This document shows, piece by piece, positions 1 to 64,000 of a stretch of 64,000 bases of DNA (position 1 is the first letter of the stretch; each line of letters begins with the position of its first letter). This DNA is from Mesoflavibacter sp. (GTDB taxonomy: Bacteria; Pseudomonadota; Alphaproteobacteria; UBA8366; Aestuariispiraceae), in assembly GCA_017792345.1 (NCBI GenBank), contig CP051228.1, positions 1 through 64,000 of the forward strand. The letters are read 5' to 3'. Below the pieces are notes generated by a model. The model was not told the DNA's origin, searched no databases, and worked only from the letters and a program-made list of their open reading frames with translations. The position numbers and the translations under genes were made by a program.

Positions 1-28
1 CTCACCCTTCGGCGGCGCAATAATAAGC

Positions 29-74
29 ATGCCGGAATTCTGTTTTCAATAGAATCCGGTAGGATTCCCGGCAT
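29..74 (-). other. Competing hairpins in the tolB-pal spacer
   Basis: Read on the minus strand, the segment at 41-29 can pair either with 59-51 (CCGGATTCT against AGAATTCCGG, one bulge) or with 74-64 (ATGCCGGGAAT, one bulge). The two pairings exclude each other. The site lies downstream of tolB, and an SD-like GAAGGGTGAG ends at the window edge, so pal probably starts just outside. No T-run follows, so this is not a simple terminator. It could be an mRNA processing or attenuation element; that is inference. Confidence 0.3.
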
Positions 75-131
75 ATTTCCTAATCTGTAGCAATTGTGTC
101 CAGGTGCCGTTCGATCCCTTGATGGTTAACG

Positions 132-1457
132 TCAGCGGTTGAGGGGTGACCAGGCCGGATCCGCCGCCAGTCCCGGCGTCGGGATGCGTCGCTCATTGTA
201 CCCGGTCACGTCGATGGAATAGAGAAACGTCGTGGCGTCGTCGCCGCGCGTCTCGCGATAGTACATCAACACACGACCATTGGGCGACCAGGTCGGGCCC
301 TCATTGTGGTAGCCCTGGACCAGCAAGCGCTCGCCGGTGCCGTCCGGCCGCATGACGCCGATATAGAACTGGCCCTGCAGAATCTTCGTGAAGGCGATCA
401 GGTCCCCGCGCGGCGACCAGACCGGCGTGCCATAGCGCCCTTCCCCAAAGCTGATACGGTGCTGATTGCTGCCGTCGGCATTCATGACATAGATCTGCTG
501 CGACCCGCCGCGGTCTGATTCGAACACGATCCGCTGTCCGTCGGCCGAGAAACTGGGCGAGGTGTCGATCGACGGGTCGTTGGTCAGGCGCGTCGACTGC
601 CGCGTGCGCAGATCCATCACGTAGATCTCGGAATTGCCGCGTTCCTCATAGGTCAGGACGACACGGTTCCCGTCCGGCGAAAAGCGCGGCGAGAAGGTCA
701 TGCCGTTGAATGGGCCCAACACTTCCCGGCGCCCGGTCTCCAGGTTGAACAGGTAAACGCGCGGCGTGTTGTTGTAGAAATCCAAATAGACGATTTCCTT
801 GCGCGCCGGCGAGAAGCGCGGTTTCACGACCAGGCTGCTGCCATCCGTCAGGAAGCGGTGACCGGCGCCGTCCTGGTCCATGATGGCCAGCCGATGGGTC
901 CGGTTATCCTTCGGGCCGCTTTTGGCGACATAGACGATCTGGCTGTCGAAATAGCCGTCCTCGCCGGTGATGCGCTTATAGATCGCGTCGGACACGACAT
1001 GGGCGACGCGCCGCCAATTGACGCTGTCCGCGGAATAGCGGCGGCCCAGCATGTGTTCGGCGGCGAACACGTCCCACAGCCGGAATTCGACGGTAACCCG
1101 ACCATCGGCCTCGACCGTTACCTTGCCGCTGACCAGCGCCTGAGCGTCGATCTTGCGCCAGGAGTCGAAGCGCGGCCGGACGGCCAGGCTCTTGGAATCC
1201 TGGTTGAAGGCCGCGCGGTCGATGGCGCGGAAGAGGCCGGAATTGACCAGGTTGGCCTGGACCACATCGGCGATCTGACGCCCCAATTCCCCTTCCTGCT
1301 GATTGAGGCCGAAGAATTCCGGGATCGCGATCGGCAGGGGTTCGATATTGCCGCGCGTGATGTCGATGCGGACTTCCGCGCCGGCGGGGGCGGACGGCAG
1401 TCCGACCGCGACAAGGGTCAGGATCAATGCCAAAGAGGTCACGAAGGCGCGTTTCAT
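132..1457 (-). CDS. tolB: Tol-Pal system periplasmic protein TolB
   Basis: TolB is the periplasmic part of the Tol-Pal envelope machine and binds Pal and other partners during outer-membrane constriction. The product is 441 aa, normal for the family. A signal peptide covers roughly residues 1-27 (cut near GAEV). An N-terminal alpha/beta domain follows, and from about residue 170 come repeated propeller blades with PRFSPDG-, PSFSADG- and PTWSPNG-type motifs. I start at MKRAF (1457) rather than the ATG six bases earlier, because GAGG then sits six bases upstream. It lies downstream of tolA with a 73-bp gap and is the last tol gene before the expected pal. Confidence 0.95.
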
Positions 1458-1530
1458 TCCCATCCTCGCTTGGCCCGGTCAGGGCCGATTTGAAAGCATT
1501 TCCGTATCGTCATTCGTCATCCGCCGACGC

Positions 1531-2517
1531 TCAGAACACCATATCCCGAGGCGAGAATGTCAGAATGATCTTATTCCATTCGCCAAATTTGCCATCCGGC
1601 AGTTTCAGCGGCTGACACCGCAAGACCGCCCGCACGACGCTTTCCCCGAACTGCTTAGTAGCCGATTCCGACAATTCTGTGACGTTGGCCGTCCCCACCG
1701 TCTTGTCGGGGTTCATGACAATTTCGACCACGGCCTGCATGTCCTGGACATTGGCCGCGCCGACCGGCGGGTTCCAGCAGCGCACGATCTGATCACGCAC
1801 CACGGCCAGTTCGGAATCGGTCAGCCCCGGAGACGAAACGCGGGTTTGGGCCGGTTGCGGCTGCTGTTGCTGTCGGCTCAACGCCGCTGCGACGGCATCG
1901 TTCAGTGTCGTCTTTTCCTTTTCCTTCTCCGGCGGCGGCGGCGGCGGTTTGTCCTCGACCTTCGCCAACGTGTTCAGAACCGACGACGCCAGATCGCGCT
2001 TCGGCTTGTCCGGCTCCGGCGGCTTCGCCGGCGGCTGGAAAGCCGGTGCGGGCGGTGTCGGCGCGGGCGGCGGTTCCGGCGCGGGTTCCGGCTTCGGCTC
2101 AGGTTTCGGCTCCGGCTTAGGTTCCGGTTCCGGGATGGGCTCCGGTTTCGGCTCGGGCACAGGCTCCGGTTCCGGGGTCGGTTCTGGCACCGGTTCCGGT
2201 TCAGGCTGCGGCTCGGGTTCCGGCGGCGGTGGCGGCGGTGGCGGCGGCGGTGGTGGCGGCGGTGGCGCAGGGGGCGGCGGCGGAGGTGGCGGCGGCGGTT
2301 CCGGCTTCGGCTCAGGTTCCGGCTTCGGCTCCGGCGCGGGCTTGGGTTCCGGGACTGGCGCAGGCGGCGCTTCGGCGATTTCGGCCTCGGCGACGACCTC
2401 GAAAGATTGCTCGCTGCCCAGCTCCACCAAATCCCGATCGCTGCTCGGCCATTGGATGACGGCGGCGATCAGGATCGCAATGTGAAACAGAATGGAGAAG
2501 ACCACAGGGCCGCGCAT
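1531..2517 (-). CDS. tolA: TolA-like energy-transducing protein with poly-proline region
   Basis: This is TolA by position between tolR and tolB and by architecture: an N-terminal membrane anchor (about residues 5-23), a long periplasmic linker, and a C-terminal domain with WNPP and a paired-Cys motif (RCWNP ... LRCQP). TolA links the TolQR motor to the outer membrane. The length is 328 aa. The linker is not the usual Ala/Lys helix: it is PEPKPEP repeats plus runs of exactly 10 and then 15 consecutive prolines separated by one Ala, encoded at 2221-2298. Such runs stall ribosomes unless EF-P helps. The gene is in the same minus-strand operon as tolR (26-bp gap). Confidence 0.9.
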   Translation of the reverse strand: MRGPVVFSILFHIAILIAAVIQWPSSDRDLVELGSEQSFEVVAEAEIAEAPPAPVPEPKPAPEPKPEPEPKPEPPPPPPPPPPAPPPPPPPPPPPPPPPEPEPQPEPEPVPEPTPEPEPVPEPKPEPIPEPEPKPEPKPEPKPEPAPEPPPAPTPPAPAFQPPAKPPEPDKPKRDLASSVLNTLAKVEDKPPPPPPEKEKEKTTLNDAVAAALSRQQQQPQPAQTRVSSPGLTDSELAVVRDQIVRCWNPPVGAANVQDMQAVVEIVMNPDKTVGTANVTELSESATKQFGESVVRAVLRCQPLKLPDGKFGEWNKIILTFSPRDMVF

Positions 2518-2543
2518 GATGAACGTCGTCCGTCCTTAAACCC

Positions 2544-3002
2544 TTATTGCGCCTTGGAACTCTGGGCGTCAGGCAGTTTGGCCAGCAGCGCCACTTTCTT
2601 GAACCCGGCCGCGCTGATCTGACCCATGACCTCCATGACGCGTCCGTATTGGATCGACGCGTCGCCGCGCACAAAGACGCGGATATCCGGATTGGCCCCA
2701 TGGGTCGCGACCAGGGTCGCCACCAGGCGCGGCAGATCCGTCGGCTCCTCGTCCAGGAAGACGTCGCCGTCCTTGTTCACGGTGACGATCAACGGCTCGT
2801 CACTGTCGTTCAGGGTCGCGGCCTCGGTCTTCGGCAGGTCGACCGGAACGCCGACCGACAGAAGCGGCGCCGTCACCATGAAGACGATCAGCAGGACCAG
2901 CATCACGTCCACAAAGGGCGTGACGTTGATTTCGGAGACCGGGCGGTAGCGCTTGCGGCGCAGCCCGGGGCGGATGCCGCTATGATCCAGATGAGCGCCC
3001 AT
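2544..3002 (-). CDS. tolR: Tol-Pal system protein TolR (ExbD/TolR family)
   Basis: TolR pairs with TolQ to form the inner-membrane proton-driven motor that energises TolA. The 152-aa protein has a short cytoplasmic N-terminus, one transmembrane helix (about residues 24-45, starting INVTPFVDVMLVLLIVF) carrying the essential membrane Asp, and a periplasmic domain ending LLAKLPDAQ. It begins five bases after the end of the tolQ reading frame. The gene itself looks intact, so the tolQ lesion next door does not extend into it. Confidence 0.95.
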   Translation of the reverse strand: MGAHLDHSGIRPGLRRKRYRPVSEINVTPFVDVMLVLLIVFMVTAPLLSVGVPVDLPKTEAATLNDSDEPLIVTVNKDGDVFLDEEPTDLPRLVATLVATHGANPDIRVFVRGDASIQYGRVMEVMGQISAAGFKKVALLAKLPDAQSSKAQ

Positions 3003-3007
3003 CGCGA

Positions 3008-3990
3008 TCAGCCCCGATCGTCGAGCTGACGCGAGATGATCGCGCCGAACTCACCCGAGAAGCTTTCCAGCCGCCCGGCATAACGGCCCAGGTCGGAGGA
3101 CAGCTTGTTGAAAGCCAAAGTCGCGGGAATGGCCGCGACCAGCCCCAGCGCCGTGGCGAACAGGGCCTCCGCGATCCCCGGCGCAACGACGGCCAGGCTG
3201 GTCTGGTTTGTGGCGGCGATGGAGGAGAAGGAATTCATGATCCCCCAAACCGTGCCGAACAATCCGACGAAGGGCGCCGCCGACCCGACCGACGCCAGGA
3301 AGGGCAGATACCGTTCCAGCTTGTCGATCTCGACAGCTTGTTGAAAGCCAAAGTCGCGGGAATGGCCGCGACCAGCCCCAGCGCCGTGGCGAACAGGGCC
3401 TCCGCGATCCCCGGCGCAACGACGGCCAGGCTGGTCTGGTTTGTGGCGGCGATGGAGGAGAAGGAATTCATGATCCCCCAAACCGTGCCGAACAATCCGA
3501 CGAAGGGCGCCGCCGACCCGACCGACGCCAGGAAGGGCAGATACCGTTCCAGCTTGTCGATCTCGCGGTTCATGGTCAGTTGCATCATCCGTTCGATCCG
3601 CTGCTGCAGCCCGACCGCGGATCCGGAGGATACCCGTCCGGCCGAGCGCTCCCATTCCCGCATGGCGGAGGAGAAGACCGACGACATCGGATCGGCGGGA
3701 TATTGCCCGATCCGCCCGTACAGTTCCTCCAGCGAACCGCCCGACCAGAAGGCGTCTTCGAACTTGTTGGCCAGGCGCGCCATGCGGCGGAACCGCAGGG
3801 ATTTCTCGAAGATGATCGCCCAGGTCCAGATCGAGGCGAGGATCAAAATGATCATCACGATCTTGACGACCACATCCGCCTGAAGGAACAGCGAGAAGAT
3901 CGACAATTCATGTCCGCCGACCGGCAACTGACCGGCGATTACCGTATCGAGGATACCGGAGGGGGCCGCGCCGCCCGTTTGCTCTTCCAT
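3008..3990 (-). pseudogene. tolQ: tolQ interrupted by a 233-bp tandem duplication
   Basis: TolQ is the MotA/ExbB-like channel subunit of the Tol motor. From 3990 the frame reads normal TolQ to residue 220: TM1 about 40-60, TM2 about 152-175, TM3 about 194-216. It then runs into a second, exact copy of 233 bp. Because 233 is not a multiple of three, the protein leaves frame and stops at 3235 after 31 unrelated residues (251 aa total). Removing one copy restores a 249-aa TolQ ending ISRQLDDRG. All three membrane helices survive; only the last 29 residues (cytoplasmic tail) are replaced. The product could therefore be partly active if the duplication is real. An assembly error would look the same. 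Confidence 0.85.
3099..3564. repeat. Exact 233-bp tandem direct duplication inside tolQ
   Basis: Bases 3099-3331 and 3332-3564 are identical by eye over the full unit, with one further matching base at the junction. There are no target-site signatures or inserted element, so the junction has essentially no microhomology beyond that base. Perfect identity means a very recent event, an expandable short tandem duplication, or a misassembly. Confidence 0.95.
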
Positions 3991-3993
3991 GGT

Positions 3994-4431
3994 CTACCCT
4001 TTTCCTTCTTCTTGGACGCCACAGACACCGACCAGAGCCTGGCGCACATGCGGCGGCAGACGCGACGGGCGTCCCGAGGCGTCTACCACTCCCAACGTGA
4101 CGGCCAATTCGCACAAGATCGTGTCATTTCTAAGGACATATTGGGCCATCTCGAACTTCGCCCCATGCACTCGGGTCAGCCGCGTTTCCACCCTCAAAAG
4201 GTCGTCCAACCGCGCCGGTTTGAGATAGTCCACTAGGCAGCGCCGGACAACGAAACCGAGTCCGTGATCCTGTGCCATGGCGCGATGATCGTGCCCCAGA
4301 TCACGCAGGAATTCGGTCCGTCCGCGCTCTGCGAATTTCAGGTAGTTGGCGTAATAGACGATGCCGCCGGAATCCGTGTCCTCGTAATATACGCGGATAT
4401 CCGTGCTGTGCGCTGCGCCCTTACTTGCCAT
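3994..4431 (-). CDS. ybgC: Tol-Pal-associated acyl-CoA thioesterase YbgC
   Basis: A hot-dog-fold thioesterase of the YbgC/4HBT family, 145 aa, usual size. The family signature [17 protein letters not shown] includes the conserved Asp of the active site. YbgC hydrolyses acyl-CoA or acyl-ACP thioesters and is nearly always encoded with tolQRAB, as here: the stop lies three bases before tolQ. Its start overlaps the end of ruvB by 11 bp, which suggests translational coupling within one long ruvCAB-tol transcript. Confidence 0.93.
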
Positions 4432-5491
4432 TGCCGGTCCCGTCCGCCGGGGCGGCCTTCTGCAACAGGTCCAACTGCGCGGCCGTCGTGGCGGGCATGT
4501 CGAGACCGATATAGGACCAGCCTTGCCGCGTCAGCATGCGGCCGCGCGGCGTGCGCTGCACAAGTCCCTGCTGGATCAGAAAGGGCTCCACGACCTCTTC
4601 CAACACATCGCGCTCATTCCCCAAAGCCGCGGCAAGGGTTTCCGCCCCGACCGGTCCGCCGCCGTAATTCTCCGCGATATTACTGAGGTAGCGCCGGTCC
4701 ATCGCGTCCAACCCGCGGGAATCCACATCCAGACGCAGCAGAGCCCGATCGGCGGCACCGGCATCGATCGCCCCCTCCCCCGCCACGGCGGCGAAGTCGC
4801 GGACTCGGCGCAGCAGACGGTTGGCGACGCGCGGCGTGCCCCGGCTGCGGCGGGCAACCTCGCGGGCACCGTCTTCGGTCATGTCCATGGACAGAACCCG
4901 CGCGGCGCGCCGGACGATTTCGGTCAGCTCGTCCTCGGTATAGAAATTCATATGCAGCGGAATGCCAAAGCGCTCGCGCAGCGGTGTGGTGATCAGACCG
5001 GCGCGCGTCGTCGCCGCGACCAGCGTGAATGGGGGCAGATCGATGCGCACGGACCGCGCTGCCGGCCCCTCCCCGATGATCAGGTCGAGCTGAAAATCCT
5101 CCATCGCCGGGTAGAGAATCTCTTCGACCGCCGGGGACAGGCGATGGATCTCGTCGATGAACAACACGTCGCGCGGCTGAAGATTGGTCAGCAGCGCCGC
5201 CAGATCGCCCGCCTTGGCGATGACCGGGCCGGAGGTCGCGCGGAAACCGACGCCCAGTTCGCGGCTGCCGATCTGGGCCAGGGTGGTCTTGCCCAGACCG
5301 GGCGGCCCATAGAACAGCACATGGTCCATCGCCTCGCCGCGCCCGCGCGCCGCGTCGACGAAGATCTTCAGGTTCTCCTTGACCGCACCTTGCCCCACGA
5401 ACTCCGCGAGGGTCAGCGGGCGCACGGTGCTGTCGCGCTGATCTTCCTCGGCCGCCTGCGGGCTGACCATGCGGCCGTCCATATCGCTCAT
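4421..5491 (-). CDS. ruvB: Holliday junction branch migration helicase RuvB
   Basis: The hexameric AAA+ motor that drives branch migration with RuvA at Holliday junctions. The 356-aa protein has Walker A ([13 protein letters not shown], about residue 60), Walker B/DEIH ([12 protein letters not shown]), sensor ATTRAG and the C-terminal winged helix ending in the GRMLTRQGW region. The start overlaps the ruvA stop by four bases (ATGA), as is common in this operon. Confidence 0.97.
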
Positions 5492-6102
5492 CGGCTAAGT
5501 TCCTTGAGCGCGCCCCGGATCAGGGCGGAGACGTCGCCGCCGCCGTCGCGGGACGCCTTGGCGACCGCCGTGAAGGCCTCGCTGCGGCCATAGCCGAGAT
5601 TGATCAGGGCGGAAACCGCGTCCTCCGCGGCCCCGGCATCGGCCGCCGGCGCGGCATCGCCTTCTTTGGTGCCCTTGGCGGCGACCGGACCCAGCGCCAT
5701 GCCGCCGACCTTGTCCTTCAATTCCGCGACAACCCTTTGCGCCAGTTTCGGACCGACGCCGTTGGCGCGCGCCACAGCGGCCTTGTCCTGTGCCGCCACC
5801 GCCTGCACCAGCGCCTCGGGCGTCAGCACGGAAAGGATGGCCAGGGCGACCCGGGCGCCGACCCCCTGAACGGTCAGCAGCAGGCGGAACCAGTCGCGGT
5901 CGCCCCGGTCCAGGAAGCCATACAGATTGATGTGATCCTCGCGGACATGGGTTTCGATTTCCAATCGAACCGCCTCGCCCCGTCCCGGCAGTTTCCCCAG
6001 GGTCCGCGACGAGCAGTGGACCAGATAGCCGACGCCCCCGACATCGATGATCACGGTATCGTCGTCGACCTCGTCCAGGATGCCTTTCAGCCGCGCGAAC
6101 AT
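5488..6102 (-). CDS. ruvA: Holliday junction branch migration protein RuvA
   Basis: RuvA tetramers bind four-way junctions and load RuvB. The frame is open for 30 more codons upstream, but the family start [12 protein letters not shown] is at 6102, giving a normal 204 aa. Domain I is an OB fold, domain II has the helix-hairpin-helix pair ([16 protein letters not shown] and [13 protein letters not shown]), and domain III (about 155-204) is the RuvB-binding three-helix domain. It lies 10 bp after ruvC. Confidence 0.95.
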
Positions 6103-6112
6103 CCGAGCCCCC

Positions 6113-6616
6113 TCACCGCGCGCCGATGCCGGCGGCCCAGCGCCGGTCGGTGTCGGCGTGATGTCCGTGACAGATGGCAACGGCGAGGGCATCCGCCGCG
6201 TCCTCGCTGTCGGGATTGCAGCCGGGCAGCAGGGTACGGACCATGATGCCGATCTGATCCTTGGTCGCGCCGCCCGTTCCGACGACCGCCTGCTTCACCG
6301 ATTTCGCGGCGTATTCCGAGACGGGCAGGCCGAACAGTGCGGGCACCAACAGGACCACACCGCGCGCATGGCCCAGTTTCAAGGTCGTGCCCGGATTCTT
6401 GTTCAGGAAGGTTTCCTCGACCCCGGCCTCATCCGGCTGCCAGTCGCGGATGACCGCGCTTACGCCGTCATGAAGCGCCTTCAGACGGTCCGCCATGGCC
6501 CCGTCACTGGGCGGATGCACCGTCCCGCAGGCGACAAATCGCAGATGGCCGTCGCGGCTATCCACGACGCCCCAGCCGGTATGCCGGAGACCCGGATCGA
6601 GACCGAGAATGCGCAT
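6113..6616 (-). CDS. ruvC: Crossover junction endodeoxyribonuclease RuvC
   Basis: RuvC resolves Holliday junctions by symmetric nicking. The protein is 167 aa when started at MRILGLDPG (6616), which puts the catalytic Asp at residue 7 as in the family; the frame extends seven codons further upstream without resemblance. The acidic residues in the EETFLNKNPG and DAADALAVAICH segments complete the active site. It is the first gene of the ruvCAB trio, 59 bp downstream of the yebC-like gene. Confidence 0.95.
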   Translation of the reverse strand: MRILGLDPGLRHTGWGVVDSRDGHLRFVACGTVHPPSDGAMADRLKALHDGVSAVIRDWQPDEAGVEETFLNKNPGTTLKLGHARGVVLLVPALFGLPVSEYAAKSVKQAVVGTGGATKDQIGIMVRTLLPGCNPDSEDAADALAVAICHGHHADTDRRWAAGIGAR

Positions 6617-6675
6617 CGCTCTTACCAAACTCCCCAAACCATGCGGCCGCAGGCCGGGGCAAATTGCGCCTCGGC

Positions 6676-7428
6676 CTAGCCGTTCGCGATCTTTTCCATC
6701 ACCTCGTCGGAGATGTCGTAGTTCGCGTATACGTTCTGAACGTCGTCATTGTCGTCCAGATTGTCGAGCAGACGTAGCAGCGATTCTGCCGCGTCGCCAT
6801 CGACAGGTGTCAGATTCTGCGGTTTCCACACTAGCTTCGATTCGTCAGGCTCGCCGAAGCGTTCTTCCAACGCCTGGGAAACCTCACTCAAATCCTCCGC
6901 GGCGCAGATGATCTCATGCGCATCATCACCGCTGACGACATCTTCGGCCCCAGCTTCCAGTGCGGCCTCGAAGACAGTTTCGGCATCCGCCGCATCGCCT
7001 TTCAGAACGACCTGTCCGACCCGGTCGAACATGAAGGAAACGGAGCCGGTTTCCCCCATATTGCCGCCGCCCTTGTTGAAGATGGAGCGGATGTCCGCGG
7101 CCGAACGGTTTCTGTTATCGGTCAGGACGTCGACGATAATGGCGACGCCCGCCGGGCCATAGCCTTCATAGCGGATTTCCTCGTAATCCACGCCGTCGCC
7201 GCCGCCGGCGCCTTTCTGGATCGCGCGTTCGATATTGTCCTTGGGCATCGACTGGGCGCGCGCAGTCTGGATCGCCAGGCGCAGGCGCGAATTGGAATCC
7301 GGATCGCCGCCGCCCATTTTGGCGGCAACCATGATTTCCTTCCCCAGTTTCGCGAAGAGCTGCGCGCGCTTTTTGTCCTGCGCGCCCTTGCGGTGCATGA
7401 TGTTCTTGAATTTCGAATGGCCGGCCAT
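6676..7428 (-). CDS. yebC: YebC/PmpR family DNA-binding / translation-associated protein
   Basis: A 250-aa member of the YebC/PmpR family, which occurs just upstream of ruvC in many proteobacteria. Proteins of this family have been described as transcriptional regulators and, more recently, as helpers of ribosomes stalled at proline stretches. Start chosen at [15 protein letters not shown] (7428), the universal family N-terminus; the frame is open 73 codons further upstream but without homology. Motifs [15 protein letters not shown] and the acidic C-terminus are typical. The possible proline-stall role is notable given the poly-proline TolA in the same window. Confidence 0.94.
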
Positions 7429-7633
7429 GGTCTCACCATACGGATGTCCGGCCCCGATCTGACATGGTCGGCCGGAAGGTTGATTGTCTTTTGCCGATAT
7501 CTCGCACAGATTAAATCTATTCGAACGGCCGGTCGGGATCGGTCCTATCCGCGAAGTTCGACCCCTCCGGCAATCGGCGGAGCAGTGATTATGCTCTTGC
7601 CGACGGTTTTGCAATGGCCGGATAGGAGAAACG

Positions 7634-7747
7634 ATGTTGCGTCGCAATACGATCCCTCGAACAATGAAGACTTGTATTGAGCGGCGTCTGGACCCTCCAG
7701 AGGTTCAAGATCGGACCCTACCCAGCTCTGCACAGGAAACAGCGTGA
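7634..7747 (+). CDS. Small ORF (37 codons) ahead of the response regulator
   Basis: ATG at 7634 is preceded by a strong Shine-Dalgarno AGGAG eight bases upstream. The frame encodes 37 residues, basic at first ([12 protein letters not shown]), and stops with TGA at 7745-7747, only seven bases before the response-regulator ATG. The regulator has no good ribosome site of its own at normal spacing, so translation of this small ORF may deliver ribosomes to it. I recognise no homologue. It may be a leader peptide or simply a real small protein; coding status is inferred from SD and spacing only. Confidence 0.4.
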
Positions 7748-7754
7748 TCAGCCG

Positions 7755-8237
7755 ATGGCCTTAGATTTCAGCCGCTTGAATGTGATGATTGTGGACGACA
7801 ATCCCCATATGCGGATCCTCATTCGCGATATTCTTTTGGGGTTTGGGGTTAAGGATGTCGTCGAATGTCCGGACGGGTCGGAAGCCATCTCCGAATTGCG
7901 GCACCGGCCTGCCGACATCGTCATCGCGGATTGGATGATGGAGCCTTTGGACGGTCTGGACTTTACCCGCCTGATCCGAACCGCGAATGACAGCCCCAGT
8001 CGATTTGTGCCGATCATCATGTTGACGGGACACACGGAACGCCATCGCATCGTCGAGGCCCGGGATGCGGGCGTCACCGAGTTTCTGGCAAAGCCGGTCA
8101 CCGCCAATGGTTTGTACGCGCGGCTCCGAAGCGTGGTCGAAAACCCGCGGCAATTCGTGCAGACGCAATCCTTCTCCGGCCCTGACCGTCGGCGCCGCAC
8201 AGAGGATGTCGACGGTCGCGACCGGCGCAAGGATTGA
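7755..8237 (+). CDS. Single-domain response regulator
   Basis: A CheY-like receiver of 160 aa with the expected residues: acidic pair D14/D15 (VDDN), phospho-acceptor D59 (IVIADWM), T91 (MLTGH) and K113 (LAKPVTA). No DNA-binding domain follows; instead there is a basic, charged tail (GPDRRRRTEDVDGRDRRKD). Start taken at MALDFSRLNV. It probably acts by protein-protein interaction or as a phosphate carrier. The two downstream genes encode Hpt-like proteins, which are natural phosphorelay partners; the linkage is inferred from adjacency. Confidence 0.88.
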   Translation: MALDFSRLNVMIVDDNPHMRILIRDILLGFGVKDVVECPDGSEAISELRHRPADIVIADWMMEPLDGLDFTRLIRTANDSPSRFVPIIMLTGHTERHRIVEARDAGVTEFLAKPVTANGLYARLRSVVENPRQFVQTQSFSGPDRRRRTEDVDGRDRRKD

Positions 8238-8308
8238 ACCTGACGACAATCGGGGTAGAATCAGTTCAAACAGTTGGGCCCTTTTGGATTATCGGATGTC
8301 AGGACGCG

Positions 8309-8821
8309 ATGAACGACGGTAACGGAAAGACCTCAAACGGAGCCGGTGCGCAGATTTTCTCGCCGCCGAACACCGTCCGGCAGAAGGTCACGGGCAGCGG
8401 CGGTCCGACACCGGAGATGCTGGCGAAAGCAGACGCTGCCATCAAAAAGATGACAGAGGACTATCCATCCTGGGCCATCAACGAAGTGGACCGTCTCGGT
8501 GAACTGATCCAGTCAGAGGCCGACGATCAGACGCGGGACCAGGAGCGCCTGAAGGAGGCGTACAAGCTGTCCCACGACATGCGTGGCCAGGGTGGCAGTT
8601 TCGGATATCCGATGATCACCGGTGTGGCCGGGTCCTTCTGTAGTTTCGTCAATTCCTTGGACGCGATCGACGGCAAGGCGGTCGATATCCTGCAAGCCCA
8701 TGTGAAGGCGATGCGGGCCGTGCTGCAGAATCGGATCGCCGGAGACGGCGGCCCGATCGGTGCAAAGATTCTGGACGGTCTGAACAAGGCCGTTGCGAAA
8801 TACGCCGCAAACAAGGGCTGA
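8309..8821 (+). CDS. Hpt-like phosphotransfer protein (copy 1)
   Basis: A 170-aa cytoplasmic protein whose second half resembles histidine-phosphotransfer domains: the helix YKLSHDMRGQGGSFGYP has a candidate phospho-His at residue 89. The start ATG at 8309 has AGGA five bases upstream. The N-terminal 30 residues are unlike copy 2; from GGPTPEMLAK on the two proteins are closely similar. It follows the response-regulator gene on the same strand with a 71-bp gap, consistent with a phosphorelay module. No histidine kinase is present nearby. Confidence 0.75.
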   Translation: MNDGNGKTSNGAGAQIFSPPNTVRQKVTGSGGPTPEMLAKADAAIKKMTEDYPSWAINEVDRLGELIQSEADDQTRDQERLKEAYKLSHDMRGQGGSFGYPMITGVAGSFCSFVNSLDAIDGKAVDILQAHVKAMRAVLQNRIAGDGGPIGAKILDGLNKAVAKYAANKG

Positions 8822-8994
8822 GTTCGCCCGAATTAACACTTAATAAATTTTCTTGCGGCAGATTGACGATCCATCCGGTTGGGTTGCGCCGTCTCTATTT
8901 TTCGTTTGAGCGCGAAGCCCGCCAAACCGGCGCCTATGCCGGTCCGGATTCGATTGTCGGTGCCCGACGGCAATGTGAACGCGAGTTATCCGGC

Positions 8995-9510
8995 ATGGCA
9001 AAAGACGATACGACCAAGCAAGGCACGGAACCGATGCGAGATGCTGTCATGAGAGACCTTCGCCCGATGGGCGTCCACAGCCGGGGCGGCCCCACGCCGG
9101 AAATGCTGGCGAAGGCGAATGCGACGATCGACAAGATGACCCAGGACTTCCCGAACTGGGCGAGCAAGGATGTCGACAAGCTGGATTCATTGCTGGCGGA
9201 AGTGGCGTCAGGAGATGCCGATCCGGCCATGATCAAGGATGTCTATAAGCTGGCCCATGACATGCGCGGCCAGGGCGGCAGTTTCGGCTATCCGGTCGTC
9301 ACCGGCGTGGCCGGGTCCTTCTGCAAATTCGTCAACAGTCTTGACGAGATCGACCAAGGCGCGATCGAAATCCTGCAGGCCCATGTGAAAGCGCTACGGG
9401 CGGTATTGCAGAACAAGATCGCCGGGGACGGAGGTCCGATCGGGGCCAAAATTCAGGATGGCTTGGACCGCGCCATCGCCCGCTATCACGAAAAGCGCGC
9501 CGAAGGCTAA
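8995..9510 (+). CDS. Hpt-like phosphotransfer protein (copy 2)
   Basis: A 171-aa paralogue of the preceding gene. The shared core starts at GGPTPEMLAK and includes YKLAHDMRGQGGSFGYP with candidate phospho-His at residue 88, then a conserved C-terminal helix (LQAHVKALRAVLQN...GDGGPIGAKI). The frame extends upstream to 8863, but MAKDDTTKQG at 8995 aligns best with copy 1 in length. Tandem duplication followed by divergence of the N-termini is the simplest history. Confidence 0.75.
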   Translation: MAKDDTTKQGTEPMRDAVMRDLRPMGVHSRGGPTPEMLAKANATIDKMTQDFPNWASKDVDKLDSLLAEVASGDADPAMIKDVYKLAHDMRGQGGSFGYPVVTGVAGSFCKFVNSLDEIDQGAIEILQAHVKALRAVLQNKIAGDGGPIGAKIQDGLDRAIARYHEKRAEG

Positions 9511-9525
9511 TCCGGTCAGGCCAGG

Positions 9526-10341
9526 CTATACCGGCCAAGCTCGGGACAGCCGCCCGCCAACCCGGATCGGCAGGATCTTGGCCGCGAGTCCGGTCTTCGG
9601 ATCGGTTTCCACCACCGTACCGCAGACGGTCGCGTCGCCTTCCGCAGGCTGCATGCGCGGCTTCGGCAATTGGTTCAGGAACCGGCCAAGCGACGCTTCC
9701 TTTTGCATGCCGATCACGCTGTCATAATCGCCGCACATCCCGGCATCGGTCTGATAGCCGGTGCCGTTCTCCAGGACATGCGCGTCTGCCGTCGGCACAT
9801 GGGTATGGGTGCCGACAACCAGGCTCGCGCGGCCGTCGCAATAATGGCCGATGCCGTACTTCTCCGACGTCGCCTCGCCATGCATGTCGACCAGCACGAA
9901 ATCGAAGCCGCTTTCGGACGGCGTGGCGGCCGGCAGCGCGCTTTCCAGCACGTCGAACGGATTGTCCAGCAGTTCCATGAACAGCCGGCACATCACATTG
10001 ATGACCAAGACCCTCGCGCCGTCGCGGGTTTCGAACAGGCCGACCCCGCGCCCCGGCGTGCCCTTGGGAAAGTTGGCCGGGCGCAGCAGGCGCGGCTCGT
10101 CATCGATGAACGGCAGAATTTCCGTGCGGTCCCAGGAATGGTTGCCGCCGGTGATGACATCGACGCCGGCCTCGAACAGCTCCTCGCAATTCTTCGGGGA
10201 AATGCCGAAGCCGTGGGTCGCGTTCTCGCCATTCGCGACGACGAAGTCCAACCCGAGTTGCGCGCGCAGCCGCGGCACTTCCTCGATCACTGCCTCGCGG
10301 CCGGACCGGCCGACGATATCGCCCAAAAACATGACTTTCAC
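9526..10341 (-). CDS. YmdB-family metallophosphoesterase
   Basis: A 271-aa calcineurin-like phosphoesterase of the TIGR00282/YmdB family. Metal ligands are visible in FLGDIVGR (Asp), ANGENATHG (Asn), GGNHSWD (Asn-His) and the VDMHGE and VGTHTHVPTAD segments (His). Family members hydrolyse 2',3'-cyclic nucleotides in vitro. It is encoded four bases downstream of the 5-formyltetrahydrofolate cyclo-ligase gene, an arrangement often seen in alphaproteobacteria. It converges on the Hpt copy 2 gene, 15 bp away. Confidence 0.9.
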   Translation of the reverse strand: MKVMFLGDIVGRSGREAVIEEVPRLRAQLGLDFVVANGENATHGFGISPKNCEELFEAGVDVITGGNHSWDRTEILPFIDDEPRLLRPANFPKGTPGRGVGLFETRDGARVLVINVMCRLFMELLDNPFDVLESALPAATPSESGFDFVLVDMHGEATSEKYGIGHYCDGRASLVVGTHTHVPTADAHVLENGTGYQTDAGMCGDYDSVIGMQKEASLGRFLNQLPKPRMQPAEGDATVCGTVVETDPKTGLAAKILPIRVGGRLSRAWPV

Positions 10342-10345
10342 GACT

Positions 10346-10957
10346 TCATTCCTCTCCGGCCGGACGGAAGGCCCCCGCCTCCGTCACGATCCAATCCAGC
10401 GGCTGGTCGTAAACGCCGCGCGGGACAATGTCCACTTCCTGACCCGCGAAGGCGATGCCGACCGCCGTGACGGTCTTGGTCCGGCGCAGGGCTTCAAGAC
10501 TGCGGTCATAGAAACCGCCGCCATAGCCCAACCGGTATCCGGCCCGGTCGAAGGCCAGCATCGGGACGATCAGAATATCCGGCGCGACCGCCGGGGCGCT
10601 GTCCGCCGGAGCCTTGGTGCCGAAGGCTTCCGTCACCAGGGGATCGCCGGGCGACCACAGGCGGAATTCCAGCGGCTGGGCCGGGGCGATGACACAGGGC
10701 AGGCAAATCTTACAGCCGGCGCCACGCGCGGCTTCCAGCGCCGGCAGGACATCGATCTCGCTGCCGATGGGCAGAAAGCCGGATACGACGGTGCCAAGTT
10801 CTGGTCTCAACGCGCTCACGAAGATTTCCGCGACCCTTTCGGCGGCATGCTCGCCCGCCGCCTGTTTCGCCGCCTTGCGCACCGCGGACGCGGCCTTGCG
10901 CGCCGCGACCTTGATCTGTGCCAGGTCGCTGGAATCGTTCTTCGCCGTCTCGGTCAT
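10346..10957 (-). CDS. 5-formyltetrahydrofolate cyclo-ligase
   Basis: Converts 5-formyl-THF to 5,10-methenyl-THF with ATP, salvaging folate. About 203 aa from MTETAKN (10957); an in-frame start nine codons upstream is less likely. The family signature RLGYGGGFYDR is present near residue 150, preceded by VPMLAFDRAGY. It sits immediately downstream of the 6S RNA locus, and linkage of 6S RNA with this gene is a widespread proteobacterial pattern (ssrS-ygfA in E. coli). Confidence 0.92.
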   Translation of the reverse strand: MTETAKNDSSDLAQIKVAARKAASAVRKAAKQAAGEHAAERVAEIFVSALRPELGTVVSGFLPIGSEIDVLPALEAARGAGCKICLPCVIAPAQPLEFRLWSPGDPLVTEAFGTKAPADSAPAVAPDILIVPMLAFDRAGYRLGYGGGFYDRSLEALRRTKTVTAVGIAFAGQEVDIVPRGVYDQPLDWIVTEAGAFRPAGEE

Positions 10958-10999
10958 GGCTCCGCCATTGTCTATGCCGACCACGGGGCCTCGGACGGC

Positions 11000-11156
11000 T
11001 TGGGTCTTCGGAAGGTTCGGGCGGGCGCGGCCACATCCGCCGTGGCCTCTTCTCTTATCCTCTGGAGCCTACAATAGTAGGTGGGCGCCGCGGTACCAGG
11101 ACCTGGGTCCCGGCAGAGACAGCTCCCAAGAGGAGAGTATAGCCCCCGGGACAAGT
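11000..11156 (-). ncRNA. ssrS: 6S RNA (ssrS), approximate ends
   Basis: The 239-bp gap between zapA and the 5-FCL gene holds no gene and matches the conserved place of 6S RNA. The minus-strand text is rich in pairable segments: CCTAC-tatt-GTAGG (about 11067-11080), a GCCAC/GTGGC hairpin (about 11029-11045), and complementary G/C-rich arms around an internal segment with CTTGGGAGCTGTCTC. 6S RNA mimics an open promoter and binds sigma70-RNA polymerase. Identity rests on synteny plus structure; the ends are estimates. Confidence 0.6.
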
Positions 11157-11196
11157 TTGGCTTCACGCACGGCGCAGCACGCGCCCGTGCCCTTAA

Positions 11197-11601
11197 TTAG
11201 GCATCTTCCAGCGATGCAGCAATAGAGGAGATGCGATCCGTCGCTGCGGCAAGCTGCGCTTCCAGCTCCGCGACACGGCGTTCGGCCGCTTCGGCGCGGG
11301 CTTCGGCAGCTTCCTCCCGGCCGTCATCGGCGGGGGCGGCGGCCGGGGCGGCGGCAGGGTTGGCAGCAGGTACCGACGCGCTCTGCCCGTCCAGTTCGGC
11401 GGCCAGATCGGCCATCCGGTCGACCAGCGAAAGACCGGCGATGACCAGCAGGCGCGTGTCCCCCACTTGGCCGATTGCAGTGGCCAGGCCGCTGACTTCT
11501 TCGTCAAGCGCCGCCGCCAATTCACGCAGGCGCGGTTCCTGACCGTCTTCGCAGGCGACGGTATAGGGTCGCCCGTTGATCGAGATGGATACCTGAGCCA
11601 T
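11197..11601 (-). CDS. zapA: Cell division protein ZapA
   Basis: ZapA stabilises FtsZ protofilaments at the division ring. The N-terminal globular domain is typical: VSISINGRPYTVACEDGQE followed by LRELAAALDEEV and a GDTRLLVIAGLSLVDRM helix. The C-terminal part is an Ala/Pro-rich linker followed by a coiled coil, making the protein 134 aa, slightly longer than average. It is followed by the 6S RNA locus and preceded, six bases away, by the DUF4164-like gene. Confidence 0.92.
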   Translation of the reverse strand: MAQVSISINGRPYTVACEDGQEPRLRELAAALDEEVSGLATAIGQVGDTRLLVIAGLSLVDRMADLAAELDGQSASVPAANPAAAPAAAPADDGREEAAEARAEAAERRVAELEAQLAAATDRISSIAASLEDA

Positions 11602-11607
11602 CGTTTC

Positions 11608-11934
11608 CTACTCCGCAGCCGGACCGGTTTCGAGCGCCGAGAGCAGATCATCCACCCGCGCGGTCGCGGCGTCGACCTTGCGCAGGGCCTGCCCGCGCCG
11701 CGTTTCGGCATCGCCGAGCGCGGACTTAAGGGACGCGGTTTCGGCTTTCAGGGTTGCGACTTCTTCTCGCAGCGCTGTCAGTTCAGCCGCGCTTTCGTCT
11801 TCCACGGCAGCAGCCTGCGGGGCTTGCGCCGCCGCTTCAGCCGCGTCCTGGGCCGCCTGAACGCGGGCGTCGACAGCGTCCCGCAGGCGCGTCAGGGCGG
11901 CCTCCAGCTCGGCAGGCAAGGCGGGGTTGGTCAT
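11608..11934 (-). CDS. Coiled-coil protein, DUF4164-like
   Basis: A 108-aa acidic protein that is almost entirely predicted coiled coil, with heptad-like AELTALREEVATLKAETASL. A small protein of this type commonly precedes zapA in alphaproteobacteria, opposite tkt, exactly as here. Its function is not established; the position suggests a cell-division or ZapA-associated role, which is inference from context. Confidence 0.75.
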   Translation of the reverse strand: MTNPALPAELEAALTRLRDAVDARVQAAQDAAEAAAQAPQAAAVEDESAAELTALREEVATLKAETASLKSALGDAETRRGQALRKVDAATARVDDLLSALETGPAAE

Positions 11935-12122
11935 CGGCGCGAACCTTGTCGAATTTCCATCGCTTCGAAACTAGGCCAAGCCGCCGCGCAGCGTCAACCG
12001 ATCCGCGTGCGCCCATGCGTCCGGACAAATAGGCAGATTTCCGCGACGAATCGGTTGACCGGATGGGTCGGTCTGGGCATGTTGCCGCCGCTTTCGACCC
12101 CCTACCAGGACAAGCGACAGAT

Positions 12123-14120
12123 ATGCCCGCAGCGCAAACCGACCAAGCCGCCCTGAAACACATGGCGAACGCCATCCGCGCCCTGTCCATGGACAGCGTG
12201 GAACGCGCCAAATCCGGCCATCCCGGCATGCCGATGGGCATGGCCGACGTCGCCACGGTCCTGTTTACGAAGTTCCTGAAGTATGACGCCGCCGCGCCGA
12301 ACTGGCCGGATCGCGACCGCTTCGTTCTGTCCGCCGGGCACGGATCGATGCTGCAATATTCGCTGCTGTATCTGACCGGCTACAAGGACATGTCGCTGGA
12401 CGATCTGAAGAATTTCCGTCAGATCGGTTCCAAGACGGCCGGCCATCCGGAGTTCGGCCATGCGTCCGGTATCGAGACCACGACCGGGCCGCTGGGCCAG
12501 GGTCTGGCCAACGCCGTCGGCATGGCGCTGGCGGAACGACTGCTGGCCGCACGCTTCGGCGACGATTTGGTCGATCACTATACCTATGTCATCGCCGGCG
12601 ACGGCTGCCTGATGGAAGGGATCAGCCACGAGGCGATCTCGATGGCAGGCCATCTGAAACTGTCGAAGCTGATTGTCCTGTTCGACGATAACGGCATTTC
12701 CATCGACGGTCCGACCTCGCTGTCCGTGTCGGACGATCAGGCTGCCCGCTTCAAGGCCTCGGGCTGGGATGTGCGCAGCGTCGACGGCCACGATCCGGAA
12801 GCGATCGAAAAAGCTATCAAGGCCGCCAAGCGCACCAAGAAACCGTCGATGATCGCCTGCAAGACGACGATCGGCTATGGCGCGCCCAAGAAGGCCGGGA
12901 CCGCCGGCAGCCACGGCGCGCCGCTGGGTTCCGAAGAAATCGACGGCGCCCGCAAGGCGCTGGGCTGGAGGGACGCGCCCTATGACATTCCGGCCGACGT
13001 ACTGGACGCCTGGCGCGCCGCCGGGGCCCAGGGCGCCAAGACCCGCGAAGCCTGGGAAATCCGTCTGGCCGACGCCGATGCCGAAAAGCATGCTCAGTTC
13101 ACCCGCGCCCTTGCCGGCAAGCTGCCGGAAGGTTGGGAAATCGCGCTGACCAAGTACAAGAAGAAGCTGTCGGAAGACGCGCCGAAACTGGCAACCCGCG
13201 CCGCCTCTCAGAAGGCATTGGAAGTCCTGACCGAGGCGATTCCGGAAATGATCGGCGGGTCCGCCGACCTGACCGGGTCGAACAACACCAAGACCCCGGC
13301 CACCGCGCCGATCTCCGCCGACGATTTCTCCGGCCGCTATGTCTATTACGGCGTTCGCGAGCACGGCATGGCGGCGGCGATGAACGGCATGGCGCTGCAT
13401 GGCGGAATCATCCCCTATGGCGGCACCTTCCTGGTCTTCACCGACTATTGCCGGCCGTCAATCCGCCTGTCCGCCCTGATGGGGCAGCGCGTGGTCTATG
13501 TCATGACCCATGATTCGATCGGATTGGGTGAAGACGGGCCGACGCACCAGCCGGTGGAGCATCTGGCGGCCCTGCGCGCCATTCCGAATCTGAACGTCTT
13601 CCGCCCCTGCGACGCGGTCGAGACCGCCGAGTGCTGGGCCTTGGCGCTCAGCACGGAAGGCGCGCCGTCGGTCCTGGCACTGACCCGTCAGAACCTGCCG
13701 ACGATCCGCACGATCCCGCAGGACGAGAACCTGTGCGCCCGCGGCGGTTACGTCATGCTGGAAGCAGCCGCCGGACCGCGCCAGGTCACGCTGCTGGCGA
13801 CCGGGTCCGAGGTAGAAATCGCCGCCGAAGCGCGCGCCGCGCTGGAAGCGGACGGCATCGGCACGGCCGTCGTCTCCGTCCCGTGTTTCGAGCTGTTCGC
13901 GAAACAGGACGCCGCCTACCGCGAAAGCGTGCTGGGCAAGGGCGGCCTGCGCATAGGGATCGAGGCCGCGATCCAACAGGGTTGGGAACCCTTGCTGGGT
14001 CAGGACGGTCTGTTCATTGGAATGAGCGGCTTCGGCGCGTCGGGTCCGTATGAGGCGCTGTACAAGCATTTCGGGATAACCGCGTCTGCGGTGGTGGATG
14101 CAGCCAAAAAGCGGCTGTGA
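12123..14120 (+). CDS. tkt: Transketolase
   Basis: Thiamine-diphosphate enzyme that transfers two-carbon units in the pentose phosphate and Calvin pathways. Start taken at MPAAQTDQ (12123), giving 665 aa. The family marks are present: [25 protein letters not shown], the ThDP-binding [13 protein letters not shown]...DDN, and in the pyrimidine domain [11 protein letters not shown] (catalytic Glu) and [18 protein letters not shown]. It is divergent from the DUF4164/zapA operon and followed 39 bp later by gap, so both are probably cotranscribed. Confidence 0.97.
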
Positions 14121-14159
14121 CAACAAGGACCAGTAACACTGGAAGGAAGGAGTATCGCC

Positions 14160-15170
14160 ATGGCGGTTCGGGTTGCGATTAACGGTTTCGGTCGGATCGG
14201 CCGGTTGGTTCTGCGCGCGGCGATGGAAGCCGGCCGCAAGGACATCGAATTCGTCGCGATCAACGATCTGGGTTCGGTTGAAGCCAACGCCCATCTGCTG
14301 AAATACGACACCGTCCACGGACGCTTCCCGGGCGATGTTTCGACCGGCGACGACTGGATGGATCTGGGCGCGGGCAAGATCAAAGTGACCGCCGTGCGCA
14401 ATCCGGCGGAACTGCCGTGGAAGGAACTGGGCATCGACATCGCCCTGGAATGCACCGGCATCTTCGCCTCGAAGGACAAGGCCGCGGCCCATATCGACGC
14501 CGGCGCCAAGCGCGTACTGGTGTCGGCCCCGTGCTCCGGCGCGGATGCGACCATCGTCTATGGCGTCAATGACGATACGCTGACCGCCGACCACACGGTT
14601 GTGTCGAACGCGTCCTGCACCACGAACTGCCTCGCGCCGGTCGCCGCCGTCCTGCACAAGGCCGTCGGGATCCAGCGCGGCTTCATGTCGACGATCCACG
14701 CCTTCACCGGCGACCAGCGCACGGTCGACACGCTGCACAGCGATCTGCGCCGTGCCCGTGCCGCCAGCATGTCGATGATCCCGACCTCCACCGGCGCCGC
14801 TAAGGCCGTCGGCCTGGTGCTGCCGGAACTGGCGGGCAAGCTGGACGGTACGGCCATCCGCGTGCCGACCGCCAACGTCTCGCTGATCGACCTGAAATTC
14901 GACGCCGCCAAGGCGACGACGGTTGAGGAAGTGAACAACGCGATCAAGGCCGCCGCCGCCGAAGGCCCGTTGAAAGGCGTGCTGGCGACGAATGAAGAGC
15001 CGCTGGTCTCGATCGACTTCAACCACAACCCGGCCAGCTCGACCTTCGATCTGACCCAGACCCAGGTCGTCGACGGCACGCTGGTCCGCGTCCTGAGCTG
15101 GTACGACAACGAGTGGGGCTTCTCCAACCGCATGTCCGACACGGCCATCGCGATGGGCAAGCTCGGCTAA
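14160..15170 (+). CDS. gap: Glyceraldehyde-3-phosphate dehydrogenase (phosphorylating)
   Basis: Oxidises glyceraldehyde-3-phosphate to 1,3-bisphosphoglycerate with NAD(P). The 336-aa protein starts with the Rossmann motif INGFGRIGR and has catalytic Cys153 in SNASCTTNC, then [12 protein letters not shown] at the end. An SD-like GGAAGGAAGGAG precedes the ATG. It follows tkt directly; the usual next gene, pgk, is absent and a strong terminator ends the transcript. Confidence 0.97.
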
Positions 15171-15194
15171 GGTCGATCCGCATCGGATTGCAAG

Positions 15195-15230
15195 CGGGCC
15201 TCCGGCGGCAGCCGGGGGCCCGTTTCGTTT
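15195..15230 (+). terminator. Rho-independent terminator after gap
   Basis: A 12-bp stem (CGGGCCTCCGGC / GCCGGGGGCCCG, one wobble) with a GGCA loop is followed by TTTCGTTT, 24 bases after the gap stop codon. It closes the tkt-gap unit. Confidence 0.85.
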
Positions 15231-15320
15231 GGCGCAACCCACCAGATGCCTGGCGCAAGTTTCGGGTGTCGCGGTCTCGGCGGCACGGCTAAGGTCGCCT
15301 GTCCCTGACGAGAGAATCAC

Positions 15321-16262
15321 ATGACCCAGACGACCGGAACCGCCCGGGCGATGACGCCCGGAGAATGGCTGATGCTGCTGACTCTGTCCCTGATCTGGGG
15401 CGGGTCCTTCTTCTTCAACGAAATCGCGGTGCGTGAGTTGCCGACCTTCACGGTCGTCGTCGCCCGCGTCGTGCTGGCCGCAGCGATCCTGCATCTGGTC
15501 TTGATCGCGCGCGGACAGCGCCTGCCCATGACCGCCGCCGTCTGGTTAGCCTTCTTCGGCATGGGCCTGCTGAACAACGCGGTTCCGTTCAGCCTCCTGG
15601 TCTGGGGGCAGACCCACATCACCTCCGGACTGGCGTCGATATTGAACGCGATGACGCCCCTTTTCACCGTGCTGGTCGCCCATATCGCAACCAGCGACGA
15701 AAAACTGAATGCGGGCCGGGTCCTGGGTGTCGTCGTCGCCCTGTCCGGGGTCGCGGTGATGATCGGGGCCGACGCCCTGGTCGGTCTGGCGGACGATGTC
15801 CTGGCGCAGCTCGCCTGCGTCGCGGCTGCCGTATCCTATGCCTGCGCCGGGATCTTCGGGCGCCGCTTCCGCCGCCTCGGTCTGACGCCTTTGGCCACCT
15901 CGACCGGTCAGGTCACGGCGTCCAGTTTGCTGATGCTGCCGCTGGTGCTGCTGATCGACCAGCCCTGGACCCTGCCCATGCCCAGCCTGGCCGCCATCGG
16001 GGCCCTGCTGGGGGTCGGCATCCTGTGCACGGCCATCGCCTATCTGCTTTACTTCCGGATCCTGTCTTCGGCCGGAGCGACCAGTATTTCCCTGGTCACC
16101 TTTCTGGTGCCGGTCAGTGCGATCCTGCTGGGCGTCGTCTTCCTGGGCGAGGTGTTGGAAGTGAAGCATGTGCTGGGCATGGCGGCGATCGGGTTCGGCC
16201 TGGCGGCGATTGACGGGCGCCCGGCCGCAGCGCTGCGCCGCCGCTGGACGCCGGCCGCCTGA
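15321..16262 (+). CDS. EamA/DMT-family permease
   Basis: A 313-aa inner-membrane protein with about ten predicted helices and the two EamA repeats, the first beginning SLIWGGSFFFNEIAVRELPTF and ending near GADALVG, the second ending VFLGEVLEVKHVLGMAAIGFG. Drug/metabolite transporters of this type export amino acids or metabolites; the substrate cannot be told. It stands alone between the gap terminator and an unknown gene. Confidence 0.88.
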   Translation: MTQTTGTARAMTPGEWLMLLTLSLIWGGSFFFNEIAVRELPTFTVVVARVVLAAAILHLVLIARGQRLPMTAAVWLAFFGMGLLNNAVPFSLLVWGQTHITSGLASILNAMTPLFTVLVAHIATSDEKLNAGRVLGVVVALSGVAVMIGADALVGLADDVLAQLACVAAAVSYACAGIFGRRFRRLGLTPLATSTGQVTASSLLMLPLVLLIDQPWTLPMPSLAAIGALLGVGILCTAIAYLLYFRILSSAGATSISLVTFLVPVSAILLGVVFLGEVLEVKHVLGMAAIGFGLAAIDGRPAAALRRRWTPAA

Positions 16263-16386
16263 CACCGGTTGCTTGAAACCCGATGACTCGCCTGCCACTT
16301 AATGGTATAAAGATTGCTAGAGCGTATAGGTCCGGGTCGTCAGAAGGCGGTCCGACAGAGCCGACAGAAGTGGAAAGGCCAGCGCC

Positions 16387-17496
16387 ATGTCGCTGTTCAC
16401 GCCCCTGATCAATGCCATCACCGGGTCCTCTGGGACCAGCGGTGTGTCCAGCATTTTGAGCGCGGGTACGCGGGGCCAGAAGCTGGGATCCGGCACCAGC
16501 GCCGTCGCCAATATTCAGCGCACGCTCGACGCCGCAAAGGCGGATGCCGGCAAGCAGCAGATCATGGCGGCCGTCCAACTGCGCATTCAAGGTATCGTGC
16601 AGGGCCTGGTCGAACCCCGGGAAGTTTGGGAGAAGGTCGCCGGCTTCTCCGCGATCACGGGTCAACCCTTCACCTATACCGTCGACAATGCCGGCCAGAT
16701 CGAAGTTCAGTCGCAGACGGTGGACGACCTGTCCTTCGTCAACCCCGGTCAGCGCGAGGCGATGCGCGCCGCGCTCAACCGTCTCGATGAGGTTCGCAGC
16801 GCAGTCGACACTGTCGTGACCAAGGCCAATCTGCGCTCGACATTGACCGGCGCGGTCGCCCGGATCGATCAACTGGAGCTTCATGCCCCGGCCGAGGCCC
16901 AGTGGGAACGCGATTTTCAAACGGTCAAGAAGCTGGGGCGGCCCGTTCTTGTGGGTCTCAGCCCGGACGGCAATCTGCGCGCGATCAATCAGCTCGAATC
17001 GAATTTCGACTATGTCGAAGACCCTGCCAAACGCCTGAAGCTCCAGGCGGCCGGCCGCGAACTGGCCAACATCCTGGACGGCACCACCAGCGCCACCAAG
17101 AGCTGGCACTACGAAGCCTTGGGCAACAAGCTGGAAAAAGACGATTATTTCCTGGATGTGGACACCAACAACGAGATCGTTGTCCGCCGCAACCGCGACC
17201 GGCGCGGCGTGTCCGCCGTCCGACCGCTGTTTCAGCAGGCCGGGAACAGCGATTTCCACATTATCCCGGAATTTCTGAAGGCGACATCCGAGGACAACCG
17301 GATTTTCAAGGCCAATTGGGAACGGGAGGCCGCCGCGCTGATCCAGGCGAAGAAGCCCTTCCATCTGGAGATTCAGGGCGACCGCGTCATCGTGCGGGAA
17401 ACCAATTTTGCCTCCGTCCGCCGCCTCGATATCCTGAACTCGGTGACCGGCGGGGCGGCGAAGGTCGGTCAGGCGACCGTCAACATCATCTCCTGA
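16387..17496 (+). CDS. Unrecognised protein of 369 aa
   Basis: I do not recognise this protein. It starts with a Ser/Gly/Thr-rich segment (about residues 1-45), then a helical region (about 45-180) with many Gln, Ala and Glu, and a more folded C-terminal half with a DYFLDVDTNNEIVVRRN stretch. There is no signal peptide or membrane segment, and no Cys. Base composition matches the neighbours. It faces the VOC gene convergently (32 bp apart). A low-Gly N-terminus and lack of export signal make a cytoplasmic or type-I-secreted protein both possible. Confidence 0.75.
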   Translation: MSLFTPLINAITGSSGTSGVSSILSAGTRGQKLGSGTSAVANIQRTLDAAKADAGKQQIMAAVQLRIQGIVQGLVEPREVWEKVAGFSAITGQPFTYTVDNAGQIEVQSQTVDDLSFVNPGQREAMRAALNRLDEVRSAVDTVVTKANLRSTLTGAVARIDQLELHAPAEAQWERDFQTVKKLGRPVLVGLSPDGNLRAINQLESNFDYVEDPAKRLKLQAAGRELANILDGTTSATKSWHYEALGNKLEKDDYFLDVDTNNEIVVRRNRDRRGVSAVRPLFQQAGNSDFHIIPEFLKATSEDNRIFKANWEREAAALIQAKKPFHLEIQGDRVIVRETNFASVRRLDILNSVTGGAAKVGQATVNIIS

Positions 17497-17528
17497 TCCC
17501 GAGATCCAGACGACCGGAAAGCGTCGGC

Positions 17529-17981
17529 TCAATCCGGCGGCATGCCTTTCGAACGCAATTCACCGACCGCCTTGTCGTTTTTCCTCAGATCGCTCATCCC
17601 CATCCCGCGCAGGACATTCGGTGCCTTGCTGAACTGGACATTCTCGTAGGCGACGATCTCGACCATATTCCCCCAAGGGTCTCGGAAATCCAGGAACCGC
17701 CGGTCTTCGACTGCCACGCCCGCTTCCGTCAGCAGGGCGCGGAACCGTTCCTTGTCATCGACCACCAGACCGAAATGACGGCCACTCTGCTTATCGGTCG
17801 GGTCGGCCTTGGACAGGGCGATGAACTGATCGCCCAGATCGATGAAGGCGTCGGCCTCGCTTTTGCCCCGCAATTTGACCTCGAAGAACTGACCATAGAA
17901 AGCCAAGGCCGCATCGATATCCCCGACTTCGATGGCGACATGGTTGATCCCGACCGCCCGCACTTTCGCTGTTTTAGTCAT
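17529..17981 (-). CDS. VOC-superfamily (glyoxalase/dioxygenase-like) protein
   Basis: A 150-aa protein with the paired beta-alpha-beta-beta-beta units of the vicinal oxygen chelate fold: VGINHVAIEVGDIDAALAFY (metal His) and GRHFGLVVDD ... DFRDPWGNMVEIVAY (second His/Glu). Family members include glyoxalases, fosfomycin-resistance enzymes and extradiol dioxygenases; the substrate here is unknown. It is a monocistronic gene on the minus strand. Confidence 0.85.
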   Translation of the reverse strand: MTKTAKVRAVGINHVAIEVGDIDAALAFYGQFFEVKLRGKSEADAFIDLGDQFIALSKADPTDKQSGRHFGLVVDDKERFRALLTEAGVAVEDRRFLDFRDPWGNMVEIVAYENVQFSKAPNVLRGMGMSDLRKNDKAVGELRSKGMPPD

Positions 17982-18054
17982 TCAATCCTCGCTTCCTGAT
18001 GTCTTCGAGATATAGCGGAGACCGTCGCAGCCCGCCGCCTCGTATTTCTGTCCC

Positions 18055-18084
18055 TGAGACCAAGCTATTCTGAGACCAAGCTAT
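18055..18084. repeat. Short direct repeat (14 bp, period 16)
   Basis: TGAGACCAAGCTAT occurs at 18055-18068 and again at 18071-18084, in the promoter region of the TPR-sulfotransferase gene. It may be a double binding site for a regulator or a replication-slippage product. Confidence 0.5.
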
Positions 18085-18174
18085 GCTGGGACAAACTAAG
18101 CAGGGACTGGCCGTTAAGCGGCGAACCATGTAGTCAGAAGCCCGGTCGGCACAGTCCGGAAAGGGGCATCGTCA

Positions 18175-19890
18175 ATGTCAGAGGCGGATTCCATCGTCGA
18201 GTCGGGGCGCGCCGCCCATCGGCAAGGCGCATTGGATCGCGCCGCCGAAGCCTATCGCCACGCCCTGACGCTCGACCCCACCCATGCGCTGGCGACGGCC
18301 GGTCTCGGCGTCATCGCGCTGCAAACCGGCGATATGGCCGGGGCCGTCAATCTTCTGGAGAAAGCCGCGCGACTGGCGCCCGGCAACCCCACGATTCAGA
18401 ACAACCTTGGCAATGCGCGGATCGCGGCGGGCGATGTTTCCGGGGCGGAAGCGGCATTCGACGCCGCCCTTGCCGCCGAACCCGGCCTGACCGATGCGCT
18501 CTATAACCGCGCGGTCGCCCGTCAGCGCCTCCGCCGTCGCAATGAGGCCGAGGCGGACTACCGCGCGGTGCTGTCGCGGGACCCGATGCGGATGGACGCG
18601 GCCGTCAACCTGGCCGCCGTGCTGCGCGAGGCCGAAGATCCGGCGGCTGCGATCTCCGTGCTGGAGGCTGCGTTGCAAGACGCCCCGCCTCTGCCCGACG
18701 CGCTCATGGCGCTCTCCTCCCTCTACGAAACCGTCGGCCGGGTGGATGAAGCAGGCGCGACGTTGGACCGTCTTCCGGCCGGATCGGCACAGGATCCGCA
18801 GGCACTTTTGGTCCGTGCGCGCATTGCGCTGCGGCGCGGCCAGGCGGAGGTCGGCCTGGCGGCATTGGAAGGCCTGAACGACGGAACCCCGGCTCCGGCG
18901 CGTCGGCAGGCAACCTATATCCGGGGGCTGCTCCTGGACCGGCAGGGCCGTTACGAGGACGCGTTCCGGGCCTTTTCCGATGCGAACGACTTGGCCCGCG
19001 CGGGCCGGTCGGACGCGGACCGGCTGGCACAGTCCTATCGGGATAGGATCGCGGTCTATCGGGACACTTTGCCCGGCGTATCCGAGCACGCGGCGCGATT
19101 GGCACACTCCCCGCCCCCGCCCCTGCCCTTCAACCTGGTCTTCTTCTGCGGCTTTCCGCGTTCGGGGACGACCTTGATGGAACAGGTCCTCGCGGCCCAT
19201 CCGGCGACGCTGACGACGGGCGAGGACAGCCCTCTGCACCGCCTGTACGAAAATGACGACAACCCCGGGGCCCAAAAACTTCCTTTCGATCTGCTAAAGG
19301 GGCTTTCCACCGACCGGCGGGATGCACTGCGTGCCGCGTTCGCCGAACTTGTCTCAACCCAGCTCGGTGACTGCGCCGGGCGGACCGTCATCGATAAGCT
19401 GCCGCTCAACCTGGTCGAACTGAGCACCATCGCCCTGCTGTTCCCGGAGGCACGAATCCTCGTTGCGATCCGGGATCCGAGGGATTGCGTCCTCAGCGCC
19501 TTCATGCAGCCTTTCCGGCTGAACGAGGCGATGGCCTGCCTGCTGACGCCGCAAGACGCGTCGGCACTGTATGCCGACGTCTTCGATCTCTACCGGGATC
19601 AGAAGCAAGCTCTCCCCCTGGCCGTCGCGGAATACCGGTACGAAGACCTGATCGACGATTTCGAAGGCACGCTGCGCCGGGTCATCGACTTCCTGGGCTT
19701 GGAATGGACCGACGATCTGACCCGCTACCGCGACCGGCTGGCGGGCAAGTATATCTCCACGCCGTCCTACATGGCCGTGTCCCAATCGCTGAACCGGCGT
19801 GCGATCGGACGGTGGCAGCGTTACGAGCCTTACCTTGGCGCGGCCTTGGACAGATTGAGCGCCCATGTGACCGGACACGGATACGATTGA
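18175..19890 (+). CDS. TPR-repeat sulfotransferase
   Basis: A 571-aa two-part protein. Residues about 1-300 are tetratricopeptide repeats (for example RAAEAYRHALTLDPTHALA and NPTIQNNLGNARIAAGD). From about residue 320 a sulfotransferase domain begins with the PAPS-binding loop FCGFPRSGTTLMEQVL; a second motif, RDPRDCVLSAF, supplies the 3'-phosphate-binding Arg/Ser. Such enzymes transfer sulfate from PAPS to glycans or proteins; no signal peptide is seen, so it is probably cytoplasmic. The target is unknown. SD GGAAAGGGG precedes the ATG. It interrupts the usual gap-fba gene neighbourhood. Confidence 0.85.
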   Translation: MSEADSIVESGRAAHRQGALDRAAEAYRHALTLDPTHALATAGLGVIALQTGDMAGAVNLLEKAARLAPGNPTIQNNLGNARIAAGDVSGAEAAFDAALAAEPGLTDALYNRAVARQRLRRRNEAEADYRAVLSRDPMRMDAAVNLAAVLREAEDPAAAISVLEAALQDAPPLPDALMALSSLYETVGRVDEAGATLDRLPAGSAQDPQALLVRARIALRRGQAEVGLAALEGLNDGTPAPARRQATYIRGLLLDRQGRYEDAFRAFSDANDLARAGRSDADRLAQSYRDRIAVYRDTLPGVSEHAARLAHSPPPPLPFNLVFFCGFPRSGTTLMEQVLAAHPATLTTGEDSPLHRLYENDDNPGAQKLPFDLLKGLSTDRRDALRAAFAELVSTQLGDCAGRTVIDKLPLNLVELSTIALLFPEARILVAIRDPRDCVLSAFMQPFRLNEAMACLLTPQDASALYADVFDLYRDQKQALPLAVAEYRYEDLIDDFEGTLRRVIDFLGLEWTDDLTRYRDRLAGKYISTPSYMAVSQSLNRRAIGRWQRYEPYLGAALDRLSAHVTGHGYD

Positions 19891-20092
19891 GGCGCCTGCC
19901 CGTGACACAAATCGGCCAATCGATGGTACCGGCGGGGCAACGTCATGATAACGGCCCGACGGCCGCGCCGAATCGTTGCAAATGCCCCAGGGGGCGTGTA
20001 ATCCCTCTGCCGGACGGTTTTCGGTTCGCGCGCCACCGGTTCCCGCCGGTTTCCCCGCGCACCATTCAGAACAAGATTAAGGGGTCCGGAAG

Positions 20093-21013
20093 ATGAAACT
20101 CACGCAAAAAGTCAAAAAAATCCTGTCGCATTATGAAAGCGACAATCCCGGGACGAAGCGCAATATCGCCTCGATCCTGATGCAGGGCAAACTGGCCGGC
20201 ACCGGCAAGATGGTGATCCTGCCCGTCGACCAGGGTTTCGAGCACGGCCCCGCCCGGTCCTTCGCGCCGAATCCGGCTGCCTATGACCCGCATTACCACT
20301 ATCAGCTCGCGATCGATGCCGGCCTGAACGCCTATGCCGCGCCGCTGGGTCAGCTTGAGCTGGGCGCCGACACCTTCGCCGGTCAGATCCCGACCATCCT
20401 GAAGGTCAACAGCTCCAACAGCTGGGCGGTGACCAAGGACCAGGCGATCACCGGTTCCGTCGACGACGCCCTTAAGCTGGGCTGCGCCGCCATCGGGTTT
20501 ACGATCTATCCCGGTTCCGACTATGCCAACGAGTTGATCGAAGAAATCCGCGAAATGGCGGAAGAAGCCAAATCCGTCGGCCTGGCCGTGGTGATCTGGT
20601 CCTATCCGCGCGGCGGCGACCTGACGAAGGACGGCGAGACGGCGATGGATCTCTGCGCCTATGCCGCCCATCTGGCGGCCCAGCTCGGCGCCCATATCAT
20701 CAAGGTGAAACCGCCGACAGCCCATCTGGAACAGCCGGATGCGAAGAAGGTCTACGAAGCGCAGAAGATCGATATCTCCACGCTGCCGAAGCGCGTCGAA
20801 CATGTCATGCAGTCGGCCTTCAACGGCAAGCGCATCGTCGTCTTCTCCGGCGGCGCGGCGAAGGGCCTGGACGGTCTGTACGAGGAAATCCGCGGTCTGC
20901 GCGACGGCGGCGCGAACGGGTCGATCATCGGCCGCAACACGTTCCAGCGCCCGCGCGACGAAGCGCTGGCCATGCTCGACCAAATCATCAAGATCTACCA
21001 AGGGAAAGCATGA
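20093..21013 (+). CDS. fba: Class I fructose-bisphosphate aldolase (DhnA/FbaB type)
   Basis: A 306-aa DhnA-type aldolase, which splits fructose-1,6-bisphosphate through a lysine Schiff base. Marks are VILPVDQGFEHGP near the N-terminus, the lysine-containing HIIKVKPPT strand, and VVFSGGAAKG plus GSIIGRNTFQRP for phosphate binding. A GGAAG precedes ATG 20093 closely. The last bases overlap the thiE start (ATGA), so the two are coupled. Confidence 0.95.
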   Translation: MKLTQKVKKILSHYESDNPGTKRNIASILMQGKLAGTGKMVILPVDQGFEHGPARSFAPNPAAYDPHYHYQLAIDAGLNAYAAPLGQLELGADTFAGQIPTILKVNSSNSWAVTKDQAITGSVDDALKLGCAAIGFTIYPGSDYANELIEEIREMAEEAKSVGLAVVIWSYPRGGDLTKDGETAMDLCAYAAHLAAQLGAHIIKVKPPTAHLEQPDAKKVYEAQKIDISTLPKRVEHVMQSAFNGKRIVVFSGGAAKGLDGLYEEIRGLRDGGANGSIIGRNTFQRPRDEALAMLDQIIKIYQGKA

Positions 21014-21663
21014 CCAACCGCGTCGTCCCGCAATTGTATCTGGTAAGCCCGCCGCGCTTCGAGCCGGCGGGCTTTGCCGATTCTGTGGCGGCCGCCCTGG
21101 ATGGCGGTCCCGTCGCCTGCGTCCAGCTCTGGATGCCGGAGGCCGACGACAACGAGGTTCGACGGGCCGTGAAAGCCGTCTACAAGGTCGTGCAGAACGC
21201 GAACACCGCCTTCCTGCTGAACGGGCATGTCAAACTGGCGGCCTTCATGGAATGCGACGGCGTTCATCTGGACGGCGCCGACCCCGCCGCCATTCGCGCA
21301 GCCAAGAAAATGCTGGGCGACGAGGCAATCGTCGGTGTCAGTTGCGGTACCTCTCGCCATGCCAGCATGGAGGCCGGCGAGGCAGGTGCCGATTACGTAT
21401 CCTTTGGTCCGGTCTTCGATACCGCGACCAAGGGCCTGCCCGCCGACCCGAATGCGCTCGACACGCTGGAATGGTGGGCGGAAATGATGGAAGTGCCCTG
21501 CGTCGCGGTGGGTGGCCTGACACCGGACAATATCTACCCTGTCGTGGAAACGCGCTGTGAATTCATTTGTGCGGTATCGTCGGTATGGGATCATCCCGAC
21601 GGCCCCGCCGCGGCGGTCGGGGCGTTTCACGATGCTTTATCAAGGATAGAAGCAGCGAAATGA
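21010..21663 (+). CDS. thiE: Thiamine phosphate synthase-like protein
   Basis: A 217-aa TIM barrel similar to ThiE, which joins HMP-pyrophosphate and thiazole phosphate. Visible marks are LYLVSPP, the FLLNGHVKLAAFMECDGVHLD region, GVSCGTSRHA, ADYVSFGPVF and VAVGGLTPDN. The usual pyrophosphate-binding Asn-Asp is replaced by LLNGH, which is a departure from well-studied ThiE. Genes of this kind commonly follow fba in alphaproteobacteria, so it may be a divergent ThiE-like enzyme. It overlaps both neighbours by four bases. Confidence 0.8.
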   Translation: MTNRVVPQLYLVSPPRFEPAGFADSVAAALDGGPVACVQLWMPEADDNEVRRAVKAVYKVVQNANTAFLLNGHVKLAAFMECDGVHLDGADPAAIRAAKKMLGDEAIVGVSCGTSRHASMEAGEAGADYVSFGPVFDTATKGLPADPNALDTLEWWAEMMEVPCVAVGGLTPDNIYPVVETRCEFICAVSSVWDHPDGPAAAVGAFHDALSRIEAAK

Positions 21664-22253
21664 ACCACCCAGAAGGCCAGCCCCACGGCACCAACGCCCT
21701 GGACACCCTGAGCGCCTTCCTGAAGTTTCCTGAGACCATGTCCGTGCTGGCCCATTGGCGAGCCCTGGCGGAAACGGCCGACGGCGGTGTGCCCGATCGT
21801 CGATCTATCGACCCGACCCGCATGATCGGCTCCCTTCCCTATGTCTTCATCATGGATCGGGAGGCGGATAGCGGGAGGCTGAGATACCGGTTGGCGGGCG
21901 AACGTATCAACAGCCGGTACGACTATGGCATCATCGGGAAGTATCTGGACGACATCACGCCCGCCGAAACGATCAAGCGGGTGCAGGCCTATTTCGACCT
22001 TTGCCCGACCCGACCGGCGGTCGTTCTCCTGTCCGGGGTGCTTTACTCCGAACGGGACAAGCCCGGCTACGGCGAAAGGCTGCTGCTGCCGCTAAAGGAC
22101 AGTAAGACCGGCGTCAAAGGGCTGATCGGCGTGACTTACCAGGCCAGCCTGTTCCCGGATTCCTTTGCCGCGATGGAACAGGGTGAGCGCATGCTGAGAG
22201 TGGCCCCGCTGCATGGCGGGGATCTGGAGCAAAGCAAGGCGCCGCTGCGTTAG
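21660..22253 (+). CDS. PAS-domain protein (PAS_5-like)
   Basis: A 197-aa protein starting at the ATGA overlap with the thiE stop. The region about residues 30-150 fits a PAS_5 family sensor domain: RRSIDPTRMIGSLPYVFIMDR, LRYRLAGERIN and YGIIGKYLDDI. There is no output domain or membrane segment. Proteins of this class are common and poorly characterised in Rhodospirillales. It converges on sthA. Confidence 0.75.
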   Translation: MNHPEGQPHGTNALDTLSAFLKFPETMSVLAHWRALAETADGGVPDRRSIDPTRMIGSLPYVFIMDREADSGRLRYRLAGERINSRYDYGIIGKYLDDITPAETIKRVQAYFDLCPTRPAVVLLSGVLYSERDKPGYGERLLLPLKDSKTGVKGLIGVTYQASLFPDSFAAMEQGERMLRVAPLHGGDLEQSKAPLR

Positions 22254-22275
22254 GGCAATACCCAGTCCGCCTGAC

Positions 22276-23688
22276 CTATTCCGCCTGGGCAGAGGGCCGT
22301 TGCGGCATGCGGTTCCACGCGTCCAGGGCAGCGATCTTGTACGCCTCCGCCAGTGTCGGATAGTTGAAGGTATTCTCGACGAAATATTCGAGGGTACCCT
22401 TCAGGTTCAACACGGCCTGCCCGATATGGATCAGCTCCGTCGCGCCCTCGCCGACGATATGGACGCCCAGAAGCCGGTGCGTCTTGATGGAGAAGATCAT
22501 CTTCATCATCCCGGCATCGAGGCCCATGATATGGCCGCGCGACGTCTCCCGAAACCGCGCGATCCCGCATTCATAGGAGATGCCCCGTTCCAGGACTTCC
22601 TCCTCCGTCATGCCGACGGTGGAGATTTCGGGCACAGAGTAGATGCCATATGGAAAATAGTCCGGCGGATTCTGCGCCGGCTTTCCCAGCGCGTGACAGG
22701 CCGCGATGCGGCCCTGTTCCATGGATGTCGAGGCCAAGCTGGGAAAACCGATTACGTCCCCGGCGGCGTAGATATGCGGCACCTCGGTCTGGAAAGTCGC
22801 GGCATCGACCGTCAACCGCTTGCGCTTATCCGCCGTCAGCCCCGCCGCTTCCAGGTTCAGCGTGTCCGTCGCCCCCTCGCGTCCGGCCGCGAACAGCAGC
22901 ATATCCGACTTTGCGATCCGGCCGCCGCGCATATGGGCGACCACCGATCCGCCTGATTTTTCAATGCGTTCAATCTCACATCCAAGGCGCAACACGACGC
23001 CGCGATCCCGCAATTGATGGGTGAAATCCTCAATCAGTTCCCGGTCGACGAAGTCCAGCATGCCGTCGCGGCCCTCGATCAGGGTGACCGGCACGTCCAG
23101 CGCAGAGAAGATGGTCGCGTATTCGACCCCGATGACGCCCGCGCCGATGACGGTCAGGCTGCGCGGCACATGACCGATTTCCAGTATCTCGTCGCTGTCC
23201 AGGACAGACACGCCGTCGAACGGGATGGTATCGGGCCGGAACGGTTTCGTGCCCACTGCCAGCAGGAACTTAGCCCCTTCGACGATCAAGACCTCGCCGC
23301 CTTCGCAATGGATTTCGACCTTATGAGGGTCGACGAATCGGGCCTCGCCCTTGACGGTGGTTACCTTGTTGCGGGCGAATTGGTGCTCCAGCACCTCTAC
23401 CTCGTGATCCAGCGTCTTCAACAGCCGGTGCCGCAAATCGGCGGCGGAGATCTCATCCTTCACCCGATAGGCGCGGCCATAGAAGCCTCGTTCACGCCAG
23501 CCGGACAGGTTCAAGACGGTTTCGCGCAAGGTCTTGGACGGGATCGTTCCGGTATGAACCGATACGCCGCCGACCCGGCGCCCGCGCTCCACGACCAGGG
23601 CATCGGCCCCGAACTTTGCCGCCTGGATGGCCGCGCGCCGGCCGGCCGGGCCGCTGCCGATGACGATCAGATCGTATTTCTTCTTCAT
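22276..23688 (-). CDS. sthA: Soluble NAD(P) transhydrogenase
   Basis: FAD enzyme that exchanges reducing equivalents between NADPH and NAD. About 470 aa from MKKKYDLIVIGSGPAGRRAA (23688). It has the flavoprotein disulfide-reductase layout but lacks the redox-active cysteine pair: the site reads GTIPSKTL, the diagnostic difference of SthA from lipoamide dehydrogenase and glutathione reductase. A second nucleotide motif, VIGAGVIGVEYATIF, and the C-terminal dimer domain are present. Confidence 0.93.
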   Translation of the reverse strand: MKKKYDLIVIGSGPAGRRAAIQAAKFGADALVVERGRRVGGVSVHTGTIPSKTLRETVLNLSGWRERGFYGRAYRVKDEISAADLRHRLLKTLDHEVEVLEHQFARNKVTTVKGEARFVDPHKVEIHCEGGEVLIVEGAKFLLAVGTKPFRPDTIPFDGVSVLDSDEILEIGHVPRSLTVIGAGVIGVEYATIFSALDVPVTLIEGRDGMLDFVDRELIEDFTHQLRDRGVVLRLGCEIERIEKSGGSVVAHMRGGRIAKSDMLLFAAGREGATDTLNLEAAGLTADKRKRLTVDAATFQTEVPHIYAAGDVIGFPSLASTSMEQGRIAACHALGKPAQNPPDYFPYGIYSVPEISTVGMTEEEVLERGISYECGIARFRETSRGHIMGLDAGMMKMIFSIKTHRLLGVHIVGEGATELIHIGQAVLNLKGTLEYFVENTFNYPTLAEAYKIAALDAWNRMPQRPSAQAE

Positions 23689-23863
23689 CTGCCGAAGGCT
23701 CCCCCGAACCGTATTCCGCGCTGCGGCAAGTAGTGGCAGGGAATGCATAATCGGGCAAGCGCGGCGGGCTTGTCTTGGGTTTGCGACTTGTCATTTGCGG
23801 TTGTCTTCCCACTCGGGCATGGTCGCGCCTCGCTTCCTACCGACATTGCCGACGGAGAGTTCC

Positions 23864-24358
23864 GTGCCCCATTTGATCCGATCCATCGTCTTCGCATTCG
23901 CGCTCTGCGGCGCGCTCTCTCCGGTTCAGGCGCAGGAAGTGCCTGCGGAAAAGCAGGCCCTGATCGACCGCATGATGGCCCTGATGAACATCGACGACAC
24001 GATGGACCAGGTCGTTCAGGTGATGAGCCAACAGGTGGTCGAAACGGTGAAGCGCACCTCCCCCGGCATCAAGCAGGAGGCCCTGGATATCATTGTCGAG
24101 GTCGTCGAGGAGGAAGGGCGCGTTCTGGTCGCTCAATCCATGGGCGACGTGGCCCCGATCATGGCCAAAGTCTATACGACGGATGAGTTGGAACAATTGG
24201 TCGAGTTCTACGAAACGCCCTTGGGACAGAAGGCCCTGAAGACCATGCCGCAGGTCATGCAGGAGGCTCAATCCCGGATGCAGCCGCGCCTACAAGGCTT
24301 TCAGCAACGGGTCGCCGCAAAGCTGCAGCAGCGGCTGGAGGCCGCCGGCCACCAGTAA
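23864..24358 (+). CDS. Periplasmic DUF2059-domain protein
   Basis: A 164-aa exported protein. I start at GTG 23864, which has GGAGAG a few bases upstream and gives a standard signal peptide ending PVQA-QE; an ATG 15 codons earlier would make the leader too long. The DUF2059 region is clear in VYTTDELEQLVEFYETPLGQK. The protein is helical and Gln/Met-rich. The family function is unknown. It converges on epmA. Confidence 0.82.
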   Translation: MPHLIRSIVFAFALCGALSPVQAQEVPAEKQALIDRMMALMNIDDTMDQVVQVMSQQVVETVKRTSPGIKQEALDIIVEVVEEEGRVLVAQSMGDVAPIMAKVYTTDELEQLVEFYETPLGQKALKTMPQVMQEAQSRMQPRLQGFQQRVAAKLQQRLEAAGHQ

Positions 24359-24368
24359 TCTTGCGGCC

Positions 24369-25418
24369 TCAGACCGGGGCCCAGAGGACATCCTCGATCC
24401 GGGCGGCACCGGTTAACAGCATGACGAGGCGGTCGAAGCCCAGCGCCATGCCCGCAGCGGGCGGCATGGCGGCAACCGCGGCGATGAAATCCTCGTCGAT
24501 CGGATAGCGGTGGCCGTAGAGCCGTTCCTTGGCCGCCATGTCCGCCTCGAACCGGCGTTGCTGTTCCGCCGCGTCGGTAAGCTCCCCGAAGCCGTTCGCC
24601 AGTTCGACGCCGCAAATGTAGAGTTCGACCCGCTCCGCCCAGTTCGGATCGTCCGGCTTTGGGCGGGACAGGGCCGCCATGCTGACAGGATAGTCGTGCA
24701 ACAGACAGGGCGCGCCATCGCCCAGATTGGGTTCGATCCGGTCGTCCATCAGTCGAAAGAAGACATCGTCGAACCCGTCCCCCTCCGCCGTGCGGATGCC
24801 CAGCCGCCGGGCGCAGTCGATCAAGGGCGCGGCGGGTGGCACGGCCGGGTTCTCCGCCACCGTGGCCGCCAGATCGTGCCCGCAATACTCCAGAAACGCG
24901 TCGGCGACCTTCAGCCGACGGAACGGCCCCTCCGCCTTGGCGCTGCGGCTGCCCCGTTTCAGCGTATCCGTGCCGCAGACGTCGGCGATCGCGGCGATCA
25001 TCGCCTCGCAATCGTCCATCAGCGCGGTATAGCCCGCCCCGGCCCGGTACCATTCCAGCATCCGGAATTCCGGGCTGTGGGTCGCGGATCCCTCGGCATT
25101 GCGATAGACCGGACACAGCTGCCAGATCCGTTCCATCCCGGCCGCCAGCAGCTTCTTCATGGCAAATTCCGGGCTGGTGTGCAGATACATTGGACGCCCG
25201 GCATCCGGCACACCGTAGTGACCGGCCGGCAGGATTTGCGTTTCGAACGCGGCCAGATGCGGCTCCATACCCGGAGAGGTCTGCAACGCCGGGGTTTCGA
25301 CCTCTTCGAACCCTTGCGCGGCGAACCAATCGGCCATGGCCTGTTTCGCCTTCATACGGGTTTGCAGATAGGGTCGACGGGCCGCCAGCGCGTCCGGAGT
25401 CCACCAGCGCATGGTCAT
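24369..25418 (-). CDS. epmA: EF-P (R)-beta-lysine ligase EpmA (GenX/PoxA)
   Basis: A class II lysyl-tRNA-synthetase-like enzyme of 349 aa without the anticodon-binding domain, which attaches beta-lysine to EF-P. Motif 2 is visible in YLHTSPEFAMKKLL...CPVYRNAEGSATHSPEF, and motif 3 in GMALGFDRLVMLL near the C-terminus. It is divergent from efp, 117 bp away, which supports EpmA rather than a stray LysS fragment. The aminomutase partner EpmB, which makes beta-lysine, is not in the window. Confidence 0.93.
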   Translation of the reverse strand: MTMRWWTPDALAARRPYLQTRMKAKQAMADWFAAQGFEEVETPALQTSPGMEPHLAAFETQILPAGHYGVPDAGRPMYLHTSPEFAMKKLLAAGMERIWQLCPVYRNAEGSATHSPEFRMLEWYRAGAGYTALMDDCEAMIAAIADVCGTDTLKRGSRSAKAEGPFRRLKVADAFLEYCGHDLAATVAENPAVPPAAPLIDCARRLGIRTAEGDGFDDVFFRLMDDRIEPNLGDGAPCLLHDYPVSMAALSRPKPDDPNWAERVELYICGVELANGFGELTDAAEQQRRFEADMAAKERLYGHRYPIDEDFIAAVAAMPPAAGMALGFDRLVMLLTGAARIEDVLWAPV

Positions 25419-25535
25419 CCTGTCGCGGCGCCCGGAACGCCGCCTGTTCTCAGGTTGCCCATAGCCGCCGCCGGTGATAGACAGGCGCGCGATTCGAGAC
25501 GGGGCGTCCGGCCCCGGTAGAGAGGATGTGCAATC

Positions 25536-26102
25536 ATGAAAGTCAACGCGATCAACCTTCGGCCGGGCAACGCCTTCCTGCAGGACGGCAAGCTATTAGT
25601 CGTGATTAAGAACGAGATCAACCAGCCCGGCAAGGGCGCGTCGGTCGCGCAGGTCGAAGCGCGCGACGCCCGCACCGGCACGAAGGTCAGCCTGCGCTAC
25701 CGCACCCAGGAAGCGGTCGAAAGTGCCGATCTGTACGAAACCGATTTCACCTTCCTGTATGATGACGGCGAAAAGCTGCATTTCATGAACGGCGAAACCT
25801 ATGACCAGATCGAAGTCGAATACGGCGTTCTGGGCGACCAGGTGCCGTTCCTTCAGGAAAACATGACGGTCCAGATCAAGACCTACGAAGGCTCGCCGAT
25901 CTCGGCGACCCTGCCGCAGAAGATCACGCTGGAAATCATCGAGGCGGATCCGGTCGTCAAGGGTCAGACCCAGTCCTCGTCCTACAAGCCGGCCAAGCTG
26001 TCGAATGGCGTCAGCACCCTGGTGCCGCCGCATATCGAAACCGGTACGCGCGTCGTGGTGAACACGGCGGACGGGTCCTACGTCGAACGCGCGAAGGACT
26101 GA
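25536..26102 (+). CDS. efp: Translation elongation factor P
   Basis: EF-P binds ribosomes stalled at polyproline and promotes peptide bonds. 188 aa, normal, with the three beta domains. The modified residue is Lys33 in the loop NQPGKGAS, the type of site used with EpmA beta-lysylation. C-terminal GTRVVVNTADGSYVERAKD is typical. suhB starts six bases after the stop. Its likely clients in this window include tolA (10 and 15 prolines in a row) and the proline-rich OmpA protein. Confidence 0.97.
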   Translation: MKVNAINLRPGNAFLQDGKLLVVIKNEINQPGKGASVAQVEARDARTGTKVSLRYRTQEAVESADLYETDFTFLYDDGEKLHFMNGETYDQIEVEYGVLGDQVPFLQENMTVQIKTYEGSPISATLPQKITLEIIEADPVVKGQTQSSSYKPAKLSNGVSTLVPPHIETGTRVVVNTADGSYVERAKD

Positions 26103-26108
26103 TCCGAT

Positions 26109-26930
26109 ATGCTGATCCGCTCCGCCGTCCTGAACGTCATGACGAAGGCCGCCCAGAAGGCGGGCCGTGGCCTTGTGCGCGACTTCGGAGAAGTCGAACA
26201 CCTGCAGGTGTCGCGCAAGGGTCCCGGCGACTTCGTCTCGACCGCCGACAAGAAGGCGGAGCGTACGATCATTGAAGAGATCGAGAAGGCCCGCCCCGAA
26301 GCTGGAATCCTGGCGGAGGAATCCGGCGGCAAGAAGGGCGACGATCCCGACAAGCGGTTCATCATCGATCCGCTGGACGGCACGACGAACTTCCTGCACG
26401 GCCTGCCCCATTGGGCGATTTCGATCGGGTATGAAGAACGCGGCGAGTTGATTGCCGGCGTCGTCTTCGACCCGGTGAAGGACGAGTTGTTCTGGGCCGA
26501 GCGCGGCAAGGGCGCCTATGTCAATGACCGTCGCATCCGCGTATCCTCGCGCCAGAACCTGGCGGAGGCTGTCCTGGGCACCGGTATCCCGCATATCGGC
26601 CACGAAACCGACGGGCATGTCACCTTCCAGCGCCGCCTGCAGGCCGCGATGCATAATACCGCCGGCGTACGCCGTTGGGGCACCGCGTCGCTGGATCTGT
26701 GCTATGTCGCGGCCGGCCGGTTCGACGGCTTCTGGGAACGCGGCCTGAAGCCCTGGGATGTGGCGGCCGGCATCGTGATCGTTAAAGAGGCGGGCGGGTT
26801 CGTCAGCGACGCGCAGGGCCGCGCCTATACATTCCAGAGCTCTGATCTGGTGGTCGGGAACGATTCGCTGCACAAGTCGGTCGTGAAGCTGATCAAGGAC
26901 GCAACGAAGCCCCCCGCGGACGCCTCGTAA
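26109..26930 (+). CDS. suhB: Inositol monophosphatase family protein SuhB
   Basis: A 273-aa Mg-dependent phosphatase with the family motifs: AEESGG (metal Glu), IDPLDGTTNFLHG (metal Asp cluster) and the C-terminal FWERGLKPWDVAAG. E. coli SuhB also binds RNA polymerase and helps rRNA antitermination and folding. Its location directly after efp is consistent with a role near translation, though the enzyme activity alone is certain from sequence. Confidence 0.95.
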   Translation: MLIRSAVLNVMTKAAQKAGRGLVRDFGEVEHLQVSRKGPGDFVSTADKKAERTIIEEIEKARPEAGILAEESGGKKGDDPDKRFIIDPLDGTTNFLHGLPHWAISIGYEERGELIAGVVFDPVKDELFWAERGKGAYVNDRRIRVSSRQNLAEAVLGTGIPHIGHETDGHVTFQRRLQAAMHNTAGVRRWGTASLDLCYVAAGRFDGFWERGLKPWDVAAGIVIVKEAGGFVSDAQGRAYTFQSSDLVVGNDSLHKSVVKLIKDATKPPADAS

Positions 26931-27095
26931 CCGCCGGTTTTCCGCAGGCCTGCCCGGCATCCCAAGAGTTCCGCCGATTCCGAGCGTTTCGGCGGTTGTC
27001 CCGGCGGCCCGGCTCACGGTATGGTCTTCGCCATCGTCCGGCGCCGCGATTCCGCGACCATGCGCCTGCGTGACCGAACGACCGCGAGCCAAGTG

Positions 27096-28232
27096 ATGCA
27101 CGATTTGATACCCGACCGTTCCAAACTTCGCATGCGGCGTGCCGCTGCCGTGCTGGGCCTGTCCGCCGTTCTGCTAGGCGCGACCGCCCTGACCGCGACG
27201 GCGCAGCAGGCCTATTTCCGGGGTGAGGCGGAACCGGACGCATCGGTCATCGTAAATCTTTCCGTGATCGATCGGTTGACGAGCGGCGGTCAGGCCCCGT
27301 CGGCCATGAGCCCGGCGCCGGGCAATCCGATGCCGCTGACGCTTCCGACCCGACCCGCCGCGCCGCAGGTGCAGCCTGTCGTGCCGCAGGCCGCGGCACC
27401 GGCGAACGTCGCCCCGCCCCCCAGTGCGGCGCCGCAATCGACGCTTCTGGTCGACCCGTCCACAGGCGGTACCAAGCCTGCCGCGCCCGCCCCCACCGCG
27501 CCTGCGCCGACCGCACCGCCGCCGAAACCGGCCCTGGCGGAGCAGCCGGCACCGCTGCCCAAGCCGACGCCTGCGCCACCGCCGGCGACCGAAACCAATA
27601 CGGCGAGCATTCCCGCGCCGACGCCTGCGCCGAAACCGGCACCGGCCGCCGCACCGGCTCCCCCGCCACCGGCACCGCCCGCGCCCCAGGCCGAGACACC
27701 CCCCTTACCGCCGACCCCGGCGCAGAGCGGCAGCGATATAACGCCTCCGCCGCCTCCGCCCGCCGCTACAGCGGCACCGGAACCGGCCCCTGCGCCCGCG
27801 CCGCCTCCGGCCCCGGCTCCTGCCGCCCCGGCGGAAACGGAGAGCGCCACCGAGACGCCGCAAGTTGCATCCGTCGATCTGACCGCCGTCGACCGGGCCG
27901 GTGTCGAAACCAACAACGACGGCATCAGCGTCCTGTTCACCAAGGATTCCCAGGATCTGCCCAAGGCGGCGGAAGACGCGCTGACGGAACTGGCCCAACG
28001 GGTGAAGGCCAATGAGGCGATTACCGTCAAGCTTTTGGGTTATTCGGAGCCGATCGGCGAAGCACAGAGCAAGCCGCGCCGTCTGGCCCTGTTCCGCGCT
28101 CTGGCCGTCCGGACGTTCCTGTTGAAGCAGGGCATCGATAGCCGCCGCATGACCGTCCAGGCGCTCGGCACCAAGGATCCGTTCGAGGGCCGGGCTCCGA
28201 ACCGGGTCGATCTGATCGTCGCGGAGAACTGA
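27096..28232 (+). CDS. Proline-rich OmpA-family envelope protein
   Basis: About 378 aa from M at 27096; another start at 27132 is possible. A signal peptide ends near TATAQQ. Residues about 65-255 are a Pro/Ala-rich linker (PAPTPAPKPAP-type), then comes an OmpA-like peptidoglycan-binding domain (GISVLFTKDSQDLPKAAEDAL ... LGTKDPFEGRAPNRVDLIV). It likely sits in the periplasm or outer membrane and binds murein. It is followed by a MotA/TolQ-like and a MotB-like gene, with which it probably forms one operon. Confidence 0.8.
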   Translation: MHDLIPDRSKLRMRRAAAVLGLSAVLLGATALTATAQQAYFRGEAEPDASVIVNLSVIDRLTSGGQAPSAMSPAPGNPMPLTLPTRPAAPQVQPVVPQAAAPANVAPPPSAAPQSTLLVDPSTGGTKPAAPAPTAPAPTAPPPKPALAEQPAPLPKPTPAPPPATETNTASIPAPTPAPKPAPAAAPAPPPPAPPAPQAETPPLPPTPAQSGSDITPPPPPPAATAAPEPAPAPAPPPAPAPAAPAETESATETPQVASVDLTAVDRAGVETNNDGISVLFTKDSQDLPKAAEDALTELAQRVKANEAITVKLLGYSEPIGEAQSKPRRLALFRALAVRTFLLKQGIDSRRMTVQALGTKDPFEGRAPNRVDLIVAEN

Positions 28233-28292
28233 TCCGCCCCCGCCGCCCAGACTTCCGAATAACGCATAGAGCCGAAAGCGAGACCGAAGGCC

Positions 28293-29438
28293 ATGAGTAC
28301 ACCGACGCCGTTTCTGTTGAGAATGGGCATCTTCCTGGTACTCGTCGTCATCGGCTGTTTTCTGATTTACCCGGCCCTTGAACACGCCTTCCTGGCCAAT
28401 GCGGTGATCAACGGCGTCATTCTGGGTGTCCTGCTGATCGGGATCGTCCACGCATTCCGTACCGTCGCCAGCCTCTATGCCGAAATGGGCTGGATTCAGC
28501 GCTTCCGGCTCAGCTACGAAGGCGGCTATCAGACCAGCGAACGCGCGCCGCGCCTGATGGCGTCGGCCGCGACCATGCTGTCGAAGCGCAGCGAACGCGG
28601 GCAATTGCACATTTCGGCCGGCGGGATGCAGACCATTCTGGACGGCGTCGCCACGCGCCTGGACGAAAGTCGTGAGACCGGCCGCTACATGGTTGGTTTG
28701 CTGGTCTTCCTGGGCCTGCTCGGTACCTTCTGGGGACTGCTGGAGACGGTGCGCAGCGTCGGCGGTGTGATCTCCGGCCTGGACCTGGGCACCGACAATG
28801 TCGCGGGTGCATTCGAAAACCTGAAACAGGGCCTGCAGACCCCGTTGGGCGGCATGGGCACGGCGTTCTCATCCTCGCTGTTCGGCCTCGCCGGGTCGCT
28901 GATGCTCGGTTTCCTGGCGCTGCAGGCCGGTCAGGCGCAGAACCGGTTCTATAACGAGCTGGAAGAATGGCTGTCCGGTCTGACGCGGCTGGGCAGCGGC
29001 TCCATCGGCGGCGACGGCGATCAGTCGGTTCCGGCCTATATCCAGGCCCTGCTGGAACAAACCGCCGACAGTCTGGAAAGCCTGCAGCGGACCATGGCGC
29101 GGGCCGAGGAAAACCGGCTGTCGTCGCAGAATGATTTCTCGCAGTTGAACGATAAGCTCTCGGTCCTGGTCGACACGATGCGCACCGAACACGACCTGAT
29201 GATGCGTCTCGCCGAGGGTCAGAAAGGCCTGCGCGACGCGCTGACCAAAGTGGCGGAAGGCTCAAAATCCGCTGGCGGCGAGGAAGCGACCCGCGCCCTT
29301 AAGCATATCGATCAGAACCTCGTCCGCATGATCGAAGAAAATGCCCGCGGCCGCGCCGAAACGGTCCAGGAACTGCGCAGCGAATTGCGTATTCTCGCCC
29401 GCACGGTCGCGGCCCTGCGTGAGGGCGGCAATGGCTGA
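28293..29438 (+). CDS. MotA/TolQ/ExbB-type proton channel protein
   Basis: A 381-aa inner-membrane protein with helices at about 10-30, 36-55, 130-155 (GLLVFLGLLGTFWGLLETV) and 190-215 (GTAFSSSLFGLAGSLMLGFLA), matching the channel domain of the MotA/TolQ family. Residues about 230-381 are a cytoplasmic coiled coil. It is followed by a MotB-like gene, so the two should form a proton-driven stator-like complex. This is not flagellar MotA: no flagellar gene is nearby. Confidence 0.85.
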   Translation: MSTPTPFLLRMGIFLVLVVIGCFLIYPALEHAFLANAVINGVILGVLLIGIVHAFRTVASLYAEMGWIQRFRLSYEGGYQTSERAPRLMASAATMLSKRSERGQLHISAGGMQTILDGVATRLDESRETGRYMVGLLVFLGLLGTFWGLLETVRSVGGVISGLDLGTDNVAGAFENLKQGLQTPLGGMGTAFSSSLFGLAGSLMLGFLALQAGQAQNRFYNELEEWLSGLTRLGSGSIGGDGDQSVPAYIQALLEQTADSLESLQRTMARAEENRLSSQNDFSQLNDKLSVLVDTMRTEHDLMMRLAEGQKGLRDALTKVAEGSKSAGGEEATRALKHIDQNLVRMIEENARGRAETVQELRSELRILARTVAALREGGNG

Positions 29439-29478
29439 CACCCTCTCCGTCGCCGGCGCATTGGGGGCGAACTGACCG

Positions 29479-30795
29479 ATGGCACTCGCGCGCCGGCAAC
29501 GCAGCAATCAGGATATCTGGCCGGGCTTCGTCGACGCCCTGGCATCGCTGCTGATGGTGATCATCTTCCTGTTGATGATCTTCGTCGTATCCCAGCTTTA
29601 TCTGAACGAGGAAATCGTCGGCCGCGACAAGGCGCTGGAGCGCCTGCAAGGCCGCGTCGCCGAACTGGCCGACATGCTGGCGCTGGAGCGGGAATCCGCG
29701 GCGGAGCTGCGCACCAATCTGGGTAATGTCACCGAACAGCTTCGCGCCTCCCTCACCCGCCAGGATGAGCTGGAGTCCCAGATATTCGAACTGCGCGGCG
29801 AAAATGCGTCCCTCGCCGCCGAACTGGATGCCGCGCGGTCGGAGAACAGCGATCTGTTGAGCCGCCTGACCATCGCCCAGGACGACAATGAAACCCGCCA
29901 GCAGCGGATCGCCGATCTGGAAACCGAACTGGAAGAAGCGCAAGGCCGGATCGCGGGCCTGGAAGAGACCCGCGACAAGGTCTCCAAGGATCTGGAAGAC
30001 GCCTACAAGGTCATCGCCGCCGATCAGGAGCGGATCATGACCCAATTGGGTGAGCTTGCGAAGCTGGAGCGGGAGATCCAGGCGCTGATCTCCCTGCGCG
30101 ATGAATTGCAGGGCCGCCTTGCCGACGAAGCGCTGGCACTCGACGAGAGCGAGAAAGACCTGATCGCGGCGCGGGCGGAAACCGCGCTGCTGAACGATCA
30201 AATCCAGGCGCTGAACGATCAGATCGCCGAACTGAATTCACTGTTGGAAACCTACGAGGCGCGAGACAAGGCGCAACAGACCCAGATCGTCGATCTGGGC
30301 AAGCGTCTGAACGTCGCTCTGGCCGGCAAGGTGCAGGAACTGGCGCGCTATCGGTCGGAATTCTTCGGCAAGCTGCGCGAAATCCTGGGCAACCGCAGCG
30401 ACATCCGCATCGTCGGCGACCGCTTCGTCTTCCAATCGGAAGTCCTGTTCGAGAAGGGCGCGGCCGAACTGGGCCCGGCAGGCAAGTTCCAATTGATCGA
30501 TTTCGCCAATACCCTGAACGAGATCGCCGGACGCATCCCCGATGACATCGACTGGGTGCTGCAGGTCAACGGCCATACCGACCGCGACCCGATCAATACC
30601 GCGCAATTCCCGTCCAACTGGGAATTGTCCACGGCGCGGGCGATCTCGGTGGTGAAATTCCTGGAAAGCCGGGGCGTCGATCCGCAGCGCATGTCCGCCG
30701 CAGGCTTCGCGGAATACCAGCCGCTGGATCAGGGCAGTTCCCCGGCCGCCTACACGCGCAACCGCCGCATCGAAATGAAGTTTACCAACCGCTGA
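29479..30795 (+). CDS. MotB/TolR-like coiled-coil protein with OmpA domain
   Basis: 438 aa. A short N-terminus is followed by one membrane helix with the ion-carrying Asp at residue 19 (FVDALASLLMVIIFLLMIF), as in MotB, TolR and ExbD. Residues about 45-290 are a very long coiled coil. The C-terminal OmpA-like domain (about 300-438; QVNGHTDRDP and AGFAEYQPLD) should bind peptidoglycan. With the channel gene before it, this is a stator-like pair with an unusually long periplasmic arm. The physiological job is not known to me. Confidence 0.88.
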   Translation: MALARRQRSNQDIWPGFVDALASLLMVIIFLLMIFVVSQLYLNEEIVGRDKALERLQGRVAELADMLALERESAAELRTNLGNVTEQLRASLTRQDELESQIFELRGENASLAAELDAARSENSDLLSRLTIAQDDNETRQQRIADLETELEEAQGRIAGLEETRDKVSKDLEDAYKVIAADQERIMTQLGELAKLEREIQALISLRDELQGRLADEALALDESEKDLIAARAETALLNDQIQALNDQIAELNSLLETYEARDKAQQTQIVDLGKRLNVALAGKVQELARYRSEFFGKLREILGNRSDIRIVGDRFVFQSEVLFEKGAAELGPAGKFQLIDFANTLNEIAGRIPDDIDWVLQVNGHTDRDPINTAQFPSNWELSTARAISVVKFLESRGVDPQRMSAAGFAEYQPLDQGSSPAAYTRNRRIEMKFTNR

Positions 30796-30803
30796 CCGGC
30801 CGG

Positions 30804-31730
30804 TCAGGCCAGCTTCCGGCTGGCGGGCAACTTGTCGAGCTGCGCGCGGATTTCATCGCCATGGGGCATGGCCGATTGCGCGCCTTCGCGGGTGCAACTC
30901 AGCCCCGCGCCGACCGAGGCCCAACGCAGGGCCTCATCGATCGCGACCCCATTGTCCAACGCGACCGCCAGATTGCCGACAAAGGCGTCGCCCGCCGCCG
31001 TCGTATCGACCGGGGAAATCGGCAGCCCTGGGACCGACCAGCCGCCATCCGGGCCGAAACACAGCAGGCCGGCCCCGCCAAGGGTCAGAATACAGGTCAG
31101 CCCATAGCGGCTGGCCAGCGCGCGCGGTACACGCGTCGCCTGTTCGACGTCCAGGCCGACCTCCGCCGCAACGGTTTGGCCTTCCAATTCGTTCACGACC
31201 AGGAAGTCGACGGACCGCAGCACCTCGTCCGGTACCATGCCTGCGGGCGCGACATTCAGGATGATCCGCGCCCCCCTTGCCTTGGCGCGTTTCACCAAGG
31301 TCCAGTTCTCGGCCGGCGTGACCTCCATCTGCATCATCAGAAGCGTCTTGTCGGTCAGCAGCGCATCCGGCACCTGATCGGCACGGGCGCGCAGGTTGGC
31401 CCCCGCGCCGACGACAATGCTGTTCTCGCCGCTGTCGTCGACCCAGATCGTGGCGCAGCCGGTATGTTCGTCCTCCGCCTCGCCGACGCCGGAAACGTCG
31501 ACCCCCTGCTCGTTCAGCAGATCCAGCGCGAAGGTGCCGAAATTGTCGTTGCCCACCATCCCGATCAGGCGCACCTGATCGCCTGCCCGCGCGGCAGCCA
31601 GCGCCTGGTTCGCGCCCTTGCCCCCAGGCGTCATCAAATAGTCGCCGGACAAAAGCGTTTCACCCGGGCGCGGCAGACGGCCGACCCGCATTTCGATGTC
31701 GATATTGACGGATCCGAAGACGACGATCAC
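30804..31730 (-). CDS. rbsK: Ribokinase (PfkB family)
   Basis: Phosphorylates D-ribose at O5. 308 aa with the PfkB N-terminal glycine motif GGKGANQALAAARAG and the C-terminal signature DTTAAGDAFVGNLA holding the catalytic Asp. No ribose transporter lies next to it, so it may serve nucleoside salvage. It converges on the coiled-coil MotB-like gene with eight bases between stops. Confidence 0.88.
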   Translation of the reverse strand: MIVVFGSVNIDIEMRVGRLPRPGETLLSGDYLMTPGGKGANQALAAARAGDQVRLIGMVGNDNFGTFALDLLNEQGVDVSGVGEAEDEHTGCATIWVDDSGENSIVVGAGANLRARADQVPDALLTDKTLLMMQMEVTPAENWTLVKRAKARGARIILNVAPAGMVPDEVLRSVDFLVVNELEGQTVAAEVGLDVEQATRVPRALASRYGLTCILTLGGAGLLCFGPDGGWSVPGLPISPVDTTAAGDAFVGNLAVALDNGVAIDEALRWASVGAGLSCTREGAQSAMPHGDEIRAQLDKLPASRKLA

Positions 31731-31970
31731 GTCCCGGCCTCCCCCGTTCTTGATTTATCGCCGCTCCTCACATCGGCGTTGGTTTAGAAGTACTTGATTC
31801 CGCGATCCGGGGAAAGAGAGGTTTCCGACGCACCATCGGGACACCTCTTCCCGGGGGGCGGGTTGCCGCGCCGGGGCCCGCGGGTGTAGTGTGCGCGCCT
31901 TGTGATCACATTCGCGGGGCCCCCACGCGGTATTGCCGCCTCCCCGCCGCGAACTTTCAGGATTGAGACG

Positions 31971-33353
31971 ATGGCCGACCGCTTGAATTCCCCCGCTGCC
32001 CGCGACGTGAAATTCGTCATGCATCCCTACACAAACATGGAGAAGCACAAGGAATCCGGCCCGCTGATCGTCGAAAAGGCGTCCGGCGTCTGGGTTACGG
32101 ACGATTCCGGCAAGCGCTATATCGAAGGCATGGCCGGCCTGTGGTGCACGTCGCTCGGCTTCGGGGAAGAACGCCTGATCGAGGCGGCGGCGAAGCAGAT
32201 GCGCGAGCTGCCCTATTATCATCTGTTCACGCACAAAACCCACAACCCGGCCATCGACCTGGCGGAAAAGCTGTGCGGCATGGCGCCGGGCAATATGGGC
32301 CAGGTGTTCTTCGCCAATTCCGGATCGGAAGCGAACGACACGGCGATCAAGCTGATCTGGTACTACAACAACGCCGTTGGCCGGCCGGAGAAAAAGAAGA
32401 TCCTGGCCCGTCTGAAGGGCTATCACGGCGTCACGGTCGCGGCGGCCAGTCTGACCGGCCTGCCCTACAATCATAAAGATTTCGATCTGCCGATCGCCAA
32501 TGTCGGTCATGTCGACTGCCCGCACTATTACCGCTATGGCGAAGAGGGCGAAACCGAAGAAGAATTCGCGACGCGCCTGGCCGAAAACCTGGAGAAGCGC
32601 ATTCTCGAAGAAGGTCCCGACACGGTCGCGGCCTTCTTTGCGGAGCCGATCATGGGCGCGGGCGGGGTCATCCTGCCGCCGAAGACCTATTTCCAGAAGA
32701 TCCAGCCCGTTCTGAAGAAATACGACGTGCTGCTGGTCGCCGACGAGGTGATCTGCGGGTTCGGCCGGACCGGCAACATGTTCGGCTGCGAAACTTTCGG
32801 GATCGAGCCGGACATGGTCACGGTCGCCAAGGCCCTGTCTTCCGCCTATCTGCCGATTTCCGCGCTGATGGTCAGCCAGGACATCGCCGATGCCGTGTCC
32901 AAGAACTCCGGCAAGATCGGCACTTTCGGCCATGGCTATACCTATTCCGGCCATCCGGCGGCGGTTGCCGTCGCGCTGGAAACCCTGAAGATTTATGAGG
33001 AACGCGACATCTTGGCCCATGTCCGCGAAGTCGGTCCGCATATGCAGGCCCGCCTGCGCGAATTCCAGGATCACCCGATGGTTGGCGAAGTGCGCGGCAC
33101 GGGCCTGATCGGCGCGGTCGAGACCGTTGCCGACAAGGCCACCAAGCGCAGCTTCGATCCGTCGCTGGCCGTCGGCCCGAAACTGATGATGGCGGCCCAG
33201 CAGAACGGCGTGATCCTGCGCGCAACCCCGGGTGACGCCATCGCTTTCTCGCCGCCGCTGATCATCACCAAATCGGAAATCGATCAGATGGTCGACGGAT
33301 TCGCCAAGGCGCTGGAACAGGTTCATGCCGATCTGAACAAGGCCGCGGCGTAA
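31971..33353 (+). CDS. Class III PLP aminotransferase (polyamine/omega-amino acid type)
   Basis: 460 aa from MADRLNSPAA at 31971. The fold-type I marks are present: NSGSEANDTAIKL, GYHGVTVAAASLTG, VADEVICGFGRTG and the PLP lysine in TVAKALSSAYLPISA. The length and sequence resemble putrescine/beta-alanine:pyruvate aminotransferases (SpuC-like). A polyamine-type ABC importer lies 3 kb downstream on the same strand, so use of imported polyamines is likely but inferred. Confidence 0.85.
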   Translation: MADRLNSPAARDVKFVMHPYTNMEKHKESGPLIVEKASGVWVTDDSGKRYIEGMAGLWCTSLGFGEERLIEAAAKQMRELPYYHLFTHKTHNPAIDLAEKLCGMAPGNMGQVFFANSGSEANDTAIKLIWYYNNAVGRPEKKKILARLKGYHGVTVAAASLTGLPYNHKDFDLPIANVGHVDCPHYYRYGEEGETEEEFATRLAENLEKRILEEGPDTVAAFFAEPIMGAGGVILPPKTYFQKIQPVLKKYDVLLVADEVICGFGRTGNMFGCETFGIEPDMVTVAKALSSAYLPISALMVSQDIADAVSKNSGKIGTFGHGYTYSGHPAAVAVALETLKIYEERDILAHVREVGPHMQARLREFQDHPMVGEVRGTGLIGAVETVADKATKRSFDPSLAVGPKLMMAAQQNGVILRATPGDAIAFSPPLIITKSEIDQMVDGFAKALEQVHADLNKAAA

Positions 33354-33528
33354 CGCGTTTCCACACATCGGCCATATCCCAGGGGCGCGGCCGGCACCGC
33401 CGCGCCGCGCCCCTGCGACACCCTTACCCGGGGACATTTCCGGCCGCCTTGCCTAGTAATGCGCGCGGAACGGAATTAAACTATCTGGATGAGCTGCCAC
33501 GAGAAGCGGCCGGATGGAAAGGTGCCGA

Positions 33529-34740
33529 ATGGACTATGATGCTTTTTTCGGCGAGCGGCTGAACGCGCTGAAGGCGCGCGGCGATTACCGGATTTTCGCG
33601 GAACTGGAGCGCCGGGCCGGCGACTTCCCGTCAGCGCTGCTGCATGAAGACGGCGCGGCGGACGACGTAACCGTCTGGTGCTCGAACGACTATCTGGGCA
33701 TGGGTCAGAACCCCGACGTGATCGCCGAGATGGTGCGCGCGGTTCAGGCACACGGCGCCGGCGCCGGTGGGACGCGCAACATTTCCGGCACCAACCGGCT
33801 GCATGTCCAGTTGGAGCAGGAACTGGCAAGCCTGCATCAGAAGGAAGCGGCACTGATTTTCACGTCCGGCTATGTCGCGAACATGACGGTCCTGTCGACC
33901 CTCGCCCGCAACATTCCGGGCTGCATCGTCTATTCCGATGCCAAGAACCACAATTCGATGATCGAGGGCATTCGCCACTCCCGGTCGGACAAGCGGGTCT
34001 GGAAGCATAACGACCCTGCGGATCTGGAGCGGCTGATCCGCGAGGACGACCCCGACGCGCCGAAACTGGTCGCCTTCGAATCCGTCTATTCCATGGATGG
34101 CGACATCGCGCCGATTTCTGAGATTCTGGATATCTGCGAGCGGTACAACGCGATCAGCTATCTAGACGAGGTGCACGCGGTCGGCATGTATGGCAATACC
34201 GGCGCTGGCGTCGCCGAACGCGACGGTGTCATGGACCGGGTCGATATCCTGCAAGGGACACTGGCCAAGGCGTTCGGTGTCATCGGCGGATACATCGCCG
34301 CTTCCGCCAATCTGGTCGACTTCATCCGGTCCTTCGGCAACGGGTTCATTTTCACCACGGCCCTGCCCCCGGGTATCGCCGCCGCCGCCCGCAAGAGCAT
34401 CAGCATCGTGCGCCAGTCGCCCGACATGCGGGTCCGCCACCAGGAACGCGCTGCGGCGGTCAAGGCCTCCCTGCGCGCCGCCGGTCTGCCCGTCATGCCG
34501 TCCGAAACGCATATCGTCCCGGTTCTGGTCGGCAACCCGGTCGCCTGCCGCCGTGCGTCGGATCTGCTGATGGAACGGCACCGAATCTATGTCCAGCCGA
34601 TCAACTATCCGACCGTCGACCGGGGCACGGAACGCCTGCGGATCACCCCGACTCCCTTCCATGATGACGCCGCCATCCGACGCCTGACCGAGGCCCTGTT
34701 GGACATCTGGGGCGTGTTGGACCTGAAGCGCGCGGCCTGA
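33529..34740 (+). CDS. hemA: 5-aminolevulinate synthase
   Basis: Condenses glycine with succinyl-CoA to 5-aminolevulinate, the alphaproteobacterial (C4) route to haem. 403 aa from MDYDAFF at 33529 with GGAAAGG upstream. Marks are [48 protein letters not shown] and the PLP lysine in [13 protein letters not shown]. It is the main reason to place the organism in the alphaproteobacteria together with the divK and tol context. Confidence 0.96.
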
Positions 34741-35204
34741 TTTTCTCCTGAATATCGGAGGGTTTGGCGACAGATCGTCGGTTTGAAGCCTGCCAATCCA
34801 TGCGCATCGCCGCCGCATGTCGCAATCTTTGCGAACTGCGTCGCACACGTAATAAGATTGAAAAAATTAGTTCTTTTCATTTTCGGGACGGTCGCGCTAC
34901 GCTTTGACCAAGCAGGGAGTTGGCACGCGTTTTAAAGCGAAGTCGACCCGGGTTACAGGGAATGCCAGGACAGTCGGAATGCCGACCGTCAGGGACGAAA
35001 CCGCCTTTGAGTACAAGAACTTGAATCTACCGCTTCGGCGGAACCAACGATCTGGCGGGATCGGAATGATCTGGGGGCAGGTTTGAGCTCAGCCAAACCA
35101 ACCGAATTTTCAGAATTGATGAACACGGCCCATGCGGCCGCACTCCCTTCTGCGCTGTTGTCGCGGATGGGACAGTCTATTGGGGCGAGGGGGTAATACC
35201 GGCC
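34741..35204. promoter_or_regulatory. Long spacer with a promoter candidate ahead of the ABC operon
   Basis: This 464-bp stretch holds no convincing gene; a 60-codon ORF at 34904-35086 has no good ribosome site. A small CTCC/GGAG hairpin with GTTT lies right after hemA. A promoter candidate is TTGCGA (34829-34834), 18-bp spacer, TAAGAT (34853-34858), followed by an AT-rich tract to about 34885. A long 5' leader of about 340 bases would result, leaving room for leader regulation, which I cannot otherwise show. Confidence 0.35.
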
Positions 35205-36299
35205 ATGGAACGAGACGACTACATCGTTCGGTTCGAGAACGTTCAGAAAAGCTATGACGGCGAGATACTGGTCGTTAAGAACTTCAATATCGATATCGAA
35301 CGGGGTGAGTTCCTGACGATGTTGGGCCCGTCGGGGTCCGGTAAGACGACCTGCCTGATGATGCTGGCCGGGTTCGAGCCGGCCACGCATGGCGAGATTT
35401 ATCTGAACGGTCAGCCGATCAACAATGTGCCGCCGCACAAGCGTGGCATCGGCATGGTGTTCCAGAACTATGCGCTGTTCCCGCATATGACGGTTGCGGA
35501 AAACCTGGCCTTTCCGCTGAAAGTCCGCGGCCTTTCCCGGGCCGATTGCGATGCCAAAGTGAAACGCGCATTGGAAATGGTGCGCCTGCCGCAGATGGGC
35601 GGCCGCCGTCCGGCGCAATTGTCCGGCGGTCAGCAGCAGCGCGTCGCCGTTGCGCGCGCCCTGGTCTTCGAGCCGGAACTGGTTCTGATGGACGAGCCGC
35701 TTGGCGCGCTGGATAAGAATCTGCGCGAGGAAATGCAGTTCGAGATCAAGCACATCCACGAAACCCTCGGGGTCTCGGTCGTCTACGTGACGCACGACCA
35801 GTCCGAAGCGCTGACCATGTCGAACCGCATCGCCGTATTCGACGACGGCATCGTGCAGCAGTTGGCGGCGCCGGAAGTTCTGTACGAACAGCCGGAGAAC
35901 GCCTTCGTCGCCTCCTTCATCGGCGAGAACAACCGCCTGATGGGAACCGTGACGGCGCTGAACGGCAGCACCGCGCAGGTCAAGCTGGACGGCGGCGGCG
36001 AGACGGTCGGCGCGCTGGCGATCAAATGCGGCGGTGTCGGCGAGCGTACGCAATTGTCGATCCGCCCCGAACGCGTGGTGATCGGTCAGGACGACGCCGA
36101 CAACAAGCTGAGCGGCAAGGTCGTCGAGCTGATCTATCTGGGCGATCACATCCGGTGCCGGATGCAGGTCGGAACCAGCGAGGAATTCGTCGTCAAGGTC
36201 CCCAACAGCCATGCGCATGCCGCGCTGAAGGTCGGTGAAGTGACGCCGATCGGCTGGGCGACCGACGATTGCCGGGCACTGGACGTGCTAGAGGCATAG
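35205..36299 (+). CDS. ABC transporter ATPase, PotA-like
   Basis: 364 aa. Walker A GPSGSGKTT (about residue 43), Q-loop FQNYALFPHMT, signature LSGGQQQRVAVARAL, Walker B VLMDEPLGALD and switch His VTHDQSEAL are all intact. A C-terminal TOBE domain (about 280-364) is present. It energises import with the two permeases and the binding protein downstream; the set is of the spermidine/putrescine type. Confidence 0.93.
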   Translation: MERDDYIVRFENVQKSYDGEILVVKNFNIDIERGEFLTMLGPSGSGKTTCLMMLAGFEPATHGEIYLNGQPINNVPPHKRGIGMVFQNYALFPHMTVAENLAFPLKVRGLSRADCDAKVKRALEMVRLPQMGGRRPAQLSGGQQQRVAVARALVFEPELVLMDEPLGALDKNLREEMQFEIKHIHETLGVSVVYVTHDQSEALTMSNRIAVFDDGIVQQLAAPEVLYEQPENAFVASFIGENNRLMGTVTALNGSTAQVKLDGGGETVGALAIKCGGVGERTQLSIRPERVVIGQDDADNKLSGKVVELIYLGDHIRCRMQVGTSEEFVVKVPNSHAHAALKVGEVTPIGWATDDCRALDVLEA

Positions 36300-36310
36300 A
36301 CCTTAGAGTT

Positions 36311-36342
36311 TTCGGAACCGTTTTGCCCGAGACGGTTCCGAA
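36311..36342 (+). other. Perfect 11-bp stem-loop between ATPase and binding-protein genes
   Basis: TTCGGAACCGT (36311-36321) pairs perfectly with ACGGTTCCGAA (36332-36342) around a 10-base loop. No T-run follows. Such hairpins in ABC operons often stabilise or separate segments of mRNA so that binding protein is made in excess. Confidence 0.55.
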
Positions 36343-36387
36343 CCGGAGATTCGGGCGTTTTGAAACAGGGAAATCAGGGAGTACGTC

Positions 36388-37491
36388 ATGAAATCCATGC
36401 ATACCCTTGCCACCGCAGCCGCCGCTACGATGCTCGTAGCCTCCGCGGCGCAGGCAGACGAGATGACGATCGTCTCCTGGGGCGGCGCATATTCTGCTTC
36501 GCAGCAGAAAGCCTACCACGATCCGTATATGGCGAATAATCCGGGCGTCACCATCGTCAACGACGAAAGCTCCGCCGAAGCCGTGGCCAAACTGCGCGCC
36601 ATGGACGAAGCGGGCAACGTGACCTGGGACGTCGTCGACGTCGTGGCCTCTGACGCCATTCGTCTGTGCGACGAAGGCCTGGCCATGGAAATCGACCCGG
36701 CCACCCATCTGGCGCCCGCGCCGGACGGCACGCCGGCGGCGGAAGACTTCGGCGACCTGCTGGTTTCCGAATGCTTCATTCCGCAGATCGTCTATTCGAC
36801 CACGTTCGGTTACCGCACGGATGTCGCCGAATGGGGCGGCAAGTCCCCGAGCACCGTCTGCGACGTGTTCGACACGGCCACCTTCCCGGGCAAGCGCAGC
36901 CTGGAAAAGCGTCCGATCAACAACGTCGAATGGGCCCTGCTCTGTGACGGTGTCGCGCCGGAAGACGTCTATGACGTTCTCGGCACGGACGAAGGCGTCG
37001 CCCAGGCGCTGGCCAAGCTGGACACGATCCGCGACGACATCATCTGGTGGTCGGCCGGTGCGGAAACCCCGCAGCGCCTCGCCGATGGTGAAGCCGTGAT
37101 CGGTTCCACCTATAACGGCCGTCTGTTCTCCGTCATCGAAGAGCAGAAGCAGCCGGTCGCCATGCTGTGGGACTGGCAGGTGTTCGACCTCGACGGCTGG
37201 ATCATCCCGGCCGGCCTGAGCGACGAGCGCAAGGCCCGCGCGCTGGACTACATCTACTTCGCCACGGACACGCAGCGTCTGGCGGATCAGGCCAAGTACA
37301 TCTCGTACGGCCCGGCCCGTAAGTCCTCGGCTCCGCTGGTCGGCAAGCACGCCGATCTGGGCATCGAGATGGCTCCGCACATGCCGACGGACCCGAACAA
37401 CGCGAAGACCACCCTGCTCTATAACTACGAGTTCTGGGCGGACAATCGCGACGACATCGACGCCAAATTCCAGGCGTGGCTGGTTCAGTAA
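36388..37491 (+). CDS. Periplasmic substrate-binding protein, PotD/PotF-like
   Basis: 367 aa with a signal peptide (cut near AAQA-DE). The mature start MTIVSWGGAYSASQQKAY is typical of polyamine-type binding proteins (family PF13416/PF01547). It captures the substrate in the periplasm. Two cysteine pairs (C117-like LVSECFIP and CDVFD/ LLCDGV) may form disulfides. It is flanked by hairpins at 36311 and 37511, consistent with differential mRNA stability. The exact ligand (putrescine, spermidine or a related amine) is not decidable from sequence. Confidence 0.88.
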   Translation: MKSMHTLATAAAATMLVASAAQADEMTIVSWGGAYSASQQKAYHDPYMANNPGVTIVNDESSAEAVAKLRAMDEAGNVTWDVVDVVASDAIRLCDEGLAMEIDPATHLAPAPDGTPAAEDFGDLLVSECFIPQIVYSTTFGYRTDVAEWGGKSPSTVCDVFDTATFPGKRSLEKRPINNVEWALLCDGVAPEDVYDVLGTDEGVAQALAKLDTIRDDIIWWSAGAETPQRLADGEAVIGSTYNGRLFSVIEEQKQPVAMLWDWQVFDLDGWIIPAGLSDERKARALDYIYFATDTQRLADQAKYISYGPARKSSAPLVGKHADLGIEMAPHMPTDPNNAKTTLLYNYEFWADNRDDIDAKFQAWLVQ

Positions 37492-37510
37492 GAACCGGTC
37501 GGAGTTATTG

Positions 37511-37537
37511 CCGGGGGCGGGCACGCCCCGTCCCCGG
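37511..37537 (+). terminator. GC-rich hairpin after the binding-protein gene
   Basis: CCGGGG-GCGGG pairs with the CCCGT-CCCCGG side around a short loop, 19 bases after the stop, followed by TGTTTGTTCCTTT. This looks like a partial (leaky) terminator that lowers expression of the downstream permeases relative to the binding protein. Confidence 0.5.
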
Positions 37538-37609
37538 TGTTTGTTCCTTTGATTATTAAATTTTTCAAAGCGTACGGGTAGCGGGGAGCACGAGGGGGAT
37601 GACAGAGCG

Positions 37610-38881
37610 ATGAGCACAATGACCGACAATCAAAGCGGTCCCATGTTGGCCGCGGACGGCACACCGCTTAAGGTGAGCCTCGCCCGCGCCCTGCGCCGCC
37701 AGAAGATCCGCGCCTTCCTGCTCATCGTGCCGCTCCTGGCCTTCATCCTGATCAGCTTCATCGCGCCGATTGGCGACATGCTGTTCCGATCCGTCGAGAA
37801 CGGCATCGTGCCGGAAACGATGCCCCGCACCGTGGTCGCGCTGGAAGACTGGGATGAAACCAGCGGAGAGGCCCCAAGCGAGGCCGTTTTCGCAGCCTTC
37901 TATGAAGACATGAAGGTCGCGATGGAGGAGAAGACCCACACCAAACTGGGTTCGCGCTTGAACTACGATACCGCCGGGATCGCCAGCCTGTTCCGGAAAC
38001 TGCGCAAGCCGATGGGCAATATCGACGAAACGCAGCCGATCAAACCGCAATTCATCGATGCAGAAGAAGATTGGGGCGATCCGGAGGTTTGGCAGACGAT
38101 CAAGCGTCTGTCGGGGTATTACACGTCCAGCTATTTCCTGTCCGCCGTCGATATGGAAAGCACCCATGACGGCATACAGATGAAGGACGATTTCGAGCGG
38201 ATCTATCTGACTCTGCTCTGGCGCACGATGGTTCTGTCTGTCGCGATTACAGTATCCTGCATCCTGCTGGGCTATCCGATCGCGTTCCTGCTGGCGAACC
38301 TGCCGCTTCGGACGTCGAACATCCTGATGATTCTGGTTCTGTTGCCGTTCTGGACGTCGCTTCTGGTGCGCACATCCTCCTGGATCGTGCTGCTGCAGCA
38401 AGAAGGCGTGATCAACGATACGCTGGTCAGTTTGGGCATTCTCGACGATCAGGGCCGGTTGGAACTGATGTATAATCAGGTCGGCACGATCGTGGCGATG
38501 ACCCACATCCTGCTGCCCTTCATGATCCTGCCGCTCTATTCCGTCATGAAGACGATTTCGCCCTCCTATGTCCGCGCGGCCAAATCCCTTGGCGCAAACG
38601 ATTGGACCGCCTTCTGGAAGGTCTATTTCCCGAATTCGGTGCCCGGCATCGGCGCTGGCGCGGTCCTCGTCTTCATTCTGGCCATCGGCTACTACATCAC
38701 GCCGGAACTGGTCGGTGGCACGTCGGGCATCTTTATCTCGAACCGGATCGCCTATCACATCTCCTCGTCCCTGAACTGGGGCCTGGCCGCCGCGCTTGGT
38801 GTGATGCTGCTGGCCTTGATCTTGGTGTTCTACTGGCTCTACGACCGGATCGTGGGCATCGACAACGTGAAATTGGGGTAA
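37610..38881 (+). CDS. ABC transporter permease, PotB/PotH-like, with large periplasmic insert
   Basis: 423 aa, about 130 more than a standard PotB. TM1 is at about 34-55; the next helix begins only at about 202. The hydrophilic stretch between (about 60-200), rich in Asp, Glu, Lys and Thr, should lie in the periplasm. The rest has five more helices and the EAA loop VRAAKSLGANDWTAFWKVYFP. Its partner permease starts five bases after its stop. Confidence 0.88.
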   Translation: MSTMTDNQSGPMLAADGTPLKVSLARALRRQKIRAFLLIVPLLAFILISFIAPIGDMLFRSVENGIVPETMPRTVVALEDWDETSGEAPSEAVFAAFYEDMKVAMEEKTHTKLGSRLNYDTAGIASLFRKLRKPMGNIDETQPIKPQFIDAEEDWGDPEVWQTIKRLSGYYTSSYFLSAVDMESTHDGIQMKDDFERIYLTLLWRTMVLSVAITVSCILLGYPIAFLLANLPLRTSNILMILVLLPFWTSLLVRTSSWIVLLQQEGVINDTLVSLGILDDQGRLELMYNQVGTIVAMTHILLPFMILPLYSVMKTISPSYVRAAKSLGANDWTAFWKVYFPNSVPGIGAGAVLVFILAIGYYITPELVGGTSGIFISNRIAYHISSSLNWGLAAALGVMLLALILVFYWLYDRIVGIDNVKLG

Positions 38882-38886
38882 GAACG

Positions 38887-39741
38887 ATGTCCGCACTGCC
38901 TCCTTACGCATCCAAAGCGCAGATCGCCTGGTACTATGGTTTCCGGGTCATCTGCGCCCTGATCTTCTTCTTCCTGATCGTGCCGATCCTGGTGATCATC
39001 CCGCTCAGCTTCAACGCCAGCGACTTCTTCACCTTTACCAAGGAGATGCTGGCTCTGGATCCGGATGGATACTCGCTGAAACATTATCGGGACTTCTTCA
39101 CCAACCCCGATTGGCAGCAAGCGTTGCGCAATTCCGTGTCTATCGCGCCGATGGCGACGCTGATCTCCACCGGGTTGGGCACGTTGGCGGCGATCGGCCT
39201 GTCGCAGAGCCATGTGCCGTTCCGTGGCACCATCATGGCGATCCTGATCTCGCCGATGATCGTGCCGCTGATCATCTCCGCGGCGGGCATGTATTTCTTC
39301 TACTCCCGCATCGGCATGCAGGGGACCTATTGGGGCGTCGTGCTGGCCCACGCGGCCCTGGGGACACCCTTCGTCATCATCACCGTGACCGCGACCCTGG
39401 TCGGCTTCGACAAGAGCCTGGTGCGTGCCGCGGCCAGCATGGGCGCCAATCCGGTCACCACCTTCTTCAAGGTGCAAATGCCGTTGATCATGCCGGGCGT
39501 CATCTCCGGCGGGCTGTTCGCCTTCATCACCTCCTTCGACGAGGTCGTCGTGGTCCTGTTCGTCGGTTCGGCATCGCAGAAGACCCTGCCCTGGCAGATG
39601 TTCACCGGGCTGCGCGAGCAGATTTCCCCGACCATCCTCGCCGTGGCGACCGTCCTGGTGACGATTTCCATCATCCTGCTGACGACGCTGGAACTGCTGC
39701 GCCGCCGGGCGGAGCGCTTGCGCGGAATGTCGCCGGGCTGA
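38887..39741 (+). CDS. ABC transporter permease, PotC/PotI-like
   Basis: 284 aa with six predicted helices and the EAA loop VRAAASMGANPVTTFFKVQMP. Start at MSALPPYASK (38887), five bases after the upstream permease stop; the frame is open upstream through the previous gene in another phase but that is not coding. It completes the four-gene importer and is closed by a strong terminator. Confidence 0.92.
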   Translation: MSALPPYASKAQIAWYYGFRVICALIFFFLIVPILVIIPLSFNASDFFTFTKEMLALDPDGYSLKHYRDFFTNPDWQQALRNSVSIAPMATLISTGLGTLAAIGLSQSHVPFRGTIMAILISPMIVPLIISAAGMYFFYSRIGMQGTYWGVVLAHAALGTPFVIITVTATLVGFDKSLVRAAASMGANPVTTFFKVQMPLIMPGVISGGLFAFITSFDEVVVVLFVGSASQKTLPWQMFTGLREQISPTILAVATVLVTISIILLTTLELLRRRAERLRGMSPG

Positions 39742-39765
39742 CCAGCGTTTCTTATCCTGAACACG

Positions 39766-39797
39766 AAAAGGCCCGGACCGGTTCCGGGCCTTTTCTT
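39766..39797 (+). terminator. Rho-independent terminator of the ABC operon
   Basis: A strong stem, AAAAGGCCCGGA with its complement ending CCGGGCCTTTT, with a short CCGG loop and TTTTCTTT after it, 25 bases downstream of the last permease gene. The A-tract before the stem makes it usable from both sides. Confidence 0.88.
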
Positions 39798-39903
39798 TGC
39801 CGCCGGCGCATGCGCTCAAAAGCAATTGGAAACTGGATTTAGCCGCGCAAAGCGCCTATCTGTACTGCGAACCGTTCGCATGTTTTGAACCGGGATAGGT
39901 TGA

Positions 39904-40449
39904 ATGTTTCGCGACAGAAGTTTGGTACCCGCGGAGGCCGTCCGTCTGCTCGCGCTCGGCGCCCTGATTGAGCGCGACCGCCGCTATGGCGAACTGGCGA
40001 CCGAAATCCGTTTCTTCACGCAGCGGATCGTCGGTCCCAGCCTGGACCTCTTGGGCTCGTCGCTGGAACTCCTGCGCATTGAAGGTTTGGCGGATACCGT
40101 CGAACATCACGCCGAAGAAGAGAAGACGCTGCTGCGAATCACGCCGCAAGGCCGCGCACTGTTCCAGGAATTGATGAGCGCCCAGTTGCGCGCGCCGGTG
40201 AACGATGTCGGACGTCTGGTGCTGCTTCTGAAATTGCGCTTTCTGAAACTGCTGCCGCCCGATTTCCAGGAAGATCAACTCGATCTGTTATGCGATGTCG
40301 TTCGGACGGAACGGGCGCGCGCGGCGGATCTGGCCAAGGAATACGGCGATTCCGCCATCGCGGAATGGATTCAGTTCGACGTCGCGCTGTTCGACCGGCG
40401 GCTTGAATGGCTGGAATCGGCTCTGGAAGACCTGGGCGTGACCGTCTGA
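39904..40449 (+). CDS. PadR-like winged-helix protein
   Basis: 181 aa with no cysteine cluster or signal peptide. The first 90 residues resemble a winged helix of the PadR type (RLLALGALIERDRRYGELATEI ... LLRITPQGRALFQELM), followed by a long helical C-terminal domain (VVRTERARAADLAKEYG ... LDRRLEWLESAL). PadR proteins are dimeric ligand-responsive repressors. No clear operator was found. It converges on the divK-like gene. Confidence 0.6.
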   Translation: MFRDRSLVPAEAVRLLALGALIERDRRYGELATEIRFFTQRIVGPSLDLLGSSLELLRIEGLADTVEHHAEEEKTLLRITPQGRALFQELMSAQLRAPVNDVGRLVLLLKLRFLKLLPPDFQEDQLDLLCDVVRTERARAADLAKEYGDSAIAEWIQFDVALFDRRLEWLESALEDLGVTV

Positions 40450-40472
40450 CAGACGAAACGCCGGCGGGACGA

Positions 40473-40853
40473 TCAGTTGGCGGGCTCGCCCTGATAATGC
40501 CGTGCGATGGTTTCCGCGAATAAAGGAACGTTGATCGGCTTCGACATGTAATCGTCGCAGCCGGCATCCAAGAAGCGCGCTTCATCCCCTGCCATGGCAA
40601 AGGCGGTCACCGCGATGACCGGGATTTCGGAGAGGTCGGGATCGGCCTTGATCGTACGGGTGCATTCCTCACCCGACATGCCGGGCAGTTGGATATCCAT
40701 GACGATGGCGCCCGGACGGACGGACTTCAGCAGTTCCAGCGCCGTTTCCGCGTCTTCCGCCTGATAGACGATGTAGCCGAGCGCGCTCAACAGATCGCTG
40801 AACAGACGCATATTCACTTCATTGTCTTCAACGATCAAAATCGGTGGGCGCAT
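40473..40853 (-). CDS. divK: DivK-like single-domain response regulator
   Basis: 126 aa, all receiver: D10 (IVEDNEVNMRLF), phospho-acceptor D53 (IVMDIQLPGMSG), T83 (AVTAFAMAGDE) and K105 (YMSKPINVP). The EDNEVNMRLFSDLLSALGY and VTAFAMAGDE segments closely match Caulobacter DivK, a cell-cycle regulator of alphaproteobacteria. pleD, often beside it, is not here. Confidence 0.85.
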   Translation of the reverse strand: MRPPILIVEDNEVNMRLFSDLLSALGYIVYQAEDAETALELLKSVRPGAIVMDIQLPGMSGEECTRTIKADPDLSEIPVIAVTAFAMAGDEARFLDAGCDDYMSKPINVPLFAETIARHYQGEPAN

Positions 40854-40965
40854 TTGTGGGCCGTTTCGTCACTTAAGTCTGTGTTTCAGCCGTTTAAGCG
40901 GCTTAGGACATTACTGTCCCAGATTAATATTAATGAAACACAAACAGATTGCGCTTCGTTCCACC

Positions 40966-41463
40966 CTACCCCTTCGCCGCCAAGGCTGCGATTTCGTCAT
41001 CCTCGATTCGGTAGCTCAAGCGGTTCAGCCTGAAACTGTCCGGGGCAAGCATTTCATAGAACGTGCGGGCATCCAGGTCCAGTCTGGCCGCATGCCAATC
41101 GATGCGACGAATGCCCTCACGTCGGCATTCCTGGGCCAGGGCGACCATCAACGCCTTGCCGAGGCCCTGGCCGCGCGCCGCCGCCGAGACATAGATGTCC
41201 CGCAGGAAGATGCCATTGCCGGCAAAGGCGGCTTCGTAGACGGGAGAATACATTGCGAAGCCGGCGGGATTCCCATCGCGGTCATCGACAATCAGGCAGC
41301 GATAGGCACAGGACCCGGCGGGACCGTCCCGCTCCAGCGCGTCGTCAAAGGCCGTCCCTTCAAGGGGAATGGGACTTCCATAGAAGGCCAGCATCTCTCG
41401 GACCAGTCCGGCGATCCGTGCCATATCCCCGGGACCTGCGGAATATACCTTTCGGTCGGTCAC
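40966..41463 (-). CDS. GNAT-family N-acetyltransferase
   Basis: About 165 aa from GTG 41463, 22 bases after the ctpA stop. The frame runs upstream into ctpA but that part is not homologous. The acetyl-CoA loop is seen in AARGQGLGKALMVAL (motif A) and the FLRDIYVSAAARG strand before it. The substrate is unknown. It is likely cotranscribed with ctpA. Confidence 0.8.
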   Translation of the reverse strand: MTDRKVYSAGPGDMARIAGLVREMLAFYGSPIPLEGTAFDDALERDGPAGSCAYRCLIVDDRDGNPAGFAMYSPVYEAAFAGNGIFLRDIYVSAAARGQGLGKALMVALAQECRREGIRRIDWHAARLDLDARTFYEMLAPDSFRLNRLSYRIEDDEIAALAAKG

Positions 41464-41485
41464 ATGCCGTGCGCCGCCCCGCGCA

Positions 41486-42811
41486 TCAGTTCTTGAAGGT
41501 GCCGCTGTTCCACAGGACGGAGTGGCTGCCCCCCGCATTGCGGACCAGGTCGAGCGCGACCTGCAGCGCCTCGTCGACTTCCTCGGTATCCGGATTGTCG
41601 ACGGCATCCACATTCGGCTCGATACCCCCGTCCACGCTTTTGCCGCTGGGGGTATAGTAAAGCGCCGTCGTCAGTTTCAGCCCGCCGCCGCCATGGAATT
41701 CGAACGTGGTCTGAACCGACCCTTTGCCATAGCTTTTCTGACCGACCACCAAACCACGATCGCGGTACTTGATCGCGCCGGCGACGATTTCCGACGCGCT
41801 GGCCGACCCTTGGTTGATCAGAACGACCACCGGCAATCCCTCGCTGGGATCCGCCAGATCGGCACGGAATTCCTGAGACGACTTGCGGCTTCGGGTGGAC
41901 ACGACCAATCCGCCGCTCAAGAACGCCCCCGCGACGTCGATGCTTTCTTCCAAAAGGCCGCCCGGATTGCTGCGCAGGTCGACGACATAGCCCCGCAGGT
42001 TGCCGGGTCCCGCCTCTTCCTTCAGCCGGATCATCTCGCGCCGCAGGGCCAGCCCGGTATCGCGCACGAAATGGGTGATCCGCAGATAGGCGACATTGTC
42101 CTCCAGCCGTGCGCGGACCCGTTGGATGCGGATGACTTCACGCGTCAGAGGGACATCGAAACTGGGCACGCCGCTCCGCGCGACGGTCACCACGACCGTG
42201 GTGCCGGGCGCACCGCGCAGCAGTTCCACCGATTCCCGCAGCGACAGCTCCGCCAGCGAACTGCCGTCGGCATGGGTCAGTCGATCGCCGGGCTTCAACC
42301 CCGCGCGCATCGCCGGCGTGCCGTCGATCGGCGAGATCACCTCAAGCCCGGTCGGGTCCTTCTTGATCTCGATTCCCAGGCCGCCAAACGTGCCGTTGAT
42401 TTCCTGATGCAGTTTGGAATAGCCCGCCTTGTCCAGATAGACGGAGTAATCGTCCAGGGAATGCATCATCCCATTGATGGCGGCTTCGACCAGTTGCGAA
42501 TCCGTCGCCACGGCGGGATCGGGATAGGCCTCGCGCATGCCTGTCTGGGCGGCGAGGATCAATGCCTCATCTTCAATCGGCCGAACATAGTTCGTTTGGA
42601 CGCGTTGATAGGCCTGTGCGAACAGGCGGACGTCGGCATCGCCGGAATCGGACGGACCGGGACGGCCGCCGCGATATTCGCTCATCGCCCGTTCGATCTT
42701 GCTGGCAGCGTCCCGTGCCTGAGGCGAGGAAATATCCGCCGTGACGGCACAGGCCGCCGCGACGGCGCACGCCAAACCGGCGGCGATGAGAAGTTTCGTT
42801 CCGCGCTTCAT
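41486..42811 (-). CDS. ctpA: S41-family C-terminal processing peptidase
   Basis: About 441 aa from MKRGTKLL (42811); an upstream ATG at 42838 would add nine residues and remains possible. An N-terminal signal or anchor (LLIAAGLACAVAAACAV) is followed by a PDZ domain (GIEIKKDPTGLEVISP...GDRLTHADG) and the S41 protease domain with catalytic Ser in GSASASEIVAGA and Lys in VGQKSYGKGSVQ. It processes or degrades envelope proteins. The gene is in an operon with the acetyltransferase downstream. Confidence 0.92.
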   Translation of the reverse strand: MKRGTKLLIAAGLACAVAAACAVTADISSPQARDAASKIERAMSEYRGGRPGPSDSGDADVRLFAQAYQRVQTNYVRPIEDEALILAAQTGMREAYPDPAVATDSQLVEAAINGMMHSLDDYSVYLDKAGYSKLHQEINGTFGGLGIEIKKDPTGLEVISPIDGTPAMRAGLKPGDRLTHADGSSLAELSLRESVELLRGAPGTTVVVTVARSGVPSFDVPLTREVIRIQRVRARLEDNVAYLRITHFVRDTGLALRREMIRLKEEAGPGNLRGYVVDLRSNPGGLLEESIDVAGAFLSGGLVVSTRSRKSSQEFRADLADPSEGLPVVVLINQGSASASEIVAGAIKYRDRGLVVGQKSYGKGSVQTTFEFHGGGGLKLTTALYYTPSGKSVDGGIEPNVDAVDNPDTEEVDEALQVALDLVRNAGGSHSVLWNSGTFKN

Positions 42812-42928
42812 GTAGAAGAGAATAGTCGAATTCGACATGGTCCGCCAATCGATCCCTTGGGTTGACGCCGACAGCCCGGCAAGTGGGCATATCGGGCATT
42901 TGGGCTGGTGCCCCGTTGCACCACGACG

Positions 42929-43456
42929 TCATTCACCGGCCATAAATTCCCGCGCCCGCCGCCGATAATGTTCGGCATCGAAATCCAGAAAGCTTTCGTC
43001 GTCAGGCCGCATATCACGCAATTTCCGGGCCGGATTGCCGCCCCAGAGCTCACCGGTCGGGATAACTTTTCCCGGACCGACCAAGGCGCCCGCGGCAACG
43101 AAGGAACCGGTCTTCACCATCGCCCCGTCCAGAACGATGGCGCCGATGCCGACCAGGCATCGATCCTCCAAGGTGCAGCCATGCAGCCGAACCCCGTGTC
43201 CGATGGTTACATTGCGGCCGATTATCGTCGGCCCGGTATCCAGGGTCACATGTATGACCGTGCCGTCCTGGACGTTCGATCCCTCGCCAACGGTGATGCT
43301 TTGGTCGTCGCCCCGCAGCACGGAACCGAACCAGACGCTGGCATGAGCCCCGATCGTGACATCCCCCACCAGCACGACGCCCGGCGCAACATAGGCGGTC
43401 GGATCGACCTTCGGGTGTTTGCCCTGGAACGGGACGATGATCGGCGTGGCGGACAT
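42929..43456 (-). CDS. Gamma-class carbonic anhydrase-like hexapeptide protein
   Basis: 175 aa, left-handed beta-helix built of hexapeptide repeats (APGVVLVGDVTIGAHASVWFG). The zinc ligands are H69, H87 and H92, with the H-x17-H-x4-H spacing of the family. It ends with a helical tail (AEHYRRRAREF). Members include gamma-carbonic anhydrases and acyltransferase-like proteins (YrdA, PaaY); real activity is uncertain. Confidence 0.9.
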   Translation of the reverse strand: MSATPIIVPFQGKHPKVDPTAYVAPGVVLVGDVTIGAHASVWFGSVLRGDDQSITVGEGSNVQDGTVIHVTLDTGPTIIGRNVTIGHGVRLHGCTLEDRCLVGIGAIVLDGAMVKTGSFVAAGALVGPGKVIPTGELWGGNPARKLRDMRPDDESFLDFDAEHYRRRAREFMAGE

Positions 43457-43537
43457 AAACGGCTGAGCCCGGGCAAAACTGAGATGCGCCTAGACTATGG
43501 GCTCCACCCCCGCGATGACAAGGCGTGGCGCTGCCGG

Positions 43538-43909
43538 TCAGTGCTTAAAATCGACATGCAGATGATTGCCGTCCGGATCGTTCAGATTGATCTGTGTGAT
43601 CGGCATGCCCGGCAAATCCGCGGGCCGGAAGGGAATGCCCTCCGCCTCCAGAACGGCCAGAAAGGCAGGCATGTCATCCGCTGCGATGGCGAAATGTTCA
43701 AGCTGCTGGTCGCGTCGGTAGGGCGCCGGCGGGGCATCGACGCCGACAAGGTGCACGATTGCCTGCCCCTCGCAATACAGCCAGGCACCGGGAAACGCGA
43801 AGTCCGGCCTGGGCCCGACCGATAACCCGAGGATCCGGGTGTAGAAGTCGATCATCCCTTCCAGATTGGCCGTCCGAAGATTCACATGATCCAGGCGCCG
43901 CAGCGGCAT
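43538..43909 (-). CDS. VOC-superfamily protein
   Basis: 123 aa from MPLRRLDHVNLRT (43909). VOC marks are LDHVNLRTANLEGMIDFYTRILG, HFAIAADDM and LNDPDGNHLHVDF. The ATG is two bases after the stop of the NADPH oxidase gene, so the two are translated from one message. Whether it works on a product of the oxidase is unknown. Confidence 0.85.
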   Translation of the reverse strand: MPLRRLDHVNLRTANLEGMIDFYTRILGLSVGPRPDFAFPGAWLYCEGQAIVHLVGVDAPPAPYRRDQQLEHFAIAADDMPAFLAVLEAEGIPFRPADLPGMPITQINLNDPDGNHLHVDFKH

Positions 43910-43910
43910 A

Positions 43911-45959
43911 TCAGAAATTCTCCTTCTTATAGCCGAAATCGACGCGCCCGCTCTCCCGCGCCAGGACACGGGACAGGCCTTCGGGCCCGCAGAAGAAGAC
44001 ATCGACACCCGATTCCGGATGCGCCGCGCGGATTTCGGAGAAAACCGCGCGCCAATTGGGCCGCGACAGACGGGTCGGCGCGCGAAGACCAGTCAACAGA
44101 TCGCGTCCGACCTCCTTGTGATAGACCTCCATCGCCACGGTCAGACTGGCGGAGGTCAGTTCCGCCCGCAGCCCGGTCAGATAAACCCTGAGGTCGATCA
44201 GATCCCTGGTTTCCGGATCGCCCTCCAATTCGGCCATCAGTTCGACGAACCATTCGAAGGCCTGCTGGTCCCGGTTCATCCAGATGAAATAGACTTTTTG
44301 CAGTTCCCGCGTTTCAGGATGGCCCGACCGCCGCCGGTGCAGGATCGATCTTAGTATCGACGCAAAGGGTGTGACGCCGATCCCCGCCCCGATCAGAACC
44401 GGAACCCGGCTGTCGAAAATGTCGGATGCCGGTGACCCGTACGGCCCGTCCAGAAAGACCTTCTGCCAGTTCGAGGGCCGGTGCGGCGGTTCGCTGGCAG
44501 CCAGTGCGTTCAACCGCCGGGTCCAGGTGCCGACGCTTCGGACATGCAGTTCCAGCGTCGTCGTATCCTCGGGATTGGACGTTACCGTGAAAGGATGCCA
44601 CTCGCGGCGTGAAACGGCCGGGTGCTTCAGGAAGACATATTCCCCGGCCTGATATTCGAACCATTCCGGCCGCGCCAGTTTCAGACGCGTCACATCGGAC
44701 GGCATCGCGTCCATCGCGCTGAGTTCCGCCGGCTGGCGTCCACGCATCAGGCGGACCGCCTGTTCGATCAGGAAGAGCGCGCCCGGCACCACGACCCACA
44801 TCCAGAAATCCGGCACATGGATCAGGAAGAAGGCAAACCACAGCCAGAACAGCCGGTGCGTGACATAAAACAGTTCGAACAGGCCGAGCTTGCGAATGAA
44901 GCCCAGCGAGCAAATCCAGACGACGACAAAAATGCCGACCAGGGTCAGGCCCGACCAGCCGATCCGGCTGCCGAACAGCTCGCCATAGATCAATTCTCGG
45001 GTGAAGAAATCCGGATCGACCATGGATTCATAAGTCGCGATATAGCCGCCGACATGGACCAGCGCCAGAATGAAGGAGACATGCCCGACAACCTTGTGGA
45101 AGTCGATCGCGCGGTCCAGCGGCAGGAAGGGCCCAAGCGGCGTGCGGCGCAGGAAGGTCAGGGAATGACGCAACATGCTGATCAGGATGACCGCGCCGTT
45201 CAGCTTCAGTGCCTCTGCCGCGCCCTGGGCGGTTACGGTGAACAGATCGGACCCCAGCGCCAGTTCGGCCAACGCGCCCTGCCGAAACATCCAGATATTG
45301 CCGATCGCATAAAGTAGCAGCAGCGCCAGCCAGGGCCGGTCATTGTCCCACAGCCGCTCCCCCAGATCCGCCAGGGCCTGGATCGTTCTGCCGCCCTTGC
45401 GCCGGTCGCGGGGAATGCGCTGGGGCAGTTTCAGCCATGTCGACGCGCTGGCGACCATCTGGTCCCGCAGGGCCGGGTGCGCGTCGATACTGGCCTTGAA
45501 TTCCGCGAAGCTGATGGCGCCGCTGCCGTCGGTGTCGACCGATCGGAACAGGGCCGCGCTCAACGCCTGAAGCTTGTCCGGCGACACATCCAGGCTGTGT
45601 TCGTTCAGGCTGCGATCCAGAATATGGGTCAGCTCGTCCGGATCGACGGTGCCATCGCCGTTCAGATCATGCAAATCGAAGACGATGCGCAGTTTGTCGT
45701 CCGCCGACCCGTCGATCAGAATCTTCGCGAATTCGATGAATTCCCACAGCGTCACCGTGCCGCTGCCGTCCCGATCGACCAGCGCGAAGATTCGGGCCGC
45801 GTAATCCGCATCGTGCAGCCCCAGGCCCGCCTGCAGCTCCGCACAATCGATTCGCTCGTCATCGCCGGCGATGGCCTTGAACCGGGTCTCGATATCGCGC
45901 AATTGCGATGCGACGTCCTTACCGGTCTTAACCTTCAAATCCGCTCGTTCTTCGGCCAT
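43911..45959 (-). CDS. EF-hand NADPH oxidase, NOX5-type
   Basis: 682 aa from MAEERADL (45959; AGGGAG about 10 bases upstream). Three canonical EF-hand loops lie at 62-73, 98-109 and 142-153 (each D-x-D/N-x-D/S-G ... E); a fourth at about 31-42 is degenerate. A six-helix ferric-reductase domain spans about 205-400, with haem histidines H288/H302 and H368/H381, the 14 and 13 spacing of NOX2. The dehydrogenase has the FAD motif HPFTVTS (455-461), the NADPH loop GAGIGVTPF (524-532), FCGP (656-659) and the terminal KKENF. Such enzymes pass electrons from NADPH to O2 across the membrane, giving superoxide, under Ca2+ control. Prokaryotic homologues with EF-hands are rare. Function is predicted from the motifs. 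Confidence 0.92.
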   Translation of the reverse strand: MAEERADLKVKTGKDVASQLRDIETRFKAIAGDDERIDCAELQAGLGLHDADYAARIFALVDRDGSGTVTLWEFIEFAKILIDGSADDKLRIVFDLHDLNGDGTVDPDELTHILDRSLNEHSLDVSPDKLQALSAALFRSVDTDGSGAISFAEFKASIDAHPALRDQMVASASTWLKLPQRIPRDRRKGGRTIQALADLGERLWDNDRPWLALLLLYAIGNIWMFRQGALAELALGSDLFTVTAQGAAEALKLNGAVILISMLRHSLTFLRRTPLGPFLPLDRAIDFHKVVGHVSFILALVHVGGYIATYESMVDPDFFTRELIYGELFGSRIGWSGLTLVGIFVVVWICSLGFIRKLGLFELFYVTHRLFWLWFAFFLIHVPDFWMWVVVPGALFLIEQAVRLMRGRQPAELSAMDAMPSDVTRLKLARPEWFEYQAGEYVFLKHPAVSRREWHPFTVTSNPEDTTTLELHVRSVGTWTRRLNALAASEPPHRPSNWQKVFLDGPYGSPASDIFDSRVPVLIGAGIGVTPFASILRSILHRRRSGHPETRELQKVYFIWMNRDQQAFEWFVELMAELEGDPETRDLIDLRVYLTGLRAELTSASLTVAMEVYHKEVGRDLLTGLRAPTRLSRPNWRAVFSEIRAAHPESGVDVFFCGPEGLSRVLARESGRVDFGYKKENF

Positions 45960-46064
45960 TGACGCACGACTCCCTATCCGCCCATTAACCATTTAACACA
46001 TTCTTCGCGAACCGGCATATCCGTGATGATTGCCCAGAAATGCAAAGTATTTTATCTTTTCAAC

Positions 46065-46442
46065 ATGATGAGACGACTTCTGATCGCGATAGCGGCGCCC
46101 GCGATGCTCGTATCGACCCTCGCGCAGGCACAAGACATCTCGGGCGACCCCGCGCGGGGCCGATCCCTAATGGAAGAAATGAAATGCCCGCAATGCCATG
46201 GGCAGGATGGCAAGGGACGGCTGAAAACGCCGGGCGTGCCGCGTATCGATGGCCAGTACGAAACCTATCTGGTCAATCAGTTGCAGAACTTCCGCGACGG
46301 GCGGCGTCCCCATAAGTTCATGGAGGTCTATGCCGGCCGCCTGGACGGGCAGACGATCCGCGATCTGGCGGCCTTCTATGCCTGCCAGGGATCGGAACAG
46401 CCGCTGCTGCCCGATCCCGAACGCTGCACACCGGTACGGTGA
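46065..46442 (+). CDS. Class I cytochrome c
   Basis: 125 aa with a signal peptide (cut near AQA-QD). One haem site CPQCH (about residue 43) and a methionine candidate in KFMEVYAG. A soluble periplasmic electron carrier. It is divergent from the NADPH oxidase gene (105 bp) and is followed five bases later by a small exported protein. A link with the oxidase is possible from position only. Confidence 0.88.
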   Translation: MMRRLLIAIAAPAMLVSTLAQAQDISGDPARGRSLMEEMKCPQCHGQDGKGRLKTPGVPRIDGQYETYLVNQLQNFRDGRRPHKFMEVYAGRLDGQTIRDLAAFYACQGSEQPLLPDPERCTPVR

Positions 46443-46447
46443 CCGCC

Positions 46448-46939
46448 ATGCGCCTGACGACACTTGCCGCAACGGGATTGATGCTGGGGCTGGTCGCCTT
46501 CACAGGTGGCCGCGATGCCGCGGCGCTGGAATGCAACGAGAAAAACCCGGACATCTGCACGACCTGTGAAGAATTGCGGAAGGCCTATAGCGGCGGCGAT
46601 ATCAAGTCGATCCGCCAGGTACGCGGCCGGTCAGTCTGGACGCCGCTCTACGCCGCCTATTTCAAAGATTGCCCGGAACTGGCCACCCGCTATCTGGGCA
46701 TGGGCGTCCATCCCGCCGTCGGCGGCATGGAAGGCGATTTGTTGGCGACCGTCATTTCCTGGGATCGCTGGGAAGTGCCGAAACGCGCCGAATGGGTACA
46801 GATGTTGGTCCGGGGCGGCGCGCGCCTGGACAGCCCGCCGATCACCGACCGCACGACGCGCCAGCGCCTGATGCAGGAATACGGGCAGCGCGACGATATC
46901 ATGGCGCTGATCAAGATCGCGGAAGACGCCGGCGGCTGA
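46448..46939 (+). CDS. Unrecognised exported protein of 163 aa
   Basis: Signal peptide at the start (MRLTTLAATGLMLGLVAF, cut near AAALE). The mature part has four Cys early (CNEKNPDICTTCEEL) that could form disulfides, then an ankyrin-like helical part (VQMLVRGGARLDSPPITDRT). I do not recognise the family. It follows the cytochrome c gene by five bases and shares its message, so it may help with haem or electron-transfer maturation; this is a guess. Confidence 0.72.
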   Translation: MRLTTLAATGLMLGLVAFTGGRDAAALECNEKNPDICTTCEELRKAYSGGDIKSIRQVRGRSVWTPLYAAYFKDCPELATRYLGMGVHPAVGGMEGDLLATVISWDRWEVPKRAEWVQMLVRGGARLDSPPITDRTTRQRLMQEYGQRDDIMALIKIAEDAGG

Positions 46940-46991
46940 TTTTACCGCCCGGCGGTTCCTGTCACCGGTCTCCACCAAAGGAAATGACGCA

Positions 46992-47966
46992 ATGAAATCC
47001 GTTCGGCTGGGCCGCACCGGCCTGAAAGTCTCGCAATTGTGTTTCGGTACCATGTCCTTCGGCGGCGACGCCGACGGCGCGGAATCGAAACGGCTCTACG
47101 CCGCCTGTCGGGACGCCGGCATCGACTTCTTCGACTGCGCCGATGTCTATAACGGCGGCAAGGCGGAAGAGATCCTGGGCGACCTGATCCGGCCGGAACG
47201 CGACCGCATCATCCTGACATCGAAATGCGCCTCGGTCCTTGGGGACGGCAGTCAGCCCAATCGGGGCGGCGCCAATCGCCGCCACATCCTGAAGGCGGTG
47301 GAAGACAGCTTGAAACGGCTTGGCACCGACCGGCTGGATATCCTGTTTCTGCACCGCTGGGACCCGGAAACGCCGATCGAGGAAAGCCTGCGCACGCTGG
47401 AGGATCTGGTCCGGTCGGGTAAGGTCGTTCATATCGGCGCCAGCAACTATACCGCCTGGCAGATGGCGAAATCCCTGGGCATTCAGGACCGCAACGCCTG
47501 GTCCCGTTTCGACGTCATTCAGCCGATGTACAATCTGCTGAAGCGCCAGGCGGAGGTCGAAATCCTGCCCCAGGCGGCGGCAGAAGGATTGGGCGTCATT
47601 TCTTACGGCCCGAATGCCGGCGGACTTCTGACCGGCAAGTACCGGGACGGGGCGCGGCCTGAAGGGGCGCGCATGATCGCCAGTGCGATGTACGCCAAAC
47701 GCTACGCCGACGACTATTACTATGATACGGCGGCGCAATTCACCGCCTTCGCCGACCGGATGGGCATTCATCCCGTCAGCCTCGCCGTCGCCTGGGCGGC
47801 CCATCATCCGGCGATCACCTGCCCGATCATCGGCGCGCGATCCGTCGAACAGCTTCAGGCGTCGCTCGCGTCCGTCGACGTGCCGATGTCGGACGCGCTC
47901 TGGGCCGATATCGCGGCCCTGACCCGACGGCCGCCCTCCCCCGTCGACCGCGACGAGGAGCTGTGA
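46992..47966 (+). CDS. Aldo/keto reductase
   Basis: 324 aa NADPH-dependent barrel oxidoreductase. The catalytic tetrad is D48, Y53, K78 and H121 (FFDCADVYNGG, LTSKCA, LFLHRWD). The middle and late segments (HIGASNYTAWQM, VISYGPNAGGLLTGKYR) match the family of YajO/Tas-like reductases. Substrate unknown. Confidence 0.9.
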   Translation: MKSVRLGRTGLKVSQLCFGTMSFGGDADGAESKRLYAACRDAGIDFFDCADVYNGGKAEEILGDLIRPERDRIILTSKCASVLGDGSQPNRGGANRRHILKAVEDSLKRLGTDRLDILFLHRWDPETPIEESLRTLEDLVRSGKVVHIGASNYTAWQMAKSLGIQDRNAWSRFDVIQPMYNLLKRQAEVEILPQAAAEGLGVISYGPNAGGLLTGKYRDGARPEGARMIASAMYAKRYADDYYYDTAAQFTAFADRMGIHPVSLAVAWAAHHPAITCPIIGARSVEQLQASLASVDVPMSDALWADIAALTRRPPSPVDRDEEL

Positions 47967-48084
47967 GCACAACCTCACGACGGGGCGCGTCATAACTCCT
48001 ATGCCCATCGGTCTGGGCGGACCGCATTGCCATTGACGCATCCCCGTGCTGAAACCGGTGTCCCTCATTCCGAAAGGACCGCGC

Positions 48085-49005
48085 GTGAGCGACGACGCCA
48101 CACCCGCCCAGGATTCCGGCCGCCATCTGGCGGAATCCTATCTGCTGCTGACGGCGACGTCGCTTTGCTGGGCCGGTAATGCCGTGCTTGGGCGGCTGGC
48201 GGTGGGGGAGGTTTCGCCCATGATGGTCGTCCTGGGCCGGTGGGTCGGCGTCTTGATCCTCTGCTTTGTCTTCCTGCTGCCGATGCTGCGCCGGGACTGG
48301 CCGGTGCTGAAGCGCCACCTGCCTTTCCTGGCCCTCCTGGGCGCGACCGGATTCACTGGGTTCAACGCCTTGTTCTATTTGGCCGCCCACGGCACGACGG
48401 CGCTGAATATCGGCATTTTGCAGGGCACGATCCCGATCTTCGTTCTGGTCGGGTCTTTTCTGATCTACCGCAGCGGTCTGCGCCCGATGCAGGGGCTGGG
48501 AGTGGTCCTGACGGTTACCGGCGTCGTCACCGTCAGCAGCGGCGGCAGTGTCGACCGGCTGTTGGCGCTGCAGTTCAATCCGGGCGACCTGTTGATGCTC
48601 TGCGCGTGCATCCTCTATGCCGGCTATACGATCGCCTTGCGCAACCGGCCGAAGGTTTCGCCGCTCAGCATGTTCGCCGTGATGGCCGGGGCGGCCTTCA
48701 TCGTCTCCCTGCCCGCCGCGGGGATCGAGGCGGCACTGGACCGGTTCCAGTGGCCGACACCGCTGGGCTGGCTTCTGATCGGTTTGGTGACGGTCTTCCC
48801 GTCCTTCATCGCCCAGATTTTCTTCATCCAGGGCGTCGACCGCATCGGCCCCGCCCGGGCAGGCGTCTTCGTCAATCTGGTGCCGATCTTCGCCGCCGCC
48901 ATGGCGGTCCTGTTCCTCAAGGAAGCCTTCCACCTTTACCACGCGATTGCGCTGACGCTGGTCCTGATCGGAATCTACCTGTCGGAAAAGTTCAAGCCGG
49001 CCTAG
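48085..49005 (+). CDS. EamA/DMT-family permease
   Basis: 306 aa from GTG 48085, which has AAAGGA a few bases upstream; a GTG 13 codons earlier is less well placed. About ten membrane helices and two EamA repeats, ending LFLKEAFHLYHAIALTLVLIGIYLSE. It is a different paralogue from the one at 15321. Substrate unknown. Confidence 0.85.
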   Translation: MSDDATPAQDSGRHLAESYLLLTATSLCWAGNAVLGRLAVGEVSPMMVVLGRWVGVLILCFVFLLPMLRRDWPVLKRHLPFLALLGATGFTGFNALFYLAAHGTTALNIGILQGTIPIFVLVGSFLIYRSGLRPMQGLGVVLTVTGVVTVSSGGSVDRLLALQFNPGDLLMLCACILYAGYTIALRNRPKVSPLSMFAVMAGAAFIVSLPAAGIEAALDRFQWPTPLGWLLIGLVTVFPSFIAQIFFIQGVDRIGPARAGVFVNLVPIFAAAMAVLFLKEAFHLYHAIALTLVLIGIYLSEKFKPA

Positions 49006-49088
49006 GGTTTGGCCGCCTGATCCATCGCCGCCGGCCCTCCGTACCGAAGAGACAAATGCTTCAGTGGACCTTCGGGAGGATACGCGGC

Positions 49089-49658
49089 GTGACGCGATGG
49101 ATTGTTATTGCGCTATTGGCATTGGGCGGACTGGCCTCCGGGCCAGCCCAAGCTGAGGACGAGGCCGCGTTATGGCAGGCCCTGCGCGACGGCCGGGCGG
49201 CGGTCCTGATCCGCCACGCCCTGGCGCCCGGCACCGGCGACCCGGCCGCCTTCGATGTCGGCGACTGCGCCACGCAGCGCAACCTGTCGGAAGAGGGCCG
49301 GGCCCAGGCCCGCCGGATCGGCGACATGTTCCGTGCCAACGGCATCGACACCGCCACTATCCTGACCAGCCAATGGTGCCGCTGCCGCGACACCGCCACC
49401 GAAATGGCGCTCGGCCCTGTACAGGACGCCCCCTTCCTGAATTCCTTCTTCGCCAATCGCGGCGACGGTCCAGACCAGACCGCCGCCTTGCGCGCCTATC
49501 TGACGGAGGCGGAACCGGAAGCCCCGCTCGTCCTCGTCACCCATCAGGTGAACATCACCGCGCTCACCGACCACTTCCCCCGATCCGGGGAACTGGTCTT
49601 CGTCGAACTGCCTGTCTCTGACGACCCAACCGTCCTGGGCACCGTCGAAACGCGCTGA
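49089..49658 (+). CDS. Exported histidine phosphatase-superfamily protein
   Basis: I start at GTG 49089 with SD GGGAGGA eight bases upstream, giving a signal peptide cut near AQA-ED and about 189 aa. The phospho-accepting His is in VLIRHALAPG, and a second conserved His in VLVTHQVN. A disulfide-like pair of Cys lies in TSQWCRCRDTATEM. This branch includes phosphohistidine or phosphoserine phosphatases in the periplasm. The gene lies next to the tRNA-Val element. Confidence 0.8.
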   Translation: MTRWIVIALLALGGLASGPAQAEDEAALWQALRDGRAAVLIRHALAPGTGDPAAFDVGDCATQRNLSEEGRAQARRIGDMFRANGIDTATILTSQWCRCRDTATEMALGPVQDAPFLNSFFANRGDGPDQTAALRAYLTEAEPEAPLVLVTHQVNITALTDHFPRSGELVFVELPVSDDPTVLGTVETR

Positions 49659-49682
49659 CCGCCCGCTCCGCGCAAAACGAAA

Positions 49683-49702
49683 CCCCCAGGTTGCCCTGGG
49701 GG
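49683..49702 (-). terminator. Terminator-like hairpin beside the left repeat
   Basis: CCCCCAGG / CCTGGGGG with loop TTGC; on the minus strand it is followed by TTTCGTTTTG. It probably was the original terminator downstream of tRNA-Val before the element separated it from the complete gene. It also lies 24 bases after the phosphatase stop and may serve that gene. Confidence 0.7.
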
Positions 49703-49753
49703 TTTCGATGGTGGGCGCGGCAAGGATTGAACTTGCGACCCCTGCGATGTCAA
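49703..49753 (-). repeat. Left attachment repeat with tRNA-Val 3' remnant
   Basis: 51 bases identical to 51935-51985, matching the 3' half of tRNA-Val including CCA (49709-49753). The tRNA sequence breaks off at the anticodon. Integration of a tyrosine-recombinase element in a tRNA 3' half would leave exactly this pattern. Confidence 0.9.
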
Positions 49754-49804
49754 GAATAAGCGACCTTTAAATTTCTTTATTTATCAATGGCTTTCTCCGG
49801 CAAC

Positions 49805-49846
49805 TGGTGCAGTCTATGGCATCACAAGCGCCACGATACTGCACCA
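49805..49846. other. Two ACTGCACCA sites near the left end
   Basis: ACTGCACCA occurs on the minus strand at 49805-49813 and on the plus strand at 49838-49846. Together with three copies near the right end they look like recombinase arm-binding sites. Confidence 0.5.
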
Positions 49847-49944
49847 ATACTGCTACCAAACTTTCAATCAATCAGACTCCATCACGAGCCCAAAAAGTAC
49901 ATATTGAAAACGGCACCCATTCACCCCATATATAGTATGTTGAG

Positions 49945-50075
49945 CTTTGGCGCTTGGCCTTTGGTTGACTGGGATGACCGGAGAACTTGAGGTTAAGTGC
50001 AGCGCCGCCATCAGGGCCAACGTCCTTGTCGCGGAGCATCCGAAAGGGCCATTCGGCACCTCGGCAGAGTTTAGC
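49945..50075. repeat. 131-bp repeat, copy 1
   Basis: Identical to 50318-50448, offset 373 bases. GC-rich compared with the AT-rich DNA just to its left. It holds a CCGAA-agggcca-TTCGG hairpin near its end. No convincing gene lies in it on either strand. Confidence 0.95.
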
Positions 50076-50235
50076 ACCCACCCGTCCGGTTCGACACTAG
50101 CCGTTGCTTTCTCTGTTAAGGGGACCTGTTGGGGCGGCTGGTCGACATTTCAAAAGACGCGCCGGGTGGAGGTCGATGGATCGCTCTTGGCTTGCTCCTG
50201 CGCCCAAAAAGGGTAACCTTTGCGAAGGAGCTACC

Positions 50236-50316
50236 GATGGATGATGCATGCAAAAACGTGCCAATTCGCTGGCACGGACCGAGTACCGGAATTGGTTCCA
50301 ATTCTGCCTCGGAGTG
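50236..50316 (+). CDS. Small ORF (26 codons) in the element
   Basis: ATG 50236 is preceded by GAAGGAG about five bases upstream. The frame (MDDACKNVPIRWHG ...) stops at 50314-50316, immediately before repeat copy 2. The inner hairpins at 50257-50312 fall inside it. It may be a leader peptide, a truncated gene start, or chance; no homologue is recognised. Confidence 0.3.
50257..50312 (+). ncRNA. Candidate structured RNA upstream of the reverse transcriptase
   Basis: Two adjacent strong hairpins. The first is CGTGCCA (50257-50263) with TGGCACG (50270-50276). The second has an outer stem CCGAG/CTCGG (50279-50283 with 50308-50312) and an inner stem GAATTG/CAATTC (50289-50294 with 50299-50304). 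They end just before repeat copy 2 and about 180 bases before the reverse transcriptase start. Retrons and some defence RTs are preceded by a structured template RNA, so this is a candidate for one; the true RNA ends are unknown. Confidence 0.4.
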
Positions 50317-50317
50317 A

Positions 50318-50448
50318 CTTTGGCGCTTGGCCTTTGGTTGACTGGGATGACCGGAGAACTTGAGGTTAAGTGCAGCGCCGCCATCAGGGCCAACGTCCTT
50401 GTCGCGGAGCATCCGAAAGGGCCATTCGGCACCTCGGCAGAGTTTAGC
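50318..50448. repeat. 131-bp repeat, copy 2
   Basis: Exact copy of 49945-50075. It ends 43 bases before the reverse transcriptase ATG. After copy 1 the text CCCGTCCG appears, and after copy 2 its complement CGGACGGG, so the two flanks could pair across the repeats. Confidence 0.95.
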
Positions 50449-50491
50449 GCACGGTCGGACGGGCAAGCTACTGACAGGGCCCCAGTACCGA

Positions 50492-51760
50492 ATGAAAAGC
50501 AAAATCTTTAGAGAAATTACCAAACAGTCCGCGCTGAAAGATGCGTGGGCTAAGGTTTATGAAAATGGGATCTCTTCCCGCTCGTACGAAACTCAAAAAG
50601 AAATCAAGAGCTTTCAGCCGGAATCGGATAGACATATCCGCTCTATACAACGACGTCTTCGAAACGATTCGTACCAATTCCAGCCATCTATCGGCAAGAA
50701 AATCCCAAAAAAGACTAAGGGCGATTTTCGGCCTTTGGTTATTGCTCCAATTGAAACCCGAATTATTCAAAGGGCGGTCCTCGATTACATCTTGGATGAG
50801 CCGAAACTGAAGGATTACATAGAAACTCCTCACAGTTTTGGCGGAGTTCGGAAATCAAATCACGATGACCCGTCACCCGTAGCCGCAGCAATACGCACCG
50901 CGCTAGAAGCGAAGGCAAACAATCTGGCGTATGTGCGTTGCGCCGACATCTCCTCTTTCTTTACGAGAATTAGAAAAAGCAGTGTTAGAAGCATCATATC
51001 GAGCACGGTTCCGGACTCTGACTTTCTTAAGCTCTTTGACGAATGCATTTCAGTAGAACTCTCGAACCTGGAGAAACTTGGATCCGATGCAAATCGATTT
51101 CCGCGTGGAGATTTAGGAGTGGCACAAGGAAGTTCCTTGTCTCCTATGCTGGGCAACATTCTGCTTCACCGATTTGACGAAGAGATGAACCAATCAGGCT
51201 GTCGATGCATCAGATACATTGACGATATCCTTATATTGGGTCCGAGTGAGAAAGCGGTATCGGCACGTTTCAAACATGCAACCTCACTCCTCAAATCCAT
51301 GGGTATGGAGTTTTCCAAGAGCAAATCGAGCTTCGGAGTACAAAATTTCGATTCTGGCTTTAGCTTTTTGGGAATTGAATTGATTAGCGGCCTGATCCGC
51401 CCTGACGGTCAGTCCATAGGAAATTTCAAACAAAAAATGAAATCTATAGTTGACGACGCTATCTTGAACATGACTTCTCCGGGAAAGACATTTGACCGAC
51501 GGAAATCCCTAATTCCGACTTTGGAAAGAATTTCTGGAACCGTAAATGGCTGGGGAAAGCATTACCGCTTTTGCAATGATGAAAAGACGTTTGAAAACAT
51601 TGATCACTTTGTCGACACAGAGATCAGAAGGCTTCTAGGCGCCTATACGCGCGCCAGATCTAAGGGATCTATCTCTGCCAGACACCTCCTCGGCGTAGTC
51701 TCTCTGGGCGAAATGGAAAGACTGCCACTCAAGTGGCCCACAAAATCACCAGGAACCTAG
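50492..51760 (+). CDS. Reverse transcriptase (candidate defence-type RT)
   Basis: 422 aa. RT motifs in order: RPLVIAPIETRIIQRAVLDYI (81-101, fingers, shown here in parts), ADISSFF (151-157, catalytic Asp152), GVAQGSSLSPMLGN (209-222), YIDD (242-245) and FLGIEL (292-297). A thumb-like part follows, with VNGWGKHYRF (351-360) recalling the group II intron RT/maturase family. No HNH, maturase DNA-binding or integrase domain is present and no group II intron RNA was seen. It is AT-rich with unusual codons for this genome. Both a defence RT of the DRT/unknown-group type and a retron-like RT are possible; the VTG signature of retrons was not found. Confidence 0.85.
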   Translation: MKSKIFREITKQSALKDAWAKVYENGISSRSYETQKEIKSFQPESDRHIRSIQRRLRNDSYQFQPSIGKKIPKKTKGDFRPLVIAPIETRIIQRAVLDYILDEPKLKDYIETPHSFGGVRKSNHDDPSPVAAAIRTALEAKANNLAYVRCADISSFFTRIRKSSVRSIISSTVPDSDFLKLFDECISVELSNLEKLGSDANRFPRGDLGVAQGSSLSPMLGNILLHRFDEEMNQSGCRCIRYIDDILILGPSEKAVSARFKHATSLLKSMGMEFSKSKSSFGVQNFDSGFSFLGIELISGLIRPDGQSIGNFKQKMKSIVDDAILNMTSPGKTFDRRKSLIPTLERISGTVNGWGKHYRFCNDEKTFENIDHFVDTEIRRLLGAYTRARSKGSISARHLLGVVSLGEMERLPLKWPTKSPGT

Positions 51761-51792
51761 ATACTCGTAACTCGAACCATCTCCCAATCAAT

Positions 51793-51880
51793 ACTGCACC
51801 AGCAGGAGGGGAGTTTAAGTCTTTCGTTTCAAAACGTTAATAGGCATGAAAAATTTTTAGCTGCACCAATAACTGCACCA
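51793..51880. other. Three [AG]CTGCACCA sites near the right end
   Basis: Copies at 51793-51801, 51860-51868 (GCTGCACCA) and 51872-51880, all on the plus strand and in the AT-rich spacer between the RT gene and tRNA-Val. This clustering at both ends of the element is as expected for integrase arm sites. Confidence 0.5.
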
Positions 51881-51910
51881 CGCCCAAAATCGGGGGATAG
51901 CTAGGAAAGC

Positions 51911-51933
51911 AAAAACCCCCGGTTTCCCGGGGG
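51911..51933 (-). terminator. Terminator of tRNA-Val supplied by the element
   Basis: CCCCCGG / CCGGGGG stem with a TTTC loop; on the minus strand it is followed by TTTTT, just downstream of the tRNA 3' end. Its sequence differs from the hairpin at 49683, so it came with the element and replaces the original. Confidence 0.8.
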
Positions 51934-51940
51934 TTTTCGA

Positions 51941-52015
51941 TGGTGGGCGCGGCAAGGATTGAACTTGCGACCCCTGCGATGTCAACACAGTGCTCTCCCA
52001 CTGAGCTACGCGCCC
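51941..52015 (-). tRNA. tRNA-Val(GAC)
   Basis: 75 bases including encoded CCA. Acceptor stem GGGCGCG / CGCGCCC, D-arm TAGCTCAG..., anticodon stem CTGTG / CGCAG with loop TTGACAT (anticodon GAC), T-loop GTTCAATCC. The 3' half from the anticodon loop on was restored by the inserted element, whose att repeat ends at 51985. Confidence 0.95.
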
Positions 52016-52177
52016 GCGTCTCTGTGGACGGCGCGGTGTTTAGCACCCGTTTTCGGGTCCATCAAGCATTTGATCGCAGGAAAATTCATCGAACCGACAT
52101 CCGGCGGCGGGAAAGCTGGCACAGGCCTTGCTTTGCCTGACGGTCGAGAGAGAAGTCTATCGGACGGGAGAGGTTCG

Positions 52178-52921
52178 ATGTTGCGCGTATCCCTGGCCCT
52201 GGCGCTGTTTTGCGCCCTTCTGACAACCGGTCCCAGCGTCCGGGCGGAAGATCTTGCCGCCGCCCCGGCAGGGGCTATCGCCCCGGGAGGCCGATCGGCA
52301 AAGGGCGATGCCGGACCCTGCGCTGCCGCCATCGCCTTCGCGGAGCGGGCGAAGAACATCCCGGTCCATCTGCTGCAGGCGATTTCGCTGACCGAGAGCG
52401 GACGCTGGAGCGACGCCCACGATGCCTTCATCGCCTGGCCCTGGACGGTCATGGCGGAGGGCAAGGGCCGTTACCTGCCCAGCATGGCCGCCGCCATTGC
52501 CGAGGTGGAGGCGCTGCAGGCGCGCGGCGTGACCAATATCGATGTCGGCTGCATGCAGGTGAACCTGTATTACCACGGCCGGAACTTCGCCAGCCTGGAA
52601 GATGCCTTCAACCCGATCCACAATGTTGCCTATGCTACGACCTTCTTGACCGACCTGCGTCAGAAGCGCAGCAGTTGGACCCGGGCGGTTAAGGAATATC
52701 ATTCGACCAAGCCGGAGCGGCAGGAAATCTACCGCGAGCGCGTCATGCGGATCTGGGACGCGCTGAAAAAGGGCCGCCCGATCGGCGGGCGCGACACCGG
52801 GCTGGAAAGCGCCGGTTACGCCTATATCGCGACCGCCGAATGGCCGCCGCGCAATTATCGCGCCCAGAAACAGATGGAAGCCGCCGCCCGCGCCCGGGTG
52901 ATGACCAGCGGACAGTTCTAA
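52178..52921 (+). CDS. Lytic transglycosylase, SLT-domain protein
   Basis: 247 aa with a signal peptide (cut near VRA-ED). The SLT marks are HLLQAISLTESGRWSD (catalytic Glu), NIDVGCMQVNLYYHG and AYATTFLTDLRQ. It cleaves peptidoglycan between MurNAc and GlcNAc with anhydro-product formation. SD GGGAGAGG precedes ATG 52178. It is the first chromosomal gene after the tRNA-Val element. Confidence 0.88.
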   Translation: MLRVSLALALFCALLTTGPSVRAEDLAAAPAGAIAPGGRSAKGDAGPCAAAIAFAERAKNIPVHLLQAISLTESGRWSDAHDAFIAWPWTVMAEGKGRYLPSMAAAIAEVEALQARGVTNIDVGCMQVNLYYHGRNFASLEDAFNPIHNVAYATTFLTDLRQKRSSWTRAVKEYHSTKPERQEIYRERVMRIWDALKKGRPIGGRDTGLESAGYAYIATAEWPPRNYRAQKQMEAAARARVMTSGQF

Positions 52922-53037
52922 TCCGACCGATCCGAAGCGCTTTATTGTACCCGGACATTTTTGCCCCGCCCGCCGTCTTGCGGGCCGCGACCGGATCGTC
53001 TTAAGTCGTCACGGCATAGAACAAAGAGGGGGCGGCC

Positions 53038-54249
53038 ATGAGCGACGCGGGTACAATGGATCTGGATGTCGAAGGACTGCGCGCGGACACACCGGGCTGC
53101 GGCGGCGGGTTGATCCATCTGAACAATGCCGGGGCCGGACTGATGCCGCGCCCGGTGCTGGAAAGCGTCCAGGCGCATCTGACCCGCGAGGCGACGATCG
53201 GCGGCTACGAGGCCTTCAACCTGGCCAAGGATCAGGCAGAAAGCCTGTATGCCAGCGCCGCGAAACTGATCGGCGGAAAGCCCAACGAGATCGCCTATCT
53301 GGAGAACGCGACCCGCGCCTGGGACGCCGTGTTCTATGCCTTCGACTGGCAGCCCGGCGACACGGTCGTGACCGCCCGGTCCGAGTACAATTCCAATATG
53401 ATCGCCTTCCGGCATGCGGAAAAACGCCATGGCATCCGCGTCCTGCTGGCGCCAGACACGCCGGACGGTGCGGTCGATCCGGCGGGGCTGGAGGCGCTGC
53501 TGGACGACAGCGTGAAACTGATATGCCTGTCCCACATGCCGACCAATGACGGGTTGGTGAACCCGGCGGAGGCCGTCGGCGCGGTCGCGGCGAAGCACGG
53601 CATCCCCTATCTGCTGGATGCCTGCCAGTCGGTCGGACATTACCCGGTCGATGTCGCGAAGACCGGCTGTACCATGCTGTCGACCACGGGCCGGAAGTTC
53701 CTGCGCGGCCCGCGCGGCACGGGCTTCCTGTGGGTGCGCGAGGACTGGATCGGGAGGCTGGACCCGCCCTTCCTGGACAACCGCGCCGCCCGATGGACGG
53801 AAATCGACGGCTATGAAGTCTGGGACACCGCACGGCGTTTCGAGAACTGGGAAAGCTTCGTTGCCGGCCGGATCGGCCTGGGGGTCGCCCTGGACTATGC
53901 CAACATGCTGGGCCCACAGGCGATCTGGAACCGGGTGACTGCCCTCGCCAATCGCATGCGGGCGGGCTTGGCGGCCATTCCCGGCATCACGGTCCATGAC
54001 CGCGGCACGGTGAAAAGCGCCATCGTCACCTTCTCCCACAAGGAGGTGGCGACGACGGAGATCGTGAACCGCCTCAGGCTGGAACACCGGATCAACACCT
54101 CAGCCTCGGACGTACAACTGACCCGGACCGATACGCTGGACACGGGGATCAAGGCGATGGTCCGCGCCTCGCCGCATGTCTACAATACGGAAGATGAGAT
54201 CGACACGTTGCTGAACGCCGTCGCCAGGATCGTTCAGGTCCGGAAATAG
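53038..54249 (+). CDS. Class V aminotransferase-fold PLP enzyme
   Basis: 403 aa of the cysteine-desulfurase/isopenicillin-epimerase fold. HLNNAGAGLMP is the typical N-terminal motif, the PLP Asp and His lie in LDACQSVGHYPVD, and the Schiff-base Lys in STTGRKFLRGPRGTGF. No catalytic Cys loop of a true cysteine desulfurase is clear, so the reaction is unknown. It overlaps the convergent membrane gene by 16 bases. Confidence 0.85.
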   Translation: MSDAGTMDLDVEGLRADTPGCGGGLIHLNNAGAGLMPRPVLESVQAHLTREATIGGYEAFNLAKDQAESLYASAAKLIGGKPNEIAYLENATRAWDAVFYAFDWQPGDTVVTARSEYNSNMIAFRHAEKRHGIRVLLAPDTPDGAVDPAGLEALLDDSVKLICLSHMPTNDGLVNPAEAVGAVAAKHGIPYLLDACQSVGHYPVDVAKTGCTMLSTTGRKFLRGPRGTGFLWVREDWIGRLDPPFLDNRAARWTEIDGYEVWDTARRFENWESFVAGRIGLGVALDYANMLGPQAIWNRVTALANRMRAGLAAIPGITVHDRGTVKSAIVTFSHKEVATTEIVNRLRLEHRINTSASDVQLTRTDTLDTGIKAMVRASPHVYNTEDEIDTLLNAVARIVQVRK

Positions 54250-55088
54250 GCGTAGACGCGGCCGATATAGGCGCAGGCCAGCAGAATGCCCAACGCCTGG
54301 ATCGCCGCCCGGATCGCCCCGCCCAGCAGCCAGACGCCCGAAGGCAGGACCATGCCGAAGCCGATCATCAGGGCAAGCTGAGCCAGGAACAGGATCCCGG
54401 CAAAGCTGACCAGGGACCAGAAGAGCGGCCATGCCTGGGGCTTGGTTTCCGCCCAACCGCCCTTGACGTCGAAGGCATCACCCAGCGCCGTCGCCCCCAG
54501 CGCCGGCATGAACCGGGACGTCACGTAAACGAAGGCCGCGAGGCCGAAGGCCGATCCGGCGATGCTGGTCAGGCTCATCAGCGTGCTGCCGACACCGCCG
54601 GCCAGGGTCCCGATAATCGCCGACAGGACGCTGACCACCAGGGTCGCGGCGATCAGGACGCCGATCATGGCCCCAAGAGACATTAGCGCGATCAGCACAT
54701 AGGCCGACAGATACCGCACTTCCGTGCCGCCCAGAGACAGCAGCGGAAACCGACCGTCTTCCGGCGGGCCATAGACGGTCAGGCGAATCCAGATGGTTAT
54801 CGCAGGGACCAGCAGGACGAGGCTCACGATTTCATAGGCGAGAACTTCCAGCAGTCCGCCCGGCGCCGTCATGTACTCGATCAACTGGGCGAGATCGTTG
54901 CCTTCCGGCGGGGCGGGCGGCAGCGGCAGCATCGACGTCACCACCAGGCTGGCAGCGACGAAAGCGACCAGCGACAACCAGGCGGAGCGCAGATAAAGCC
55001 CGAAATGCGAGAACGGCAGCATGAAGCTGCCCAGCACGATATCCTTTGTCGGAAAGACCCCCGGCCCGGCCTCATCGGGTTTGCTCAC
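54234..55088 (-). CDS. Multi-pass membrane protein (paralogue A)
   Basis: 284 aa, GTG start with GGGGG upstream. About six hydrophobic segments: near 30-50, 85-105, 125-150, 155-185, 195-215, 235-270. The pattern of a long region between the first two helices and the SRFMPALGATALGD ... W motif recurs in the next gene. Family unknown; it looks like a YIP1-like or glycerophosphoryl-type integral membrane protein. Confidence 0.7.
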   Translation of the reverse strand: MSKPDEAGPGVFPTKDIVLGSFMLPFSHFGLYLRSAWLSLVAFVAASLVVTSMLPLPPAPPEGNDLAQLIEYMTAPGGLLEVLAYEIVSLVLLVPAITIWIRLTVYGPPEDGRFPLLSLGGTEVRYLSAYVLIALMSLGAMIGVLIAATLVVSVLSAIIGTLAGGVGSTLMSLTSIAGSAFGLAAFVYVTSRFMPALGATALGDAFDVKGGWAETKPQAWPLFWSLVSFAGILFLAQLALMIGFGMVLPSGVWLLGGAIRAAIQALGILLACAYIGRVYAYFRT

Positions 55089-55191
55089 GATACCCCCTGC
55101 GCGCGATCAACAAGACGCGTTGGATATAGGGACTTCGGAAAGGTTTGACCACCATTCCGGGGGCGAAGCGCCTAGACTGATTGAGACCTCC

Positions 55192-56079
55192 TCAGGCCGG
55201 GTGACGGTCGCGCAGAGCCAACAGCCGCTCCCGCAGGCGTCCGTAGATTCCCGATTGGAAACAGCAATAGACCGCCAGCGATGGCAGGATGACGATGAAT
55301 GCCAGAACGGCGTCCAATACCAACCGCCCGATGGTCTCGCCGAACGCACCAAACAGCGATGAGAAGATCACGATCACAAATCCGCCCCCCATTCCGGCGA
55401 TGAAGCCGATCAGGGCGAAGAGGAGCGCACTGCTGATAACTAGGACCAGGACACTGAAGAAAATGCGCCACCCCTGCCCTCGCGTGATCTGCCAGGACTC
55501 GGACACGGATACTTCGTCGCCGACCGCCGCGCCGACCAGCAGGGGGATCATGCGCCCGATGCAATAGACATACGCCACGATCGCGGAGAACCCCACGATG
55601 AACGCCAGTGCGGCGGTCACGATGGTTGATAGAATGGCAAAAAGAACTGCCCCGAAAATCACGCAGCACAGGAACAGGAACAGCGACGCCAGCAGCAATC
55701 GGCGTTCCCGCGTGCCATAGGGCCATTTCGACCCGCCCAACGCGAATTCGGGGCCCATCGCAGCCTGACGATACCAGACTGCGTAGAGCGGGATCACCAG
55801 AAGAACCTGAAGGACGGTTGCCAGGAGGAGGGCTACGATGAACTCGCTGGAAAAAAACTGCGAGAAAGGATCGGCGACCTGATCCTGCGTCCCATCGTTC
55901 GAGAGCAAATGGGGCATCACATAGCTTGGCAATGTCATCACGGCCGCCGCGACGACCGCGGGCAGCCATGCGACCTTCAGATAGGTCGCGTATTTGCCGA
56001 TACCCTCACGGTAGGCAAAACCGACAGAACCGAAAACCGGGACCTTTGACGGCACCGTCGTTTCATTCACATCACTCAT
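55192..56079 (-). CDS. Multi-pass membrane protein (paralogue B)
   Basis: 295 aa from MSDVNETTVPSKVPVFG (56079), chosen because the longer frame upstream has no membrane or other homology. Six or so helices laid out as in paralogue A, with IGRMIPLLVGAAVGDEVSVSESW aligning to the SRFMPALGATALGDAFDVKGGW motif. The shared layout and adjacency suggest an old tandem duplication. No known function. Confidence 0.7.
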   Translation of the reverse strand: MSDVNETTVPSKVPVFGSVGFAYREGIGKYATYLKVAWLPAVVAAAVMTLPSYVMPHLLSNDGTQDQVADPFSQFFSSEFIVALLLATVLQVLLVIPLYAVWYRQAAMGPEFALGGSKWPYGTRERRLLLASLFLFLCCVIFGAVLFAILSTIVTAALAFIVGFSAIVAYVYCIGRMIPLLVGAAVGDEVSVSESWQITRGQGWRIFFSVLVLVISSALLFALIGFIAGMGGGFVIVIFSSLFGAFGETIGRLVLDAVLAFIVILPSLAVYCCFQSGIYGRLRERLLALRDRHPA

Positions 56080-56233
56080 CGCACTCCCCCGCCGCAACCA
56101 CGAAGACAAATTTCCCAACAAGGGAACTATGCGGGGTTGCGCAGGGCAAGAAAACAAAATATGTGCCGCCGGGTAGAGCCTGCTACCGCCGGAATGACAG
56201 GGTACGCAAGGGATGGCCGCCGATACGCTCGGC

Positions 56234-56701
56234 TCAATCTTCCGCATCGTCGTCGCGGTCGCGGTCCGCGTCCAAGAACGCGCGGATTTCGGCCAGGGCA
56301 GGCAGAAGCGCCGCAACCTGGTCCGGGGGTATGGCGGCGGCCAGACGCTGGAAATTGGGATCCAGCGCACGAATGGCCTCCACGCGAAACCGGCGCCCCG
56401 GCTCGGTCAGCCACACCCGCTTGCTGCGGCCGTCCTTGGGATTGGGCCGCATTTCGACCAGGCCATGCTTCACCAGACCGGTCAGGGTATGGGTCATTGT
56501 CGTCTTGGGCACCTGAAAGGCCCTGGCCAGGGTGTTCGGCGTCTGGCCGTCCCGGACCCTGGTCAGATGGTTCAGGACAGAGAAATGCGGCAGCATCAGC
56601 CCATCCGGGAGCCGCGCCTCCATCGCCGCGCGGCTCAACTGTGAGAGGATGCCGATCTCGTTGAAAAATCTGAAGTAAATCAGCCGCGTTTCGTCGTCCA
56701 T
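56234..56701 (-). CDS. MarR-family transcriptional regulator
   Basis: 155 aa dimeric winged-helix protein: SVLNHLTRVRDGQTPNTLARAFQVPKTTMTHTLTGLVKHGLVEMRPNPKDGRSKRVWLTEPG is the DNA-binding core (given here only as named segments; key parts are the recognition helix near VPKTTMTHTLTGL and wing DGRSKRVWLT). It lies 13 bases after the nitroreductase gene on the same strand, so it probably represses its own operon through the inverted repeat at 57827-57866. Confidence 0.9.
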   Translation of the reverse strand: MDDETRLIYFRFFNEIGILSQLSRAAMEARLPDGLMLPHFSVLNHLTRVRDGQTPNTLARAFQVPKTTMTHTLTGLVKHGLVEMRPNPKDGRSKRVWLTEPGRRFRVEAIRALDPNFQRLAAAIPPDQVAALLPALAEIRAFLDADRDRDDDAED

Positions 56702-56714
56702 TCCGGACCTTGCT

Positions 56715-57812
56715 CTAAAGAATCTTGTTTTCCAACGGCCAGCGCGGGGCGGGCGGTTTGGCCGGTCCGAAACCCAGCCTTCCGATCATCTGGACAGTAT
56801 GCCCCGGTTCGGCCAGCAGGTCATGGGCCGACTGACGGTGTTCCGCCATTTCGGGATATTCCTGAAGCGCCTGACTGACCGGATGGAGGGACAGGCCGAG
56901 CCCCGTCGTCGCCAGATTGAGGCGCATCCACTGACGTCCGGCGCCGATCTGGTGGTCTCGGGTGTTCCCGGCGGTGGTGACGACCGCATAGGCCGGCGTG
57001 GCGGCCAGCATCTCCTGATAGATCGCAAAGCCCTGCTGGTAGGATGTCGATGTCGGGTCCAACTGTGCCTGCCGGCTCAACATGCCGAAGGTGATCAAGA
57101 GTTCCAGCATGCCACCGCCGAGATCGATGCCGTCCGGATTGGCTTCGATCTCGGACTTGCCGAGCCGCATCAGTTCCACACTTTCCCGATGGGTCCTGGG
57201 CGTTTCGGCTTCCACCTTCCATGCCCTCCAGGTCAGGTCGCGCAATGCCGTGACTGTGTCCGGATCCGTGACAATGTCCGCCATCGCCTGAAGCCCGAAG
57301 GCCAATTCCTCGGGGATTGCACGGTCTTCGAACGGTTCCTTGCAGGAACGTCGGTCCAGCATGTGGTCGAATAACGGGCTGCGTTCCGCGCCTGGCTGAA
57401 AGACGATGCGCGCGGTCGGCCCATCCTCTCCCTCCGGAAACAGTGTCGTCTCCAGCTTGAAGCCTCGGGCACTCGCCGCGATGTCCAGACCTTCCAGGAA
57501 ACAACCCATCCCGATGGTCAATTGCCTGTCATTGGGATCGGTTTCAGGGAGGTTCAGCGTTCTGTCGCGATGAAGGATCACCGTGTCGTCACCGACCAGT
57601 TCCGCCAGCCACGGCTGACGGTTATGCGGGTTAGGTGCCAGGATCGCGTAGGACAGCGCAAACCGGCGGGGCTCGTCATAGCCCCCCGCTACCCGCCAGG
57701 GCGCCAACGCCTTATCCGGAGACCGGGTGGCGACATGGCCGGTCCATCCGCCGGCTGCGAGAATGGTACCGCCCCCGATCAGGGCGAGGGTCTTACGTCG
57801 GGAAAGGGACAT
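56715..57812 (-). CDS. Exported nitroreductase-like flavoprotein (Acg-like)
   Basis: 365 aa. The N-terminus MSLSRRKTLALIGGG resembles a twin-arginine leader with a hydrophobic core, so export or membrane anchoring is likely. The rest matches large nitroreductase-fold proteins (APNPHNRQPWLAEL, DRRSCKEPFEDRAIP, HQIGAGRQWMRLNLATTGLGLSLHPVSQ). FMN-dependent activity is expected; the substrate is unknown. It is first in an operon with marR. Confidence 0.85.
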   Translation of the reverse strand: MSLSRRKTLALIGGGTILAAGGWTGHVATRSPDKALAPWRVAGGYDEPRRFALSYAILAPNPHNRQPWLAELVGDDTVILHRDRTLNLPETDPNDRQLTIGMGCFLEGLDIAASARGFKLETTLFPEGEDGPTARIVFQPGAERSPLFDHMLDRRSCKEPFEDRAIPEELAFGLQAMADIVTDPDTVTALRDLTWRAWKVEAETPRTHRESVELMRLGKSEIEANPDGIDLGGGMLELLITFGMLSRQAQLDPTSTSYQQGFAIYQEMLAATPAYAVVTTAGNTRDHQIGAGRQWMRLNLATTGLGLSLHPVSQALQEYPEMAEHRQSAHDLLAEPGHTVQMIGRLGFGPAKPPAPRWPLENKIL

Positions 57813-57826
57813 CGATCAAACTCCAC

Positions 57827-57866
57827 TTAGTGCGATTTCGTATTATATAGTTCAATACCGCACTAA
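57827..57866 (-). promoter_or_regulatory. Promoter with inverted-repeat operator for the nitroreductase-marR operon
   Basis: Arms TTAGTGCG (57827-57834) and CGCACTAA (57859-57866) are perfect. On the minus strand a -10 TATAAT lies at 57847-57842 and a -35-like TTAGTT at 57870-57865 with 17-bp spacing. One arm covers the -35 and the other lies downstream of -10, the usual layout for repression by a MarR dimer. Confidence 0.65.
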
Positions 57867-58013
57867 CTAACAATAGCAAAGTTGTTTAGCCCGCTCGTCG
57901 TGCCGCGACGGCTGGCTAAAGACACCTTGGACTGAGGGGAAAAGTATGGACGTCCGCCGATCCGGCCTGCCGTAAAACAGACCGGATTGGCGGCGCCGCA
58001 GTTACGTCATGCC

Positions 58014-59231
58014 CTAGCGCGCCCGGATGATGTTGTGTTCCGGTCCGAAGGGGAAGCCGGTGATGTTCTCCGCGCCGTCCTCCGTGACGATCAGGATATC
58101 GTGCTCGCGATAACCGCCGGCGCCGGGCAGGCCTTCGGGCAGCATGATCATCGGTTCCATGGACACGACCATGCCGGGCTGCAGGACGGTGTCGATATCC
58201 TCGCGCAGTTCGACGCCCGCCTCGCGGCCGTAGTAGTGACTCAGCACCCCGAAACTGTGGCCATAGCCGAAGGACCGGTACTGCAGCAGATCCCATTCGC
58301 GATACATGTCGTTCAGTTCGGCCGCGATATCGCAGCACCGCGCGCCGGGTTTGATCAGGTCCAGCCCGCGCCGGTGAACGGCGACGTTCTTTTCCCACAG
58401 ATCGAGATGCGCGTCGGAGGCATGTTCGCAGAACAGAGTGCGTTCCAGCGCCGTGTAATAGCCGAAGATCATCGGGAAGGTGTTCAGCGACAGGATGTCC
58501 CCCGCCTGGACCACCCGGTTGGTGACCGGGTTATGGGCCCCGTCCGTGTTGATGCCCGATTGGAACCAGGTCCAGGTATCCATCAACTCGACATAGGGAT
58601 AGGACCCCGCGATCTCGCGGATCATCGCATTGGTGCCGGCAATGGCGACCTCATGCTCCGGCACGCCGGCGGCCACGGCCTCGGCCACCGCGGCCCCGCC
58701 GATATCGGCGACCTGGGCGCCTTTGCGGATCAGGACGTGCTCTTCCGCCGACTTGATCGTGCGCATCCACATGGACGGCTGACCGACATCGACCAGTTCC
58801 ACGCCGGGCAGTGCGTCTTGAAGCTGGCGTTGCGTGTCCAGCGTGATGTGGTCGAACTCAACCCCCAGCCGCTTCACGCCCTTGGTCAGGGTCTGGACGG
58901 CATGAAAATAGTTGTCCTTGCGCCAGTCGGTATAGGTGACGTTGTCCCCAAAGGTTCGACGCCAGGGCTGTCCGCCGTCGATCCCGGCGGAGATGGAAGT
59001 GGCGCCGTCCTGGTCGATGACGAAACCGTATTTCCGCCCGAAATAGCAGTAAACGAAGCCCGCGTAATAGTTGATGCAGTGATAGGAGGTGAACAGGCAG
59101 GCATCGACATCGTTCTGCCCCATCCAGTCGCGCACGGCGTTCTGCCGCCGGGCCATTTCCGCCTCCGAGAAGGGGGAAAAGGATTTTTCGCCATTATGCC
59201 AGGTCACCAGACGCGCGAGATCGTCGGCCAT
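58014..59231 (-). CDS. Creatinase (creatine amidinohydrolase)
   Basis: 405 aa, pita-bread-fold M24 enzyme hydrolysing creatine to sarcosine and urea. The sequence tracks Pseudomonas creatinase closely from memory of that family: TSYHCINYYAGFVYCYFGR, INTDGAHNPVTNRV with the catalytic His233, GYGHSFGVLSHYYGREAG, and SMEPMIMLPEGLPGAGGYRE. It differs from metal-dependent aminopeptidase P, whose metal ligands are missing. In an operon with a PhyH dioxygenase, facing a LysR gene. Confidence 0.92.
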   Translation of the reverse strand: MADDLARLVTWHNGEKSFSPFSEAEMARRQNAVRDWMGQNDVDACLFTSYHCINYYAGFVYCYFGRKYGFVIDQDGATSISAGIDGGQPWRRTFGDNVTYTDWRKDNYFHAVQTLTKGVKRLGVEFDHITLDTQRQLQDALPGVELVDVGQPSMWMRTIKSAEEHVLIRKGAQVADIGGAAVAEAVAAGVPEHEVAIAGTNAMIREIAGSYPYVELMDTWTWFQSGINTDGAHNPVTNRVVQAGDILSLNTFPMIFGYYTALERTLFCEHASDAHLDLWEKNVAVHRRGLDLIKPGARCCDIAAELNDMYREWDLLQYRSFGYGHSFGVLSHYYGREAGVELREDIDTVLQPGMVVSMEPMIMLPEGLPGAGGYREHDILIVTEDGAENITGFPFGPEHNIIRAR

Positions 59232-59260
59232 ATCTACTCTCCTGAATTTCAGGCGGCGTC

Positions 59261-60064
59261 TCAGGCGCCGCGGAGGATGGGGAAATCGGGACCCGATAGC
59301 GGCGCGCCGCTGGTCAGGGTCACATTCGGGAAGGGCGGCGAGGTCACGCGGCCTTCGGGCCGAACGAAGGTCGCCGGCCCGCCGACCAGACGTAGCGAGA
59401 AGGCGCGGCGGCTCTGATCGGGGCTGTTATTGGCGGGCGCGCCATGGATGGTGCGGTAGTCGAAGGCGACCGCATCGCCCGGTTCCAGCGCCCAGCCGAG
59501 AATGTCGTAATCCTCGCGGCGGTCGTTGATGTTCGGAATGTCCTCCAGCCCATCGCCGGGGTTCAGCGCCGACCCGTCGAACCGCTGCGGCCGGAAGAAC
59601 TTGCCCCATTTGTGCGACCCACCGACGAATTCCAGCGTCCGGTCGCGCGGCACCGGGTCCAACGGCACCCAGATGCTGACCGTGCGAGGGGCCTGAACGC
59701 TGTAATAGGGCTGGTCCTGGTGCCAGGGCGTCGGAATACCGGTATTGGGCAGTTTGACGATGACATGCTCATGGAAGAGCTGCACGCGCTCACAGCCCAT
59801 CAGTTCGGCGCCGACATCGGCGGCGGGGGAATCGAAAATGAAGTCCCGGTACTGCGGGATACGCTGCCAGTTGCAGTAGTCGCTGAGGAATGTTCCGCCC
59901 TTCTCCTCGTCATGATAGATGCGGGCTTCCGGGGCGGGATCTTCGATGTTCCGGTCGACCCCGGCGCGCAGCGTGTCCATCCAGTCGCGAAAGACGCCGC
60001 GCAGCACGGTCGCGCCGTCGCGGTCGAACGCATCGATGGTGTCCTGGTCGAGATAGGCGGTCAT
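59261..60064 (-). CDS. Phytanoyl-CoA dioxygenase (PhyH) family protein
   Basis: 267 aa Fe(II)/2-oxoglutarate-dependent dioxygenase of the PhyH group. Iron ligands are in TPWHQDQPYY (His-x-Asp) and RTIHGAP (His), with the 2-oxoglutarate Arg in SRRAFSLRLVG. Substrates in this group range from fatty acyl-CoA to ectoine and small amines. It is first of the operon, 29 bases upstream of creatinase, so hydroxylation of a creatine-like or N-methylated compound is plausible but unproven. Confidence 0.87.
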   Translation of the reverse strand: MTAYLDQDTIDAFDRDGATVLRGVFRDWMDTLRAGVDRNIEDPAPEARIYHDEEKGGTFLSDYCNWQRIPQYRDFIFDSPAADVGAELMGCERVQLFHEHVIVKLPNTGIPTPWHQDQPYYSVQAPRTVSIWVPLDPVPRDRTLEFVGGSHKWGKFFRPQRFDGSALNPGDGLEDIPNINDRREDYDILGWALEPGDAVAFDYRTIHGAPANNSPDQSRRAFSLRLVGGPATFVRPEGRVTSPPFPNVTLTSGAPLSGPDFPILRGA

Positions 60065-60136
60065 GGTTTCGATCCTCCGGTAAGCGTGGGAGACCCCATC
60101 GCTTTACACCCCCATCGCCCATCCGTAGAAATAATA

Positions 60137-60157
60137 CTTATGGATATACTTCATAAG
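60137..60157. promoter_or_regulatory. Possible LysR-box at the divergent promoter
   Basis: CTTATG (60137-60142) and CATAAG (60152-60157) form an inverted repeat with a nine-base centre. It overlaps the LysR start codon in the 75-bp divergent gap, a usual place for LysR autoregulation. Short arms, so only suggestive. Confidence 0.4.
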
Positions 60158-61075
60158 AAAATCCGATCGCTCACTTTGAAGCAGATCGCCTATGCCGTGG
60201 CGACGGCGGATGCGGGGAACGTGTCGATGGCGGCGCGGCGGCTCAATGTCTCGCAGCCGGCGATCTCCGCTGCCATCCAGGCACTGGAGGATCTGTTCGG
60301 GCACCGGATCTTCACCCGCCATCCCGGACAGGGGGTCGCCCCGACCTCCTTCGGGCTGACGGTACTGGCGGAGGCGCGGACCCTCTTGGCGCAGGTGGAA
60401 AGTTTCTCCTCGCTGGGCGATCCGACCGCCGCGCCGCGGGGTCAGGTTGTTCTGTGCTGCTATCGCGGGCTTGCCCCCCATATCCTGCCCGGCCTGCTGC
60501 GCCATATGGAAAGGCGGATCCCCGGCGTCGTCGTCCGCTTCCTGGAGGTCGACCTGGACGAGGTTCCGGTTCGCCTGCAACAGGACAATGCGGATATGGC
60601 GATCACCTATAATCTTGGCCTGGATGACGGCCTGGAGACGCAGACGCTGTATGCCGCGACGCCTTACCTCCTCTGTGCGGCGGATCATGAATTGGCCTTG
60701 CGCGGGACGGCGTCCTTGCGGGATCTGCAGGACCAGCCGCTGATCCTCCTGGACCAGCCGACCAGTGCCCAGCATATGATCGGGCTGCTAAAGGGCCATG
60801 GCGTGGAACCACGCATCGCCGCGCGGGTCAGCGATTACGAGTTGCAGCGGTCACTGGTCGCCCATGGGTTCGGCCTGGCATTGACCTATACCGTGCCGAA
60901 TACGGGCACGTCCTATAACGGCCTGCCCTTGGTGGCGCTGCCGATCGACAATCCGCTGCCGTTGGAACGTGTGCTGCTGGTCCGCACCGTTCAGTCCCGC
61001 TATCACCCGGCGGTCGCCGCCGCCCATGACGCCGTTCTGGACTGGGCGCGCACGGAACGCCGGACGCAGGTCTGA
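60140..61075 (+). CDS. LysR-family transcriptional regulator
   Basis: 311 aa. N-terminal winged helix-turn-helix (LTLKQIAYAVATADAGNVSMAARRLNVSQPAISAAI, seen as segments) and a C-terminal periplasmic-binding-like effector domain. The start at 60140 is chosen at the usual distance before LTLKQIAY. It is divergent from the PhyH-creatinase operon and should control it. A DapA-like gene follows on the same strand. Confidence 0.9.
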   Translation: MDILHKKIRSLTLKQIAYAVATADAGNVSMAARRLNVSQPAISAAIQALEDLFGHRIFTRHPGQGVAPTSFGLTVLAEARTLLAQVESFSSLGDPTAAPRGQVVLCCYRGLAPHILPGLLRHMERRIPGVVVRFLEVDLDEVPVRLQQDNADMAITYNLGLDDGLETQTLYAATPYLLCAADHELALRGTASLRDLQDQPLILLDQPTSAQHMIGLLKGHGVEPRIAARVSDYELQRSLVAHGFGLALTYTVPNTGTSYNGLPLVALPIDNPLPLERVLLVRTVQSRYHPAVAAAHDAVLDWARTERRTQV

Positions 61076-61160
61076 TTGCAGGGCCCTTGATCGCCGCCGC
61101 CCGGCGGTTTAACGCTATCGCCCGAACAGAGTTCCAAGCATTCGAGAGGGAGGCCGTTCC

Positions 61161-62093
61161 ATGGCCCGCGGTTCGTTTTCCGGCGTGTTGTCGCCGGTCC
61201 TGTCGCCCAACAGTGCCGATGGCGGCGTCGACGCCGAACGCTTTCAGGCGATGTGCAAATGGCAATTGTCGGCGGGGATCGATGGGCTGGCCATTTTCGG
61301 TACGACCAGCGAGGCGAACAGCATTTCCGTCTCGGAACGTTTGAAGCAGACCGAAGCCCTCGTCGCGTCCGGCGTGCCTGGCGAGAAGCTGATGCCAGGC
61401 ACCGGCACCTGCTCGCTGGCCGATACGGTGGCGCTGACCAAACAGGCGGTGGAGCTGGGGGCCGGCGGCGTCCTGCTGCTGCCGCCCTTCTACTATAAAG
61501 GCGTCAGCGAGGATGGGCTGTTCGCCTATGTCGCCGAATTGATCCGCATCGTCGCGGACGACCGGCTGCGCATCTACCTCTATCACATCCCGCCGCAGGC
61601 CGTGATCGGCTGGTCCCTGCCGTTGATCCAGCGCCTGGTCGCGGCCTTCCCGGAGACGATCGTCGGCCTGAAGGACAGTTCGGGCGACTGGGACAACACC
61701 AAGGCGATCCTGGACAATGTCCCGGATTTCGACGTCTTCCCCGGGTCCGAGATGTTCCTGCTGGACGGAATGAAGAATGGCGGCGCGGGCTGCATCAGCG
61801 CCACGGCCAATGTGAACCCGCCCGGCATTCGCGCCGTGCTGGACGCCTATGCCGCCGGGGATGAGAAAGCCACGGAGAAAGCCAACGAGGCCATGAAGGC
61901 CGTGCGGTCGGTCTTCCAGGGTTATGCCCCGGTTCCGGCCCTGAAAGCGGCCGTTGCCAATTTCTGCGGCGACGACGGATGGGCGGCGGTCCGACCGCCG
62001 CTGCTGGGCCTGACCGCCGACAAGACTGCAACCCTGATGGAGCAGTTGCGGCAACTGGATTTCTCCATCGATTTTGGCGGAAAGCTGGGCTGA
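61161..62093 (+). CDS. DapA/NanA-superfamily aldolase
   Basis: 310 aa Schiff-base aldolase barrel. The catalytic Lys is in IVGLKDSSGDW, Tyr in IYLYHIPP, and GTTSEANSIS is the pyruvate-binding GTT(S)GE-like loop. True DHDPS is possible but related enzymes (KDG aldolase, dehydratases, hydroxyproline and sialic acid lyases) are as likely. Encoded 85 bp after lysR, so perhaps part of the same catabolic set. Confidence 0.85.
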   Translation: MARGSFSGVLSPVLSPNSADGGVDAERFQAMCKWQLSAGIDGLAIFGTTSEANSISVSERLKQTEALVASGVPGEKLMPGTGTCSLADTVALTKQAVELGAGGVLLLPPFYYKGVSEDGLFAYVAELIRIVADDRLRIYLYHIPPQAVIGWSLPLIQRLVAAFPETIVGLKDSSGDWDNTKAILDNVPDFDVFPGSEMFLLDGMKNGGAGCISATANVNPPGIRAVLDAYAAGDEKATEKANEAMKAVRSVFQGYAPVPALKAAVANFCGDDGWAAVRPPLLGLTADKTATLMEQLRQLDFSIDFGGKLG

Positions 62094-62097
62094 GACC

Positions 62098-62559
62098 ATG
62101 AGCAAGGATCGCTATCGCGAAGTCGTTCAACGCATCACCGCCCTGGCCGAGGGCGAGACGGACGCCATCGCCCTTATGGCAACGACCGTCTGCGAGCTGT
62201 ACCAGGAGGACGAACGCTTCGACTGGGTCGGCTTCTACCGCAACATCGGCAACGACACGTTGAAGATCGGACCCTATCAAGGCGGGCATGGCTGCCTGAC
62301 CATCCCGTTCTCCCGCGGCGTCTGCGGCGCCTGCGCCACGACGGGCGAGGTGCAATTGGTCCCCGATGTCGACGCCTTCCCGGATCACATCGCCTGCGCG
62401 TCCAGCACGCGGTCCGAATTGGTCCTGCCGGTCCGGGATGCGAAAGGCAAACTGCTGGCAGTCCTGGACATCGACAGCGATCAGCCCGACGCCTTCGACC
62501 AGGAAGACGTCACCGCCCTGGAAAGCCTGATGCGGGACCTCTTCGCCAAAGCACAGTGA
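62098..62559 (+). CDS. msrC: Free methionine-(R)-sulfoxide reductase (GAF domain)
   Basis: 153 aa from MSKDRYREV, four bases after the DapA-like stop. Single GAF domain. The three key cysteines are C66, C76 and C100, the same relative spacing (10 and 24) as in E. coli fRMsr. It repairs free Met-R-SO, so belongs to oxidative stress defence. Confidence 0.93.
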   Translation: MSKDRYREVVQRITALAEGETDAIALMATTVCELYQEDERFDWVGFYRNIGNDTLKIGPYQGGHGCLTIPFSRGVCGACATTGEVQLVPDVDAFPDHIACASSTRSELVLPVRDAKGKLLAVLDIDSDQPDAFDQEDVTALESLMRDLFAKAQ

Positions 62560-62565
62560 CCGAGT

Positions 62566-62997
62566 CTATACGTCCCCGTCTTCCAGGGTGCGCGCGTCAT
62601 AGCGCATCCGCGCCTCGATGATATTGGCCTGGTGCGTTTCGGTCCAATCGACCAGCGCCTGCACCGTCATCAGCAATGAACAGCCCAGCGGCGTCAGCGC
62701 GTATTCGACCTTGGGCGGGACCGTCGGATAGACCGTCCGTTCGATAATCCCGTCCCGCTCCAGATGGCGCACGGTCGTGGTCAGCATCCGCTTGCTGATC
62801 CCGTCGATATTCCGGCGCAGTTCGGAGAACCGCAGCGTCCGCTTTTCCAACAGGGCGATGACCAGCAACGACCATTTGTCGGCGATCCGGTCCAGGATCT
62901 GCCGCACCTCGCACCCTTCCCGGCTGTCCCACTGCAACACATCGTAGTCGCAGGTGAGTTTGCAGTTACCCGGTGAATTTGAAGTGCCTTCTTCCAT
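62566..62997 (-). CDS. HxlR-family transcriptional regulator
   Basis: 143 aa from MEEGTSNSPGN (62997). HxlR winged helix: IADKWSLLVIALLEKRTLRFSELRR and the wing PPKVEYALTPLG. Redox-sensitive Cys occur in NCKLTCDYD and GCEVRQ near the N-terminus, as in HypR/YodB-type sensors of quinones or diamide. It is divergent from the MFS gene and likely controls it. Confidence 0.88.
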   Translation of the reverse strand: MEEGTSNSPGNCKLTCDYDVLQWDSREGCEVRQILDRIADKWSLLVIALLEKRTLRFSELRRNIDGISKRMLTTTVRHLERDGIIERTVYPTVPPKVEYALTPLGCSLLMTVQALVDWTETHQANIIEARMRYDARTLEDGDV

Positions 62998-63026
62998 AGC
63001 GGCAGACCATGCCTTACCTAGGCCGT

Positions 63027-63061
63027 GGTTACAAGTTGGAACCGGGTGCGGATAAGTAACC
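63027..63061. promoter_or_regulatory. Inverted repeat between hxlR-like and MFS genes
   Basis: GGTTAC (63027-63032) and GTAACC (63056-63061) are perfect arms with a 23-base centre in the 107-bp divergent gap. A good candidate for the HxlR operator. Confidence 0.5.
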
Positions 63062-63104
63062 GCCCACATCCGGTCCCGTTCAATCGCCCAAAGGAACCCA
63101 CCCA

Positions 63105-64000
63105 ATGACTGCGACCGCAACCGAGCCGGCGGACGGCCGGACCGTGCGAATGAGCGCCCGTGCAAAGGGCGCACTGCTTGTTCTATGCAGCGCGATCTTT
63201 CTGGAAGGCATCGACATTGCGATGCTGAACGTCGCCCTGCCATCCATCCGGGCCGAGCTTGGCCTGTCGACGACCATGCTCAGCGCCGTCGTCAGCGCCT
63301 ATGTCATCGGCTATGCCGGTTTTATGCTGTTGGGCGGGCGGATCGCCGATCTGTTCGGGCGCCGACGGGTCTTTCTGGCGGCACTCAGCGTCTTTCTCGT
63401 TTTCTCCGGTCTCGGCGGTTTCGCGACGGAGGGTTGGATGCTGATCACCGCACGCTTCGTAACCGGCCTTGCCGCCGCCTTCATGACACCGGCGGGCCTG
63501 TCGCTGATCACCACGAATTTCCCGGAGGGGCCGCTGCGGAACAAGGCGATCCTGATCTATGCCGGAACGGCCGCCGCCGGCTTCTCACTGGGCCTCGTCG
63601 CGGGCGGGTTCCTGACGGCGATTAGCTGGCGCTGGGTCTTCTTCGCACCGGTCATCCTGACCGCCCTGATCCTGTGCCTCGCACCCCGGCTGATCGTCGA
63701 TCAGGCACCGCCGCCGGAACGCCGCAAGTTCGACTTCCTGGGCGCCATCCTGATGACCAGCGCAATGTTGAGCGCCACCTTCGGCGTCACCCAGTTGGAA
63801 CGCCCGGACGAAATCACCGTCGCCCTATTGTCCTTCGCACTCAGCCTGGTGCTATGGATTGCCTTTCTGATCGTTGAGCGAAACACGGCAGTCCCGCTAC
63901 TTCGTCTGGGAATCTTCCGGTCGCCGGCATTGGTCCGGACAAACACTGCCACCCTGCTGTTCGCCGGTTCCTTTTTCGGCTTTCAGTTCCTGGTGACGCT
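63105..64000 (+). CDS. MFS transporter, DHA2/EmrB-QacA type (partial, runs off the end)
   Basis: Starts ATG 63105 and is open to the window end (at least 298 aa). Major-facilitator marks: FLEGIDIAMLNVALPSI (motif D1-like) and GGRIADLFGRRRVF (motif A), with many hydrophobic helices. Fourteen-helix drug-efflux proteins of this kind are often under a divergent regulator, here HxlR. The end lies outside the window. Confidence 0.88.
   Translation, partial: MTATATEPADGRTVRMSARAKGALLVLCSAIFLEGIDIAMLNVALPSIRAELGLSTTMLSAVVSAYVIGYAGFMLLGGRIADLFGRRRVFLAALSVFLVFSGLGGFATEGWMLITARFVTGLAAAFMTPAGLSLITTNFPEGPLRNKAILIYAGTAAAGFSLGLVAGGFLTAISWRWVFFAPVILTALILCLAPRLIVDQAPPPERRKFDFLGAILMTSAMLSATFGVTQLERPDEITVALLSFALSLVLWIAFLIVERNTAVPLLRLGIFRSPALVRTNTATLLFAGSFFGFQFLVT

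Follow-up and report, generated by a model that had tools for sequence, protein, structure and literature searches.

An integrase-less island at a tRNA-Val gene carries a G2L4-type reverse transcriptase behind a conserved twin-repeat leader

The 64,000-nt stretch of Mesoflavibacter sp. DNA analysed here (the window) exhibits a low-GC insert of 2,232 bp at a tRNA-Val(GAC) gene, bounded on both sides by 51-bp direct repeats. Within it, a perfect 131-nt direct repeat (49945-50075 and 50318-50448) lies immediately 5' of the gene of a reverse transcriptase (RT). This layout, two copies of a segment R around a spacer X (R-X-R), is common to most of the relatives examined and suggests, as far as sequences can tell, that the RT uses its own leader RNA as a template for repeated DNA. 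That the island is an integrase-less unit with one module (promoter, R-X-R leader RNA and G2L4 RT) making tandem cDNA is a reading to which we give a little less than even weight. The features are as follows.

49674..49702, minus strand: probable native tRNA terminator, outside the element (matches G003 at 26/29, G001 at 24/29)
49703..49753: attL, 51-nt direct repeat on the left side, the displaced tRNA-Val 3' end (repeat comparison)
49754..49944: left arm; ACTGCACC motifs at 49806 on the minus and at 49838 on the plus strand
49931..49936, plus strand: -10-like box TATAGT, ending 8 nt ahead of R1 (read by eye; family-wide placement)
49945..50075, plus strand: R1, 131-nt repeat, structured RNA
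50076..50317, plus strand: spacer X of 242 nt, containing two AAAAA motifs
50250..50262, plus strand: GCAAAAACGTGCC motif, then hairpin GTGCCA..TGGCAC (start 242 nt 5' of the RT start)
50318..50448, plus strand: R2, identical to R1
50449..50491, plus strand: R2-to-RT leader with conserved GGGU..ACCC hairpin (alignment of R plus leader)
50492..51760, plus strand: G2L4-type reverse transcriptase, 422 aa, YIDD
51761..51934: right arm; ACTGCACC motifs at 51793 and 51872, and the probably element-borne terminator at 51906-51934
51935..51985: attR, 51-nt direct repeat on the right side (repeat comparison)
51941..52015, minus strand: intact tRNA-Val(gac) (tRNA call)

Boundaries and origin of the island

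The first-pass annotation had described a clean integration lacking an integrase, and its observations are borne out. The 51-nt repeat is perfect (and also part of a longer 91% match), the tRNA is restored to an intact gene at the insert's end, and the element has a GC content of 0.489 against 0.655 and 0.649 in its flanks. The claimed terminator swap is likewise seen, the right terminator differing from the left: compared with the terminator of congener G003, the left copy agrees at 26/29 and the right copy at 21/29 positions; for G001 the figures are 24/29 and 22/29, a small margin. Since the congener terminators are closer to the left copy, the left terminator is probably the native one, and the right one probably came with the element. 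No integrase gene was found within the element, where the RT is the sole sizeable gene of the ORF list. The proposed search for empty sites found the attachment sequence in single copy, and the element absent, in both G003 and G001. The island thus combines att repeats, lack of an integrase and an empty site in relatives. In G003, 2.8 kb of other DNA lies slightly further left. The description of the RT as "lone" is not quite accurate: it is the only sizeable gene, but the cargo also includes the conserved R-X-R leader RNA in front of it.

Elsewhere in the same genome the attachment sequence is found again at the other contig end only, apart from three weaker matches (74-78%) that are presumably other tRNAs. 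The same locus is present twice because the contig ends overlap, by about 59 kb on extrapolation, 40 kb of which was checked (window 19102-59132). The copy at the other end has exactly one R-X unit fewer. The first-pass annotation had noticed neither the twin repeat nor this second copy.

Tyrosine integrases leave repeats of tRNA ends of this kind, and such an enzyme, supplied in trans, is what most likely placed the island; the earlier notion of a minimal island mobilised in trans is compatible with these findings. Five tyrosine-recombinase matches occur in the genome, none near tRNA-Val, and no helper was seen there at the tRNA-Val attachment site. A second minimal unit of 2.17 kb, with an 18-nt repeat, sits at tRNA-His of Rhizobium sp. 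CCGE 510 (L023), and L127 is a weaker candidate (14-nt repeat, 2.28 kb). As to a larger integrase-bearing island with the same RT, which the first-pass annotation had named as the mark of a deletion remnant, the RT is absent from G001-G005 of the genus, but integrases are neighbours of some distantly related loci (L036, identified by Pfam, and L068, by eye), so the island may yet be an old deletion remnant. We consider it unlikely, if well short of negligible, that the island is such a remnant and not a unit mobilised in trans. It was seen in one genome only, which speaks for a remnant; however, both ends, the arm-like motifs and the att repeats are all intact, and the L023 unit and the L127 candidate would each require a similar deletion. 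Far less probable still is a self-moving retroelement whose own RT inserts it at tRNA 3' ends. The RT-only cargo does lie beside tRNA 3' ends, with the RT pointing toward the tRNA, in the window and in L023, and L062 has a tRNA-Val about 90 nt behind its RT. Against this stand the 51-nt and 18-nt tRNA-end repeats, typical of tyrosine integrases, and the presence of a tRNA within the fetched stretch in only 9 of 95 loci.

The reverse transcriptase and its twin repeat in relatives

By sequence the window RT belongs to the G2L4 family. Comparison with PDB gave 9d5x as the best match (E-value = 1.4e-53), with 9d4s also among the best and the next non-G2L4 structure at 4.1e-18. The active site reads YIDD, not YADD (Y242-D245), a feature of G2L4 stated in the accessible part of PMC4244168, and QGSSLSP is also present. 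In the RT3a plug region the stretch is slightly shorter than in 9d5x and its RR pair (Arg190/Arg191) is not seen. In PADLOC a generic RT model and UG17 match best; the retron RT family scores 49.4 bits against a cut-off of 235. Positions 49600-52100 gave 14 Rfam matches up to E 10, none of them a group II intron. None of the 20 matching stretches of viral contigs encodes a relative; all matches in 16 phage records are below 60% identity, as are those listed for plasmids (at least 5,000 records; H1, H3 and H4 of the 30 rows listed were examined). In a tree of 55 hand-chosen RTs the G2L4 fork has a support of only 90/64, and the long-branched L016 is of unsure placement. L126 was considered as a broken gene and rejected, its stops falling beyond the RT end.

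An R-X-R with a repeat of at least 60 nt was found 5' of the RT in 58 of 96 loci spread over five phyla (median R 130 nt, spacing 369, mean identity 99.4%). The same scoring gave a single match in 952 windows of neighbouring DNA (547,819 bases), and under a stricter control, exact 60-nt runs, there was none in 611,588 bases; 57 of the 58 loci have such a run. The single control match, at L071, is 102 nt long with a spacing of 332. R-X-R is present too in L017, which is closely related to the G2L4 RT crystallised from P. aeruginosa (E-value = 2.3e-119). Fourteen of the 96 loci have less than 620 nt of upstream sequence, among them L062, where R-X-R was still found. A further 25 without a repeat of at least 60 nt include five outgroup RTs and 12 loci with one R ahead of the RT, the latter being 12 of the 20 loci that combine a YIDD RT with 620 nt or more of upstream sequence but have no such repeat. 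Shorter repeats occur in L078 (59 nt) and L063 (42 nt); there is an N gap in L041, the RT start is absent from L045, and R is truncated in L069. L042, L053 and L057 exhibit neither R-X-R nor a recognisable R.

The two Rs evolve in concert. With three-R and partial-R loci omitted, R1 and R2 of one locus are closer to each other than to any foreign R in 53 of 54 loci, the mean identity being 99.4% within a pair and 78.0% to foreign copies, which indicates that what is kept is the identity of the copies and not one particular sequence. R is also structured: in an alignment of R plus leader from 21 loci, 94.2% of cells are paired, against 33-49% when the alignment is slid, and two-sided changes support 14 of 26 pairs of a fold derived from that same alignment. 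A covariance model of R found few matches beyond the nearest clade; in a class-wide search 36 of 289 genomes had matches at E ≤ 0.01, all of them, except in the own genome, at or below 32 bits and taken as noise. Rfam gave no match on the window R-X-R up to E 10, and on eight relatives, at gathering score, two tRNAs and nothing else.

A -10-like tendency ahead of R1 runs through the family. In the 53 loci left for the promoter-box analysis by the same omissions, the best-scoring box ends 5-15 nt ahead of R1 in 35 and its score exceeds the control mean in 49; the mean score rises to 7.9 before R1, over a background of 5.8, and is at most 6.6 around R2. In the window a strict promoter scan found none, and the candidate -35 TTGAAA (49904-49909) stands at a long spacer from TATAGT.

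The hairpin in X is not significant by folding energy (z -0.89). It also reads as an antisense terminator, a possible role; in 9 of 18 loci one of its pairs is U-G, by which the sense hairpin is kept and the antisense one broken. An ORF across X and R2 (50248-50511, MQKRA...) is doubtful as a conserved small protein because its start ATG is AAG in 4 of 18 aligned loci (L026, L029, L035, L038), GCAAAAACGTGCC is invariant in 18/18, codon third positions included, the R spacing is free modulo 3 (32/16/10) and the adjoining X frame shifts between the window and G008. At this ORF's position in P. aeruginosa L017 a 64-aa hypothetical protein is annotated. Downstream of the RT, 20 loci were chosen and 19 had an ORF (the longest near the RT); of the 18 scanned, L044 being omitted, 10 matched Pfam, with no family in common.

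The number of Rs varies. L049 and L096 have three; N gaps fall right at the R-X-R position in L033 and L041, and one-R forms in draft genomes may be assembly collapse.

Readings of the twin repeat

Extended to the family, a step we hold less likely than not, the proposal is that G2L4 RTs, instead of being solitary repair enzymes, are RNA-templated repeat synthesizers which, by R-to-R transfer on their own leader, would make tandem cDNA of about 370 nt per unit and rewrite the locus, keeping the Rs identical. A transcript would start at or near R1, and the RT would bind the R-X-R RNA and copy it. On reaching the RNA 5' end, the cDNA would carry the complement of R1, which could re-anneal to R2 so that synthesis goes on, adding (R-X) units of about 373 nt in tandem. 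Such products could recombine with the locus, maintaining R1 = R2 and giving rise to one-R and three-R forms. Candidate roles of the predicted cDNA are defence or help in end-joining repair. In favour of the proposal are the occurrence of R-X-R across this RT family, the concerted evolution of both copies, the covarying fold of R, the -10-like tendency before R1, the three-R loci and the strong strand annealing and snap-back synthesis published for G2L4 RT (PMC12337344). Against it, R1 and R2 could also be kept alike by plain DNA gene conversion, and the negative strict promoter scan in the window, the three loci with no recognisable R, the doubts over the X hairpin and over the one-R forms, and the short reach of the covariance model all count. 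So does published work on G2L4, which in the accessible part of PMC12337344 presents a free-standing repair enzyme acting in double-strand-break repair by end joining.

That repair role would sit well with R-X-R being a regulatory leader of the RT mRNA, whose two identical domains bind the RT or a ligand and control expression, the RT repairing breaks and gene conversion homogenising the repeats. R2 and the leader do abut the RT start codon, with a conserved hairpin there. However, 130 identical nucleotides are more than a regulator requires, R diverges from locus to locus yet hardly at all between the copies of one locus, and a loss-prone architecture is maintained in five phyla; we hold this reading to be unlikely, though a serious competitor. 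The variable copy number brings in a recombination switch, in which R/R crossing-over deletes R-X and the shorter leader yields expression variants within a population. The contig end short of exactly one R-X unit, the 12 one-R loci, one of them (L013) in the 2-contig genome G184, and the two three-R loci all speak for it. But one-R forms could be assembly artefacts, and for the copies to stay identical over deep divergence selection must act to retain both; with no known way back after R-X loss, the switch would decay, and we judge it improbable.

Comparison with known systems

CIME-type islands are att-flanked and lack an integrase. The window island resembles them in both respects and differs in that its cargo is a single 2.2-kb RT module.

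The likeness to G2L4 RTs lies in the RT sequence, the YIDD, the free-standing gene and the want of a group II intron match; the RR pair of the RT3a plug, not seen in the alignment, is an apparent difference, and so is the upstream R-X-R RNA, which the available passages on G2L4 leave unmentioned. In the titles and abstract openings searched, a scope outside which the founding Cell 2022 paper falls, no R-X-R RNA is described at G2L4 RTs, and the accessible part of PMC13015716 makes no mention of repeat, ncRNA, upstream, operon or defense. A deeply conserved twin-repeat RNA lies, unmentioned in the texts searched, at the loci of RTs whose structures have been solved by crystallography and for which a role in repair is published. 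If this RNA is the natural template, the cellular job of the G2L4 RT has to be rethought.

DRT10 (UG17, the best named PADLOC subgroup) shares an upstream structured RNA in which a repeated segment flanks the template, here a putative one, and R-X-R can be seen as a large A-B-A' of this kind, with two AAAAA motifs in X. In DRT10 the repeat of A-B-A' is 2-4 nt and the RNA 137 nt (PMC12632851, accessible part), whereas here they are about 130 nt and 500 nt. The element, with 43 nt between R2 and the RT, also lacks a SLATT gene: it has no second sizeable gene, and SLATT is absent from the 10 Pfam-matched downstream ORFs of relatives, 8 more being unmatched. The concatemeric cDNA from an upstream RNA made by DRT2 (Neo) would be the same kind of product as that predicted here, with a unit of 120 nt (PMC12039810, accessible part) against about 370. 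The window unit has no DRT2-type endless ORF, its longest spanning 1.13 rounds. Endless ORFs occur in 9 of 54 units, the nearest relative L018 included, and ORFs of at least 1.2 rounds in 28 units against 19.1 expected from shuffles; on these grounds a coding concatemer may exist in some relatives.

Diversity-generating retroelements have two near-identical repeats of about 130 nt near an RT, with adenine-specific differences. R1 and R2 are such a pair by length and place, but this assignment was rejected: R1/R2 mismatches, where they occur, are not adenine-specific (19/42 involve A), and the RT has QGSSLSP and YIDD. The retroviral R lies near the RNA 5' end, with a second copy close to the template's other end, the placement that serves strong-stop strand transfer. 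R-X-R has the same placement of R, and differs in that the RT gene is 3' of R2 and there is neither LTR nor integrase. If the template reading is true, R-X-R would be the retroviral R's counterpart in bacteria and a telomerase-like A-B-A' template on a giant scale, and the relation of repeat-making RTs (DRT2, DRT10, telomerase) to group II-like RTs would become testable in one module of about 2.2 kb.

Insertion of the element at tRNA-Val

The first-pass annotation had described an integrase-less element at a tRNA-Val gene carrying a lone reverse transcriptase (RT), and its account of the insertion holds. The features concerned are:

49703-49753 and 51935-51985: exact 51-nt direct repeat with the 3' part of tRNA-Val
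49945-50075 and 50318-50448: perfect 131-nt direct repeat (R1, R2), directly 5' of the RT
50492-51760, plus strand: G2L4-type RT
51941-52015, minus strand: intact tRNA-Val(gac)

The two 51-nt copies are 2,232 bp apart, and the GC content of the element (0.489) is lower than that of its flanks (0.655 and 0.649). Two congeners possess the tRNA-Val without this insert; one (G003) carries 2.8 kb of other DNA slightly further left, and in the other (G001) the gene immediately left of the site has no match. Their tRNA-Val terminators match the left copy better than the right one (26/29 vs 21/29 in G003, 24/29 vs 22/29 in G001), in agreement with the proposed terminator swap. Given the exact repeats, the lower GC, the congeners without the insert and their terminators, the insertion is real. 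No integrase was found inside the 2,232-bp element, and the five tyrosine-recombinase matches in the genome all lie away from the tRNA-Val. Since three other congeners (G002, G004, G005) bear different genes in this neighbourhood (read gene by gene for G004 and G005), the site may be an insertion hotspot. In two congener loci (L119, L120), inspection by eye reveals other genes adjoining the same tRNA-Val, including ThiF-like and ATPase-like ORFs.

The reverse transcriptase and its twin repeat

The RT (422 aa) matches RVT_1 (E-value = 1.8e-22) and, in PADLOC, a generic RT model and UG17; against the group II RT model it scores 155 bits, under the cut-off of 300. Its best match is the crystallised G2L4 RT 9d5x (E-value = 1.4e-53; next other RT, 4.1e-18), and it exhibits YIDD, a mark of G2L4 according to the available part of PMC4244168. 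RT matches occur in 5 of 59 genomes (E-value ≤ 0.001) and 7 of 385 genomes of the class (E-value ≤ 1e-20), own genome counted; a genome_contigs search found 123 RT loci, of which 80 were kept. The same genome holds a second, distant RT (L155, G000:C1:1093344-1098180; RVT_1 8.7e-10) with YADN at the active-site motif, flanked by two tyrosine recombinases. In Stella sp. ATCC 35155 (L012/L070) a G2L4 RT appears, by eye, fused to an RNase H-like domain.

Upstream of the RT, R1 and R2 enclose a spacer X. The nearest relative, Hwanghaeella grinnelliae (RT identity 62%), has the same layout, with a perfect R of 133 nt that is about 12% different from ours and a spacing of 372. This R-X-R arrangement (repeat at least 60 nt, spacing 250-560) precedes the RT in 58 of 96 loci, with median R 130, median spacing 369 and mean identity 99.4% (perfect in 37/58). 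The same scoring yielded one match among 952 windows of neighbouring DNA (547,819 bases), and exact 60-nt runs were absent from 611,588 bases of control DNA. The single control match, in the first 960 nt of L071, is a 102-nt direct repeat with spacing 332. The 25 loci with sufficient upstream DNA but no repeat of at least 60 nt comprise 5 outgroup RTs, 12 loci with a single R, 2 with shorter repeats and 6 that are gapped, truncated or unexplained. Three Rs are present in two loci. In a tree of 55 chosen rows, R-X-R occurs throughout the G2L4 part (46 rows, fork support 90/64): 41 rows have it, 3 have one R and 2 are without, one of these having just 27 nt of DNA upstream, the other a 59-nt repeat. 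The arrangement is found in Pseudomonadota, Acidobacteriota, Nitrospirota, Thermodesulfobacteriota and Bdellovibrionota, and also at one distant YADD RT (L016) of unsure tree position. It is not merely a draft-assembly artefact, since complete sequences have it too (the Stella genome L070 and the P. aeruginosa plasmid L017), as do the single-contig genomes L128 and L016.

The contig itself is not circularised, its start being repeated at its end. The fetched end stretches correspond to window 19102-59132 with 99.97-100% identity (40 kb checked), from which we infer a full overlap of about 59 kb (window 1-59132). The end copy lacks exactly one R and X and has an open RT frame; it could reflect a genuine variant in the culture, or an error at the contig end.

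Copy identity and RNA structure

R1 is more similar to its own R2 than to any foreign R2 in 53 of 54 loci (mean 99.4% vs 78.0%), the exception being L083 against its sister L081; the two copies thus evolve in concert. The R1/R2 mismatches are few and lack adenine-specificity (19/42). Across 53 loci, the mean of a simple promoter score is highest (up to 7.9, against a background of 5.8) where the -10 box ends 5-15 nt ahead of R1, and it reaches at most 6.6 near R2; the best -10 box falls inside that range in 35/53 loci, and the best score exceeds the control mean in 49/53. Because the score peaks just before R1, the start of R1 seems to lie near the RNA 5' end. The window has a -10-like box, TATAGT, 8 nt before R1; a strict scan of the window found no promoter there.

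An alignment of R and leader from 21 loci supports 26 pairs with 94.2% of cells paired (33-49% in slid versions), the structure being derived from the alignment that scored it. Two-sided changes occur in 14 of the 26 pairs, and 0 of 500 shuffles, which ignore relatedness, score as high. The window R folds with z -3.49. X contains the motif GCAAAAACGTGCC, a hairpin whose energy alone is not significant (z -0.89), and further helices with two-sided changes. Two AAAAA motifs in X, 46 nt apart (window 50206-50256) and invariant in 18 aligned loci, could possibly form a short A-B-A' nested in the large one. With a covariance model of R, both copies are recovered in the window and in L018. The model also recovers a single clear R in L044 (36 bits) and in several near relatives; L055 gives 18 bits, and most distant loci give nothing above noise. 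As these nonetheless keep R-X-R, the identity between copies outlasts their sequence.

Mobility and a possible role of the repeats

Of 77 loci, 3 have direct repeats of at least 16 nt around the module (R-X-R leader RNA plus RT): the window (51 nt), L068 (19 nt) and L023 (18 nt). None occurs in the reversed control; at 13 nt or more the counts are 8 loci vs 1. L023 is a second minimal unit, of 2.17 kb, at a tRNA-His 3' end, and L127 a candidate of 2.28 kb with a 14-nt repeat but no intact tRNA seen; in L062 a tRNA-Val lies about 90 nt downstream of the RT. A tRNA lies within the fetched stretch in only 9 of the 95 loci, so tRNA sites are just one of many homes. For the integrase-less units, mobilisation in trans, as suggested in the first-pass annotation, is the simplest explanation; it is possible that the island is instead a deletion remnant. 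Two Pseudomonas loci have a small recombinase right behind the RT on the opposite strand (L017:5411-5992, annotated as a recombinase family protein; L068:5367-5996, called by eye). The Hwanghaeella RT has, by eye, a paa-type reductase gene on one side and a second, partial copy of the end of this gene on the other (L010, around 6900-7050 and 11215-11850), which may be a sign of another insertion.

The downstream ORFs of relatives share no common Pfam family (18 scanned, 10 with a match), and the window's island has no other sizeable content; the module is thus probably self-sufficient. The twin repeat could serve regulation, or act as a recombination switch. We tentatively favor tandem cDNA synthesis. 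On a transcript ordered 5'-R1-X-R2-leader-RT, the RT would start in or 3' of R2 and copy to the RNA 5' end, so that the cDNA gains the complement of R1; this would re-anneal to R2, adding 373-nt units.

The RT family is known, and the literature searched, whose coverage does not extend to the founding paper, yielded no description of a twin-repeat RNA of G2L4 RTs. G2L4 RT is a strong strand annealer, according to the accessible portion of PMC12337344. Repeat addition by such re-annealing of the cDNA, with 2-4 nt of homology, is described for DRT10 in the available text of PMC12632851.
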